DNA from: Ardenticatenales bacterium
GTDB taxonomy: Bacteria; Chloroflexota; Anaerolineae; Epilineales; Epilineaceae
Assembly: GCA_020853525.1 (NCBI GenBank)
Contig: JADYYS010000045.1
Location: forward strand, 1 to 48,599
Length of the DNA: 48,599 bases
Direction of reading: 5' to 3'
Shown: one piece after another, positions 1-48,599 of the stretch
Numbering within the stretch: the stretch's first letter is position 1
Layout of the letters: each line of letters opens with the position of its first letter
Notes under the pieces: generated by a model
The model's database searches: none
What the model was told of the DNA's origin: nothing
The model's input: the letters and a program-made list of their open reading frames with translations, nothing else
Made by a program: the position numbers and the translations under genes

Positions 1-82
1 CCGGGCGGGGGGGAGCCGGGCCGGGGCGCCCATGCGCCCTGGCCCGGATCGCCATCGTCCGGAGACCGTTCTCCCTCCGACC

Positions 83-170
83 CTACGTCACCTTCCGGTT
101 ACACATCTTTCCCGACGCCCTCCCCTGGCGCAGGAGATGCTGCACGAACCCCGAGCTCGCGCCGCTTCAT
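83..170 (-). pseudogene. degenerate HicA-type toxin remnant
   Basis: The ATG of this stretch overlaps the hicB stop in an ATGA arrangement, the usual coupling of HicB-like and HicA-like genes. The first six codons read MKRREL, a typical HicA-family start. The frame then shifts by one base, and the next frame gives FVQHLLRQG followed by NRKVT before a stop at 83-85. These fragments resemble HicA helix 1 and the N-R-K strand, but the central G-(S/N)-H motif and the C-terminal PRH segment are missing. I infer a decayed toxin. A short unrelated ORF cannot be excluded. Confidence 0.4.
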
Positions 171-397
171 GCCGCCGGCACGTCCACCGTCAACGTCTCC
201 CAGACCGCATTCCCCGGCGCATCTCGGACCGCATTGTCCCGATACGCCTCGAGGAGCAACTCGACGGCCTCCCGAATCATGCCGCGGGCCACCTCCAGAT
301 CCCGCTCTTGCTTCACTGCGCCCAGCAGTTCCGGCACTGTGGCCATGACCCAACCGTCTTCGACCGTCTGAAAGACCACTGTGTAGTCGTGCCGCAA
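167..397 (-). CDS. HicB-family antitoxin-like protein
   Basis: The 76-residue protein has the compact HicB_lk fold signature: an N-terminal beta strand (YTVVFQTVEDGWVMATVPEL), then an alpha helix rich in Glu/Arg (ARGMIREAVELLLEAYRD) and a final strand (ETLTVDVPAA). HicB proteins bind and neutralise the HicA mRNA interferase, and many also repress their own operon; this short form lacks a separate C-terminal DNA-binding domain. The start is a TTG at 397 with a GGAG-type ribosome site just upstream and an in-frame stop right before it. The partner toxin downstream (83-170) looks broken, so this may be an orphan antitoxin. A free-standing HicB-like protein without toxin partner is the main alternative. 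Confidence 0.75.
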   Translation of the reverse strand: MRHDYTVVFQTVEDGWVMATVPELLGAVKQERDLEVARGMIREAVELLLEAYRDNAVRDAPGNAVWETLTVDVPAA

Positions 398-538
398 CTT
401 CTACTCCAGGTCAGACCGTGGCCAACGCCGAGGTTCATCCCGACGCGTTCGCCGTTGTCGGCACATACGTGCTTCCTCGCAGGCGGTGGCACCGAAGGTG
501 ACTACCGAAGGTGACTCTGGACCCTGGGTATGTGGACA

Positions 539-1195
539 TCAATGGCCTCGAGCCACCTCGCCGCCCTCGTCTGCGGCCAATCGCCCCGCGACGGCCTCGC
601 GCAGATCGCCCCAATCCGCTTCGCGCAAGGCGTACGTCACCACCTCGTCGGCGGTAAGCGCATGCCCTTCGGCGAACGCCCGCTTGCACGCTGCGACGCC
701 GATCACGCCCTGCGCGCGAACACTGAGCGAAGCGACCCGGGAGGCTTCGGTCAGCGCTCGAGGCGCGCCAACATCTTGGCGCATGGCAGCCGCGGCGATG
801 CGCCACGCTGCCAAGCCCGCGGAAAGCGGCCAGCGCGGCGGCCAGGTCATCGGGGCAGCATCGGAGGTCCTCGAAGTACCGCTGCGCGGTGTCGTTGTCT
901 CCGCGAAGCATGGCACTGCTGGCCAACACATTCAGCGCCTTGGCCAGCGCAGGTCGGTTGTTCGCACGTCGGCACAGAGTCTCCGCCGACTCCGCCAGTC
1001 GGCATGCAGTCTCGAAGTCGGACTGGTCCATGGCCAATAGCGCCAACGCGACTTCGAAGTGGGGTCGGATGGGCGATGCCGCCGCGCCGTCATCGGCCGT
1101 CACGAGCGCCTCCAGCTGCGCTCGATCAGCGGACAACGAACCGTGCAGCGGCTGCTCTGATGCGGCAGCCAAGCCGAGGCGAAGCGCGCGTGCCG
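539..1195 (-). pseudogene. frameshifted C-terminal fragment of a TPR-containing LuxR/AfsR-type regulator
   Basis: Reading inward from about 1195, one frame encodes TPR-like helices (HFEVALALLAMDQSDFETACRLAE, then a segment with NVLASSAMLRGDNDTAQRYFED). Near 790-800 the coding signal jumps to another frame, which continues AAAMRQDVGAPRALTEAS and ends with KRAFAEGHALTADEVVTYAL and a stop at 539. The second half matches the tail seen in large ATPase/TPR LuxR-type regulators and TPR kinases ('aa.aLREaiGAP...A.a.GraLt.deAv..AL'). The N-terminal ATPase and DNA-binding parts are absent. A short out-of-frame deletion near 795 plus loss of the 5' part makes this a pseudogene. It abuts the fabV remnant head to head. 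Confidence 0.65.
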
Positions 1196-1330
1196 CGGAT
1201 CGACACCGCGAACCTCCACGCCCTCACGGACTGGGCCGGCTGCAAGCGCTCGTTCCGCCAGCTCTTCGGCTTCGACGTGCCGGGCGTCGACTACGCGGCG
1301 GCGGTCGACATCGACGTGCCGTTGGGTTGA
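1196..1330 (+). pseudogene. 3' remnant of a FabV-type trans-2-enoyl reductase
   Basis: The last 44 codons before a TGA read RIDTANLHALTDWAGCKRSF, then QLFGFDVPGVDYAAAVD. This resembles the C-terminus of FabV-type NADH-dependent enoyl-ACP/trans-2-enoyl-CoA reductases as I remember it ('t.eNl.eLTD..GY...F..LFGF...GVDYda.vd'). A full FabV is about 400 residues, so over 85% is missing. In the same frame upstream the sequence loses all similarity at about 1195, where the opposite-strand TPR remnant begins. No start codon or ribosome site belongs to it. The identification rests on one recalled C-terminal motif. Confidence 0.6.
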
Positions 1331-1341
1331 GCGCGGCCGGT

Positions 1342-1701
1342 CTACCCTCCCCGTAGCAGCCCCGCCACCACCCCCAACAACCGCTCCGGCGGCTCCAACT
1401 TGCACACGAACCCGTCCGCCCCGGCCCGCCGACTCGCGTCGCCGTCGCCGGGGCGGACGCTGATCACGACGACGCGCAGCTCAGGCTGGCCGTCGACGAG
1501 CAGGCGCAGCGGATCTTGGCGCGGCAATCCGGGAAGCGCCCAGTCGACGATGACGATGCGCGGCAGCATGATGACGACGCTGGCGAACAGCGCCGGCGCA
1601 TCCGCCGCCTCACCGACGACTCGGTGGTCGGCCGCGTGCTCCAGCAGCAGCCGCATCGCCGACCGCACGTTTCGGTCCGCGTCCGCCAGGAAGATCGCCA
1701 T
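1342..1701 (-). CDS. single-domain response regulator receiver protein
   Basis: A lone CheY-like receiver of about 119 residues. The acidic pocket is LADAD near residues 5-9, the phospho-acceptor Asp is D53 in IVIVDWALPG, and the conserved Lys is in the FVCKLEPPE segment (K-x-x-P). No output domain follows, so it would act through protein-protein contacts or as a phosphate sink. I chose the ATG at 1701, which gives the usual length. A GTG at 1734 in the same frame adds 11 residues but lacks a ribosome site. It lies 194 bases downstream of the LuxR-type regulator on the same strand; the gap contains GAGGGCG-type short repeats on this strand. Confidence 0.8.
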   Translation of the reverse strand: MAIFLADADRNVRSAMRLLLEHAADHRVVGEAADAPALFASVVIMLPRIVIVDWALPGLPRQDPLRLLVDGQPELRVVVISVRPGDGDASRRAGADGFVCKLEPPERLLGVVAGLLRGG

Positions 1702-1894
1702 CGGCCCGTCCCATCTGTCCACCGCCGAGTCCACTCAGCGCTATGACGACAGATGCTACCGCCGACATCGCCCGCCGCGACCGGGCAGCTGGTCAGGGTT
1801 GGGATGGCCAGTTGGGGGAGATCGCGACGAAGGGCACGCGAGCCGTCGCCCTCGACCGCGCCCTCGACCGCGTCCTCGCCCTCGCCCTCGACGG

Positions 1895-2578
1895 TCAGCG
1901 CCGCACGAGCCCCCGCTGCAGCGCCAGCGCCACCGCCTCGGTCCGGTTGGCGACGCCCAGCTTGGACAGGACCGTGCTGACATGCGCCTTGACCGTCGAG
2001 CGGCTGACGATGAGCCGCTCGGCGATGTCCGGGTTGGACAGGCCCTCCACCAGCAGCCCGAGCACCTCGTGCTCGCGCTCGGTAAGATCGCTCACCATCT
2101 CGTGCGGATGCGCCGTCGCCTGGACGAGCGCCTGGGCGGCCTCCGGCGCCAGCGTCGTACGACCGGCATGGGCGGCGCGGATCGCCTCGGCCAGGTCGAT
2201 CGCCGAGATGCTCTTCATGAGGTAGCTGAGCGCGCCGGCCCGCAGGACCGAGGACACCAGGTCCGCCTCCGGGAAGCTCGTGAGCGCCACCACCTGCACG
2301 GTCGGGTGCCGTTCGCGCAGCAGCCGCGTCGTCGTGGCCCCGTCGAGCCCCGGCATGACCAAGTCCATCAGCACGACGTCCGGCCGGGCGATCGGGCAAA
2401 CACGCAGCGCCTCGTCGCCGCTGCCCGCCTCGGCGACGAGATCGAGGTCGTCGAACGCCGAAAGGAACGCCGCCAGGCCGCTGCGGACGATGCGGTGGTC
2501 GTCGACGATCATCACCCGGATCGTCGGGCGCCCGGCCGCACGCTCGCGCGCATCCGGACCCGCATCGGCCTCGGTCAC
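1895..2578 (-). CDS. NarL/FixJ-type two-component response regulator
   Basis: The 227-residue protein has an N-terminal receiver (acidic pair in VMIVDDHRIVR; phospho-acceptor D72 in VVLMDLVMPGLDG; conserved Lys in YLMKSISA) and a C-terminal LuxR-type helix-turn-helix (LTEREHEVLGLLVEGLSN, then STVKAHVSTVLSKLGV). It should bind DNA when phosphorylated by its kinase. The GTG start overlaps the kinase stop codon by four bases (GTGA), so the pair is translationally coupled and almost certainly a cognate system. The signal sensed cannot be told from the sequence. Confidence 0.92.
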   Translation of the reverse strand: MTEADAGPDARERAAGRPTIRVMIVDDHRIVRSGLAAFLSAFDDLDLVAEAGSGDEALRVCPIARPDVVLMDLVMPGLDGATTTRLLRERHPTVQVVALTSFPEADLVSSVLRAGALSYLMKSISAIDLAEAIRAAHAGRTTLAPEAAQALVQATAHPHEMVSDLTEREHEVLGLLVEGLSNPDIAERLIVSRSTVKAHVSTVLSKLGVANRTEAVALALQRGLVRR

Positions 2579-3630
2579 GCGTCGCCTCCCGCATCGCCGA
2601 CCGGCCAGCGGACCGCCACCCGCGTGCCCCGCCCGCCGGCGCCGTCGCCGCAGCGGCTGTCGACGACGATCGCCGCGCCGATCGCCTCCGCCCGCTCGCG
2701 CATGATCCGCAGGCCGAGGTGCGAGGCGTCGACGGATGCCGGATCGAAGCCGACGCCGTCGTCCGCCACCTCGAGCGCGACGTGCCCCGAGCCCTGCTCC
2801 AGGCGGATCGTCACGCCGCGCGCGTTCGCGTGGCGGGCGACGTTGTTCAGCGCCTCCTGGACGATGCGAAAGAGGCCGATCTGGACGTCGGGCGGCAGCG
2901 TGCCGTCCCCGTCGACGCGCAGGTCGAGACCGATCGGCGTGCGGTTCGTCGACGCGTCGGCCACGTGCCGCAGCAGCTCGGCCAGCGGCACCTCCGTCAG
3001 CGCACCCGGGCGCAACTCCAGCAGGAGGATGCGCATCTCCGCCAGCGCGCCGCGCGTCAGCGTGCGCAACTCCTCGAGCCGGCGTCTTCCCTCGGCGGCG
3101 TCCCGTTCCCAGAGCCGCGGCAGCACGTCGGCGATCAGGCTGGCGGAGAAGAGCGACTGCGTGACCGCATCGTGCAGGTCGCGCGCCAGCCGGCTCCGCT
3201 CGTCCAGCACCGCGTGCTCGGCCTCCTTGCGCGCGGTGATATCCGTGACGAAGGCGATGACCTGGGTCCGGCCCTGCGCCTGGGCGATGCTGAGCCCGAC
3301 CTCGATCGGCATGGTCCGTCCGTCGCGGTGCAGTCCCTCCAGCTCCATCCCGCTGCCCATCGGACGGGCGCGCGGCGCCGCCAGGAAGGCGGCGCGATGG
3401 CGCTCGTGCACGGCGCGGGCGGCCGACGGGATGAGGATTTCGACCGGCCGGCCGACGACCTCGCTGCGCGCATGACCGAAGATCGACTCGGCCCCGGCGT
3501 TGGCGAGCGCAATCCGGCCGTCGTCGCCGACGATCAGGATCGCCACCGGCGCGGCTTCGACGAGCGCCCGGAACCGGTCCTCGCTCTCGCGGAGCGCGAC
3601 CTCACGGACATCGTCGCCTGGAACGCTCAT
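2575..3630 (-). CDS. PAS-domain sensor histidine kinase, NarX/DesK class (HisKA_3)
   Basis: The 351-residue cytoplasmic kinase has a PAS domain (residues about 14-130, ending in the ITARKEAE linker), a HisKA_3 dimerisation domain with phospho-acceptor His153 in LARDLHDAVTQSLF, and a HATPase_c domain (NNVARHANA N-box, then VADDGVGFDP and GGRGTRV G-boxes). No transmembrane segment is visible, so it would sense a soluble or redox cue through PAS. I chose the ATG at 3630, just before the PAS domain; the open frame runs 87 codons further upstream but that stretch has no family similarity and looks non-coding. It phosphorylates the overlapping LuxR-type regulator. Confidence 0.9.
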   Translation of the reverse strand: MSVPGDDVREVALRESEDRFRALVEAAPVAILIVGDDGRIALANAGAESIFGHARSEVVGRPVEILIPSAARAVHERHRAAFLAAPRARPMGSGMELEGLHRDGRTMPIEVGLSIAQAQGRTQVIAFVTDITARKEAEHAVLDERSRLARDLHDAVTQSLFSASLIADVLPRLWERDAAEGRRRLEELRTLTRGALAEMRILLLELRPGALTEVPLAELLRHVADASTNRTPIGLDLRVDGDGTLPPDVQIGLFRIVQEALNNVARHANARGVTIRLEQGSGHVALEVADDGVGFDPASVDASHLGLRIMRERAEAIGAAIVVDSRCGDGAGGRGTRVAVRWPVGDAGGDA

Positions 3631-3728
3631 CGACCCGGCCCCACGATGAAGGCCAACTCCTGCGCCGGCCGCCAAAGGCCGTCGGCCCGCCATGCGCCGG
3701 CCAGTTGGCCAGCCATGAAAGGAGCCCC

Positions 3729-3848
3729 ATGGCGGATGCGGCGGCCCCTCTCGACAGGGATCATACGTCGGTCCGCCGGCTCCTTGCCAGCAAAGGCGTG
3801 TTCGCTGCGCCGGCATCGCCGTCCTCCCTGCGGTCCGCAATACCCTGA
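3729..3848 (+). CDS. possible 39-residue small protein
   Basis: An ATG at 3729 sits four bases after an excellent ribosome site (AAAGGAG). It opens 39 codons, beginning MADAAAPLDRD and ending SSLRSAIP before TGA. There is no transmembrane helix, Cys pair or recognised motif. It lies about 100 bases upstream of the cytochrome c gene and could be a leader peptide or a chance ORF. The ribosome site is the only positive evidence. Confidence 0.25.
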   Translation: MADAAAPLDRDHTSVRRLLASKGVFAAPASPSSLRSAIP

Positions 3849-3907
3849 TCGTCGCGGCCGTCGCGGCCGTCGCGGTCGCCAGCAGGCGCAATCCGCGGCT
3901 GCAGGCT

Positions 3908-3913
3908 TATAAT
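3908..3913 (+). promoter_or_regulatory. candidate -10 box for cytochrome c gene
   Basis: A perfect TATAAT lies 36 bases before the ATG at 3950 in otherwise very GC-rich DNA, leaving a leader of about 30 bases. No good -35 hexamer is seen at the usual spacing. Confidence 0.55.
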
Positions 3914-3949
3914 CCGGCCCTGTTCACGTTCCAAACCGAGGAGAACCCG

Positions 3950-4432
3950 ATGTCCCGCCCGCTCATGATCCTGACCCAACTTCGCCCCGCCGCCCGCGCC
4001 CTCACCGGGGCGCTGCTCGTGGCCGTGCTGGCTACGGCGTGCGGCGTGCCGATGGAGACCGAAGAGGCCGCTCGAACGGCGCGCGAGGGCGCGGCATCGT
4101 CCGCCGCCGCCGCGCCGGTGGAGGATGCGGCACCGGCCGCTTCGGCAGGGGATGCCGCGCACGGCAAGGAACTGTTCGTCACGTGCGCCGCCTGCCACGG
4201 CCCGGACGCCAAGGGCCTGCCGAACCTCGGCAAGGACATCACGACCAGCACGTTCGTCAAGGACAAGACCGACGACGAGCTCGTCGCGTTCCTGAAGGTC
4301 GGCCGCGACGCCAGCGACCCGCTGAACACGACGGGCGTGGCGATGCCGCCGAAGGGCGGGAACCCGGTTCTGGTCGACGCGGACTTGTTGGACCTCGTCG
4401 CCTACATGCGGGAGTTGCAGAAGGCACCGTAA
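3950..4432 (+). CDS. lipoprotein monohaem cytochrome c
   Basis: The 160-residue protein begins with a signal peptide ending in a lipobox (AVLATAC, lipidated Cys31). An Ala-rich linker follows, then a class I cytochrome c domain. The haem site is C79-A-A-C82-H83, and the distal ligand is probably Met132 in VAMPPKGG. It would be anchored to the outside of the membrane and shuttle electrons between membrane donors and exported oxidases or dehydrogenases. It is a single gene facing the convergent VIT-type gene. The exported molybdenum hydroxylase at 43886-46713 lacks its own cytochrome, so this protein is one possible acceptor, but that is only inference. Confidence 0.92.
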   Translation: MSRPLMILTQLRPAARALTGALLVAVLATACGVPMETEEAARTAREGAASSAAAAPVEDAAPAASAGDAAHGKELFVTCAACHGPDAKGLPNLGKDITTSTFVKDKTDDELVAFLKVGRDASDPLNTTGVAMPPKGGNPVLVDADLLDLVAYMRELQKAP

Positions 4433-4476
4433 CAGGACGGGCCGCCGATCGGAGGCTCGCGACCACCACGACCGGC

Positions 4477-5595
4477 TCACCCCGCGATCGCCACCCCGAT
4501 CAGCCTGCCAACCCCAAACGTCACCCCCGCCGCCGCCAGCCCGAACAGCACCTGCCGCATACCCGACGACCAGACGCTCCGCCCCGTCATCAACGTGATC
4601 GCCGCGCCGATCCCGAACAGGCCGAGCGCGCTGGCCACCAGGCTGACGATGACGGCGGGGTTGCCGTCCAGCAGCGCGAACGGGGCGACCGGAATGACGG
4701 CGCCGACGGCGAACAGCAGGAACGACGTCGCCGCCGCCTCCCACGCCGACCCGCCGAGCTCGGACGGGTCGAAACCGAGTTCCTCGCGCGCCAGCGTATC
4801 GATCGCGGCCTTCGGGTCGGCGATGAGCCGCGCGGCCAGCGCGCGTGCCTGATCCTCGGGCAAGCCCTTGGACCGATAGATCGCCGCCAACTCGGCCTCC
4901 TCCTCCGCAGGCGAGGCCGCGAGCTCGGCCGACTCGATCTCGAGCTGCCGGGCGAAGAGCTCGCGCGAGCTCTGCACGGATAGCCACTCGCCGAGCGCCA
5001 TCGACACGGCGCCGGCCAACAGGCCCGCCAGACCGGTCACCAGGATCTCCCGTCCGGCCATCGCCGCGCCGGCGACGCCCATCACGAGGCTCAGGTTGGA
5101 CACGAGCCCGTCGTTCGCGCCGAGCACCGCCGCCCGCAGCGCGTTGCCGCTGATCGCGCGGTGCCGGCCCTCGAGCTGCGCCACGGCCGCGCCGGCCATG
5201 CCCTTGCCGCCCATCGCGCGGAGGACTTGGAGATGGGCCTGCTCGTCGGCAGCCATCGCCGCCTCCGGCGTTCCCTTGGCTTCGGGCGAGCTGTACGCCG
5301 CCGCCCCGGCACGCTCGTTGGCCTGCAGCTGCGGCAGGACGGCCGCCGGTCCGACGAGGCGGATCAGCCGGATGAGGACGCGCGCCCGTCCGCTCGGCCG
5401 CGGGTCGCGCACCGGTGCCCCGAGCGCGGCCAGGCGCTCCGCCAGCACGGCCGCGTGACGCGCCTCGTCCGCCGCCATCCTCTCGAACGCCTCGGCCAGC
5501 GGCTTGCCGGCTTCGCGCGCTGCCGCCGCACGGTAGAGGGCCTCGCCGTCGATCTCGTCCTGCCAGGCCGTGCGCAAGCGCTGCTGCTCATCCAT
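4477..5595 (-). CDS. ferritin-like / VIT1-family membrane protein (Fe/Mn transporter type)
   Basis: The 372-residue protein is a two-part fusion. Residues about 1-150 form a rubrerythrin/ferritin-like four-helix domain with ExxH iron ligands (E44-x-x-H47 and a second ADEQAH). Residues about 165-372 form a VIT1/CCC1 membrane domain (GANDGLVSNLSLVMGV, then GLLAGAVSMALGEWLSVQSS), with helices through GAVIPVAPFALL to the C-terminus. VIT1 proteins export Fe2+ or Mn2+; the ferritin-like part probably binds or oxidises iron first. The ATG at 5595 has a GAGGAGG site 10 bases upstream. It overlaps the end of the upstream acyl-CoA synthetase gene by eight bases, so it is probably translationally coupled. 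Confidence 0.88.
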   Translation of the reverse strand: MDEQQRLRTAWQDEIDGEALYRAAAAREAGKPLAEAFERMAADEARHAAVLAERLAALGAPVRDPRPSGRARVLIRLIRLVGPAAVLPQLQANERAGAAAYSSPEAKGTPEAAMAADEQAHLQVLRAMGGKGMAGAAVAQLEGRHRAISGNALRAAVLGANDGLVSNLSLVMGVAGAAMAGREILVTGLAGLLAGAVSMALGEWLSVQSSRELFARQLEIESAELAASPAEEEAELAAIYRSKGLPEDQARALAARLIADPKAAIDTLAREELGFDPSELGGSAWEAAATSFLLFAVGAVIPVAPFALLDGNPAVIVSLVASALGLFGIGAAITLMTGRSVWSSGMRQVLFGLAAAGVTFGVGRLIGVAIAG

Positions 5596-7813
5596 GGTCG
5601 GGGTCCCTCCTCGTCGTGGGCGCGGGCATGCGGCCCGCTCGAATGTCGGGCCGCGCCACCGCCGGCCCGACCGGCGCCACCCGGATCCGCGCATCCGCAA
5701 TCATGCACCCGTTCGGCAGCGCGAACACCGGGTTCAGGTCGATCTCGGCGATCTCGGGCACGGCAACGGCCAGCGCCGAAAGACGCAGCACGAGGTCTTC
5801 CAGCGCCGCGATGTCGGCCGCCGGGTGGCCGCGATAGCCGAGCAGCAGCCGGTGGCCGCGGATCGCCCGGACGATCTCACCCGCATCGACGTCGCTGAGC
5901 GGCGCGACACGGAACGCGACATCGCCCAGGATCTCGACGTGGATCCCGCCGAGGCCGAACGCGATCAGCGGGCCGAAGAGCGGGTCGGTCGTGACGCCGG
6001 CCATCACCTCGACCCCGCCGCGCAGCATCGGCTGGACGAGCACGCCGTCGTCGGCCGCGGCCGCATCCACGGCGCCGATGGACGCGCGCATCGCGTCGAA
6101 CGCCTCCCGCACGGCCGCGCCGTCCGCCAGCCCAAGCCGAACGCCGCCGACCTCGGTCTTGTGCACGATCCGCCGCGAGGCCGCCTTCAGCGCCACGGGA
6201 AAGCCGATGCCGGCCGCCATTCCCACGGCCTCCTCGGCCGAGCGAGCGACCCCACCGGCCGTGACCGGCAGGCCGAAGTCGGTCAGCACGGCGCGCACCT
6301 CGGCGGCCGACAGCCAGCCGCCGGTCCCGTCGCCGGCGGTGCGGCACGTTTCGCGCGCCGACGCCGGGCGCACGTCGGCAAACGCCGGGACGCGGCCGGG
6401 CGGTCGGGAACACCATTCGGCGTGGCGCGCGGCCGCGGCAAGGGCACCGACCGCCTGCTCGGGAAACGGGTAGACCGGAATCCGCTCGCCCCGGCCCTCG
6501 AGCGGCGTCTCGCGGGCCGGCGTCTGGCCGCCCATCAGGCACGCCAGCACGGGCTGGGCATGTCCCGCCGCGCGCCCGGCCGCCACGCCGTCGACGATCG
6601 CCGCGCCGATGGCCTCCGCCGGCGTGATACCGACCGGGACGAACAGGGCGATGAGCGCGTCGACCTCCGGCGCGGCCAGCAGGACCTCGACGCAGCGCCG
6701 GTACGCCTCGGGCGCGACGGCGGCAAGCGTGTCGACGGGATTGGCGACGCTGGCCGCAGCGGGCAGGAGGGCGGCCAGCGCATCGCGCGTTGCCTCGGCG
6801 AGTTCGACGACCGCGAGACCGCTCGCCTGACAGGCATCGGCGCACAGGATCCCCGGGCCGCCCGCGTTCGTCAGAAGCGCCACGCGGCGGCCGCGCGGCA
6901 GCGGCTGGCTGCCGAGGAGCGAGCCGAGGCCGAACAGCTCGTCGATCGTCCCCGCCCGCAGCACGCCGGTCTGGGCGAAGAGGGCGTCGACGGCGATGTC
7001 GGGCGCGGCCAGCGCCGCGGTGTGCGACCCGGCGGCCCGTTGCCCGGCGGCGCTCCGCCCGCTCTTCAGCGCCACGATCGGCTTGCGCCGCGCCACGCGC
7101 CGCGCGACGTCGGCGAAGCGCCGTGGATTCCCGAAGGACTCAAGGTACAGCAGCACGACGCTCGTCCGCGGATCGTCGGCCCACCACTCCAGGAGGTCGT
7201 TGCTCGATACGTCCGCCCGGTTGCCGAGGCTGACGAAGGCGGAGACGCCCAAGTGCCGCGCCGTGGCCAGCTGGAGCACCGCCAGCCCGACGGCCCCGCT
7301 CTCCGAAGCGAGCGCCACGGAGCCTTCGGGCGGGAAGACGGGCGAGAACGAGGCGTTCAAGCGCAGGGACGGGTCCGTGCAGAGGATCCCGAGGCTGTTC
7401 GGGCCGATGAGGCGCATGCCGGCCCGGCGCACCTGCTGCGCCAGGCGCACCTGCCGCGCCCGCCCTTCGGCGCCGGTCTCGGCATACCCGGCGGACAGGA
7501 CGACGACGGCGCGCACCCCGCGGTCCGCGCACGCCGCAACCACTTGCTCGACCGCCGCCGCCGGCACCGCCACGACGGCCAACGCCGGCACTTCGGGCAG
7601 CGCGTCGACCGAAGCGTACGCCGGCAGTCCGGCGATCGTCGACGCCGCCGGGTTCACCGGCATCACCCGCCCCGTGTACCCGGCGTCCAGCAGCCCGCGG
7701 ACGACGCGGTGGCCGACACCGGTCGGATCACGCGAGGCGCCGATGACGGCGACCGAACGGGCCTGGAAGAACGGCGCAAGAGAAGCGGTCTCGGCGCGCG
7801 GCGGCGGTTCCAT
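5588..7813 (-). CDS. ADP-forming acetate/acyl-CoA synthetase (single-chain)
   Basis: The 741-residue enzyme contains a CoA-binding Rossmann domain (SVAVIGASRDPTGVGHRVV near residue 20), succinyl-CoA-ligase-like domains with the phospho-His segment AGSHTAALA, and a C-terminal ATP-grasp domain (VALKAASRRIVHKTEVGGVRL; DLNPVFALPNG). These enzymes interconvert acyl-CoA + ADP + Pi with acid + CoA + ATP, giving substrate-level ATP from acetyl-CoA. No GNAT domain is attached, unlike Pat-type protein acetyltransferases. The ATG at 7813 follows a GGAAGG site. An in-frame ATG 30 bases upstream is possible, but the ORF before that is not family-like. It shares an eight-base overlap with the VIT-type gene and is divergent from the Usp gene. 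Confidence 0.9.
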   Translation of the reverse strand: MEPPPRAETASLAPFFQARSVAVIGASRDPTGVGHRVVRGLLDAGYTGRVMPVNPAASTIAGLPAYASVDALPEVPALAVVAVPAAAVEQVVAACADRGVRAVVVLSAGYAETGAEGRARQVRLAQQVRRAGMRLIGPNSLGILCTDPSLRLNASFSPVFPPEGSVALASESGAVGLAVLQLATARHLGVSAFVSLGNRADVSSNDLLEWWADDPRTSVVLLYLESFGNPRRFADVARRVARRKPIVALKSGRSAAGQRAAGSHTAALAAPDIAVDALFAQTGVLRAGTIDELFGLGSLLGSQPLPRGRRVALLTNAGGPGILCADACQASGLAVVELAEATRDALAALLPAAASVANPVDTLAAVAPEAYRRCVEVLLAAPEVDALIALFVPVGITPAEAIGAAIVDGVAAGRAAGHAQPVLACLMGGQTPARETPLEGRGERIPVYPFPEQAVGALAAAARHAEWCSRPPGRVPAFADVRPASARETCRTAGDGTGGWLSAAEVRAVLTDFGLPVTAGGVARSAEEAVGMAAGIGFPVALKAASRRIVHKTEVGGVRLGLADGAAVREAFDAMRASIGAVDAAAADDGVLVQPMLRGGVEVMAGVTTDPLFGPLIAFGLGGIHVEILGDVAFRVAPLSDVDAGEIVRAIRGHRLLLGYRGHPAADIAALEDLVLRLSALAVAVPEIAEIDLNPVFALPNGCMIADARIRVAPVGPAVARPDIRAGRMPAPTTRRDPDHG

Positions 7814-7967
7814 GTGCGGGGACCTTCCATATCGCGGCAGCATGCCATCGGCGCCATCCGAGGATATCATGAGCCAAGATATCTCGAGCCCAAGGATGCT
7901 CCGACATCCGGCGCAAAACGATCCACACGGCCGCGACAACCGTTGCGGCCGAGGCAAGGAGGAACCC

Positions 7968-8897
7968 GTGAGCCCGAACACGCCTCGCGAACCACTGATC
8001 CTGGTGCCTTTGGACGGGTCGACCGAGTCGGCGGCGGCGCTCGCGCCGGCAGCCGAAATCGCACGACGGGCCGGCGGCCGCCTCGTGCTCGTCACCGCGC
8101 CGGTCGTCGTGGGCGTGGACGTTCCGCCGTGGTTCGGCGCCGCGCCGATGCAGGCGGGCGCCGTTCCGGTCGACCTGCCCGACATCGATGCGCTCATCCG
8201 CCAGGCGGAAGTCGACAGCGTCGCCTACCTGAAGGCGCAGGCCGACGATGCCGCCGCGCTTGGCGTGACGGCGGACACCCAGATCCTCGAAAGCCCGCCC
8301 GCCGAGGCGATCCTCGGCGCGGCCGAGGCCCATGACGCGTGGCTGATCGTCATGGCCACCCACGGCCGCGGCGGCCTGAGCCGATGGGCGATCGGCAGCG
8401 TGGCGGAGCACGTGATCCACCGCAGCACCCGGCCGCTCGTGCTCGTCCGGACCGGCGCGGCCGCGCCCTTCGCGCTGCGCCGCATCGCGGTCATGCTCGA
8501 CGGCTCCCCGACCGCCCGCGCCGTCCTGCCGACCGTCACGTCGCTGGCGCGTGCCTTCGACGCCGCCGTGACGCTGGTCTACGTCGCCGGGGACCCGCAG
8601 CTGGACGGGTTCGAAGCGGCGCGCGACGTCCAGATCGCCGACGTGACCGAGCACCTGGCCGTCGAGGCGGTGGCGCTGCGCGCGGCCGGGATCGACGCCG
8701 CCGCGCGGGTCATCGACGGCGGCGACGTGGCGGCCGCGATGCAGACGCTGGCCGACGAGGGCGTCGACCTGATCGCCCTGACCACGCACGGCCGGACCGG
8801 GCTGCTGCGGCTGGCCCTCGGCAGCGTTGCCGACAAGGTCGTGCGCGGGGCGCCGGTGCCGGTCCTGCTGCAGCGGATCGTCGAGTCGGGCGGCTAG
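7968..8897 (+). CDS. tandem universal stress protein (UspA x2)
   Basis: The 309-residue protein has two Usp domains. Each carries the ATP-binding signature: ATHGRGGLSRWAIGSVAEHV in domain 1 and TTHGRTGLLRLALGSVADKV in domain 2. Domain 1 opens LILVPLDGSTESAAAL and domain 2 IAVMLDGSPTARAVL. Tandem Usp proteins of the ATP-binding class are usually induced by energy stress. The start is a GTG at 7968 behind a near-perfect AAGGAGG five bases upstream; in-frame ATGs further left lack such a site. The 154-base divergent region to the acyl-CoA synthetase holds two GATATC palindromes (7863-7868, 7878-7883), a possible shared operator. Confidence 0.93.
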   Translation: MSPNTPREPLILVPLDGSTESAAALAPAAEIARRAGGRLVLVTAPVVVGVDVPPWFGAAPMQAGAVPVDLPDIDALIRQAEVDSVAYLKAQADDAAALGVTADTQILESPPAEAILGAAEAHDAWLIVMATHGRGGLSRWAIGSVAEHVIHRSTRPLVLVRTGAAAPFALRRIAVMLDGSPTARAVLPTVTSLARAFDAAVTLVYVAGDPQLDGFEAARDVQIADVTEHLAVEAVALRAAGIDAAARVIDGGDVAAAMQTLADEGVDLIALTTHGRTGLLRLALGSVADKVVRGAPVPVLLQRIVESGG

Positions 8898-8907
8898 CCG
8901 CCCGGGC

Positions 8908-8921
8908 GGGGCGAACGCCCC
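8908..8921 (+). terminator. GC hairpin after the Usp gene
   Basis: GGGGC and GCCCC arms with a GAAC tetraloop begin 10 bases after the stop. A further TTGCCC/GGGCAA pair lies at about 8928-8940. No T-run follows, so it is a weak intrinsic terminator or mRNA 3' stabiliser. Confidence 0.4.
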
Positions 8922-8968
8922 AGGACTTGCCCCGGGCAACTCCCGCCAACAGTATTCATCCGCACCGT

Positions 8969-8987
8969 TTATACATGTTATACATGT
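8969..8987 (+). promoter_or_regulatory. tandem 9-bp AT-rich repeat upstream of guaA
   Basis: TTATACATG occurs twice back to back (8969-8977 and 8978-8986). Each copy contributes to an ACATGT palindrome (8973-8978 and 8982-8987) separated by TAT. It lies 70-90 bases before the guaA ATG and is among the most AT-rich spots in the window. It could be overlapping -10 boxes or an operator. Confidence 0.45.
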
Positions 8988-9057
8988 CATACGCGGTGCA
9001 TCCGCATCGCACATCCGCGTCAATCCGACGGCTACCGTGCCACCCTGCGAGGGATCG

Positions 9058-10617
9058 ATGGACCACCCAACCACCGACACGATTGCCGTCATCGACTTCG
9101 GCGGCCAGACCGCCCAGCTCATCTGCCGCCGCATCCGCGAGCAGGGCGTCTACTGCGAGCTCGTGCCGTGGAACGCGCCGCCGGAGCGGATCGCCGCCCT
9201 CAACCCCAAGGGCTTCGTGCTCTCGGGCGGACCCGACAGCGTGTACGACGCCGGCGCGCCGACCCTGCAGCCGACGATCCTTGCCAGCGGCCTGCCGGTT
9301 CTCGGCATCTGCTACGGCATGCAGCTCCTGGCGCACGATCTCGGCGGCGCAGTGGCCGCGTCGGCCCACCGTGAGTACGGCTCGGCCGAGGTCGAGCTCG
9401 ACGGCGGTGTGACGCTGTTCAACGACCTGCCCCACCACATCGCCGCCTGGATGAACCACGGCGACCGCGTCGAGGCGTTGCCGCCGGGCTTCCGGAGCCT
9501 CGGACACACCGACAACTCGCCGTACGCGATCATGGGCGACATCGACCGGGGATACTACGCCGTTCAGTTCCACCCCGAGGTGGCGCACACGCCGCAAGGA
9601 GCCAAGCTGCTGCGCAACTTCGTCCGCGGCATCTGCGGCTGCGACGGCGACTGGACGCCGGCCCATTTCATCGCAACCACGCTTCAAGAGCTGCGCGCGC
9701 AGATCGGCACCGACCGCGTCCTGGTCGCGCTCTCGGGCGGCGTCGACTCGTCCGTCATGGCCGCGCTCGTCCACCAGGCGGTCGGGGACAGGATGATGGC
9801 GCTCTTCATCGACCACGGCCTGCTGCGCGAGGGGGAACGGCTGGACGTGGAGGCGCTGTGCCGCGACCTCGAGATCCCGTGTCGCACCGTCGACGCCGCC
9901 GATACGTTCCTCGGCGCCCTGGCCGGCGTCGACGACCCCGAGCAGAAGCGCAAGGTGATCGGGGAGACGTTCATCCGGGTCTTCGAACGCGAGGCGGCGG
10001 CCGTCGGTGCGTTCCGCTATCTGGCGCAGGGCACGCTCTATCCGGACGTCATCGAGTCGGCCAGCAGTTCCGACACGGCCGCGGCCCACAAGATCAAAAC
10101 GCACCACAACGTCGGCGGCCTGCCAGACGACATCGAGTTCGAGATCATCGAGCCGCTGCGCTTCCTCTTCAAGGACGAGGTCCGCGCCGTCGGTCGCGAG
10201 CTCGGCCTGCCGGAGCCGACCGTCCAGCGCCAGCCCTTCCCGGGTCCCGGCCTTGCCGTCCGCCACCTCGGCGCCGTCGAGCCCGAAGGCCTGGCCGTCC
10301 TGCGCGCCGCCGACCAGATCGTCCGCCACGAGATCGAGCGCGCCGCCCCCGGCCTCGGCGACGAGGCCCCGTGGCAGTACTTCGCCGTCCTCACCCCCAT
10401 CCGCTCCGTCGGCGTGATGGGTGACCAGCGCACGTACGGTCGCATGGTGGCCGTCCGCGCCGTCACGAGCACGGACGGCATGACCGCCGACTGGGCCAAG
10501 CTCCCGCACGCCCTCCTCGGCCGGATCGCCAACCGCATCGTCAACGAGGTCCACGGCGTGAACCGCGTGGTGTACGACATCACCTCCAAGCCGCCCGGCA
10601 CCATCGAGTGGCTGTAG
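9058..10617 (+). CDS. guaA: GMP synthase (glutamine-hydrolysing)
   Basis: The 519-residue enzyme converts XMP to GMP using glutamine and ATP in purine synthesis. The N-terminal class I amidotransferase domain shows the catalytic Cys in LGICYGMQLL and the His-Glu pair in VQFHPEVAHT. The ATP pyrophosphatase domain has the P-loop ALSGGVDSSVMAAL. The C-terminal dimerisation domain includes FPGPGLAVR and ends in the invariant SKPPGTIEWL. Length is normal for the family. The ATG at 9058 follows a GAGGGATC site. It appears to be a single-gene unit. Confidence 0.97.
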   Translation: MDHPTTDTIAVIDFGGQTAQLICRRIREQGVYCELVPWNAPPERIAALNPKGFVLSGGPDSVYDAGAPTLQPTILASGLPVLGICYGMQLLAHDLGGAVAASAHREYGSAEVELDGGVTLFNDLPHHIAAWMNHGDRVEALPPGFRSLGHTDNSPYAIMGDIDRGYYAVQFHPEVAHTPQGAKLLRNFVRGICGCDGDWTPAHFIATTLQELRAQIGTDRVLVALSGGVDSSVMAALVHQAVGDRMMALFIDHGLLREGERLDVEALCRDLEIPCRTVDAADTFLGALAGVDDPEQKRKVIGETFIRVFEREAAAVGAFRYLAQGTLYPDVIESASSSDTAAAHKIKTHHNVGGLPDDIEFEIIEPLRFLFKDEVRAVGRELGLPEPTVQRQPFPGPGLAVRHLGAVEPEGLAVLRAADQIVRHEIERAAPGLGDEAPWQYFAVLTPIRSVGVMGDQRTYGRMVAVRAVTSTDGMTADWAKLPHALLGRIANRIVNEVHGVNRVVYDITSKPPGTIEWL

Positions 10618-10698
10618 GGGCGACGCATGCGCCGCCCACATGCGGGCGTTGGATGCACGGGCGGCGGCACGGCATTTGGGGGCATATGAGGTGAACCG

Positions 10699-12843
10699 AT
10701 GATGCGCGCACCGGCTCTCCTCCGTGCCGGGCGCCCGTCCGCCACGGCCGCCGGTGCCCTTCGGCTGCGCGGCCGGCGGCTGCACGTGGCGGCGCTCGTG
10801 TCCGTATCCGGCGACGACGCCGGGCGCGAGGGGCACGAGGCGGCGCTGGTGGCGACGCTCGTCGACGCGTTGGCCACGGCGTCGGGGAGCACCACGGCGC
10901 GCATGCGCACCGCCGTACTGGCCGCCGACGCCGCGCTCCGGGCGCGGGCCGCCAGCCAGCCGGCCGGTGCCCGCGGGCTGACCGCGGCCGTCAGCGTCGC
11001 CGTGGCGGACGGCGACGAGGTTCTCCTGGCCGTGGCCGGATCATCGCTGGCGTTCGTGTCGTCCGCGGACGGGCTGCCGGTGGGCCGGGCGCAGCGTCGC
11101 GGCTCGGACGGCCTGCTGGCGGGCGACGACCCGATGCGCCCGCCGCTCGGCCGGCCGGGCCAGCTCGAACCGATCCTGCACTGGACGCGCTGGGAGCCGA
11201 GCGGCTTTCCGCGCGGCCTCGTACTGCTGCTGGCCACCGCCGACGCGGACGGTTCCCTGAGCGAGGGCGTCGTGGCCGCGCTGTTCGCCACGCCCATCCC
11301 GCGCTGGGCCGCGGCGCTGTCGACCGCGTTGCCGCCGCCGTCGGCCGCGGTCGTCGTGGCGTTTCCGCAGGCGACGCCGGGCACCGCGCCCGCGGCAACG
11401 TCAGAGCGCCGTGCGCCGGTGCCGGTGCGCCGGACGGGCGATGCGGCCGGAAGCTCGGCGGCCCGCGAGCAGGTCGACGCGGCGCTGCGGGACGGCGCAC
11501 GGCGCGCGCGCCAAGCGCTGTCGACCGTGCCGTGGCGGGCGATCGGCGGCCGGGCCGGACGATCGGCGGCGCGGCTGTTCCTGGCGCTGTTCCCGCGGCG
11601 GCTCGAGTCCCGCGATCGAACGGAGTGGTCGCGGCTGTTGGCGACGGCGGCCGTGCTGCTGCCGCCGCTCGTCCTGATCGCCGCGCTGGCCGTGCTCGCC
11701 CGCCAGCCGGGCGGCATCCGCGCCGGCTTCGACCGCCTGCGGCAGATCGTCCCGTCGGGTGACCCTGCCGGATCCGATCCGGACGGCATGCAGCCGGCGG
11801 GCGGCGCGGCGGCGATCGGCGGGACGGCGCCGCTCGGCGCGGCCGACAGGGCGGTCGAGGGTGCTCCGGAGGACGCATCGACGGGCGCATCGGCGGACAC
11901 ATCGGACGGCACCGGCAGCGTCGGTGCGATGGTGCCGGTCGCCACGATGGCGCCGGTGGATCCGGCGCAGGATGCGGGCATGGTGCGGTTGACGGATGCA
12001 GCCGGGGTCGCGCGGGTGCAGGGAGCGGACGGCGAGCCGCGGCGGATGGTGGCGGTGGGTGAGGCGCGCTACGTGCTGAACGTCGCCAACGGCGTCGTGG
12101 AGGCCGTGACGGCGGTGGGTGTATTGCCTGCGCTGCAATCCGGCGCGCACGTGAACGGCCAGCCCGTGGGGGATCTGATCGACCTGGCGTGGCTGCCGCT
12201 GGCCGGCGAGGCCGTCGGCGGGGCGGATGGGCAGGTCGCGGCGCTCGACGCAACGGGGCGGCTTTGGGCGATCGAGGGCGTGGCGGCGCGGCCGCTGGCG
12301 GTGGCGGGCGGTCTGGCGCAGGGCACGCGGGCGATCGGCGGCTACGACGGGAGCCTGTACGGCGTGGACACGGCCAACGGGATCTCACGCTACGCGGCCG
12401 CGCCGGGCCCGTCGTTCGCGGCCGCCGAGCCGTGGCTGACGGAGCGGGTCGACTTGGCGGAGGCGACGGACATGGCGATCGACGGCACGGTCTTCGTGCT
12501 CCTGCCCGGCGGCACGATCCGTCGATTCAACGAAGGCAAGCCGGCCGCGTTCGCCGCGTCCGACGTGCCGGGCGGGCTCGACGGCGCGCGGGCGCTCCAC
12601 ACCAGCCCGACGGCCGGCCGCTTGCTCGTCGCGGATGCCGCGCGCGGGCGGATCGTGGCGCTCGACCCGGACGGCGCGTTCCAGGCGCAGCACGCGCTGC
12701 CGATCCTGCCGGCCGCGCAGCCCGGGAGCGACGACGCGCGCGGGCGGATTCGTGCGCTGCAGGGCGTCTTCTGGGATGAGGGTGCGGCCGCGCTGTGGTG
12801 GCTGTCGGGGGCGGAGCTCTATCGGGCGGCCTTTCGACGGTAG
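10699..12843 (+). CDS. membrane protein: PP2C-like N-domain, TM helix, propeller-like C-domain
   Basis: The 714-residue protein begins with a domain whose order resembles PP2C phosphatases (GLTAAVSVAVADGDEVLLAVAGSSLAFV where active enzymes have 'GTT...VGDSRay'). The metal-binding Asp residues are not seen, so it is probably catalytically dead. One transmembrane helix (LLATAAVLLPPLVLIAALAV, about residues 315-335) is followed by an Ala/Gly/Pro-rich linker. A C-terminal domain of about 300 residues has repeated short beta units (VAALDATGRLWAIEGV; GYDGSLYGVDTANGISRY; LLVADAARGRIVALDPDG) typical of a beta-propeller. The N-domain would be cytoplasmic and the propeller outside. A GAGGTGA ribosome site precedes the ATG at 10699. 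Function unknown. Confidence 0.75.
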   Translation: MMRAPALLRAGRPSATAAGALRLRGRRLHVAALVSVSGDDAGREGHEAALVATLVDALATASGSTTARMRTAVLAADAALRARAASQPAGARGLTAAVSVAVADGDEVLLAVAGSSLAFVSSADGLPVGRAQRRGSDGLLAGDDPMRPPLGRPGQLEPILHWTRWEPSGFPRGLVLLLATADADGSLSEGVVAALFATPIPRWAAALSTALPPPSAAVVVAFPQATPGTAPAATSERRAPVPVRRTGDAAGSSAAREQVDAALRDGARRARQALSTVPWRAIGGRAGRSAARLFLALFPRRLESRDRTEWSRLLATAAVLLPPLVLIAALAVLARQPGGIRAGFDRLRQIVPSGDPAGSDPDGMQPAGGAAAIGGTAPLGAADRAVEGAPEDASTGASADTSDGTGSVGAMVPVATMAPVDPAQDAGMVRLTDAAGVARVQGADGEPRRMVAVGEARYVLNVANGVVEAVTAVGVLPALQSGAHVNGQPVGDLIDLAWLPLAGEAVGGADGQVAALDATGRLWAIEGVAARPLAVAGGLAQGTRAIGGYDGSLYGVDTANGISRYAAAPGPSFAAAEPWLTERVDLAEATDMAIDGTVFVLLPGGTIRRFNEGKPAAFAASDVPGGLDGARALHTSPTAGRLLVADAARGRIVALDPDGAFQAQHALPILPAAQPGSDDARGRIRALQGVFWDEGAAALWWLSGAELYRAAFRR

Positions 12844-12875
12844 CGGTGGATCGTAACATCGCCCGTATCCGGAAC

Positions 12876-12935
12876 GACAGTGCAACCGTTGGTCAGCGTG
12901 AACGTGTCACAGGGTGACAACCGTTAGGCACTGTC
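12876..12935 (+). repeat. nested inverted repeats in 226-bp intergenic region
   Basis: Outer arms GACAGTGC (12876-12883) and GCACTGTC (12928-12935) enclose perfect inner arms TGTCAC (12905-12910) and GTGACA (12914-12919). Copies of AACCGTT at 12884-12890 and 12919-12925 lie between. It sits 33 bases after one stop and 135 bases before the next start. It could be a terminator for the left gene or an operator for the right one. Confidence 0.5.
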
Positions 12936-13069
12936 ATGCGCCGAGGGTCCGATGGATGCGCCGCCGCGGCCGGCGGCAGCGGAAGCGGGCCCGACGGGAG
13001 GAGCGCACGAGGTGCGAGCATGGCCGCATCGATCGAATTTGAACCGTCAGCGATAGGGGGAGGAACAGC

Positions 13070-14197
13070 GTGAACATCCGTCGAGTGATTCTGTTGGCAA
13101 GCACCGTGCTCGTCATCGGCGCGTCGCTGGGACACGGCTCGGCCGCGGCCCAGACGGCGCCCACACCGCCCGCCGGGCCGCCGGTGGTCGTCGGGCGCGA
13201 TCAGTTGGATCCGTTCATCGCCCCGCTGCCCAGCAGCGACGAGCTCGTGGTCTGGACCGAGGACCGCGGCAGCGGCCATGAGCTGTTCGCCAAGCGCGTG
13301 CGGACGAACGGCTACGCGATCCCGAGCGCAGAGAGCGGCGAGTGGCCGTTCACCGGCGCCACCGGCACGGGCGCGAACGCGGGCAAGAAGGGCGATCAGC
13401 GTGCGCCGTACATCGCCGGCGACATCGTGGTCTGGAGCGAGAAGGCGCCGGAGGCGGCGGACTATGACGTCTATGCCCAGCGTGTCTTCCCGAACGGCCG
13501 CACGCGCGGCACGCCGATCGTGGTGGCGGGCGGGCTCGGAAACCAGCTGAACCCGAGCCTGATCGCCACGGCCAGCGGCTACCTCCTGGTGTTCGGCGAC
13601 GACAGCGCCGACGAAGGCGACATCCTGGGAATGCGCCTCACGAAGGCGCTGACGGCGCGCGGCGTCGCGTTCGGCCTCGCCAAGGGTCCGGGCGTATCGA
13701 GTGAGCCCGTGATCACGGTCGACGTCCTCGACCCGCGAACGGACTACCTCGTGCTCTTCACGCACGTGGCCGAGGCCGCGACGCAGAAGGACATCTTCGG
13801 CGCGCGCATGACCGAGAGCGGGCTGCCGCGCGGCACGCTCTTCCCGGTCGTCAACGATCCGGCGGTCGACGAGTACGCGCCGTTCCTGCTGGCGACGGCG
13901 TCGGCGGACTTCGAGCGCGACGCCTACAACCTGCTCCTGTTCAACCGCGACGACGCGACGACGGGCCCCGACGTCGTCCTCCAGCGCCTGCGCTCGAACG
14001 GCGCCGGCGTCGGCCCGGAGCGGATCGTCGGCGGCGGCACGGGCGCACAGCGCGCCTCGGCGGCCACCGTCCTCAGCGACGGCCAGTGGCTGGTCGTGTG
14101 GCAGGACGACGCGAGCGGCAACGCGGACGTCGTCGGGACGAAGGTCCGCGTCAACGGGATCCCGCTGCCGCCGATTCGGGTGCTCGTGACGGAGTGA
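13070..14197 (+). CDS. secreted beta-propeller-like protein
   Basis: The 375-residue protein has a clean signal peptide (VILLASTVLVIGASLGHGSAAAQ, cleavage near residue 28) and then only beta-rich repeats. The repeats have the pattern 'P.ia...(I/L)vvW.d...g..Dvya.rv...G', for example ELVVWTEDRGSGHELFAKRV, VVWSEKAPEAADYDVYAQRV and WLVVWQDDASGNADVVGTKV. This fits a propeller with one unit per about 60 residues. No catalytic motif is visible. The GTG start at 13070 follows a strong GGGGGAGG site. A good intrinsic terminator lies 85 bases after the stop, so it is probably monocistronic. Confidence 0.8.
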   Translation: MNIRRVILLASTVLVIGASLGHGSAAAQTAPTPPAGPPVVVGRDQLDPFIAPLPSSDELVVWTEDRGSGHELFAKRVRTNGYAIPSAESGEWPFTGATGTGANAGKKGDQRAPYIAGDIVVWSEKAPEAADYDVYAQRVFPNGRTRGTPIVVAGGLGNQLNPSLIATASGYLLVFGDDSADEGDILGMRLTKALTARGVAFGLAKGPGVSSEPVITVDVLDPRTDYLVLFTHVAEAATQKDIFGARMTESGLPRGTLFPVVNDPAVDEYAPFLLATASADFERDAYNLLLFNRDDATTGPDVVLQRLRSNGAGVGPERIVGGGTGAQRASAATVLSDGQWLVVWQDDASGNADVVGTKVRVNGIPLPPIRVLVTE

Positions 14198-14281
14198 TCG
14201 GCGGTGCGCCGCGGCGGTGGCGCATCTCGTCGGACTGAACCGGACAGAGCGAATCGGATCGGATCCGATCGAGTCGGATCG

Positions 14282-14313
14282 AAGGAGGCGGGGCGCAGCG
14301 TCCCGCCTCCTTT
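14282..14313 (+). terminator. rho-independent terminator
   Basis: A perfect 11-bp stem (AAGGAGGCGGG at 14282-14292 with CCCGCCTCCTT at 14302-14312) has a 9-base loop and a short T run. It ends the propeller gene transcript. The left arm is preceded by a tract of repeated CGGATC units (about 14248-14280). Confidence 0.8.
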
Positions 14314-14446
14314 GCATGGCGCGGTCCACGGATCTGCGGCTCAAGCTGTCGCGGGGGTAGCGCAACCGCCTTCGACCCGCCCGCGTATGCTCCCGGCACG
14401 TTCCTTGCTATCGCCCCCTGCCCCGTCCCGTCCAAGGAGCCGACCC

Positions 14447-14983
14447 GTGTCCTCCCCCCCCGCCGCAAACACCCCGGATCGGCCCGACGGCCGCCGGCGC
14501 TACCACCCGACGGATTACGGCGAGCGCCAGTGGCAGGCTCTCGTGGCCTTCGCCGACGGACACGCCGATGCGTTCCAGTGCGCGATCCCCTATCGGATCG
14601 TCCGCCTCTCCCTGCCCGACGCCCCGCTCTGGCCGAGCGCCCTCGAGCGCCTCCGCCCATTCCTCATCGACCGCTTCGCCTCCCTGGTCCGCTGGGGCGA
14701 GCTGGACGACACGCCGGCCGAGATCCTGACGTTCAGCCTGGATCCCGCCGTCCGGCGCTGGATCGACGCCGCCGGGCACTTGGCGCACTGGGCCTGGAAC
14801 CGCCGCATGCCGGAGGATCCGACGTTCCTCCTGCGCGGCGAACCGCTCGTGGCGTCGGACAGCCGAACCGGACGCGTCGCGGTCTTCGCGAGCGCGGACG
14901 AGCATGCCGAGATCACGCGCGAGCGCGGGGTGCGCCTGATCGAACCGCTCGGGGCGGCGTGCGAGCCTTGGCCGACGCCGTAG
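14447..14983 (+). CDS. hypothetical protein, 178 residues
   Basis: The GTG start at 14447 has a good AAGGAG site eight bases upstream. The soluble protein begins VSSPPAANTPDRPD and has a helical core rich in Trp and aromatic residues (DYGERQWQALVAFADGHADA; AAGHLAHWAWNRRMPEDPTF) and no signal peptide, Cys motif or transmembrane helix. I do not recognise the family. It is preceded by the terminator at 14282 and followed 127 bases later by the M14 peptidase gene. Codon use (GC at third positions) supports a real gene. Confidence 0.7.
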   Translation: MSSPPAANTPDRPDGRRRYHPTDYGERQWQALVAFADGHADAFQCAIPYRIVRLSLPDAPLWPSALERLRPFLIDRFASLVRWGELDDTPAEILTFSLDPAVRRWIDAAGHLAHWAWNRRMPEDPTFLLRGEPLVASDSRTGRVAVFASADEHAEITRERGVRLIEPLGAACEPWPTP

Positions 14984-15069
14984 GCGTCCGCAGTCGTCCG
15001 TTCGGAGTGAGGGGCGCGGGCGGGTGCCGGGGTCGCGTACCGCAGCGGGCCGACCGTCTCCGCGAACGC

Positions 15070-15075
15070 TACAAT
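15070..15075 (+). promoter_or_regulatory. candidate -10 box for M14 peptidase gene
   Basis: TACAAT lies 35 bases before the ATG at 15111. No convincing -35 box is seen. The same TACAAT element precedes the xerC-like gene. Confidence 0.4.
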
Positions 15076-15110
15076 CCTTGTCCCAGCCCCCCGCCCCCAC
15101 GGACCCGACC

Positions 15111-17312
15111 ATGCGCCGCCCCTTCCCCATCGCCCCAGCCGCCGCACTTGCAGCGCTCCTGGCCGTCGCCGCCGCCCTCGCCGCCGCGCTCGCCGCGCCC
15201 CCGCCCGGCACGCGCTCGGCCCCCCGCCCGCCGCGCCCGCTCGGCGCGTACCTGGAGGGCGATGCCCCGTGGGCGGAACTGGGCCCCGGCGCCCTCCCGA
15301 CGCCCGCCGTCGATCGCGCCGCCGAAGCCCTTGCCGCCGACGAGCTGCCGGCCCCGGACGGCTATGCGATCGGCTTCGACCACTACGGCACGCCGGCCCA
15401 GGTGAACACCTTTCTGCGGCAGCTCGAAGCGGACTATCCCGACCTCGTCGAGGTCTACCGGATCGGGTCGTCGTGGCAGGGACGCGAGATCCTGGCGGCC
15501 CGTGTGGCCAACGAGCGACTCGGGCAGCCGGTCGACGATCGGCCGGCGATGTACACGGACGGGCAGCACCATGCGCGCGAGCTCGTCAGCGCCGCCGTGC
15601 CGCTCCACACGCTCTGGCAGCTCGTCGCGGCCTACGGCACGGATCCCGTCCTCACCTACCTGGTCGACACGCGGGCGGCGTACTTCGTGCCGAGCGTGAA
15701 CGTGGACGGCAACGAGCTCGCGCTCGTGGACAACCAGACCTGGCGGAAGACCGCCAACCCGACGTGCTGCGACGACGACGGCGACGGGCGCACGGACGAG
15801 GACGCGCCCCTCGGCTTCGGCTTTGGCGCGTACGGCGTCGACCGCTGGCTGTTCGAGGCGGAGTGGGCGGACGCCCACCCGGACAACCCGTTCGTCGAGG
15901 ACTGGCAGCGCCACCTGGCCGGCGCGCCGGAGATGGGCGTCGGCCGGTTCAGCGGCGCGTTCGGCGGCCCGTCCAGAGCGCTGCCCTTCGGCGACGCGGA
16001 CGGGGACGGGAGCATCGAGGAAGATCCCGTGGGCGGAACGGACCCGAACCGGAACTACGACGTCCTGTGGGATCGCGGTGAAGCGAGCATCGACTCCGAG
16101 GTCTACCGCGGACCGAGCGTCTGGTCCGAACCCGAGACGCGCGCCGTGCGGGACTTCGTCACGGGCATCGATCACCTGGCCGTGGCCGTGTCCTATCACT
16201 CCGGAACGGACCTCCTCCTCCATCCGTGGGGCTACTCCGCCACCGCGCCGCTGCCGGACGCCGGCACGTACGAGCTGCTCGGGGCCAAGGGCAGCGAGCT
16301 GACGGAGACCAACGGCTACGACGGCTCGCCGCATGTCTGGACGGCACGCGGCCTGTACGGCGCGTACGGCAGTACGATGGACTGGTTCTACAAGGTCCGC
16401 GGCGCCTACTCCTTCGCGCCGGAGACGTACGGCAGCGGCGACACGCTCTTCGTTCGCCGCCTGGGCGCCACCGGCGCGTTCACCGTGGCATCGAGCCTGG
16501 CGGTGGCGTTCAACCCGCCGCCCGACCGCATCCTGCCGGCTGTCGACCGCTGGACGCGCTTCGCGAACTATCTGCTGGCCGCGACGCCGAACATCGAGCT
16601 GAATGCCGCCGCCGTCGAGGGCGAGGGCAACGACCGGACGTTCGTGTTCACGCTCGGCAACGACGGCGTGCTGCCGGCAGCGGTGGGCACCGTCATCCAC
16701 GACGCCCAGACGATGGAGCTCCTCGTCGCCGCGACCGAGCAAGTGCGCCTGTCGGCCTCGCAGCACACGGCCCGCATCCCGATGGCGCTCCTGCGCCGTG
16801 CGGCAACGAACGGCATCGTGATCCAGGCGGACGCCTGGATGCCCATCGGTACGGCACCGCACATGGTCGAGACGGCCCGCTGGACGCTGCGCATCGACGA
16901 TGCCGACCGGATACACGTCGTCGACGGCGCCATCGTCCCCTTCCGCGACCTCGGTGCCGCGTTCGGCGGCTGGTGGGCCGACGAGCGCTTCCACGGCCGC
17001 GACTACACCTGCCGCCGCGGCGAGCGCAACTGCCCGCCGCCGCTGCCCTTCACGCCACCGCCATCGCCCACCGCCGGGCCGACGCAGACCGCCGCCCCGC
17101 CATCGACCCCGGCCTGGCCGACGCCGCTGCCCCGGCCGACGCGCACGCCGTGGTCGATGGACGCGCCGCCGTGGTGGCCGGTGGAGACCTATACGCCGAC
17201 GTCCACCGCGACGGCGCGGCCGACGGCAACGGCAACGGCGACGGTCGCGCCTTCGGCGACGGTGAAATGGACGGGCACGGCGTTCCTGCCGATCGCGCGG
17301 TTCGATCCGTAG
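15111..17312 (+). CDS. secreted M14 zinc carboxypeptidase with Thr/Pro stalk and xLPxxR tail
   Basis: The 733-residue exported peptidase starts with an Ala/Leu-rich signal peptide (residues 1-30). Its M14 domain spans about 85-530. Zinc ligands are H154 and E157 in GQHHAREL plus the His in VSYHSG; substrate-site motifs are PSVNVDG and DPNRNYD; the catalytic Glu is in FAPETYG. An Asp-rich insert (CCDDDGDGRTDED, DADGDGS) looks like a calcium-binding loop. A beta-rich accessory domain follows, then a Pro/Thr stalk (from about residue 645) and the terminal TAFLPIARFDP. It would cleave C-terminal residues from peptides outside the cell. The tail matches those of other exported proteins in this window. 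The gene is convergent with the next one. Confidence 0.9.
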   Translation: MRRPFPIAPAAALAALLAVAAALAAALAAPPPGTRSAPRPPRPLGAYLEGDAPWAELGPGALPTPAVDRAAEALAADELPAPDGYAIGFDHYGTPAQVNTFLRQLEADYPDLVEVYRIGSSWQGREILAARVANERLGQPVDDRPAMYTDGQHHARELVSAAVPLHTLWQLVAAYGTDPVLTYLVDTRAAYFVPSVNVDGNELALVDNQTWRKTANPTCCDDDGDGRTDEDAPLGFGFGAYGVDRWLFEAEWADAHPDNPFVEDWQRHLAGAPEMGVGRFSGAFGGPSRALPFGDADGDGSIEEDPVGGTDPNRNYDVLWDRGEASIDSEVYRGPSVWSEPETRAVRDFVTGIDHLAVAVSYHSGTDLLLHPWGYSATAPLPDAGTYELLGAKGSELTETNGYDGSPHVWTARGLYGAYGSTMDWFYKVRGAYSFAPETYGSGDTLFVRRLGATGAFTVASSLAVAFNPPPDRILPAVDRWTRFANYLLAATPNIELNAAAVEGEGNDRTFVFTLGNDGVLPAAVGTVIHDAQTMELLVAATEQVRLSASQHTARIPMALLRRAATNGIVIQADAWMPIGTAPHMVETARWTLRIDDADRIHVVDGAIVPFRDLGAAFGGWWADERFHGRDYTCRRGERNCPPPLPFTPPPSPTAGPTQTAAPPSTPAWPTPLPRPTRTPWSMDAPPWWPVETYTPTSTATARPTATATATVAPSATVKWTGTAFLPIARFDP

Positions 17313-17376
17313 CGGGTTGGCCGGCGGGAGCGAACCATCGCCCATCGGGCGTTCGAAAGCGAATGGCAGGGACGCG

Positions 17377-19404
17377 CTAGCGCGCCTCCACCCACCGCTC
17401 CACATCCAACGCCCCGCCCATCCCCCCGGCGGCTCGCGCGAGCGCGCTCAGGAACACAGTCTTGTACCGGTAGTACGTCCAGCCGCTGCCGCGGCCCTGG
17501 TTGTCCTCGATGTAGACGTACCAGCAGTACCGCTCGTCCATCTTGAATCCCTGCGGCGGCGAGCTGATGTTGATCGTCCCACGGTGGCCGAGCGACGGGG
17601 TGCGGTGGCTGCCCGACGGGAAGCGCTCGCTCAGGTCATTGCACGTCTTGTAGAGCGTCCAGCGGTAGTTCTCCGTCGGCACCTCGGAGCGCGTCTCCCA
17701 GCGGTAATCGTGCGGCAGGCTGTAGTGAACATCGTTCTCCGGGAACTTGAGCTCGAGATCGCGCAGCTCGACCGTGCCGAGATCGACGTCCTTGCCGTCG
17801 GCCATCTGGTCGGGCGTGATGTTGCGGGAATACCACCTGCCGAGCGCCTCGTTGTCGTAGAGGACGATCGTGTCGTCGTTCGTCCACCAGACCTGGTAGA
17901 CCTGATCCTCGTCGAGCGCAGGCGGCGCCTCGAACGCGAACGCCCCGTCCTCGACCGTGACCGCGTTCGCCACCTTCGTCCACTGCCCGACGCCGCCGGT
18001 GCGCACCTTCAGCTCGATCTGCGGGAAGCTGTCGGCGCCGTAGCCGGGCGACAGCGGCACGCCCTGCTTGACGTAGCGGCCGCGGATCGTGCCCGTCGCC
18101 GGCTTGATCGGCGTCGGCGGGGGGATCTCCGTCGGGACGGCCGTCGGCTCGTCCGTGGCGGGCACCTCGGTGGGCGTCGCGGAGGTGGGCGTCGCGGCGA
18201 CGACCGGTGGTCGGGTGGCCGTCGGCTCGGGCGGAGCCACGACGGCGGCCGGCAGCTCGACGCGGTCGACGCTGCGCCAGATGGACGGCATGAACACGTG
18301 CGCGTCGAACGCGCCGGTCTGGGCGCTCGACGCGGCACCGGCCGAATCGACCCGTTGCCAGCGGCTGAAGCCGGTGACGCCGAACGGTCGAAACGCCTGG
18401 AAGACGCTCTCGAACCACAGCATCCACTGGTCGTGGCTCTGGCCCCAACTGCCGCGCGGGCCATCCACGTGGACGTACCAGAAGTACTTGTGCTCGATGC
18501 CGATGCCGGCCCGACGGATGAAGTCCGGGTAGTTTGCCATCGTGTACGCGCCGTTCCGGCCGACGGACGGCGACTTGAACGACTTGTCCGTGTCGCGGTG
18601 GTGCAGTCCGTCGCCGAAGCAGTCGCAGATCGCCCAGCGATACGTGCCGATCTCGTTCTTGCGCGGGTCCCAGGTGAACGTCCAGGGCAGGCCCGTGTAG
18701 CCCGTGCCGTTGCTCGGCCCGGTGAGCTCGATCGGCTCGAGCTGGAAGTCCTCGATCGTGATCTCGGCGCCCGGCGTGTAGCGCTGTGGCGTGATCGCCT
18801 CGGAATACCACGCGCCCAGCCACTCCCGCAGGCCGAACAGGTCGCCGTACGTCTCGTTGCGCCAATGGACCACGTACGTTTCGTCGTCGGCCAGCGCCGC
18901 CGGGTTCTGGAACTTGTAGTGGCCTTCCTCGTCCAGGACGGGGGTCCGGCCGACGCGCTCGCACGGCTTGCGGCCTTCCTTGCACTTCAAAAGGAACAGT
19001 CCCGGCCCGAAACCGTCGCCCATGCCCGCCGGCGCCGGGTCCTTTCCGAGGAGGATCCGGCCGCCGATGAAGCCGTCGCCGGCCGGCGTCGGCGTGACGG
19101 ACGGGATGGCCGTGAACGTCGGCGGCGCCGTCGCCGGCTCCTCGCTCGTCGGCGTGGCGCTCGGCGGGCGCGTCGGCACCACCTCGCGCGGCGCGACGAG
19201 CTCGGCGCGCGCGACGCCGCGCCAGACGAACGGCAGATGGACCTTGGCCTCATCCTGGGCGTGGACGCGGCGATCGCCTGTCGAGGCCGACTCGACGACG
19301 ACGGTGACAGCGTAGCCGACGGCAGCGGCAACACCGGCGAGGCCGGCGAGCGCCAGGAGCATCGCGAGGCGCGGGTACGGCGGGCGTGGTTCGGATCGGC
19401 GCAT
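17377..19404 (-). CDS. secreted stalked protein with duplicated ~200-residue domain
   Basis: The 675-residue protein has an N-terminal membrane or signal segment (LAMLLALAGLAGVAAAVGYAV). The motif VHLPFVWRG and a Pro/Thr linker follow, then a first domain of about 240 residues, the motif VFMPSIWRS with a second Pro/Thr linker, and a second similar domain. The two domains share an order of elements: GGRILLG / RGRYVKQG, YVVHWRNETYGDL / YQVWWTNDDTIVL, WYSEAITP / WYSRNITP, YRWAICDCF / YRWTLYKTC, YFWYVHVDG / YCWYVYIED. So a module of LPxxWR-linker-domain has been duplicated. Function unknown; carbohydrate or surface binding is possible. The ATG at 19404 follows GAGGGGGG; a TATGCT -10 candidate lies at 19434-19439. 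Confidence 0.82.
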   Translation of the reverse strand: MRRSEPRPPYPRLAMLLALAGLAGVAAAVGYAVTVVVESASTGDRRVHAQDEAKVHLPFVWRGVARAELVAPREVVPTRPPSATPTSEEPATAPPTFTAIPSVTPTPAGDGFIGGRILLGKDPAPAGMGDGFGPGLFLLKCKEGRKPCERVGRTPVLDEEGHYKFQNPAALADDETYVVHWRNETYGDLFGLREWLGAWYSEAITPQRYTPGAEITIEDFQLEPIELTGPSNGTGYTGLPWTFTWDPRKNEIGTYRWAICDCFGDGLHHRDTDKSFKSPSVGRNGAYTMANYPDFIRRAGIGIEHKYFWYVHVDGPRGSWGQSHDQWMLWFESVFQAFRPFGVTGFSRWQRVDSAGAASSAQTGAFDAHVFMPSIWRSVDRVELPAAVVAPPEPTATRPPVVAATPTSATPTEVPATDEPTAVPTEIPPPTPIKPATGTIRGRYVKQGVPLSPGYGADSFPQIELKVRTGGVGQWTKVANAVTVEDGAFAFEAPPALDEDQVYQVWWTNDDTIVLYDNEALGRWYSRNITPDQMADGKDVDLGTVELRDLELKFPENDVHYSLPHDYRWETRSEVPTENYRWTLYKTCNDLSERFPSGSHRTPSLGHRGTINISSPPQGFKMDERYCWYVYIEDNQGRGSGWTYYRYKTVFLSALARAAGGMGGALDVERWVEAR

Positions 19405-19433
19405 GGTTCCCCCCTCTTGTCGGACGGCAGCGT

Positions 19434-19439
19434 AGCATA
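19434..19439 (-). promoter_or_regulatory. candidate -10 box TATGCT
   Basis: On the minus strand TATGCT lies 30 bases before the ATG at 19404. Similar CTATGCTAT (about 23321-23330) and GCATGCTAC (about 33551-33559) elements precede two other minus-strand genes. Confidence 0.35.
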
Positions 19440-19502
19440 CGGCGGTGGGGGGGACAAGGACTTTCGATCGTTGGCAGCCCACCGCCTTCGCACGGCCCGC
19501 GC

Positions 19503-21764
19503 CTACCCGCCCCGCTGCCCCACGACCCAACCCGTCCCCACCCCCCACCCCACCGTCTCCCCCACCCGCCCCGCCGCCACCGACCGATACCGCGCCACCT
19601 CATCCGCCGTCAGATGCGCATCCAACACCCGCCGATACGCGCCTTCCGCGTCCTCGAACCACCGCGCGATCAGCGTCGGCGTCACGGGCAGGTGCGATGC
19701 GGCGATCGTCGTCTCGACGGCGATGTCGATGTCGCCGACGACGCGCCTCGCCCCCGTCGCCCCCGCGACACCGCCCTCGTCCACGCCCCGCCACGCCGCC
19801 GCCAACGCCTCCGCCCCACCATGCCGCGCCGCCAGCTCCGCGACGAGGTCGGCCTCGGCGGCGGCGATCCGCTCGCGCAGCGCGGCGTCCAATCGCGGGT
19901 CGTGGGGTGCGACGAGGGACGAGGGGAGGGTCGAGGCGGTCGGCGCAGGCTCGGCGAGGGCGATGCGGCCGCCGGGGGCGAGGAGGGCGGCGAGGGCGGC
20001 GGCAGCGGCGGGCCATCGGTCGGGCGGGAGGGCGGCGAAGGCGTCGCGGCCGACGATCGCGTCGAATTCGAGCGGGCCGTCGGCATTCGCGCGCACGGCT
20101 GCTGCGACGGCGTCGAGCGGGGCGACGGTGACGGTCGGGGCGAGGACGCCGGCGCCCAGGCGCGCGGCCATGGTCAGGATGGCCTCGGCCTCGGCATCGT
20201 CGGCGGCGACGGTCCAGACGCCGCCCTCCGGGCAGCGGCGAAGCGCCTCCCACGTGAGCAGGCCGGTGCCGGCGCGCAGGTCAAGGACGCGGTCGTGACG
20301 TCGGAGCGCGGCGGTGTCGATCAGGCGGTCGCGCACGGCCGCCAGGCGTTCGCCGGCGCCGCTCGTCGCGCGGTCCAGCCAGCGGGCGCGGTCGCTCTCG
20401 CCGCCGGACAGCGGACCGGACCACGAGAGGGTCTGGCGGATCGCCGCCTCGCCGTCGATCATCGCCGCCAGCTGGGCTTCGCGGCGCCGGCCGACATCGT
20501 CCTTGAGCGTGGCCTCGTGGCCGTGATCCGTTGGCTGGTAGAAGACGCGGCCCTGCAGGCCCGTCGGCAGGTACTGCTGCGCCACCCAGCCGTCGCGCCA
20601 GCTGTGGGGGTAGAGGTAGCCCTTGCCGTCGCCGAAGGCGGCCGCGTCGCGGTTGCCGTCGCGCAGATGGGGCGGGACGTCCTCGGCCCGCTCCTTCTCG
20701 ACGACGGCCAGCGCGTCGAAGAAGCCGAGCGCCGTGTTGCTCTTGGCGGCGGTGGCGACGGTCAGCGTGGCCAGCGCCAGGTGAAAGCGGCCCTCCGGCA
20801 GGCCGACCCACTCGAAGGCCTGGGCGCAGGCGGCGACGGTGCTGACGCTGGTGGGGTCGGCCATCCCGATGTCCTCGCCGCAGAGGATGAACAACCGCCG
20901 GAAGATGAAGCGCGGATCCTCGCCGGCGTACACCATGCGGGCCAGCCAGTAGAGGGCCGCGTCCGGGTCGCTGCCGCGGCAGGCTTTGATGAACGCGCTT
21001 ACGTGATCGTAGTGCGCATCGCCCTCCTTGTCGTACAGCACGGCCCGCCGCTGGATGGACTCCTCGGCCACGGGCAGGTCGACATGGATCCGGCCGTCCG
21101 CGTCGGGCGGCGTCGTCTCGACGGCGAGCTCGAGGGCGTTCAGCAGGCCGCGGGCATCGCCGTTGGCCACCTTCACGAGGTGGTCGAGCGCATCCGCGTC
21201 CAGGTCGACGTCCAACGCGCCGTAGCCGTCGGCCGCGTCGGACAGCGCGTGGCGGGCGACGGCGCGCAGATCGTCGTCGGTGAGCGACTCGAGGCGGAAG
21301 ATCCGCGACCGGCTGACGAGCGCCTTGTTCACCTCGAAGAACGGGTTCTCGGTCGTCGCCCCGATCAGCGTGATCAGTCCGTTCTCGACATGCGGCAGGA
21401 GCGCATCCTGTTGCGCCTTGTTGAAGCGATGGACCTCGTCGACGAACAGGATCGTCCGCTGCGGGAAGAGCCCCTGGCGCCGCTTCTCGGCCTCGGCCAC
21501 CGCGCTGCGGATGTCCGCCACACCCGCCAGGACGGCGTTCAAGGCGATGAAGTGCGCGCTCGTCGTCCGCGCGATGATCCGCGCGAGCGTCGTCTTGCCG
21601 GTACCGGGCGGGCCCCAGAAGATCACGCTGGAGAGTTGGTCCGCCTGGATCGCCCGCCGCAGCAGCCGCCCGGGGCCGACGATCGCCTCTTGGCCGGCGA
21701 ACGCGTCGAGCGTGCGCGGTCGCATCCGGTCGGCGAGGGGGGCGCGGGGCAGTGAGGGCGTCAT
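19503..21764 (-). CDS. rarA: RarA/MgsA AAA+ recombination factor fused to a methyltransferase-like domain
   Basis: The 753-residue protein has a full RarA (about residues 1-440): Walker A GPPGTGKTTLARI, Walker B ILFVDEVHRFNK, sensor 1 IGATTENPFFEV, and the tetramerisation domain including GEDIGMADP and YLYPHSWRDGWVAQQYLP. RarA acts at stalled replication forks with SSB and RecA. Residues about 465-753 form a class I SAM-methyltransferase-like fold (motif I VLDLRAGTGLLTWEAL, then FDAIVGRDAF and LLAPGGRIALAEP). RarA with an extra C-terminal domain is, as I recall, also seen in cyanobacteria. The substrate of the added domain is unknown. It is the last gene of a minus-strand run starting near 23311. 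Confidence 0.9.
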   Translation of the reverse strand: MTPSLPRAPLADRMRPRTLDAFAGQEAIVGPGRLLRRAIQADQLSSVIFWGPPGTGKTTLARIIARTTSAHFIALNAVLAGVADIRSAVAEAEKRRQGLFPQRTILFVDEVHRFNKAQQDALLPHVENGLITLIGATTENPFFEVNKALVSRSRIFRLESLTDDDLRAVARHALSDAADGYGALDVDLDADALDHLVKVANGDARGLLNALELAVETTPPDADGRIHVDLPVAEESIQRRAVLYDKEGDAHYDHVSAFIKACRGSDPDAALYWLARMVYAGEDPRFIFRRLFILCGEDIGMADPTSVSTVAACAQAFEWVGLPEGRFHLALATLTVATAAKSNTALGFFDALAVVEKERAEDVPPHLRDGNRDAAAFGDGKGYLYPHSWRDGWVAQQYLPTGLQGRVFYQPTDHGHEATLKDDVGRRREAQLAAMIDGEAAIRQTLSWSGPLSGGESDRARWLDRATSGAGERLAAVRDRLIDTAALRRHDRVLDLRAGTGLLTWEALRRCPEGGVWTVAADDAEAEAILTMAARLGAGVLAPTVTVAPLDAVAAAVRANADGPLEFDAIVGRDAFAALPPDRWPAAAAALAALLAPGGRIALAEPAPTASTLPSSLVAPHDPRLDAALRERIAAAEADLVAELAARHGGAEALAAAWRGVDEGGVAGATGARRVVGDIDIAVETTIAASHLPVTPTLIARWFEDAEGAYRRVLDAHLTADEVARYRSVAAGRVGETVGWGVGTGWVVGQRGG

Positions 21765-21809
21765 GGCCGACGGCCCCGCGGCAAGTCGCGGGTCAACGCG
21801 CCGCCGCCG

Positions 21810-22508
21810 TCACGGGTCGTGCGCCACGTCGAGGACGACGCGCACCGGTCCGTCGATCACCGTCACGCGGTAGCCGGCCGGGCGCGCGAGGCGAACGGCG
21901 AAGCGCAGCTCGGCGTCGTCCGCCACCCGCTGCTGCCGGATGCTGTCGACGATCGGGCTCTGCGGCGACTGCGCGTCCAACGTCTCGGGCTTGGCGAACG
22001 CCGAGACGTCGTACAGCGCCACGTCGATGACCGCCGTGCCCTCGACATCCCGCCGGAGAAGCGTCGTCCAGCGCGGCGCACCGGCTTCCTCGTCCATCGC
22101 CCAGACGATCCGCGTGTAGCCGGGGTGCTCGCCGGTCCGGACATCGTCCAGGTGAAAGATCGAGCCGATCGCACCGCCTTCGAGCCGTTTGCCGATGAGG
22201 ATGGCGGCGTTCGGGAACGCCGCGGTGGGCGTTGACGAGGCGCCGGGCGGCACCGTGCGCGTTCCAACGATCGGCAGCAGCGGCGTGGGCGTGGGCAGCG
22301 GTGTCGCGCTGTCCGCCGGATCGGGCGCGTCGGCGGTGCCGGCAGCCGCACCGCCGACGTCCGGCGGTGTGGCCGACGGGGGCGTCGGCGCGATCGGGGG
22401 CGCGGTCGGGCGCACGCGGCAGCCGGCCAGGACGGAAGTCAGGACGATCACCGTCCCCAGCGCGGCCACGCCGGCGGCGCGGTTCATCGAACGATGCGTG
22501 GTCGCCAT
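21810..22508 (-). CDS. AMIN-like domain lipoprotein
   Basis: The 232-residue protein has a lipoprotein signal (VIVLTSVLAGC, lipidated Cys about residue 30), then a Pro/Thr/Ala-rich spacer of about 70 residues, then a beta domain. The domain order ('hpGYTRIVWAMD... YRVTVIDGPVRVVLDV') matches AMIN-like domains, which bind cell wall or outer polymers. The spacer contains PLLPIVGTR, possibly a diverged copy of the LP motif seen in neighbouring exported proteins. The ATG at 22508 is preceded by GGAGGTGA. It lies 31 bases after the membrane protein gene and is probably co-transcribed. Confidence 0.82.
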   Translation of the reverse strand: MATTHRSMNRAAGVAALGTVIVLTSVLAGCRVRPTAPPIAPTPPSATPPDVGGAAAGTADAPDPADSATPLPTPTPLLPIVGTRTVPPGASSTPTAAFPNAAILIGKRLEGGAIGSIFHLDDVRTGEHPGYTRIVWAMDEEAGAPRWTTLLRRDVEGTAVIDVALYDVSAFAKPETLDAQSPQSPIVDSIRQQRVADDAELRFAVRLARPAGYRVTVIDGPVRVVLDVAHDP

Positions 22509-22539
22509 CCCGTCACCTCCGCCGGACCGGACACCGGCC

Positions 22540-22944
22540 CTACCAGTTGAACGCTTCCCAGCCCCAGAAGCCGGTCAGCTGGACGATCGTCAGCGGCCAC
22601 AGGATGGACAAGCGCATCGCCTCGCCCCAGAAGGCTGGGTTCGCGGCGTCCTCGAGCGAGTACTGATGGATGCCGTTGCCCGTGATGTAGAGCGTCAGCG
22701 TGATCGCGCCGCCGACGAGCAGGTAGAGCACGAAGCCGCTGACGAACGCGGTGTACGCGTCCTGGTGGCCGAGGATGCCCATCGAGAACAGCATGAAGCC
22801 GAGGGCGAAGAGGCCGATGAAGCCATACACCCATACGTCCTCCGGCGCGCTGATGCCGGTGCGCGCGGGACTGATGTAGAAGAGGATGCCGAAGCTGGCG
22901 AAGATCAACAGGAGCCCGACAATCGCTCGACTTTGATAGCTCAC
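22540..22944 (-). CDS. small four-helix integral membrane protein
   Basis: The 134-residue protein consists of four hydrophobic helices: IVGLLLIFASFGILFYI; VYGFIGLFALGFMLFSMGIL; FVSGFVLYLLVGGAITLTLYI; RLSILWPLTIVQLTGFWGW. Loops are short. I do not recognise a named family. The GTG at 22944 has GGAGGG six bases upstream; a GTG two codons earlier is too close to that site. It sits between a small uncertain ORF and the AMIN-like lipoprotein on the same strand. Confidence 0.75.
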   Translation of the reverse strand: MSYQSRAIVGLLLIFASFGILFYISPARTGISAPEDVWVYGFIGLFALGFMLFSMGILGHQDAYTAFVSGFVLYLLVGGAITLTLYITGNGIHQYSLEDAANPAFWGEAMRLSILWPLTIVQLTGFWGWEAFNW

Positions 22945-22990
22945 CGTCACCCCTCCGAATCGGTTGCCGGCGCGCCGTGCGCCGCCGCGC

Positions 22991-23311
22991 TCACGAAGTG
23001 ATCGCCGCCGCTGCGACGACCGCCATCCGTCCCCCTCGGCCTCGCACCTTGTCGCCCAGCCATGCCGCCGCCTCTTCGGCGCGCGCGCCATGCGGCACGA
23101 CGAGCAACGTGCGTGCCGCCCCCGAGGACGATCCGGCGAGCCACCGCTCGGCCGTCGCGTCCGCGGCGAAGACGGCGACGACGGCCGGCGGGCGGGCGGA
23201 GGCGAGGCGCGCCAGAGCGCGGTCGAGGTCGGACGTCGCGCGGAACGCGCCGCGGACGGTGCGGTGGGCGGCGGGCGCGGGCGCCGGTGTCCGGTGGGGG
23301 GCGTTGGGCAC
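22991..23311 (-). CDS. possible small hypothetical protein
   Basis: A GTG at 23311 opens 106 codons. The middle and end look protein-like (LDRALARLASARPPAVVAVF; RTLLVVPHGARAEEAAAWLG), with alternating helix and strand as in a small alpha/beta domain. No ribosome site is visible, but a CTATGCTAT -10-like element lies 10-20 bases upstream, as expected for a leaderless mRNA. It ends 46 bases before the four-helix membrane protein. It could be a chance ORF in GC-rich DNA. Confidence 0.4.
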   Translation of the reverse strand: MPNAPHRTPAPAPAAHRTVRGAFRATSDLDRALARLASARPPAVVAVFAADATAERWLAGSSSGAARTLLVVPHGARAEEAAAWLGDKVRGRGGRMAVVAAAAITS

Positions 23312-23438
23312 GGGGGGGAGGATAGCATAGGGGGGTGACGCGTTGGACGGGAGAGGGCCGCACCCGGTTGCCCCCCGCCCTTGCACCACCTATCATCCCC
23401 CCGCCACCCACGCCCCATCGTTACAGGGGCGTCGACCG

Positions 23439-24569
23439 ATGAACCCAACCCCATCCCCCGCGCAGGCGCCGCCGTCCCCCGGCCGCGCCGACGACGTGGC
23501 GCACATCGTGGCCCTCGTCGCCGTCGACGGCCTCGGGCCGCGGCGCTTGCGCGACGTCATCGCCCGCTTCGGCAGCGCCGCAGCTGCCTGGCGAGCCGAC
23601 GCGGCCGATTTGGCATCGGTCGTGACGGCGCCGGTGGCCGACCGGCTCGTGTCGCTCCGCGCGCGGCGGTCGCCGGAGGCGATCATGGCGGCCGTCCATG
23701 CCTGCGGCGCGCACGTCCTGCCGCTGGCCGACCCGCGCTATCCGCCGCTCCTCGCGCAGACCGCGACGCCGCCGTTCGTCCTCTTCGTGCGCGGCGACAT
23801 CGCCCCCCTGGCCGGTCCGGCCGTGGCCGTCGTCGGGACGCGCGCCGCCACGGCGTACGGACGGGATGCGACGTGGCGGATCGTCGCGCCGCTCGCGCGG
23901 CAGGGCATCGTCATCGTCTCCGGGCTGGCGCTCGGCATCGACGCGGCGGCGCACGACGCGGCGCTCGAGGCGGGCGGCGCCACGGTGGCCGTCGTCGCGG
24001 GCGGCATCGACGGCGTCTACCCGCCGCAGCACGTCGATCTGCATGCCCGGATCATCGCCGGCGGCGGGTGCGTCGTCAGCGAGTGCGCACCCGGCGTCGC
24101 GCCGGTGGCCGGGCGGTTCCCGGCGCGGAATCGGATCATCGCCGGGCTGTCGCTGGCGTGCGTCGTCGTCGAGGCCGGCATGCGAAGCGGGGCGTTGATC
24201 ACGGCGTCGTGCGCGCTCGAGGAAGGGCGCGACGTGCTGGCCGTCCCCGGGCCGATCACCAGCGACCGGTCGCACGGCGCGCACGGGCTCCTCCGCGCCG
24301 GCGCCGCGCCGGCCACGTCGGCGGAGGACGTCCTGGCCGTCCTCGACCTCGACCGCCGTGCGGCCGACTCCGATGCGCGGCGGCAGCTGCCGGACGATCC
24401 GGCCGAGGCGGCGCTGGTGGCCGCGCTGTCGGACCGCCCTGCGGCCGCCGACGAGCTGGCGCGGTGCACCGGGCTCGACGCGGCGACGGTCGCCGGCGCG
24501 CTGGCGCTGCTGGAGCTGAAGGGCCTGGCGCGACAGGCCGGCGGGCGCTGGACGGCGGTGCAGCGGTAG
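23439..24569 (+). CDS. dprA: DNA-processing protein DprA
   Basis: The 376-residue protein loads RecA onto incoming single-stranded DNA during natural transformation. It has an N-terminal SAM/HhH-like region (VDGLGPRRLRDVIARFGSA), then the Rossmann-type DprA core (VVGTRAATAYGRD; IVSGLALGIDAAAHDAAL; RFPARNRIIAGLS; VVEAGMRSGALITASCALEE) and a C-terminal winged-helix DML1 domain (DELARCTGLDAATVAGALALLEL). Length is normal. The ATG at 23439 is the first reasonable start. No other competence gene lies nearby. Confidence 0.95.
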   Translation: MNPTPSPAQAPPSPGRADDVAHIVALVAVDGLGPRRLRDVIARFGSAAAAWRADAADLASVVTAPVADRLVSLRARRSPEAIMAAVHACGAHVLPLADPRYPPLLAQTATPPFVLFVRGDIAPLAGPAVAVVGTRAATAYGRDATWRIVAPLARQGIVIVSGLALGIDAAAHDAALEAGGATVAVVAGGIDGVYPPQHVDLHARIIAGGGCVVSECAPGVAPVAGRFPARNRIIAGLSLACVVVEAGMRSGALITASCALEEGRDVLAVPGPITSDRSHGAHGLLRAGAAPATSAEDVLAVLDLDRRAADSDARRQLPDDPAEAALVAALSDRPAAADELARCTGLDAATVAGALALLELKGLARQAGGRWTAVQR

Positions 24570-24623
24570 AATGGAGCGCGCGGCGGCACCCGATCGTCGC
24601 ATCGCCCGCGCGAAGGATGCGTC

Positions 24624-25889
24624 ATGCCCCCATCGACCCAACCCGCCGATCAACGCGCCGATCAACGCGCCGATCAACGCGCCGACCCACCCGGTGACGA
24701 ACAGCTCTGGGCCGTCATCGTCGCCGGCGGCAGCGGCACGCGGCTCTGGCCGTACTCCCGCCGGCTGCGCCCGAAGCAGTTGCTGCCGCTCCTGGGCGAG
24801 CGCTCGATGCTGCAGACGACGGTCGAACGGCTGGCCGGGCGGGTGCCGCCGAGCCGCGTCGTCGTCGTGACGAACGCCGAGTATGCGGCGGACGTCCGCC
24901 GCCAACTGCCCGACGTGCCGCCGGAACACGTCGTCGGCGAGCCGGCGGCGCTCGGCAATGCCGCGGCCGTCGCGCTCGGCGTGGGCGTCGTGGCGGCGCA
25001 TGCCCCGCGCGGGACGGTGGCGGTGCTGACCGCCGACCACGACATCGCGCCCGTCGACGCGTTTCTCGATGCGTTGGACCGCGCCGTGGCCGCGGCGGCC
25101 GGCGGCTACCTCGTGACGTTCGGGATCCGACCGACGGAGCCGAACACGGGTTACGGTTATGTCGAGATCGGTCCATTGCTCGCCCGCCGTGCATCGCCCG
25201 GCACCGACCTCGGCACCGACATCGGCACCGACCCCGGCGCCGAACCCGACGCCGACCCCGGCGAGCGGGATCGTCGGGCCGAACCGGCAGACGCGACGGC
25301 CGCGCGGCACGTCGTCCGCTTCGTCGAGAAGCCGGACCGGGCGACGGCCGAGGGCTATCTGGCTGCCGGAACCCACCTGTGGAACAGCGGCATGTTCGTC
25401 TGGACCGTGCCGACGATCACAGCCGCCTACCGCACCCACCTGCCGCGCCTGGCCGCCGTGATCGACGCCGTCGCCGACGTCGTGCGCAGCGGCGGCGCGC
25501 TCGCGGCGGTGCTGCCGGCGCTGTGGGCGCGCGTCGAGGACCGCACGACGATCGACTACGGGATCCTCGAGCCGAGCGCGAACGTGGCCTGCGTGCCGGC
25601 CGACTTCGCGTGGCGGGACATCGGCGCGTGGCCGCAGCTGGCCGAAGCGCTGTTGGCGGACGCGGACGCCGCCGACGGCAACGCGGTGCGCGGCCGGCAC
25701 GTCGGCATCGACACCCGCGGCAGCCTGATCTTTGCGCCGGACGGCATTCGCGTAGCGACGATCGGCCTCGACGACATGATCGTCGTCGTGCTGGACGACG
25801 TCGTGCTCGTCTGCCCGAAGGATCGGGCGCAGGATGTGAAGCGGTTGGCCGAGGCGGCGGTCGCGGCCGGATGGAACGAAATCGTATGA
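24624..25889 (+). CDS. manC: mannose-1-phosphate guanylyltransferase
   Basis: The 421-residue enzyme makes GDP-mannose from mannose-1-phosphate and GTP. It shows the nucleotidyltransferase signature VIVAGGSGTRLWPYSRR, then PKQLLPLLG, the FVEKPDRATAEGYLA segment and HLWNSGMFVW. The phosphomannose isomerase domain of two-domain ManC is absent. Two oddities: the N-terminus is padded by three exact 12-bp DNA repeats coding ADQR, and an Asp/Gly/Thr insert (GTDLGTDIGTDPG) lies after GYVEIGPLL, where the family has no loop of this kind. The ATG at 24624 follows GAAGG; TAGAAT at 24566-24571 may be its -10 box. Confidence 0.92.
   Translation: MPPSTQPADQRADQRADQRADPPGDEQLWAVIVAGGSGTRLWPYSRRLRPKQLLPLLGERSMLQTTVERLAGRVPPSRVVVVTNAEYAADVRRQLPDVPPEHVVGEPAALGNAAAVALGVGVVAAHAPRGTVAVLTADHDIAPVDAFLDALDRAVAAAAGGYLVTFGIRPTEPNTGYGYVEIGPLLARRASPGTDLGTDIGTDPGAEPDADPGERDRRAEPADATAARHVVRFVEKPDRATAEGYLAAGTHLWNSGMFVWTVPTITAAYRTHLPRLAAVIDAVADVVRSGGALAAVLPALWARVEDRTTIDYGILEPSANVACVPADFAWRDIGAWPQLAEALLADADAADGNAVRGRHVGIDTRGSLIFAPDGIRVATIGLDDMIVVVLDDVVLVCPKDRAQDVKRLAEAAVAAGWNEIV
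24647..24682 (+). repeat. three exact 12-bp tandem repeats in manC 5' end
   Basis: The unit CGATCAACGCGC is repeated three times without change. It encodes successive Ala-Asp-Gln-Arg tetrapeptides ahead of the catalytic domain. Copy-number change by 12 bp would keep the frame. Confidence 0.9.
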
Positions 25890-25919
25890 TGTGCTGTCCG
25901 TAGACCCGGGGGGGGAACC

Positions 25920-28193
25920 ATGACGCGTGCCGCACAGTTCGTCGCCGCCGCCGTCGCCGTCGCGTTCGGCATCGGCGCCTGGCGCGTGTTGGACTCCGCG
26001 GGCAGCGCGTTGCCGCCCGATCGCGTGCCGATCGTCGTCGAGGACGATCTCATCCAGGTCGGCGGCTCGCTGGGCGATTTCGATGTGGCCGGCGACCGGA
26101 TGATCCTCGTCCTCGGCAAGCGCGTCCTCGTCGGCCGGCTTGGCGGGGCGGGCGATTGGGCGACGGTCGGCGCGTCGCCGCCGGCGGACGACGGGGTCAT
26201 CGACGTCGACATCCTCGACGGGCGCTGGGCCGTCGTGCTGCGCGGCGCGAACATCTGCACCGTCGACTTGGCGGCCGACGGTCCGGTGTCGTGGGACGGC
26301 TGCCAGCCCCTTGCCCTGCCGGCGGTGCACATGATGGGCGACGGCGCATGGTCCGTCGTCGAGCTCCAGGACGGCGGCGTCACCGTGTTCGAGAACGTGA
26401 ACGGCGCGCTGCGCCGGCATGACCCGGTCTTCCATCCCGCCATCGCGTTCAGCGGCTTCGCGCTCGTCGGCCGCCACGTCGTCATCCTCGGGCCGGGCGG
26501 CGAGCTGTGCGCCTTCGCGCTGCCCGATGGCGCGCCGCTGAACTGCGCAACGCGCACCGGCGTGAACGGGCTGTACGCCGTCGGTGACCGCGTGGCCGCC
26601 TACACCACCACCGCGATCCAGTTCGACCGCCCGGACGCGCTGGCCGACGCGCCGGCATCGACGCTGCCGCTGGCGGCGCCGCCGACGACGCTGAGCGGCG
26701 GGCACGGCGTGCTCGGGCTGCAGACGGACGGAGAACTGGCGATCGTGACGCCGGGCGGTGCGGCGCCGGTGCGGACGACGCACAGCATCGAGGGCCGGCT
26801 CGGCAGCGTCGCCGTCGCGGGCCACCGGACGTGCTGGTCGCGTGCGCTCGGGCGCGGGGACCGGGCGTACGGCGGGATCCGGTGCGTGGACGGCGCGTCG
26901 GGCAGGGTGCTCCTCAGCCTCGTCACGCCCGGCATCGTGGAGCACGCGCTCCAGGTGGACGGAAGGCTGGCGCTGGTCGACGCCACGGTCGGCGTCGGCT
27001 TGGTCGATCTCGACAGGTCGACGATCACGCTTCTCTCCCCCGGCGGCGTCCTCCGCACCGCGCACGGCCTCGATGTCTCGGACGACGAGGTGGCGGTGGC
27101 CTTGGGCGACGACGGGATCGCGCTCATGAAGCGGCCGCTGCGCGACCTGAGCGAGAAGCGCATGCTCTGGCGGAACGACGAGCCGTGGCAGGCCGTCAGC
27201 GTGGCGATGGACGGCCCCCGCGTCATCGCGGCCGATTCCTCGGGCTCGATCTTCGTCGCCGACCGTGCGACGGGCGCATCGACGCAGCTGTTCGAGGTCG
27301 GCGGCTTCCCGCTGGAGATCACGCCGTCCACGGCCGGCGTCTTCGTCAGCAATCGGGACAACGGCCTGTCCCTCATGACGCGCACCCCAACCGGCGACTA
27401 CGCGTGCTGCACGACCGTCCTGACCGGCGTCGTGACCGACGTGGCCCTGGAGAACGACCGAATGGCGATCGCGCGCGGCCCGGAAGGCGTGACGCTCGCC
27501 TCGTTGGAGGACGCGGCAGCCGGCCGGATCGACGGTCCGGCGATCCCGACGGCCGCGACGGCGCTGGGCGTGGCCTGGCTCGGCGACCGGCTCGTCGTCG
27601 CCGAGGCGAACGGCTACGTCGAGGTGTTCGACGCGCCGCCGGGCGGCGCGGTGGCGCGGCGCGGCCTGCGCTGGGTGGGCGGCGTGCCGGAGCGGGTCTG
27701 GCCGAACGGCGCCGGCCTCGTCGTCGCCTCCGAGTTCGGCGGCGTCACCGTCGTTCCGGACGTGACGGCGCTGGCGCTCGATCCGAACGCGCGCCCGCCC
27801 GACGTCGACGCCGGGATCGCCATGTACGAGCCCCTCGACCTGGCGGCGGCGATCGGCCGCGGCGATGTCATCGCCATCGACGTCCGGCGGCCGGAGGAGT
27901 TCGCGCAGGAGCACATCCCGGGCGCGCGCTCCGTGCCGCTGTCCGACGTGCCGCGCTTCGTGGCCGAGACCGACCTCGGCGCGACGACCGTGGTGCCGTA
28001 TTGCATGAAGGACTTCCGCGGCTACGCTGCGATCAGCCTGCTCCAGACGAGCGGGGCGCCGCGGATCGGCGCGATCGACGGCTTCGGGCTGGCGGCGTGG
28101 AAGGCCGCCAAGCTGCCGCTGGCCGGCACGACGGGCGGGCTTGACGATGCGGCGGCGCTCGAAGCGCTGCAGAAGGAGATCGACGGGCGATGA
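25920..28193 (+). CDS. exported propeller protein with C-terminal rhodanese domain
   Basis: The 757-residue protein has an N-terminal signal or anchor (FVAAAVAVAFGIGAW). About 600 residues of repeated beta units follow ('gdrmilvlGkrvlV', 'GRWAVVLRGANICTVDL', 'GLDVSDDEVAVALGDDGIAL'), similar to LVIVD/PQQ-like propellers. A rhodanese domain occupies about 635-740 (VIAIDVRRPEEFAQEHIPGA). Its active loop is C695-M-K-D-F-R, a correct six-residue loop starting with the catalytic Cys. Such domains handle sulfane sulfur or oxidised thiols; here it would face outside the membrane. The stop overlaps the next ATG (ATGA), so it is coupled to the ferric-reductase-like gene. TATGAT at 25886-25891 is a likely -10 box. 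Confidence 0.8.
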   Translation: MTRAAQFVAAAVAVAFGIGAWRVLDSAGSALPPDRVPIVVEDDLIQVGGSLGDFDVAGDRMILVLGKRVLVGRLGGAGDWATVGASPPADDGVIDVDILDGRWAVVLRGANICTVDLAADGPVSWDGCQPLALPAVHMMGDGAWSVVELQDGGVTVFENVNGALRRHDPVFHPAIAFSGFALVGRHVVILGPGGELCAFALPDGAPLNCATRTGVNGLYAVGDRVAAYTTTAIQFDRPDALADAPASTLPLAAPPTTLSGGHGVLGLQTDGELAIVTPGGAAPVRTTHSIEGRLGSVAVAGHRTCWSRALGRGDRAYGGIRCVDGASGRVLLSLVTPGIVEHALQVDGRLALVDATVGVGLVDLDRSTITLLSPGGVLRTAHGLDVSDDEVAVALGDDGIALMKRPLRDLSEKRMLWRNDEPWQAVSVAMDGPRVIAADSSGSIFVADRATGASTQLFEVGGFPLEITPSTAGVFVSNRDNGLSLMTRTPTGDYACCTTVLTGVVTDVALENDRMAIARGPEGVTLASLEDAAAGRIDGPAIPTAATALGVAWLGDRLVVAEANGYVEVFDAPPGGAVARRGLRWVGGVPERVWPNGAGLVVASEFGGVTVVPDVTALALDPNARPPDVDAGIAMYEPLDLAAAIGRGDVIAIDVRRPEEFAQEHIPGARSVPLSDVPRFVAETDLGATTVVPYCMKDFRGYAAISLLQTSGAPRIGAIDGFGLAAWKAAKLPLAGTTGGLDDAAALEALQKEIDGR

Positions 28194-28954
28194 ACGACTG
28201 GACGTCGGTTGCGCCCGGCGGCAGCGGCGCGCCCGGGCAGTGGCTCTACCTCTCGACGATGGTCACCGGGCTCGCGCTCATCTTGCTCATCGGTCTGCAG
28301 ATCGTCCTCGCCGCGACGGCCCGACTCCCGCGGGCGGCGTGGCTCATCCGCCGGCTTCCGGCCGCCCGCCGCGCCCCGGCCGCCGCGCGGGCGGTCGAGG
28401 CGCGCGATGCGCACCGGCTGCTCGGCCGGCTGATCGTCGCGCTCGTCCTCGTCCATCCGCTCCTCTACCTGTCCGCCGTGACGGTTCGGATCGGCCACTG
28501 GGCACCCGATAAGCTCTGGCACGCGTTCACGGATCGTTCGTACTACGGCAACTCGCTCGTCCTGGGCCTGGCCGGCGTCGCCGTCGTCGTCGCGCTCGGC
28601 ACGGCCGCGATGCGGCTGCGGGTGCCGCCGAGCTGGCACGGCTTCGTGCGTGTCGGCGTGCTCTTGGGCGGCTGGCACGCGCTGCGGATCGGGTCGCACG
28701 TGCGGGACGGGGTGGGGGGGGCGTTGCTGTGGGTGGGGATGGCGCTCATCGCGCTGGATGGCGGGGTGCGGTTGGGGGTGGGGGTGCGGCGGTGGTGGCG
28801 GCGGCGGGCCGAAGTGGCGTCGGCGGCGGCCACGGCGGCGGCCACGGGGGCGGCCACGGGGGCGGCCACGGGGGCGACCACGGGGGCGACCACGGGGGGC
28901 CGCCCCTGCTGCTACAATCCCGCCCGATGGCCCCAACCCCCGCACCGCCGTTGA
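28190..28954 (+). CDS. ferric-reductase-like transmembrane haem protein
   Basis: The 254-residue protein has about five transmembrane helices. The pattern of four His fits two b-haems in a ferric-reductase/MsrQ-like bundle: H75 and H89 in one helix (AHRLLGRLIVALVLVHPLLY), H150 and H163 in another (WHGFVRVGVLLGGWHALRIG). It would pass electrons across the membrane. Coupled translation with the rhodanese-propeller protein suggests that protein is its external partner. The last about 40 residues come from a 12-bp minisatellite (ATGA repeats) and run 28 bases into the xerC-like gene; the original stop may have been lost by repeat slippage. Confidence 0.8.
   Translation: MNDWTSVAPGGSGAPGQWLYLSTMVTGLALILLIGLQIVLAATARLPRAAWLIRRLPAARRAPAAARAVEARDAHRLLGRLIVALVLVHPLLYLSAVTVRIGHWAPDKLWHAFTDRSYYGNSLVLGLAGVAVVVALGTAAMRLRVPPSWHGFVRVGVLLGGWHALRIGSHVRDGVGGALLWVGMALIALDGGVRLGVGVRRWWRRRAEVASAAATAAATGAATGAATGATTGATTGGRPCCYNPARWPQPPHRR
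28821..28900 (+). repeat. 12-bp G-rich minisatellite
   Basis: About six diverging copies of a GGCCACGGGGGC-type unit (variants GGCGACCACGGG). They code Ala/Thr-Gly-Ala repeats at the C-terminus of the haem membrane protein and lie immediately before the xerC-like gene. The runs of G could form quadruplex structures. Confidence 0.85.
28913..28918 (+). promoter_or_regulatory. candidate -10 box close to xerC-like start
   Basis: TACAAT ends only eight bases before the ATG at 28927, which has no ribosome site. Transcription from it would give a leaderless or near-leaderless mRNA. Confidence 0.45.
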
Positions 28955-29964
28955 TCGAAGCCCCAGCGCCCGGCGCGCCCCCCGCGGACGCGCCGACGGC
29001 ACGCCCGCTGCCCAGGCCGCTCGGCGCAGCGCTCGACGCCTATCTGCGCTACCTGAAGGGCATCCGCAACGCCTCGCCTTACACCATCCGGAACTACGGC
29101 ACCGAGATCGGCGAGGCGCTGCGCTGGCTCGTGGACTCCGGCGCGCGAAGCTGGGCGGACATCGACCGGCCGCGGCTGCGGGCGATGCTGGCGGCGCCGC
29201 ACATCGCAGCGCTGGCACCGGCCTCGGTGGCGCGGCGGATCAGCGAACTCCGCGCGTTCGGGCGCTACCTGGTGCGCGAGCACGGCCTTCCGAGCGACCC
29301 GTTCCGCGGCATGCGGGCGCCGAAGCTCGCTCAGCACTTGCCGCGGGTCCTGTCCGTCGAGGAAGTCCTGGCGCTGCTCGACGCCCCGCCGCCCGACGGC
29401 CCGCGCGGCCTGCGCGACCGGGCCGTGCTCGAGACGTTGTACGGCGGGGGGCTGCGGATCGCCGAGCTCGTACGGCTCGACGTCGGCGCCGTGGACGTGG
29501 CCGGGCGGCAGATGCGCGTCTTCGGCAAGGGCAGCCGCGAGCGGATGGCCCTCTTCGGGGCGCCGTGGGCGCTGGCGATGACGCGCTACCTGGCCGCCGG
29601 CCGGCCGTGGCTGGCCCGGCAGGCCGGTCATGCCGCGCGGCCGTCCGACGCCGTCTTCCTGAACCGCCGCGGCGCCCGGCTCGGCCCGCGCAGCGTCCAG
29701 CGCCTCGTGGCCGCGTACGGTCGCGCGATCGGCCGCGAGGACGTCACGCCGCACGTGTTGCGCCACAGCTTCGCCACCCACCTCATGGACGGCGGTGCCG
29801 ACCTGCGCTGCGTCCAGGAGCTGCTCGGCCACAAGAACCTCCAGACCACCCAGATCTACACCCACGTCAGCCAGACCCAGGTCCGCGACGCTCTCCTGAC
29901 CGCCCACCCACGCGCCGGCCGCGCGCGCCCGCCCGCGCCGGCCGGCACGCACCCGCCGAGGTAG
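28927..29964 (+). CDS. XerC/XerD-type tyrosine recombinase
   Basis: The 345-residue recombinase has a core-binding SAM-like domain (about residues 33-125: ALDAYLRYLKGIRNASPYT) and a catalytic domain. The residues are R177 (GGLRIAEL), K201 (FGKGSRER), H276-x-x-R279 (TPHVLRHSFATH), H302 (LLGHKNL) and nucleophile Y311 (TQIYTHVS). It would resolve chromosome dimers at dif or act as a site-specific integrase; the housekeeping type is favoured because no phage or integron genes lie nearby. A Pro/Ala-rich 30-residue extension at each end is unusual. The start overlaps the upstream gene by 28 bases, and the Xaa-Pro peptidase gene starts four bases after the stop. Confidence 0.93.
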   Translation: MAPTPAPPLIEAPAPGAPPADAPTARPLPRPLGAALDAYLRYLKGIRNASPYTIRNYGTEIGEALRWLVDSGARSWADIDRPRLRAMLAAPHIAALAPASVARRISELRAFGRYLVREHGLPSDPFRGMRAPKLAQHLPRVLSVEEVLALLDAPPPDGPRGLRDRAVLETLYGGGLRIAELVRLDVGAVDVAGRQMRVFGKGSRERMALFGAPWALAMTRYLAAGRPWLARQAGHAARPSDAVFLNRRGARLGPRSVQRLVAAYGRAIGREDVTPHVLRHSFATHLMDGGADLRCVQELLGHKNLQTTQIYTHVSQTQVRDALLTAHPRAGRARPPAPAGTHPPR

Positions 29965-29968
29965 CGCC

Positions 29969-31177
29969 ATGTCGGTCGACAACGTGCTCGAGACCGTTCT
30001 CCCGAACGGCGCTGCCGTCGAAGCGCCGCCGGCCATCAACGCGTCACCGGACGCCGCACAGCCGGCCGGCGTGCGCTCGATCGACCGTCACGCCGCGTCC
30101 GCCGCCCGCCTGGCGCGCCTCCGGGCCGACATGGCGGCCCACCGGTTGGACGCGCTGGCGATCATGAGCCACCCCAACCGGCGCTACATGACCGGCTTCG
30201 GTGGTTCGGCCGGCATCGTCCTCGTCCTGCCGGACCACGCACTGCTCTTCGTCGACAGCCGCTACTACGAGCGCGGCCCGGTCGAGGCGCCGGCGTGCGA
30301 GGTCGTCCGGGCCGGGTACGCCCAGATCGAAGCGGCCGGCAAGGCGCTGGCCGAGGCCGGCCTGTCCCGCTGCGGGTTCGAGGCCGACCACGTCACCGTT
30401 TCCCGCTTGGATGAGCTGCGATCGAAGGCCGAGGGGATCGACTGGGTGGCGGCCAAGGGGCTCGTCGAGAGCCAGCGCCTTTCGAAGTCGGTCGACGAGG
30501 TGGCCACGATCCGGCGCGCCGCGGCGTTGACGGATGCCGGGATGGCGCACGCCGTCCACACGGTGCGGCCCGGCATGACGGAGCGCGAGCTCGCCTGGGC
30601 GATCGAGGTCTTTCTCCGCCAGAACGGCGCCTCCGGCCTGGCGTTCGAGACGATCGTCGCCGGCGGCGAGAGCGGCGCGTCGCCCCACCACGAGACATCG
30701 GACCGCGTGCTGCGCGCCGGCGAGCCCATCGTCATCGACATGGGCGCGCGCTGGGGCGAATACGCCGCCGACCTCACGCGCACGTTCAGCCTCGGGCCGG
30801 TGGACGATCCCGACTACCATCGCGTGTGGGAGCTCGTCGACGCCGCCAACCGCCAGGCGACGGCCGCCATTCGGCCGGGACGCAAGGCCTTCGACGTCGA
30901 CGCCGTCGCGCGCGACCTGATCACGGCCGCCGGCCACGGTGAGCACTTCGGGCACGGGCTCGGGCACGGCGTCGGGATGGAGATCCACGAGGCGCCGAAG
31001 CTGAGCCTGACGTCGGGCGACATCGTGCTGGCCGCCGGCAGCGTCGTCACGGTCGAGCCGGGCGTGTACGTGCCCGGGCGATTCGGGGTGCGGATCGAAG
31101 ACCTCGTCCTCGTCACACCCGACGGCAGGGAGGTCCTCTCGGAGGCCCCCAAGTTCGCCACGATCCCGTTGCGTTGA
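29969..31177 (+). CDS. Xaa-Pro aminopeptidase / M24 peptidase
   Basis: The 402-residue enzyme removes residues ahead of proline. It has the creatinase-like N-terminal domain (MSHPNRRYMTGFGGSAG) and the pita-bread M24 domain. All five metal ligands are present: D257 (IDMGAR), D268 (ADLTRTF), H333 (GHGLGHGVG), E363 (VEPGVYV) and E377 (RIEDLV). The first 40 residues are a low-complexity extension; a start nearer residue 40 is possible but no better ribosome site is seen. It is in an operon with the recombinase and the following membrane protein. Confidence 0.93.
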   Translation: MSVDNVLETVLPNGAAVEAPPAINASPDAAQPAGVRSIDRHAASAARLARLRADMAAHRLDALAIMSHPNRRYMTGFGGSAGIVLVLPDHALLFVDSRYYERGPVEAPACEVVRAGYAQIEAAGKALAEAGLSRCGFEADHVTVSRLDELRSKAEGIDWVAAKGLVESQRLSKSVDEVATIRRAAALTDAGMAHAVHTVRPGMTERELAWAIEVFLRQNGASGLAFETIVAGGESGASPHHETSDRVLRAGEPIVIDMGARWGEYAADLTRTFSLGPVDDPDYHRVWELVDAANRQATAAIRPGRKAFDVDAVARDLITAAGHGEHFGHGLGHGVGMEIHEAPKLSLTSGDIVLAAGSVVTVEPGVYVPGRFGVRIEDLVLVTPDGREVLSEAPKFATIPLR

Positions 31178-31210
31178 GCGAGGCGGCCGAGCATGACCGG
31201 AGGAACGGCG

Positions 31211-32605
31211 ATGGACGATGCGACCGAGCTCGAGCGCCTGAGCCAAGGGTATGACGACGAGGGCGACGGGCCGCCGGCCACGGCCCGGACGCGCGCCCGC
31301 TTCAGGCCGCCGCCCGCGTGGGGCTGGCCGTTCGCCGTCGGCGTGCTCCTCGGCTGGCTCGTCATCGGCTGGTGGCTCTGGCCCGTGGCCTGGACGGAAG
31401 CGCTGCCGGTCGATCTGACCGCCGCCGACCGCGCGACCTACGTTCGCCTCGTCGCCGACGCGTACGTGCGCCGGCCGGACGCCGATCTGGCCGCCGAACG
31501 ACTGGCGTCTTTCCCGGCCCCGACGCTGGCCGCCGTGCTGAGCGCCCAAGGCGCCGACGTCGCCGATCCGGTGGCCGCGGAGAACGCGCGCCAGCTGGCC
31601 AAGGCCCTGGCTACAGCGGGGCGACTGGACGCCGCCGTGCCGCCCGCCGTCGGCGCGACGGGCATCGTCACGACGACGGCGGCGCCGGCGCGGGGCGGGG
31701 CGCTGCAGCGGCTCGGTCGGCCGTCGTTCTGGCTCGGACTCGTGGCGCTCCTCGCCCTCACCGGCCTCGCCCTCGCCGTTCTGCGCCAACCGCGCACGCC
31801 GCTGGACGATGTCCGCGCGCGCGCCAAAATGCGCCGCCGTGCGCGTTTGGCGGCGCGCGAACGCGGAACGGCCGACGGACTGCCGGGTGAGACCGGGGCG
31901 TTGTGGCTCGAGGACGCGGATGGGTCGCCGGTGTTCGACGCGCTGACGCCCGACGGGCCGGCTGCGGACACGGCTGCCCCGTCATCCGCGACGCGCGTGA
32001 CACCGCAGCGCACCGGCCGGCTCCACCTGCCCGAGCTCCCGCCGGACGACACGGCCTCCGTTCCGCTGCCCCGCGCGCCCTGGCAGCGCTCCGGCGAGGC
32101 CGGGCTCGGACCGGGCAAGCTCGATTTCGGGGGTACGGCGTCCGTCTTGTACGACGGCGCGGACGAGCACTTCTACCAGACGTGGCTGGTGTACGACGAG
32201 CGCGAAGGCCTTTCGGCCAGCATCAACATCCAGGCGCGCAAGGTCGGCAGCCTGACCTCGCTCGACGTCTGGCTGTACGACCGCGACGTGACCGGCGATG
32301 CGGCCGGCCCGCCGAAGGTGGCGGTGCTGGCGCAGGCCGCCAGCCAGGAAGCCCACTTGCGCGCGCTGCTGCGGGATCGCCGGATCCTGCCCGCCGTCCC
32401 GGGCGCCCAGACCGTCCTCGAGGTCGGCGAGCTCTCGCTCGAGGTGACGGTGACGGACGTCGCCCCGCCGCCCGAGGCAGGCAGCCTGAAGCTCGACCGC
32501 GTCCGGCTGGCGCTGACCCCGTTCCGCTATCCCCAGCGGCCGGACGACGGCGTTGGCGACGACGCCGTGCGGCCGCCGCTGCAGTTCCGGCGGGACGACG
32601 GGTAG
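31211..32605 (+). CDS. two-helix membrane protein of unknown function
   Basis: The 464-residue protein has an acidic cytoplasmic N-terminus, a Trp-rich helix (WPFAVGVLLGWLVIGWWLWPV), an alpha-helical loop of about 100 residues, and a second helix (FWLGLVALLALTGLALAVLR). A basic stretch follows, then a Pro-rich linker and a C-terminal beta domain (YQTWLVYDEREGLSASINIQ; VLEVGELSLEVTVTD). I do not recognise the family. I chose the ATG at 31211 because GGAGG lies seven bases upstream; an ATG at 31193 lacks one. It is the last gene of the xerC-like operon. Confidence 0.75.
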   Translation: MDDATELERLSQGYDDEGDGPPATARTRARFRPPPAWGWPFAVGVLLGWLVIGWWLWPVAWTEALPVDLTAADRATYVRLVADAYVRRPDADLAAERLASFPAPTLAAVLSAQGADVADPVAAENARQLAKALATAGRLDAAVPPAVGATGIVTTTAAPARGGALQRLGRPSFWLGLVALLALTGLALAVLRQPRTPLDDVRARAKMRRRARLAARERGTADGLPGETGALWLEDADGSPVFDALTPDGPAADTAAPSSATRVTPQRTGRLHLPELPPDDTASVPLPRAPWQRSGEAGLGPGKLDFGGTASVLYDGADEHFYQTWLVYDEREGLSASINIQARKVGSLTSLDVWLYDRDVTGDAAGPPKVAVLAQAASQEAHLRALLRDRRILPAVPGAQTVLEVGELSLEVTVTDVAPPPEAGSLKLDRVRLALTPFRYPQRPDDGVGDDAVRPPLQFRRDDG

Positions 32606-32808
32606 TTAGGGCGTGTATGCAAACCCAGTTCCGGCAGCTAAAGCTGGCCGGCTAGAGGCGCCCCTATTGGGTCGCCATGGTGCCCGCCGTCGCGGGCACC
32701 CCGAGGTTTGAAGCGCCCGCGAAGGCGGGCGCAATGGCCGAAGGCCATCAGCCGGCCGGCTTCAGCCGCCGGTCTTTTCCGTGGCCACCCTCTGCAAACA
32801 CGCCTTAG
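32606..32808. repeat. MITE/REP-like element with terminal inverted repeats and hairpins
   Basis: The 203-bp segment fills the gap between two convergent genes. Its ends are 16-base inverted repeats (32606-32621 and 32793-32808, 13 of 16 matching, cores GGCGTGT and ACACGCC). Inside are hairpins GGTGCCCGC/GCGGGCACC (32679-32700), GCGCCCGC/GCGGGCGC (32713-32732) and ATGGCC/GGCCAT (32734-32748), plus imperfect ones near 32630-32650 and 32750-32775. There is no ORF. A target duplication is not evident. It may be a non-autonomous mobile repeat that now serves as a bidirectional terminator. Confidence 0.7.
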
Positions 32809-32812
32809 GCCG

Positions 32813-33541
32813 CTACGCGGCAGCCGGTGGCTCGACGCCGAGGATCGCGTCGACCGCGTCGCGCGCCGGGCATCCGAGCGACCGCTGCGTGCCGCCCATT
32901 GCCAGCGTGACGGACGCAGGGCCGGCGACGACCTTGCCGACGATCACGGCGTCGTACCCGTCCGCGGACATCTGGTCGACGCAAGCGTTGGCGACTGCGG
33001 GCATTGCCGTGGCCAGCAGCGAGCCGCTTGACTGGACCTCGAGCGGGTTCAGGCCGACCGCATCGCAGATGCGGGCGGTGGCGGCGTGCAGCGGCACCGT
33101 CCCGGCATCGATCCACAGCCCGACGTCGGAGGCACGTGCGATCGCATGACAACCACGCGCGAGGCCGCCGTCGCCGAGGGCAAGGCGGGCGCCGAGCGCG
33201 GGAGCGTCGTTCCCGGCGGCGGCAGTTGCGTCGAGGCGGGCGGCGACGGCGGCGACGTCCCAACCCGGTCCGTCCGGCCATCCTGCGGCCTGCACGAGGT
33301 CGGACGGCGACACGCGGCCGCCGAGCCACGCGGCGCACGCAGCCGCCAGGACCGCCGCCCCACCGCGCCCGATCCCCCCGACGAGGACGATCGACTCGCC
33401 CGGCCGCGCCGCGCCCGGCCGTGCGGCGTCCGGCGGCAGTCCGGCCGCGGCGACGTGGTGGCGGAGGGCGCGGGCTGCGGGGAGAGAGGGGCGGTCGATG
33501 ATCGGGTCGGCCGCGTCGCGGGCGGGGGATGGGGCGTTCAC
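32813..33541 (-). CDS. AIR-synthase-related C-terminal domain protein
   Basis: The 242-residue protein resembles the second half of PurM/HypE/ThiL-type enzymes. The segments GDGGLARGCHAIARASDVGLW, then DAGTVPLHAATARICDAVGL, then NPLEVQSSGSLLATAM follow the AIRS_C pattern ('eGGLa..l.e.a..sgvG..ld...vP......i....gldPl...sSG.ll.av'). The N-terminal ATP-binding half is missing; in its place is an Ala-rich region. It may be a stand-alone AIRS_C protein or a degenerate HypE. The GTG at 33541 is preceded by a GCATGCTAC element like that of other minus-strand genes here. The stop lies four bases from the hairpin element. Confidence 0.65.
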   Translation of the reverse strand: MNAPSPARDAADPIIDRPSLPAARALRHHVAAAGLPPDAARPGAARPGESIVLVGGIGRGGAAVLAAACAAWLGGRVSPSDLVQAAGWPDGPGWDVAAVAARLDATAAAGNDAPALGARLALGDGGLARGCHAIARASDVGLWIDAGTVPLHAATARICDAVGLNPLEVQSSGSLLATAMPAVANACVDQMSADGYDAVIVGKVVAGPASVTLAMGGTQRSLGCPARDAVDAILGVEPPAAA

Positions 33542-33596
33542 GGCGGCATCGTAGCATGCACGGCGCTCGGTCAGGCACGGAACACGCCGATTTCTG

Positions 33597-33602
33597 TATA
33601 AT
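33597..33602 (+). promoter_or_regulatory. candidate -10 box TATAAT
   Basis: A perfect TATAAT lies between the divergent AIRS_C gene and the lipoprotein gene. Used rightward, it would leave a leader of about 150 bases before the ATG at 33761. Confidence 0.45.
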
Positions 33603-33760
33603 CGCCCTCTCATGTCGACCGGCTAGGCTATGGCCGGTCACGCGGCATATGGGGCATCCGGGCCGCCGTGCCGCGCTCTTGAACGAACATTCGATTCCCC
33701 GCCCGGCGGCGCCCGTTGAGGCCGAACCGCCGGTTGCGCGCGCGACGAGGAGACAAGGCG

Positions 33761-34456
33761 ATGATCTGCAGGCGTGTGGCGAGAATGGCGATGCCGACAT
33801 TGACGGTGCTGCTGCTGACCGTGGCCGCGTGCGGCACGACCGGCGGCGACGGTGCCGCGGCGCCGGCGGCCGATGGCGGCGCGGCGAACGCTCCGGCGGC
33901 GGAGGGCGGTGCGGCCGAGGGCGATGCTGCAGGCGGGGGCGAGGTGGGCGCCGGGGAGACGATGACGGATTCCGCGGGGGTCGGCATGATCTCCAGCGGC
34001 ACCGCCGCTCGCCCGACGGATGCGCCGCTGCCGGAGCGCCCCGAGCAGCAGGTGAGTTCGAAGCGGGTCAAGCGCGAGGAGCTCCTGACGTCGGCGACGA
34101 TGCCGTTGTTCGAGCTGCCGAGCACGAGCCCCGACGATCAGTTCAGCTACCACTGGGTGACGGCACGCGACGGCGACGGCGATCCCACGCTGCCGCAGGC
34201 ACGGACGATCGTCACGCTGAACTTCGCCAAGGTGTTCACCCTGACGCAGTGGGCGGTCAAGGACGGCGCAGAGATGACGGAGGAGGGTGAGGCGACCGAC
34301 GTGACGGTCGGCGGAGCACCCGCCAAGCTCTGGACGTTGCGGGAGCAGCACGTCCTCACGTGGGACAACGGCGGGACGCGGTTGCGGATGAAGTCGACGA
34401 CGTTCACGAAGGACGAACTCCTCGACCTCGCCTCCAAGCTCGTCCCCATGCGGTAG
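33761..34456 (+). CDS. lipoprotein with DUF4367-like domain
   Basis: The 231-residue protein has a lipoprotein signal (PTLTVLLLTVAAC, Cys24). A Gly/Ala-rich spacer of about 50 residues follows, then a beta domain of about 120 residues. The end (HVLTWDNGGTRLRMKS, then FTKDELLDLASKLVPM) fits the DUF4367 pattern ('w.enG..y.l.s..ls.eeLl.iA.sl'). Such domains often sit on anti-sigma or surface lipoproteins. The ATG at 33761 has GAGGAG eight bases upstream, which rules out an in-frame ATG 45 bases earlier. A strong 8-bp hairpin follows the stop. Confidence 0.78.
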   Translation: MICRRVARMAMPTLTVLLLTVAACGTTGGDGAAAPAADGGAANAPAAEGGAAEGDAAGGGEVGAGETMTDSAGVGMISSGTAARPTDAPLPERPEQQVSSKRVKREELLTSATMPLFELPSTSPDDQFSYHWVTARDGDGDPTLPQARTIVTLNFAKVFTLTQWAVKDGAEMTEEGEATDVTVGGAPAKLWTLREQHVLTWDNGGTRLRMKSTTFTKDELLDLASKLVPMR

Positions 34457-34477
34457 GGGCACCCCTCGTGGGTGCCC
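34457..34477 (+). terminator. stem-loop after lipoprotein gene
   Basis: GGGCACCC (34457-34464) and GGGTGCCC (34470-34477) form a perfect 8-bp stem with a 5-base loop directly after the stop codon. No T-tract follows. Confidence 0.55.
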
Positions 34478-34573
34478 GCAGGCGCCCCGTTCAGCCCTCG
34501 GGCCTCGCCTACCTATATCCCCGCCCACCCGATCGCGTTGCCGCGCCAACGTCGCCGTCACCCGCCGCCCCGT

Positions 34574-35617
34574 TCATCCATACAACGACAACAGCACCTG
34601 CGCCGCGTTGAACGTCGCGTGCACCAGGATCGCCGTCCGCGTCCCGGCGCGGTTGCGGACGGTGCCGAGGATCAGGCCGACGATCAGGATCTGCACGAGC
34701 GCCCACGAGATGGTGTACTGCGTGTGGACCGCGGCGAAGAGAAGCGATGTCGCGATCAGGCCGAAGCGCGGCTGGGCGGCGCCGCGGAAGAGGAGCTCCT
34801 CACCGATCCCGGGCGCGAGGCCGATCGTCAACGCGGCAGCGATCCCGCCGCCGGCGATGAGCGGGCCGAAGAGCTGATCGGAGAGCTTGCCCAGCTCGGC
34901 GGCGCCGGCCGGGTCGAGCATCGTCCACAGCTGGTCCGTGGCGACGGCGACGGCGAGCGCGAGGGCGGCGCCGCCGATCCACCACTTGAACGAGACGGCC
35001 TGGGTGAGGCCGAGTCGCTCGAATGTGGCGCGCCAGTCGCGCTGCACGAGCGCGCCGACGCCCAGGAAGCTGAGGACGACGAACGCGGCGTTCTGGACCC
35101 ACAGGCCGGTGAGGCCGGCCTGCGCCGTCGCCTCGCCGATCTGCGCCATGCCTTCCGGGTCGGCCATCAGGACGGGCATGAAGATCGCGATCGCGCCGCT
35201 GACCCACACCGTGAGCGCGGCGAGCTGAAGCGCGACGGCGTGGACGACGCGCGTCGGGTCGATCGGGATGAGGCGGGCGAGGACGCGGCGGACCGGGGGC
35301 AAGAGGAGGACGAGGGCGACGACGGCCGTGCCCATCGTCCAGGTGCCGAGGCTGAGGAAGGCCGATGTAAAGCCGTCGCCCAGCGCAGGCGCGGCATCGA
35401 GGCCCTGCAGCGTGAGCAGGCCGGTCAGCATGAACAAGCCGCCAAGCGCGAACGCGCCGATGTCGGCCAGCGCGAGGGCGCCGTACAGCCACGGCCGCAA
35501 GCCGCGCGCGTCCTTGTCAACGGCGTAGGCGACGACGAGCGCCAGGCTGGGGCTGGCGACCAGGAGGAACGTCCCGAGGTGCTGCACCCAGGTCGGGATA
35601 TTCGGCGGTTCGATCAT
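34574..35617 (-). CDS. CPBP-family intramembrane metalloprotease (CAAX-like)
   Basis: The 347-residue multi-helix membrane protein carries all three CPBP motifs near its C-terminus: EE..R in GIGEELLFRGAAQP, then the FAAVH segment (FAAVHTQYTISWA), then HATFNAAQ. These Glu and His residues form the intramembrane zinc site of prenyl-protein or bacteriocin-related proteases. About eight hydrophobic helices are visible. The ATG at 35617 follows AAAGGAG. It begins 23 bases after the ruvB stop, so the two are probably co-transcribed, an unusual pairing. Confidence 0.9.
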   Translation of the reverse strand: MIEPPNIPTWVQHLGTFLLVASPSLALVVAYAVDKDARGLRPWLYGALALADIGAFALGGLFMLTGLLTLQGLDAAPALGDGFTSAFLSLGTWTMGTAVVALVLLLPPVRRVLARLIPIDPTRVVHAVALQLAALTVWVSGAIAIFMPVLMADPEGMAQIGEATAQAGLTGLWVQNAAFVVLSFLGVGALVQRDWRATFERLGLTQAVSFKWWIGGAALALAVAVATDQLWTMLDPAGAAELGKLSDQLFGPLIAGGGIAAALTIGLAPGIGEELLFRGAAQPRFGLIATSLLFAAVHTQYTISWALVQILIVGLILGTVRNRAGTRTAILVHATFNAAQVLLSLYG

Positions 35618-35640
35618 GGGGTTCTCCTTTGTCGTCGACG

Positions 35641-36669
35641 TCAGAACAACGGGGCCTGTCCGGGCTTCGGTGTCGGCTGGATCCCGAGATGGCGGTAGGC
35701 ATGCTCGGTGGCGACGCGGCCGCGCGGCGTCCGGTCCAGGAAGCCGAGCTGGAGGAGGTACGGCTCGACGACGTCCTCGATCGTGTCCGCCTCCTCGCCG
35801 ATGCTGGCGGCGATCGTCTCGAGGCCGACGGGGCCGCCGCCGAACTTGAGGATCATCGTCTCGAGGACGCGGCGGTCGAGATCGTCCAGGCCGAGGTCGT
35901 CGATCTCCATGAGCCGCATCGCTTCGTCGGCGACGACGTCCTCGATCCGGCCGGCGGCGCGGACCTCGGCGTAGTCGCGGACGCGGCGGAGCAGGCGGAG
36001 GGCGACGCGGGGAGTGCCGCGGGCGCGCTTGGCGATCAGGACGGCGCCGGGGGCCGTGATCGGGATGCGGAGGACCTCCGCGCCGCGGGTGACGATCTGC
36101 TCCATGGCGGCGGCGTCGTAGAAGTCAAGGCGGTACACCGCGCCGAAGCGGTCGCGAAGCGGCGCGGCGAGCATGGCGGGGCGCGTGGTGGCGCCGACGA
36201 TCGTGAACGGGGGGAGGCTGAGGCGGATGCTGCGCGCGGACGGCCCCTTGCCGACGATGATGTCGAGCGCGAAGTCCTCCATGGCCGAGTAGAGGACCTC
36301 TTCGACATCCCGACGGAGGCGGTGGATCTCGTCGATGAAGAGCACGTCGCCTTGGCCGAGGTTCGTCAGGATCGCCGCGAGGTCGCCGGCGCGCTCGATG
36401 GCGGGGCCGGCGGTCGTCTTGATCTTCACGCCCATCTCATGGGCCAGGATGTTGGCCAGCGTCGTCTTGCCGAGGCCGGGCGGGCCGTAGAAGAGAACGT
36501 GGTCCAAGGGCTCGGCGCGGGCCTGGGCGGCTTCGATGAGGATGCTGAGGTTCTGGCGAAGGCGATCCTGGCCGATGTACTCCGCCAGGCGGCGCGGCCG
36601 AAGGGACGGCTCAGCGAGATCCTCCGGCAGGCGCTCGGGGGTGACGGCGCGGCCGCGTTCGATGGTCAT
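35641..36669 (-). CDS. ruvB: Holliday junction branch migration helicase RuvB
   Basis: The 342-residue motor drives branch migration with RuvA. Motifs: Walker [16 protein letters not shown], Walker [11 protein letters not shown], sensor 1 [11 protein letters not shown], the RuvB-specific beta-hairpin region ([13 protein letters not shown]) and the C-terminal winged helix ([20 protein letters not shown]). Length is typical. The ATG at 36669 lacks a clear ribosome site; upstream in-frame codons are non-family. ruvA and ruvC are not in the window. It is divergent from upp. Confidence 0.96.
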
Positions 36670-36786
36670 GGAGGGCGGCCGGGGGTCAAGATGGCGCTGA
36701 GGGTTCGGGGCGGCATTCCGAAGTGAAGCACAAACGTTCCCATGGGGCGATGATATCACAGGCGCCGAGGCGAGACCGCCGGTCAG

Positions 36787-36792
36787 TTGACA
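36787..36792 (+). promoter_or_regulatory. candidate -35 box for upp
   Basis: A perfect TTGACA lies 71 bases before the upp GTG. The matching -10 at normal spacing is poor (around 36810-36815). On the opposite strand TATCAT at 36750-36755 may serve ruvB. Confidence 0.3.
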
Positions 36793-36862
36793 GCGATGCC
36801 GGCACCGTGAACACTGTCGGCGTCGTCGAGTGGACGTCGCCAGATCGGATGGGAGAGAGTCC

Positions 36863-37519
36863 GTGCGTCGGTTGGTCGTCAGCGAGCACCCGTTGGTGCG
36901 CGTGCTGGTTACGAGATTGCGCGATCGGGCGACGGCGCCGGCCGACTTCCGGGGTCTGGTGGGCCGTTTGACGATGTTGCTCCTTCACGAGGCCCTGGCC
37001 GATGTCGTGACCGTGCCGCACGGTGTTGCGACGCCGTTGGCCAAGTCGGAGGGTGCCGATCTCGCGGCCCCGATCGTGTTCGTCCCGATCCTGCGAGCGG
37101 GGCTCGGCATGGCGGACGGCGCGCTCGCGCTCTGGCCGGACGCCGAGGTGCGGCACTTGGGGCTGTACCGCGATGAGGCGACCCTGGCGCCCGTCGTGTA
37201 CTACGACCGTGCATCGGGCGCCTCGCTCGCCGGCGCGACCGTCGTCGTGCTCGATCCGATGCTCGCGACCGCGGGCAGCGCGATCGCCGCGGTCGATCGC
37301 CTCACGTCGCTGTCCGGCGCCACGGACATCCGGTTCGTCGGCCTGATCGGGGCACCGGAGGGCGTCGCGGCCCTGTCTGCGGCACACCCCGGCGTCCCCA
37401 TCCACCTCGCCGCCCTCGACGACCGCCTCACCAGCCAAGGCGATCCATGGCCGCCCGGCTACATCCTCCCCGGCCTCGGCGACGCCGGCGACCGCCAATT
37501 CGCGACATCGGCCGATTGA
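36863..37519 (+). CDS. upp: uracil phosphoribosyltransferase
   Basis: The 218-residue enzyme makes UMP from uracil and PRPP in pyrimidine salvage. It has the PRPP loop [14 protein letters not shown], the early [14 protein letters not shown] segment, and the uracil-binding tail [14 protein letters not shown]. The GTG at 36863 with GGGAGAGAG upstream gives the usual length; an in-frame start 33 bases earlier has no site. The first bases of the DUF3467 gene lie 35 bases downstream. Confidence 0.94.
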
Positions 37520-37553
37520 ACCGCACCACCCCACCCCCCACGAGGTCTCACCC

Positions 37554-37949
37554 ATGCCCGACGACCCGACCCAGCCCCTCAAGTCCCCCCAGTTCCAGGT
37601 CCGCATCCCCCTCGAGTGGCAGGACCGCGAGGACGTGCCGCTCGTGTACGCCAACCAGGTTCTCGTCCAGCACATGGGCCCGGAGTTCTTCGTCGTGTTC
37701 GGCGTCGTGACGCCGCCGACGACGACGGATCAGCTGCCGGACAGCCTCAAGATCCGTCCCCAGGTGCGCGTGGCCATCTCTCGCGACATGATGCCGTCCA
37801 TCGTCCAAGCGCTGCAGGACAGCTTGCAGCGGGCGCGCACGCAGGCGCAGCAGGGCCAGGGCCAGCAGGGACAGCAGGGACAGCAGGGCTCACTGCCGCC
37901 GGGTCAGACGCCGTCGGGGCAGGGCTCCGGCGAGTCGCCGAGTGGCTAG
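37554..37949 (+). CDS. DUF3467-family protein with Gln/Gly repeat tail
   Basis: The 131-residue protein has an N-terminal beta domain of about 90 residues that fits DUF3467 (VYANQVLVQHMGPEFFVVFG, then VRVAISRDMMPSIVQALQDS). The family function is unknown. The rest is Gln/Gly/Ser-rich, built from short CAG-GGN DNA repeats (QGQQGQQGQQG). The ATG at 37554 has GAGGT eight bases upstream. Its last eight bases overlap the start of the beta-helix gene. Confidence 0.8.
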   Translation: MPDDPTQPLKSPQFQVRIPLEWQDREDVPLVYANQVLVQHMGPEFFVVFGVVTPPTTTDQLPDSLKIRPQVRVAISRDMMPSIVQALQDSLQRARTQAQQGQGQQGQQGQQGSLPPGQTPSGQGSGESPSG

Positions 37950-39558
37950 CGGGCGCAGCGCCGCTGGGTTCGTCCTCGTCGGGCTCGCGGCGCTCGTCCT
38001 CCACCGGAGCGGCGCGGCGTGGACGGCGTCCGTCAGCGTGAGCGCGCAGGCAACGGGTCGTGCCTACGCGTATCTGCCGTTGGCGATGGACAGCGTGCCG
38101 ATGTCGCAGCTGCCCGCGGCGCCCAGCGCGCCGCCGACGCGCGCGCCGGCAACGGTTCCACCGACGACCCCCGCACCGACCGCAACGGCGCTCGACCCGT
38201 CGCCGACGGTCGGCCCGACCGAGGTCGTCCCCTCCGCAACGCCGACCCCGCTCGTCGCCGCGGCCTGCGGCACCGTGCCCTCGTTCCACGACGGGCGAGC
38301 CCCGTCGCGCATCATCCGGGTGGCGCCGGGGGGCGACGACGGAACGGGCGACGGCAGCGCGGAACGGCCGTTCGCGACGCTGCGGCGGGCGGCGCGGGAA
38401 GCGGCGCCGGGCTCGGCGATCCGGCTGGCGCCGGGGCGCTACGACGGCGGGACGTACCTCGACGACCTGGCGGGGGCGGCCGACGCCCCGATCTGGATCG
38501 GGGGCGCGCCGGGCACGGGTCCGGGCGCGGGCGGTGAGCCTTGGGCCGAGGCGCCGATCATCGCCGGCAGCGGCGAGGGGCTGCATCTCACCCGGGCACG
38601 CTTCGTCGTCGTCCACGACGTCGTGGTCGAAGGGGCGAGCGGGAACGGGATCAACGCGGATGACGGGGGCAGCGTCACCGGTGATCGGACGAGCTTCCGC
38701 CTGACGTTCGAGCGCGTCGCGATCCGGAACATCGGCGGCAACGGGAACCAGGATTGCCTGAAGCTGTCCGGGCTGCGCGACGTCGTCGTGCGCGACAGCG
38801 CGTTCCGGCGGTGCGGCGGCGGCGGATCGGGCAGCGGGATCGACATGGTCGGCGTGCAGGCGGCCGTGGTGGCGCGCAGCCGGTTCGACGAGATCTCGGG
38901 GAACGCCGTGCAAGCGAAAGGCGGATCGAACGACATCGAGGTCCGGGCGAACCGGATGGTCCGGGCCGGCGGGCGCGCGGTGAACATGGGCGGCTCAACG
39001 GGCTTCGCGTTCTTCCGCCCGCCGCTCGACGCATCCCGGCCGAACGCCGAGGCGCGCGACGTGCGGGTCGTCGCCAACTGGATCGAGGGCAGCGAGGCGG
39101 CGGTGGCGTTCGTCGGCTGCGTGGACTGCCTTGCCGCGCACAACACGATCGTCGATCCGGGACGGTGGGTCCTGCGGATCCTCCAGGAGACGCGGTCAAG
39201 CGGCGGATTCACGTTCGAGCCGGCGCGCGAGGGCACGTTCGCGAACAACATCGTCGTGTTCCGCGCCGGCGTTCTGCGAACCGCGGTGAACGTCGGCGAT
39301 GCCACGGCGCCCGAGACGTTCGCCTTCCGCAACAACCTGTGGTTCGCGTCGGACGCGCCCGAACGATCGGCTCCCCAGCTGCCGGTCGCGGAGCAGGGCG
39401 CCGTGATCGGCCGCGACCCGCGGCTGGGCGAGGACGGGGCGATCGGGTCCGGCAGTCCGGCGGCAGGCGCCGGGAGTCGCATCGTAGGCGTCACCGGCGA
39501 CCTCGTCGGGGCGTGTTACGGCAATCCGCCGAGCATCGGGGCGCGGGAGGTGCCGTAG
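37942..39558 (+). CDS. secreted right-handed beta-helix protein with N-terminal YLP motif and Pro/Thr stalk
   Basis: The 538-residue protein has a signal peptide (AAGFVLVGLAALVLHRSGAAW), then AYAYLPLAMDS, then a Pro/Thr/Ala stalk of about 50 residues. A parallel beta-helix follows (repeats such as FVVVHDVVVEGASGNGIN, VVVRDSAFRRCGGGG, VVARSRFDEISGNAVQ, VRVVANWIEGSEAAVAF). The opening IIRVAPGGDDGTGDGSAERP matches the start of pectate-lyase-like/DUF1565 helices. It probably binds or cleaves a polysaccharide outside the cell; no catalytic triad was assigned. The GTG at 37942 overlaps the DUF3467 stop, so translation is probably coupled. Confidence 0.82.
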   Translation: MASGRSAAGFVLVGLAALVLHRSGAAWTASVSVSAQATGRAYAYLPLAMDSVPMSQLPAAPSAPPTRAPATVPPTTPAPTATALDPSPTVGPTEVVPSATPTPLVAAACGTVPSFHDGRAPSRIIRVAPGGDDGTGDGSAERPFATLRRAAREAAPGSAIRLAPGRYDGGTYLDDLAGAADAPIWIGGAPGTGPGAGGEPWAEAPIIAGSGEGLHLTRARFVVVHDVVVEGASGNGINADDGGSVTGDRTSFRLTFERVAIRNIGGNGNQDCLKLSGLRDVVVRDSAFRRCGGGGSGSGIDMVGVQAAVVARSRFDEISGNAVQAKGGSNDIEVRANRMVRAGGRAVNMGGSTGFAFFRPPLDASRPNAEARDVRVVANWIEGSEAAVAFVGCVDCLAAHNTIVDPGRWVLRILQETRSSGGFTFEPAREGTFANNIVVFRAGVLRTAVNVGDATAPETFAFRNNLWFASDAPERSAPQLPVAEQGAVIGRDPRLGEDGAIGSGSPAAGAGSRIVGVTGDLVGACYGNPPSIGAREVP

Positions 39559-39580
39559 GGCCTCCTCTCTAGTCGGCCCT
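39557..39580. terminator. possible bidirectional terminator between convergent genes
   Basis: AGGGCC and GGCCCT arms with a 12-base loop span the 10-base gap between the stops of the beta-helix and giant repeat genes. The stem is short, so evidence is modest. Confidence 0.3.
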
Positions 39581-42500
39581 CTCTGCCCACGGCAGGTACA
39601 CCGCGTTCGTCGCCCGCGACCACCGCACCACGGTCACATGCCCCCCGTCCTGCCCCACCTCCGCCCGCACCGCTCGCACATCCGCCAGCGTCCACCCGCC
39701 GCGCACCGGGATGTCGTCGGCGTGCACCGCAAAGCGCCCGTCGGCTGATGGGATGGCGCTGAGCCATCGGCGGCCGAGGACGCCGACGTCGAGCGCCAGC
39801 CAGACGCGCCGCCCGGCCGGCGCCCGGCCGAGGATCGTGTCCGTGCCTGCATCGAGCGCGAGGTCGTCGACCGTCATCGTCGCGGTCTCGGGGCCGATGC
39901 CGTCGACGACGTCGGCGCCGGGGGCGAGGGCGGAGTGGGCGGCGATGCGGTCGCCGGGCGCGAGGACGAGCGGGCGGCCGATGTCGTCGACCACGAGGGC
40001 GATGAACGCACCGGCTGCGTCGGCCGCCGTCTCGATCACGGCGCGCACGGCGCCGTCCGGGCCGGTCACCGTCAGCCGGACATCGGCGTGCGGGCGGGTA
40101 CCGCCGGCGATGCGGCCGGTGGAGACATCGGCCTCAAGCGTGAGGGCGTGATAGACGGTGCGGAAGATGCGATGGCGGCTCGCGCTGGCGACGTGCAGGT
40201 CGACGCCCCGCTCGGGACGCGGGGACATCGGTAAGCGGAGCACGACCTGCCCCTCACCCGGCGGCTCGCGCTTGGCGGTGGCACGTTCGCTGACCGGCCT
40301 GAGGCCGCGCGCTTCGAGCCAGTGCTCGTCGTCCGAGGTCAGCCGGAACAGGCAGTCTCGGCCGGGGGACGTCAGCACGGCGCCGGTCTCCGGTCGGACG
40401 CGGCTGCGCAGCTGGCCCGCTGCGAGGTCGAGCGTCGCGGTGAGGACGCCCAGCGCGATCTCGATGTCCGCATCGTCCACCCGGCCGACGACGCGGTCGC
40501 CTGCCCGGCTGATGACGGCGCGGCCGGCGCCGTCCGCCCAGCGCGCATCGATTGTGCCTTCGACCGAGAGCGGACCCGCGACGGACGCGCGCGGCGTGCC
40601 GTCGGCGCCGACGAGGGCGAGCGAGGCGTCGCCCAGCGGCGGGCCGAAGCCGCACACCTGCGGGCCGCCGTGCTCGACGGCGAGGATCGGGAGGACGAGC
40701 CGGCGCTCGACGACGTGGCCGTTGCCGAGGAAGAGGCTGACCCCGAACACGTCGCCGGGCACGACACCGCCGTTCAGGAAGGCCGTCCAGCGGCCGGCCT
40801 CGCTGCGCACCTCGTCGACCGAGACACCGTTGCTGGCGCCGCCGACCGGCCATGCCCAGTGGGCGGTGCTGTTGCCGACGGACAGCTGGCCGTCCGCCGG
40901 CCGATCGCCGACGATCGTCCGATCGGTCGGACCGCGCTCGATCGACAGGCGCGGGACGATCAGCTCCATCCGCGCTTCGAGCACGGCCGCGGCCGCCTCG
41001 ACCGTCAGCCGATCGCCCTCGTGGGCGATGACCCCGGCCCCGGCGGCGTCGCGCAGCTCCACGGTGAAGCGGCCGCGGGACCCGGTTTGCGCACGGCCGG
41101 AGGCGCGCACGGTGTCGCCGGAGCGAAGCAGGGCGACGACCTCGACGTTCGGCTCGAGCACACCGCTGACCAGGGAACGGTCGGCGTCGAACGTCATGCC
41201 GGGCGACAGGACGAAGCGCAGCAGCGCATGACGACCGAACGTTCCGCGGACGTAGATGCCCTCCATCAAATCGATGTCGGCCCGGCTGATGCGGCCGTCG
41301 AGGTCGGCGCTGAACGTGCCGTCCGCGCCGGCCGTGACGGTCGTCGACACGGTCAGCGGGTCGTCGAACTCGCCGGCGATGATCTCGAGGTGCGCGCCCG
41401 GTGACGTCCGACCGACGACAAGGCTCCGATCGGGGTGCAGCCGGGCTTCGATGGGCGGCAGGACCCACGCCGCTTCGTCGTCGCCGAGGCGGACGCGGAT
41501 CGTGTCGCCGGCCTGCAAAGGCACGTCGTTGCCGCGGTGATCGAAGATCTCCATCGGGTTCGCGAACGAACGCACCTGCCGCCGCTCGTCGTCGTCGGGA
41601 CCTTCGTCCGCCGGCATCGCCGCCGCGCCGACGACGCGCCCGGTCGCATCGACGACCTCGGCGTACATCGCTCGGCCGATCCACGGCGCGGCTTCCACCA
41701 TGCTGCGCTCGGTGTCGGCGCGGATCTGCACGACCGCACTGTCCACGTAGAAGCGGTGACCCGCGCGGTCGGCGTACCAGACGCGCGCCCCGACGCCACT
41801 GCCGACATCGATCCGGCCGGCGAGGGGCAGCGACCACTGCCCGGACGCATCGGCCGTCACCGCGAACCGCTGCGCGCCGAACGGGCCGATCACCTCGATG
41901 TCCAGGTCCGCGCCGGCCGGCGCCGTGCCGGCGAACGCGTCGGCGTCGGCGTCGGCCGCGGCGCTCAGGTTCGGGATGTCGAGGCGCAGCGGTTCGCCAC
42001 CGACACCGCTGTCGACCTCGATCGTGCCGCCGCGCAGGAGCGCGGTGTGCATGCCGTCGGGCAGGACAGGGTCGCCGGCGTACCAACTCCCCTCCGGCCC
42101 GAGGTCGATCGTCATCCGGTCGTCGGCATCCGTGCCGAGCGTGCCCGTGCGGCCGATCACGGCGCCGTCGGGCGCGCGGACGGTGAGGATGTAGCGACCT
42201 TTGGACGGTGCGTCCGCGGACACGCGCGCGCCCTCGACGGCCACCGTGAAGCGCGGCCAGATCGCCGCGGCGGCCACTTCGAGCCCGTCGCCGAGGTCCA
42301 GGACGGCTTCGATGCGGCCGCCGGGACGGTGCGGCGCCGCCGCCGGGAGGTCGACGTCCCATCGACCTGCGGCATCCGCCGTCACGGCAATGCGGGCGAT
42401 GGGGGGCACGTCGCGATCCGCGTCGTTGTCCGTTCCGTCGTCGGGCGCGAAGACCTCGACGGTGATCGCGGCCCCGGGCGGAGCCGTGCCGGCGGCGCGG

Positions 42501-43489
42501 TCGGCGACGGCCGTTTCGACGGACAACGACGGGAGCATGTACGCGCGGCTGCGCGGGCTGAGGATCGAGCTCACGATCGTCACGGTGCACGCCGTCCCCG
42601 CAATGGAGGACGACGGCGACGCGGCGACGTAGCGGCGGCGGCCGTCGGGCGTTCGCGACACGGCGTTGTGGCCGACCATCCGAAGCCGGCCGTCCGTGCC
42701 GTGTATGCCGTAGCGCACGTCCAGGTCGGCCGCCGGCGTCAGCCAGCCCGCGCCGGTGGCCCGGCCGAGGCCGATGCGCAGCTGGAAGGCCGCGAAGCGC
42801 GCCCGAAACGCGTTCCCGTCCGCGTCGCGAATCGTCGCCCAGCCGCCCTGCCCGGGCGCCAGGCGCCTGCCCTCGCCGACGGCCCAGCGAATGCGCCCGG
42901 TCGGACCGGCGATCACGGTCTGCGACGGCGGCGTCGGTCCGCCGTCCGGCGGGGCGTCGAGGGCGATCGTCACGGCGGTACCGGGCGCGGCGACGCCTTC
43001 GACGCCGGCGCGGTCCGCGCTCACGTCGACCCGCAGCTCGGGCACGATGAACGTGAGCGACCCGCCGATCCGGGGTGTGGTGAACGAGCCCGTGATGATC
43101 GAAACGGTGTCGTACGGCCGAAACAAACGCCCGCTCCCGCTGCTCAGCTGCACCGTGACCCGCCCGTCCCCCCGCGCCCGCCCGTGGCCGCTCCCATCGC
43201 GGCCCGACACGCCGCCCCGGCCGTCGGACCGAATACCCTCGACGTGCGTCACGACGGCCGATACGAAGAGCCACGGCGCGGTGCGCCACGCGAGGCTGCT
43301 GTGGTAGAGCGTGACGGTCACGGGTGCGTGGCCGGCGCTGACGGCATCGGCGCTCGCCGGATCGGCGCTCGCCGGCTCCGCGCGGGCAGACGCGGCGTCA
43401 CGGGCGGCGAGGCGATCGAGCGGCAGGGCGACGGCGAGGGCGAGGGTGGTTGCGGCGAGGAGCAGGGCGGATGTGGGGCGGCGGTGCAT
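39569..43489 (-). CDS. giant secreted Ig-like repeat protein with C-terminal YLPW tail
   Basis: The 1306-residue protein has a signal peptide (ALLLAATTLALAVALPL) and then many beta-sandwich repeats of about 90-110 residues. Each contains 'G.apaGa.v.(I/V).....' followed by 'v.ad..G.w..dl' (AFAGTAPAGADLDIEVIG / AVTADASGQWSLPL; LVVGRTSPGAHLEII / VTAGADGTFSADL; TILGRAPAGRRVWLAL / PSADGRFAVHADD). This is the pattern of bacterial Ig-like or carboxypeptidase-regulatory-like adhesin domains. It ends NAVYLPWAERAD. No catalytic motif is seen; it is probably a surface filament or adhesin. The ATG at 43489 has AGGAG upstream. It is the last gene of the molybdenum hydroxylase run. Confidence 0.85.
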   Translation of the reverse strand: MHRRPTSALLLAATTLALAVALPLDRLAARDAASARAEPASADPASADAVSAGHAPVTVTLYHSSLAWRTAPWLFVSAVVTHVEGIRSDGRGGVSGRDGSGHGRARGDGRVTVQLSSGSGRLFRPYDTVSIITGSFTTPRIGGSLTFIVPELRVDVSADRAGVEGVAAPGTAVTIALDAPPDGGPTPPSQTVIAGPTGRIRWAVGEGRRLAPGQGGWATIRDADGNAFRARFAAFQLRIGLGRATGAGWLTPAADLDVRYGIHGTDGRLRMVGHNAVSRTPDGRRRYVAASPSSSIAGTACTVTIVSSILSPRSRAYMLPSLSVETAVADRAAGTAPPGAAITVEVFAPDDGTDNDADRDVPPIARIAVTADAAGRWDVDLPAAAPHRPGGRIEAVLDLGDGLEVAAAAIWPRFTVAVEGARVSADAPSKGRYILTVRAPDGAVIGRTGTLGTDADDRMTIDLGPEGSWYAGDPVLPDGMHTALLRGGTIEVDSGVGGEPLRLDIPNLSAAADADADAFAGTAPAGADLDIEVIGPFGAQRFAVTADASGQWSLPLAGRIDVGSGVGARVWYADRAGHRFYVDSAVVQIRADTERSMVEAAPWIGRAMYAEVVDATGRVVGAAAMPADEGPDDDERRQVRSFANPMEIFDHRGNDVPLQAGDTIRVRLGDDEAAWVLPPIEARLHPDRSLVVGRTSPGAHLEIIAGEFDDPLTVSTTVTAGADGTFSADLDGRISRADIDLMEGIYVRGTFGRHALLRFVLSPGMTFDADRSLVSGVLEPNVEVVALLRSGDTVRASGRAQTGSRGRFTVELRDAAGAGVIAHEGDRLTVEAAAAVLEARMELIVPRLSIERGPTDRTIVGDRPADGQLSVGNSTAHWAWPVGGASNGVSVDEVRSEAGRWTAFLNGGVVPGDVFGVSLFLGNGHVVERRLVLPILAVEHGGPQVCGFGPPLGDASLALVGADGTPRASVAGPLSVEGTIDARWADGAGRAVISRAGDRVVGRVDDADIEIALGVLTATLDLAAGQLRSRVRPETGAVLTSPGRDCLFRLTSDDEHWLEARGLRPVSERATAKREPPGEGQVVLRLPMSPRPERGVDLHVASASRHRIFRTVYHALTLEADVSTGRIAGGTRPHADVRLTVTGPDGAVRAVIETAADAAGAFIALVVDDIGRPLVLAPGDRIAAHSALAPGADVVDGIGPETATMTVDDLALDAGTDTILGRAPAGRRVWLALDVGVLGRRWLSAIPSADGRFAVHADDIPVRGGWTLADVRAVRAEVGQDGGHVTVVRWSRATNAVYLPWAERAD

Positions 43490-43521
43490 GGGGATCTCCT
43501 GTCACGCTGAATCGACGTCGC

Positions 43522-43872
43522 TCATCCGCTCCGGCGCAAGGACCACGGCAGGTACAACCGCGGCGCGGGCACCGGCAGGGGGATCGGCGTCGCGCCTGCG
43601 GTGGCGGATGGCTCCGGCGTCGGCGATCCCCACGCATAGGGCCCGTCGGCGCCGCGCAAGGCCATGCGAACTGCGTAGAGGCCGGTGAACTGGAAGCCGG
43701 TCGCCAGGCGCTCGACGGATTCGCCGGGGCCGATGAGGGACGGGAGTCCTGCGGTCGGCGTCGGGTCGGGCGTGTCCGTTGGAAACTGGGCATGGACGGA
43801 AACGGGCCGCATCGTCGCCGCGACGACGGTGAACCACGCGATGAACCAGGCGCGCCGCGCCGGAACGGTCAT
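43522..43872 (-). CDS. small exported stalked protein with YLPW tail
   Basis: The 116-residue protein consists of a signal peptide (WFIAWFTVVAATMRPVSVHA), a short Pro/Thr stretch, a beta segment of about 30 residues (VERLATGFQFTGLYAVRMAL), a second Pro/Thr stretch, and the end RLYLPWSLRRSG. It therefore seems to be little more than an export signal, a spacer and the tail motif. It lies 13 bases downstream of the molybdenum hydroxylase large subunit and 32 bases upstream of the giant repeat protein, both with the same tail. Function unknown. Confidence 0.72.
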   Translation of the reverse strand: MTVPARRAWFIAWFTVVAATMRPVSVHAQFPTDTPDPTPTAGLPSLIGPGESVERLATGFQFTGLYAVRMALRGADGPYAWGSPTPEPSATAGATPIPLPVPAPRLYLPWSLRRSG

Positions 43873-43885
43873 CGTCCTACCGCAA

Positions 43886-46252
43886 TCACGGCCTCCCCGT
43901 CCCACCCCACGGCAGGAACACCTTCGACGACGACGTCCCCGGCCCGTCCGTCGGCCGCGGTGGGACGGTGGTCGGCGGCGGCGCGGTCGGCGGCACAGCG
44001 GTCGGCACAGCGGTCGATACCGCCGTCGGCACAGCGGTCGATACCGCCGTCGACACCGGCGTCGGCGCGCCCGCCAGCGCGACGTCGGCCGGCTGGATCG
44101 GCAGGCGCGTCACGCGTACCCCCGTGGCGGCGAAGACGGCGTTGATCACGGCGGCCGGCATCGCCGGGTAGCCGAGCTCGCCCATGCCGCCGGCGCTGCT
44201 GCTCTTGCCGGTGAGGATGTGGACCTCGATCGGCGGCGTGTCCGCCATCCGGAACCAGACGTACTCGGCGAAGGTGCGCTCCTGGACCCGGCCGCCGTCG
44301 ACGGTGATCGCCGCGCCGAGCGCCGTCGAAAGGCCGTCGACCGAGGCGCCCTCGATCTGGGCCTTCACGCCGAGTGGGTTGATCACCTGGCCGCAATCGA
44401 CGGCGGCGACGACGCGGCGGACCTTGATCCGGCCGTCGACGGCGACTTCGAGTTCCACGACCTGGGCCACGTACGAGTTCCAGGCAGCGCACGCGGCGAT
44501 GCCGCGGCCGACGCGCGGCGGCAGGGCAGTGCCCCAGCCGGCCTTCTCGGCCGCCAGCTCGAGCACGCCGCGCAGTCGGTTGTTCGTCAGGTTCGCCAGC
44601 CGGAAGGCCAGCGGGTCCTGCGACGCGGCGTGGGCCAGCATGTCCATCAGGACCTCGTTGGCCGGATTGATCTGGGAGTGCGACACGGACCGCCACGCCC
44701 CGACGGACAGCGGATCGCCGACGCCCACCGCCTGGAGGTCGGGCGAGGCGATGTTGTAGCTCGGCCGCGCCTGGTTTGCCAGGTTCTGGTTCGGGCCGTT
44801 GCCGCTCCCGCCGGAGGCCAGGTGGTGCTGCCACGCGACGATCCGGCCCGACGCGTCCACCGCGCCGCGCAAGCGGTGGTGGCTGGCCGGGCGGAAGTTG
44901 TCCGTGCGCATGTCCTCGTCGCGCGGATAGAGCAGCTTGACGGGCGCGCCGAGGCGCTTGGACAGCGTCACGGCCTCGCGAACCCACTCGTTGCCGCCGC
45001 GCCGGCCGAAGCCGCCGCCCATGAGCATGCAGTTCACGGTCACGTTGCCCTCGGGCACGCCCGCCGCCTGCGCCGCGCCCTGCCGCGCGCTCTGCGGGCT
45101 CTGCGTGCCGACCCACACCGTCACGCGGTCGCCGACGACCTCGGCCATGCACGTCATCGGCTCCATCGTGGCGTGGGCCAGGAACGGCAGGTCGAGCGTC
45201 GAGGCGACGACGCGCGCGCCGGGGATGTCGATCGGCGGCGCGTCGGGCAGCGCGGCGGCCTTGGCGGCCATGATCCCGTCCGAGGTGAGACCGGCGTTGC
45301 CCCGATCGTCCCAGGTGATCCGAAGCGCGGCGCGCCCCTTGAGCGCGGCCCAGGTGTGCTCGCCGACGACGGCGACGCCGTTGCCGACGTTCACGACATC
45401 GATGACGCCCGGCACCGCGCGCGCGGCAGCGTCGTCGACAGCGCGGACGCGCCCTCCGATGAACGGCGACTTGCTGACGACGGCATAGCGCGTGCCCGGC
45501 CGCACCGGATCGAGCGCGAACTGCGCCCGGCCGGTGGCCACATCGGCGTTGTCCACGTGCGCCGTCGGCCGCCCGATGAGCGTGAAGTTCGCCGCGTTCT
45601 TCAGCTGGACGGCGTTCGCGGCCGGGGGCGTGCGCTTGGCAGCGTCCGCAGCCAGTTCGCCGTAGGTCAGGCGGCGGCCGTCGTCGGCGATGACGGTGCT
45701 CTTCTCGGTGCGGCAGCGCGCCGCCGGGATCCCCCAGCGCGCCGCGGCCGCCTCGACGAACATCGTCCTCGCGGCAGCGCCGACCGTGCGCAGGCCCATG
45801 GTAATGCTGTTGAACATGCTGGACGTGCTGCCGCTGCCGGCCACGCCCTGGTTGCCGAAGGCGTTGTCGGCCGGCGCCTGTACGACCTTCACGTGCTCCC
45901 AGTCGGCGTCGAGCTCCTCGGCGATGATCATCGCAACCGTGGTGCGGATCCCTTGGCCGAGATCGCCCTTGTGGGCGGTGATCGTCACCGTACCGTCCGG
46001 CGCGATCGTGAGCCACTGGCTGATCCGCGACCCGCCGGCCTGCACGATCGCATCGGGAGCCGCGTCGACGAGCGTCCCGTCCGGGTGCGCGGTGACGAAA
46101 CCGAGGATGCCGTCGAACGGGCCGAATACGGCGGCCAGCTGGAAGCCGGCGGCACCTTTGAGGACGGTGCGACGGGATACGTCGCGGGTCGGATCGCTGT
46201 GGATCGCGTCGTTGTGAAGCCCTTCGGCCGGCTCGTTGCTGTCGCTGCTCAT
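43886..46252 (-). CDS. Tat-exported molybdenum hydroxylase large subunit (isoquinoline 1-oxidoreductase-like) with stalk and FLPW tail
   Basis: The 788-residue subunit resembles the beta subunit of isoquinoline 1-oxidoreductase/aldehyde dehydrogenases. It has a twin-arginine signal ([14 protein letters not shown] at 27-28), a molybdopterin domain with [23 protein letters not shown] and [12 protein letters not shown], and the catalytic Glu in [10 protein letters not shown]. Normal proteins end soon after this. Here about 55 residues are added: Val/Ser/Thr/Pro repeats, then [15 protein letters not shown]. It would hydroxylate an N-heterocycle or aldehyde outside the cytoplasmic membrane. It shares an ATGA overlap with the 2Fe-2S subunit upstream. 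No cytochrome subunit is fused or adjacent. The true substrate cannot be read from sequence. Confidence 0.9.
44001..44048 (-). repeat. two exact 24-bp tandem repeats in the hydroxylase stalk
   Basis: The 24-base unit beginning GTCGGCACAGCG is repeated exactly at 44001-44024 and 44025-44048, with partial copies on both sides. It encodes the [12 protein letters not shown] stalk on the minus strand. Recent duplication has lengthened the stalk in frame. Confidence 0.9.
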
Positions 46253-46713
46253 GCGCGGGCCTCCTGCGCGGCACGGTGGATCGCGGCGCGGATCCGGACG
46301 TATGTCCCGCAGCGGCAGACGTGGCCGGCCATGGCGGCGTCGATGTCCGCGTCCGTCGGCTGCGGCTTCGCGGCGAGCAGGCCGGCCGCGCCCATGATCT
46401 GCCCGGCCTGGCAATACCCGCACTGCGGCACGTCCTCCGCCATCCAGGCGCGCTGCAGCGGATGGCTGCCGTCCGCCGACAGGCCCTCGATCGTCGTCAC
46501 CGCGCTGCCGCGCACTTCCGTTACGCTGAGCTGGCAGCTCGGTACCGCGGCGCCGTCGACCAGGACCGTGCAGCTGCCGCACACGCCCTCGCCGCAGCCG
46601 TACTTGGCACCGGTGAGGCCGACGAGGTCGCGCAGCACCCACAGCAGCGGCATGTCGTCCGGGGCCTCGACTTCGCGCGGCTGCCCGTTGAGCGTGAATG
46701 CGTGGCGAGCCAT
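46249..46713 (-). CDS. 2Fe-2S subunit of molybdenum hydroxylase (IorA/CoxS-like)
   Basis: The 154-residue protein has the plant-type ferredoxin cluster (C40, C45, C48, C60 in [12 protein letters not shown]...SC) and the second helical-bundle cluster (C98-GY-C101 in [11 protein letters not shown]133-R-C135 in [11 protein letters not shown]). It carries electrons from the molybdenum site of the large subunit. It has no signal, so it would be exported piggyback through the Tat signal of the partner. The ATG at 46713 follows GGAGG. The stop overlaps the start of the large subunit gene. Confidence 0.95.
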
Positions 46714-46781
46714 CCCGTGCCTCCTTCGACGCTGGCCGGTGGTCGGTCGCCGGGTGTCGTGACCTCGGGCCCGGCGCGGAC

Positions 46782-46793
46782 GATAATATATGG
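46782..46793. promoter_or_regulatory. AT-rich divergent promoter core
   Basis: GATAATATATGG is the most AT-rich spot in the 131-base gap between the 2Fe-2S gene and xdhC. It provides plausible -10 boxes on both strands, so the enzyme and its maturation genes may be co-regulated. Confidence 0.5.
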
Positions 46794-46844
46794 CAGTCAC
46801 GGCGCCGCCAAGGCGCCTCCGTCCCGTACCGAAAGGCGCCGCGC

Positions 46845-47699
46845 GTGCACAACGTCACCGCTGCCGTCACTGACTGGCTCGCCGCCGGAGCCGAAGCCGT
46901 GGCGGTGGCCACGATCACCGGCACGTGGGGCTCCGCGCCCTGGCCGGTGGGCAGCGCGATGGCCGTGGCGCCGGACGGCGCGTTCGCCGGCTCGGTGAGC
47001 GGCGGCTGCGTCGAGACCGCGGTCATCGAGGCAGCGCTCGCGATGCTCGGCGGCGACGGCCGGCCGCGACGCATGGTGTTCGAAGTGGCCGACGAAACGG
47101 CTTGGTCGGTCGGGCTGGCGTGCGGCGGGCGGCTCGAGGTGGAGATCACGCGGCTCACACCCGACGCCTGGCGAGGCGCCGCCGCTGCGCTTCCCGCGCC
47201 GCCGCACATCATCCTCGTCGGCGCCGGCGAGATCGCCGTGGTGCTGGCGAAGCTGGCGCGCGCCATCGACCGGCACGTGACGATCGTCGACCCCCGCCGC
47301 GCCTTCGCCACGGCCGCACGCTTCCCGGACGCCGATGCGATCGTGCACGAGGCCCCGGCCGCGGCCCTGGCAGCTCTCTCGCCGACCGCCGCCACGGCGA
47401 TCGTCGTCCTGAGCCACGACCCGAAGATCGACGACCCGGCGCTCGAAGCCGCTCTGCAGAGCCCGGCAGGCTACATCGGCGCGCTCGGCGGCCGCGCCAC
47501 ACAGGCGTCGCGGCGCGACCGGCTGCGGGCAGCCGGCTGGGGCGAGCACGACATCGCACGCATCCACGGCCCCGTCGGGCTGGCGATCGGGGCGCGGACG
47601 CCTGCCGAGATCGCGCTGAGCGTCCTGGCCGAGATCGTGGCGGTCGAGCACGGTGCGGCCGGCGGAGCGACGGCGCGTGATGGCGTGGTCGGCGGATGA
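46845..47699 (+). CDS. xdhC: XdhC/CoxI-family molybdenum hydroxylase maturation protein
   Basis: The 284-residue protein has an N-terminal XdhC domain ([49 protein letters not shown]) and a C-terminal Rossmann domain ([17 protein letters not shown]). XdhC-type proteins insert the (often sulfurated) molybdenum cofactor into hydroxylase large subunits. It is divergent from the hydroxylase genes, which supports that partner. The GTG at 46845 follows GAAAGG and starts the recognisable domain. It overlaps mocA by four bases (ATGA). Confidence 0.93.
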
Positions 47700-48355
47700 A
47701 CAGGGGTGCGCCGGACGACATCGCGGCGGTCGTCCTGGCGGCCGGCGCCGGCACGCGGATGGGCCGCGCCAAGCTCCACCTGCCGTGGGGCGAGACGACG
47801 ATCCTCGGTCAGGTACTGGCGATCCTCCGAGACGCGGGGGTTGACCGAATCGTCGTCGCCGCGCGCACCGGCGACGAGGCGGCAGCGCGCACGGCCGGCG
47901 CGGCGGGCGCCGGCGTCGCCTGGGCGGAGCGGGTCGACGCCGGGGAGGCGGGCGACTGCCCAACACCGTCCCTGCAGGCGGCGCTGGCGCATCTGGCCGA
48001 CGCCGCCACCGCATCGCCCCCACTTGTGCCGCCCGGCGCGGTGCTCGTCATGCCGGGCGACCTGCCGCTCGTGCGGCCCGATACGGTGGCCCGCATCATC
48101 GCCGCCTTCCGCCTCGCTCCCGAAGGACCGCAGGCGATCATCGCGCCGGCATTCGAGGGCCGGCGCGGACACCCGGTGCTCTTCGGGGCAGCGCACCTCG
48201 CGGCGCTCGCAGCGCTGCCGTCGGGTCGATGGCCGCGCGACGTGGTGCGCCGCGCAGGTGGCGCCGTGCGCGAGGTCGCAGTGGACGACGCAGGCGTGGC
48301 GACCGATATCGACGACGCATCGACCTACGCGCGACTGCGTCCACGACCGCCGTAA
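47696..48355 (+). CDS. mocA: molybdenum cofactor cytidylyltransferase-like NTP transferase
   Basis: The 219-residue MobA-like protein has the signature VVLAAGAGTRMGRAKLHLPW, the metal-binding VMPGDLPLVRPDTV segment and GRRGHPVLF. MocA proteins turn molybdopterin into its cytosine dinucleotide form, used by 2Fe-2S molybdenum hydroxylases of the type encoded next door. MobA (GMP transfer) is less likely given the neighbours. Start overlaps the xdhC stop. No T-rich terminator is seen before the 5S gene, which is convergent. Confidence 0.9.
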   Translation: MNRGAPDDIAAVVLAAGAGTRMGRAKLHLPWGETTILGQVLAILRDAGVDRIVVAARTGDEAAARTAGAAGAGVAWAERVDAGEAGDCPTPSLQAALAHLADAATASPPLVPPGAVLVMPGDLPLVRPDTVARIIAAFRLAPEGPQAIIAPAFEGRRGHPVLFGAAHLAALAALPSGRWPRDVVRRAGGAVREVAVDDAGVATDIDDASTYARLRPRPP

Positions 48356-48501
48356 GGACTTGGCCAGGCGATGCGGGCGACAGGCCCGCTGTGACGGATC
48401 CAACCGCAGGCCGAGACGCGCGCGGCGAAACGGCCGTGAGGTCGGCGTTGGAGCGGGATCGGGATCGGGATGGGGTGAGATCGAGTTAAACAATGAACGG
48501 G

Positions 48502-48599
48502 TCTGAAGGCGATGACCTGCTCTCCCACCGGGCTGCCCCGGAAGTACCATCGGCGCTGGCGGACTTAACTGCTGGGTTCGGGATGGGACCAGGTGTTGC
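48502..48599 (-). rRNA. rrf: 5S ribosomal RNA (5' end cut by window edge)
   Basis: Read on the minus strand, the end of the window contains the conserved 5S segments CCCATCCCGAACCC (loop B/C), CGCCGATGGTACT and GGTGGGAGAGCAGG (helices IV/V, loop E). The 3' end is placed by matching the usual distance after the GAGAG segment. About 20-30 bases of the 5' end lie outside. The 23S gene would be expected beyond the right edge. Confidence 0.93.

Follow-up and report, generated by a model that had tools for sequence, protein, structure and literature searches.

ERIC and Correia-type repeats are intergenic imperfect palindromes of 100–200 bp and in this resemble the element described here, but they have no Y1 association and their sequence is different. 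Members of the IS200/IS605 family and their PATE-type derivatives combine a Y1 transposase with structured ends, as does the system described below; those ends carry a single subterminal hairpin, whereas here a complex cloverleaf accompanies a nearly single-copy tnpA gene. Recognition of a hairpin and cleavage at its foot are established for both TnpA_REP and TnpA_IS200. REP, REPIN and BIME repeats, served by TnpA_REP (RAYT), are likewise dispersed extragenic palindromes flanking a single-copy Y1 HUH transposase gene, and they share with the present repeat the form of an inverted doublet with terminal hairpins (PMC6006769, PMC3116915, PMC3733652). The cloverleafs differ from them in being multibranched and 100–145 nt long, as against a 20–40 nt hairpin, in having no GTAG/CGTC foot, and in a Y1 protein that belongs to the IS200-like subclass 1.2 (Y---Q--HH) rather than to class 2 (Y---NP).

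Quentin et al. 2018 described TnpA_Y1 subclass 1.2 by the motifs DH[IV]H, WQ and Y---Q--HH and a median length of 148 aa, entered it as “REP: no”, noted that copies are few and that end structures of the IS200 type are generally lacking, and gave its range as mainly Cyanobacteria and Bacteroidetes (PMC6006769). A paper of the same line leaves the subclass unmentioned (PMC8266576). We found no listed DNA partner for it in the open-access literature; the novelty of the link proposed here is thus unproven. The protein studied here agrees with the subclass in motifs, length (~148 aa) and low copy number, and differs in being flanked by cloverleafs and common in Chloroflexota. A further point of comparison is the IS5-family MITE, which shares its terminal inverted repeats (TIRs) with an IS5-family element, codes for nothing, is flanked by YTAR/CTAG and is present in many copies. 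All of this holds for the present element, except that what it carries is another repeat, which has a structure of its own and is probably served by a transposase of its own.

In this report, we found that a 203-bp unit in a Chloroflexota genome is two separable elements, an outer and an inner one. The best reading of the system is REPtron-like: cloverleaf repeats and an IS200-like Y1 protein, packed here in an IS5-family MITE. More specifically, we assign a probability of roughly 0.78 to the proposal that the inner core is the REP/REPIN-like partner of a subclass 1.2 TnpA and was taken up a single time, as cargo, by an IS5-type MITE.

Anatomy of the 203-bp unit

The window is the whole stretch of DNA that was analysed, 48,599 nucleotides of an Ardenticatenales draft genome (4.27 Mb, 76 contigs). 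A sequence-only reading had marked out a 203-bp element at 32606–32808, with imperfect 16-bp inverted ends and internal hairpins, filling the gap between two convergent stops. This description stood up to measurement. The coordinates are exact to the base (TTAG + 195 bp + TTAG); the terminal inverted repeat, 32607–32621 with 32793–32807, measures 15 nt and is 87% complementary; inner hairpins were found at 32679–32700, 32713–32732 and 32734–32748, together with a 23-nt inverted repeat (32631–32653 with 32750–32772); and the upstream ORF stops at 32605, the convergent minus-strand ORF downstream at 32813. Folded as DNA, the element has a z-score of −7.0, and 0 of 200 shuffles were equally stable. 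Its parts are listed below, with the strand where one is assigned.

32606–32609: left target-site flank TTAG, present on both sides; consensus YTAR/CTAG
32610–32622, plus strand: left IS5-type TIR, GGCGTGTATGCAA, with its inverted partner at 32792–32804; ends as in the IS5 element of genome G231
32623–32630: left spacer between TIR and core, common to A-type copies and missing from B-type and stand-alone cores
32631–32772: cloverleaf core, 142 nt, REP/REPIN-like, recognised from 31 aligned copies, the fold, the stem/loop contrast, cross-genome covariation and a tnpA neighbourhood elsewhere
32631–32653: 5' half of the closing stem (inverted repeat, fold); can form a small hairpin of its own, also in other genomes
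32657–32676: arm 1 hairpin (fold)
32679–32700: arm 2 hairpin, GGTGCCCGC-CGTC-GCGGGCACC (inverted repeat and fold)
32713–32732: arm 3 hairpin, GCGCCCGC-GAAG-GCGGGCGC (inverted repeat and fold)
32734–32748: arm 4 hairpin, ATGGCC-GAA-GGCCAT (fold)
32750–32772: 3' half of the closing stem (inverted repeat and fold)
32773–32791: right spacer, TCTTTTCCGTGGCCACCCT, whose T-rich start forms a weak terminator-like site with 32754–32774
32792–32804, minus strand: right IS5-type TIR, inverted partner of the left
32805–32808: right target-site flank TTAG, matching the left

The window copy most likely sits harmlessly between its two convergent genes; a side role as a transcription terminator, through the one weak site at its T-rich right spacer, is possible. 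Elsewhere in the window (28729–29964), a gene for a XerC/D-type tyrosine recombinase, with an M24 peptidase gene after it, adjoins tRNA-Gly (28054–28133) and is ordinary.

The element is not single-copy, the outcome by which the sequence-only reading was to be refuted. A genome-wide search, as the sequence-only reading had proposed, found about 40 places in the same genome that match query positions 36–178 (BLAST with the element), and a covariance model adds more. An alignment of these own copies resolved one 142-nt core bounded by two unrelated end types, here termed A and B. The likeness to REP/BIME or to MITE families that had been seen in the sequence is therefore right on both counts, for different layers: the unit has the ends of an IS5-family MITE and a hairpin core that is REP/REPIN-like.

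The cloverleaf core and its Y1 neighbours

Folded as RNA, the core forms a 21-pair closing stem that carries four hairpin arms (−102.9 kcal/mol, z = −8.5). Among 31 own copies, 12 of the 98 paired columns vary and 28 of the 44 unpaired ones (Fisher p = 1e-9). About 17 core copies in the genome have no IS5 ends, and the covariance model recovers some 20 further, more diverged copies, mostly lacking A or B ends, to which locus L038 adds another; “stand-alone” here means that no intact ends are recognisable, and some flanks may be decayed B or A ends.

The same layout recurs, in different sequence, in one genome of the same order (G005) and two of the same class (G015 and G016). Over 66 places in four genomes, standard pairs fill 95.2% of the cells, against ~41% after a one-column shift of the partners, and both-sided changes occur in 43 of 49 pairs, figures that lean towards the model because the alignment was fitted to it. 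When the own genome is taken by itself, both-sided changes are seen in 10 of 49 pairs, with 98.3% of cells paired. Unconstrained folds of the foreign copies give closely related structures. Part of this conserved pairing could come from correction between palindrome arms and not from selection. No match to the exact core pattern was found in the named genomes, an indication that what is specific to the lineage is the sequence rather than the fold; BLAST in relatives returned only a 36-bp fragment, in one genome. A second covariance model (R2) matches 82 of 396 genomes of the class, in 51 of 222 genera (E ≤ 1e-4), with copy numbers that are lower bounds since at most eight candidates per genome were scored. 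Two more distant, cyanobacterial cloverleafs (L203 and L214) are ~104 nt long with two main inner arms; the four-arm form is thus the Chloroflexota type.

The two halves of the closing stem can each fold back into a small hairpin whose loop is usually TGAA (the 5' half has TAAA in the window copy and a TGAA-type loop in most genomes), so that the core reads as an inverted doublet in the manner of a REPIN. At its foot we found neither a canonical GT[AG]G guide nor the GTAG/CGTC tetranucleotide, and the preceding sequence varied.

The sequence-only reading had also suggested looking for a REP-associated tyrosine transposase. The core does flank a Y1 gene in the same genome; by its motifs, the protein belongs to an IS200-like subclass and is not a canonical REP-associated enzyme, which the sequence-only reading could not have seen. 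The genome holds one clear Y1_Tnp gene (C9:35322–35663), placed between two cores in inverted orientation, and one weak match; the several near-identical tnpA copies per genome typical of IS200/IS605 elements were not found in it. The encoded protein of 148 aa, with motifs DHVH, WQ and YIRSQKTHH, carries the subclass 1.2 signature in motifs and length. It matches the IS200/IS605 model NF033573 (65.5 bits, cut-off 55) and gave no match to REP_Tyr_transpos NF047646, for which its cloverleaf-flanked relatives score 24–27 bits (cut-off 80).

We fetched 80 relatives of this protein by similarity from named genomes, so that their sharing of Y---Q--[HR]H (78 of 80) is partly expected. Their hosts are mostly Anaerolineae and other Chloroflexota, with Cyanobacteria, Armatimonadota and Gemmatimonadota also represented. 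Around these 80 genes, cloverleafs are physically concentrated: their density is 2.81/kb within 150 bp of the gene and 0.02/kb at 1.2–3 kb, a ~130-fold difference. A cloverleaf lies within 200 bp in 44 loci, and on both sides in 25, often 10–60 bp from the ORF; 34 loci, many of them cyanobacterial, gave no model match in the table used, which speaks against the link. Model R1, built solely from own copies that are not beside tnpA, also finds matches near tnpA in these loci. Folding that uses no model gives z < −5 in 21–25% of gene-adjacent flanks, compared with 0% of distant control flanks. In G016, the homologous gene stands amid seven cloverleafs within ~1.3 kb. The nearby Y1 genes of other kinds that were examined in G015 and G016 (L166, L167, L171) had no cloverleaf match. 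Genomes G001 and G002 have neither a Y1 gene nor cloverleafs by R1; G002 has two weak R2 matches. Two side observations concern such loci: a DUF72 gene fragment, apparently frameshifted, lies between tnpA and the downstream core at L164:740–1410, and in Candidatus Chloroploca mongolica CRISPR-DR28 repeat matches directly adjoin the tnpA/cloverleaf locus (L195:2654–2787).

An alternative to the REPtron-like reading is that the cloverleafs beside tnpA form the left and right ends of an IS200-type insertion sequence, mobile as a whole, with the dispersed copies as its solo derivatives, instead of a REPtron with a stationary tnpA. The loci with cloverleafs on both sides, close to the ORF, are what such a unit would look like. 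However, one clear tnpA copy per genome stands here against dozens of cloverleafs, and the Y1 subclass has been reported as low-copy and without IS properties (PMC6006769). We consider this alternative unlikely, although it is the strongest of those weighed.

Less probable still is that the cloverleaf mainly serves the host, as a structured RNA or transcript-end element maintained by selection, its proximity to tnpA being secondary. The conserved structure with compensatory changes, the frequent intergenic position and the weak terminator-like site at the 3' end of the core would all fit such a role. The core is nevertheless a strand-symmetric quasi-palindrome, both strands of which fold and score with the covariance model; its copy number is high and variable, it clusters around tnpA, and no Rfam family covers the cloverleafs at the gathering threshold. 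Low-scoring Rfam matches of miRNA type were judged to be chance.

The outer jackets

The A-type ends, YTAG-GGCGTGTnTGCAaA, occur at ~15 places in the genome, where they enclose the non-coding core; all matches to the end pattern but one continue into core sequence or reach a contig end that lies within the core. The pattern TAGGGCGTGTNTGCAAA was found in 12 of 396 genomes of the class, while the reversed pattern, used as a control, gave 0 matches. In G231, of the same class, two such ends bound an 866-bp element (L079) with overlapping ORFs for an IS5-family transposase (NF033580, 318 bits against a cut-off of 110, E = 3e-95; also PF13340 and PF01609). The same ends are found on MITE-sized elements of other lengths in G095, G282, G269, G388, G005 and G289. 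Of 10 own two-ended copies, 8 have TA on both sides, within YTAR/CTAG, and TA likewise flanks the G231 element and most of the foreign MITEs. Judged by their sequence, the A-type ends thus belong to the IS5 family, as shown by the ends shared with a transposase-bearing element and by the TA/YTAR/CTAG flanks. TA is likely the target duplication of A-type copies; a strict 4-bp duplication was rejected, an exact direct match being present in only 4 of the 10. The TAG stop within CTAG may help to explain why copies abut gene ends in a GC-rich genome.

As regards the foreign MITEs, those of G095 (L093, L097, L101; 117–138 bp) and G282 (L089, L094, L102; 96 bp, 12–13 pattern matches per strand) have IS5-type ends around other interiors.

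A search of the window's own genome for an IS5 transposase gave no match, so the present mobility of the 203-bp unit is unproven. An IS5-family DDE transposase that is now gone from the assembly would have moved the unit in trans. Two other sources for the ends were rejected. For an IS630-type origin of the CTAG-flanked ends, no DDE_3 protein was found in the genome; the sole DDE_Tnp_1 element (C35, L078:1324–2532, at a contig end) encodes an ISH3-like DDE transposase, and its TIR, CAGTAGTTCCCGACAG, is unrelated.

The second jacket consists of B-type ends, CTAGTA[GC]-[AC]CCGTCACnnnnCGAnnTGCGGAyGACG. By pattern there are 51 of them, which lead on to the core or stop where a contig ends within the core. 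The genome has at least 26 B copies (e.g. L019, L022–L027, L039), none of them in the window. No autonomous partner of these ends was found, and a search of 395 further genomes of the class did not find them. One A copy, on contig C8, sits at the CTAG of a B copy.

Many B and A copies have one flank with intact CTAG and another in which a middle base is changed to G or C (CTGG, CTCG, CCAG, CGAG). Two more small, palindromic, MITE-like families of ~80–100 bp (L039:470–555 and the flanks of L008, L014, L019, L060, L063 and L065), with ends GTACTCTGTCACTG and GTACCCCGCCACTG, are flanked by CTAG, often lie beside A or B copies and have ends similar to those of family B.

Could the 203-bp unit be an ordinary IS5-family MITE, with the core as its degenerate interior and no link to Y1? 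Its IS5-type ends, its target-site flanks and the recent single clade of its copies (see below) are what an ordinary MITE would show. The core, however, also occurs alone, within the unrelated B ends, in other genomes with different sequence, and beside Y1 genes. The stand-alone cores and the cross-genome covariation already contradict this account, and we regard it as very improbable.

About 30 contig ends fall inside the repeat (e.g. C7, C11, C18, C26, C33, C47, C50 and C55 of G000), which makes it a main cause of the draft's assembly breaks and gives a practical reason for where the draft genome breaks. That the repeat is itself an artefact of assembly or binning, as contig ends inside the core in a draft of 76 contigs might suggest, can be dismissed almost entirely, contradicted as it already is by the many copies with unique flanks on both sides and by the same architecture in G016, a single-contig genome.

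History, mechanism and meaning

A tree built from 48 cores groups 13 of the 14 A cores in one shallow clade with support (96/83 and 100/97), L016 standing apart; ten B cores form another group, and the stand-alone cores lie on deep branches. The bootstrap values are not fully settled, and we claim no branching order among the groups. The simplest reading is an old stand-alone cloverleaf family, one core of which acquired IS5 ends in a single capture followed by a recent burst, with at least one capture by B ends. We infer the order of these events.

The mechanism that we propose under the REPtron-like reading begins with the inner core, in which two half-units in inverted orientation, both ending in a small hairpin, pair as a closing stem around the four arms. 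Most likely, the core is recognised as a folded single strand by the subclass 1.2 Y1 HUH TnpA, which also spreads it; the lagging-strand template is one place where this could happen. By analogy with TnpA_REP and TnpA_IS200, it would cleave and move the cloverleaf, the cut probably falling at the foot of the folded strand. In this lineage, one core would have become enclosed between IS5-family TIRs, giving rise to a MITE, which an IS5-family DDE transposase acting in trans would move as double-stranded DNA into CTAG-like sites; these often coincide with TAG stop codons. A recent burst would then have produced the ~15 near-identical A copies, the window copy among them. The A copies thus probably spread as double-stranded IS5-type MITEs.

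A broader proposition, on which we are evenly divided, is that subclass 1.2 TnpA represents a domesticated single-strand nuclease of wide distribution, acting on multibranched cloverleaf DNA with a closing stem and two to four arms. It would constitute a second kind of REPtron, found in Chloroflexota, Cyanobacteria, Armatimonadota and Gemmatimonadota, whose repeats would spread in two ways, through their own enzyme and as passengers of DDE-type MITEs.

These findings make the cloverleafs a candidate partner for a published HUH class that had been listed without an associated repeat. The link between cloverleaf and TnpA can be tested in vitro with one synthetic oligonucleotide and one small protein. 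Further, the element in the window suggests how a repeat transposed as a single strand can be captured and amplified by an unrelated, double-strand transposon.
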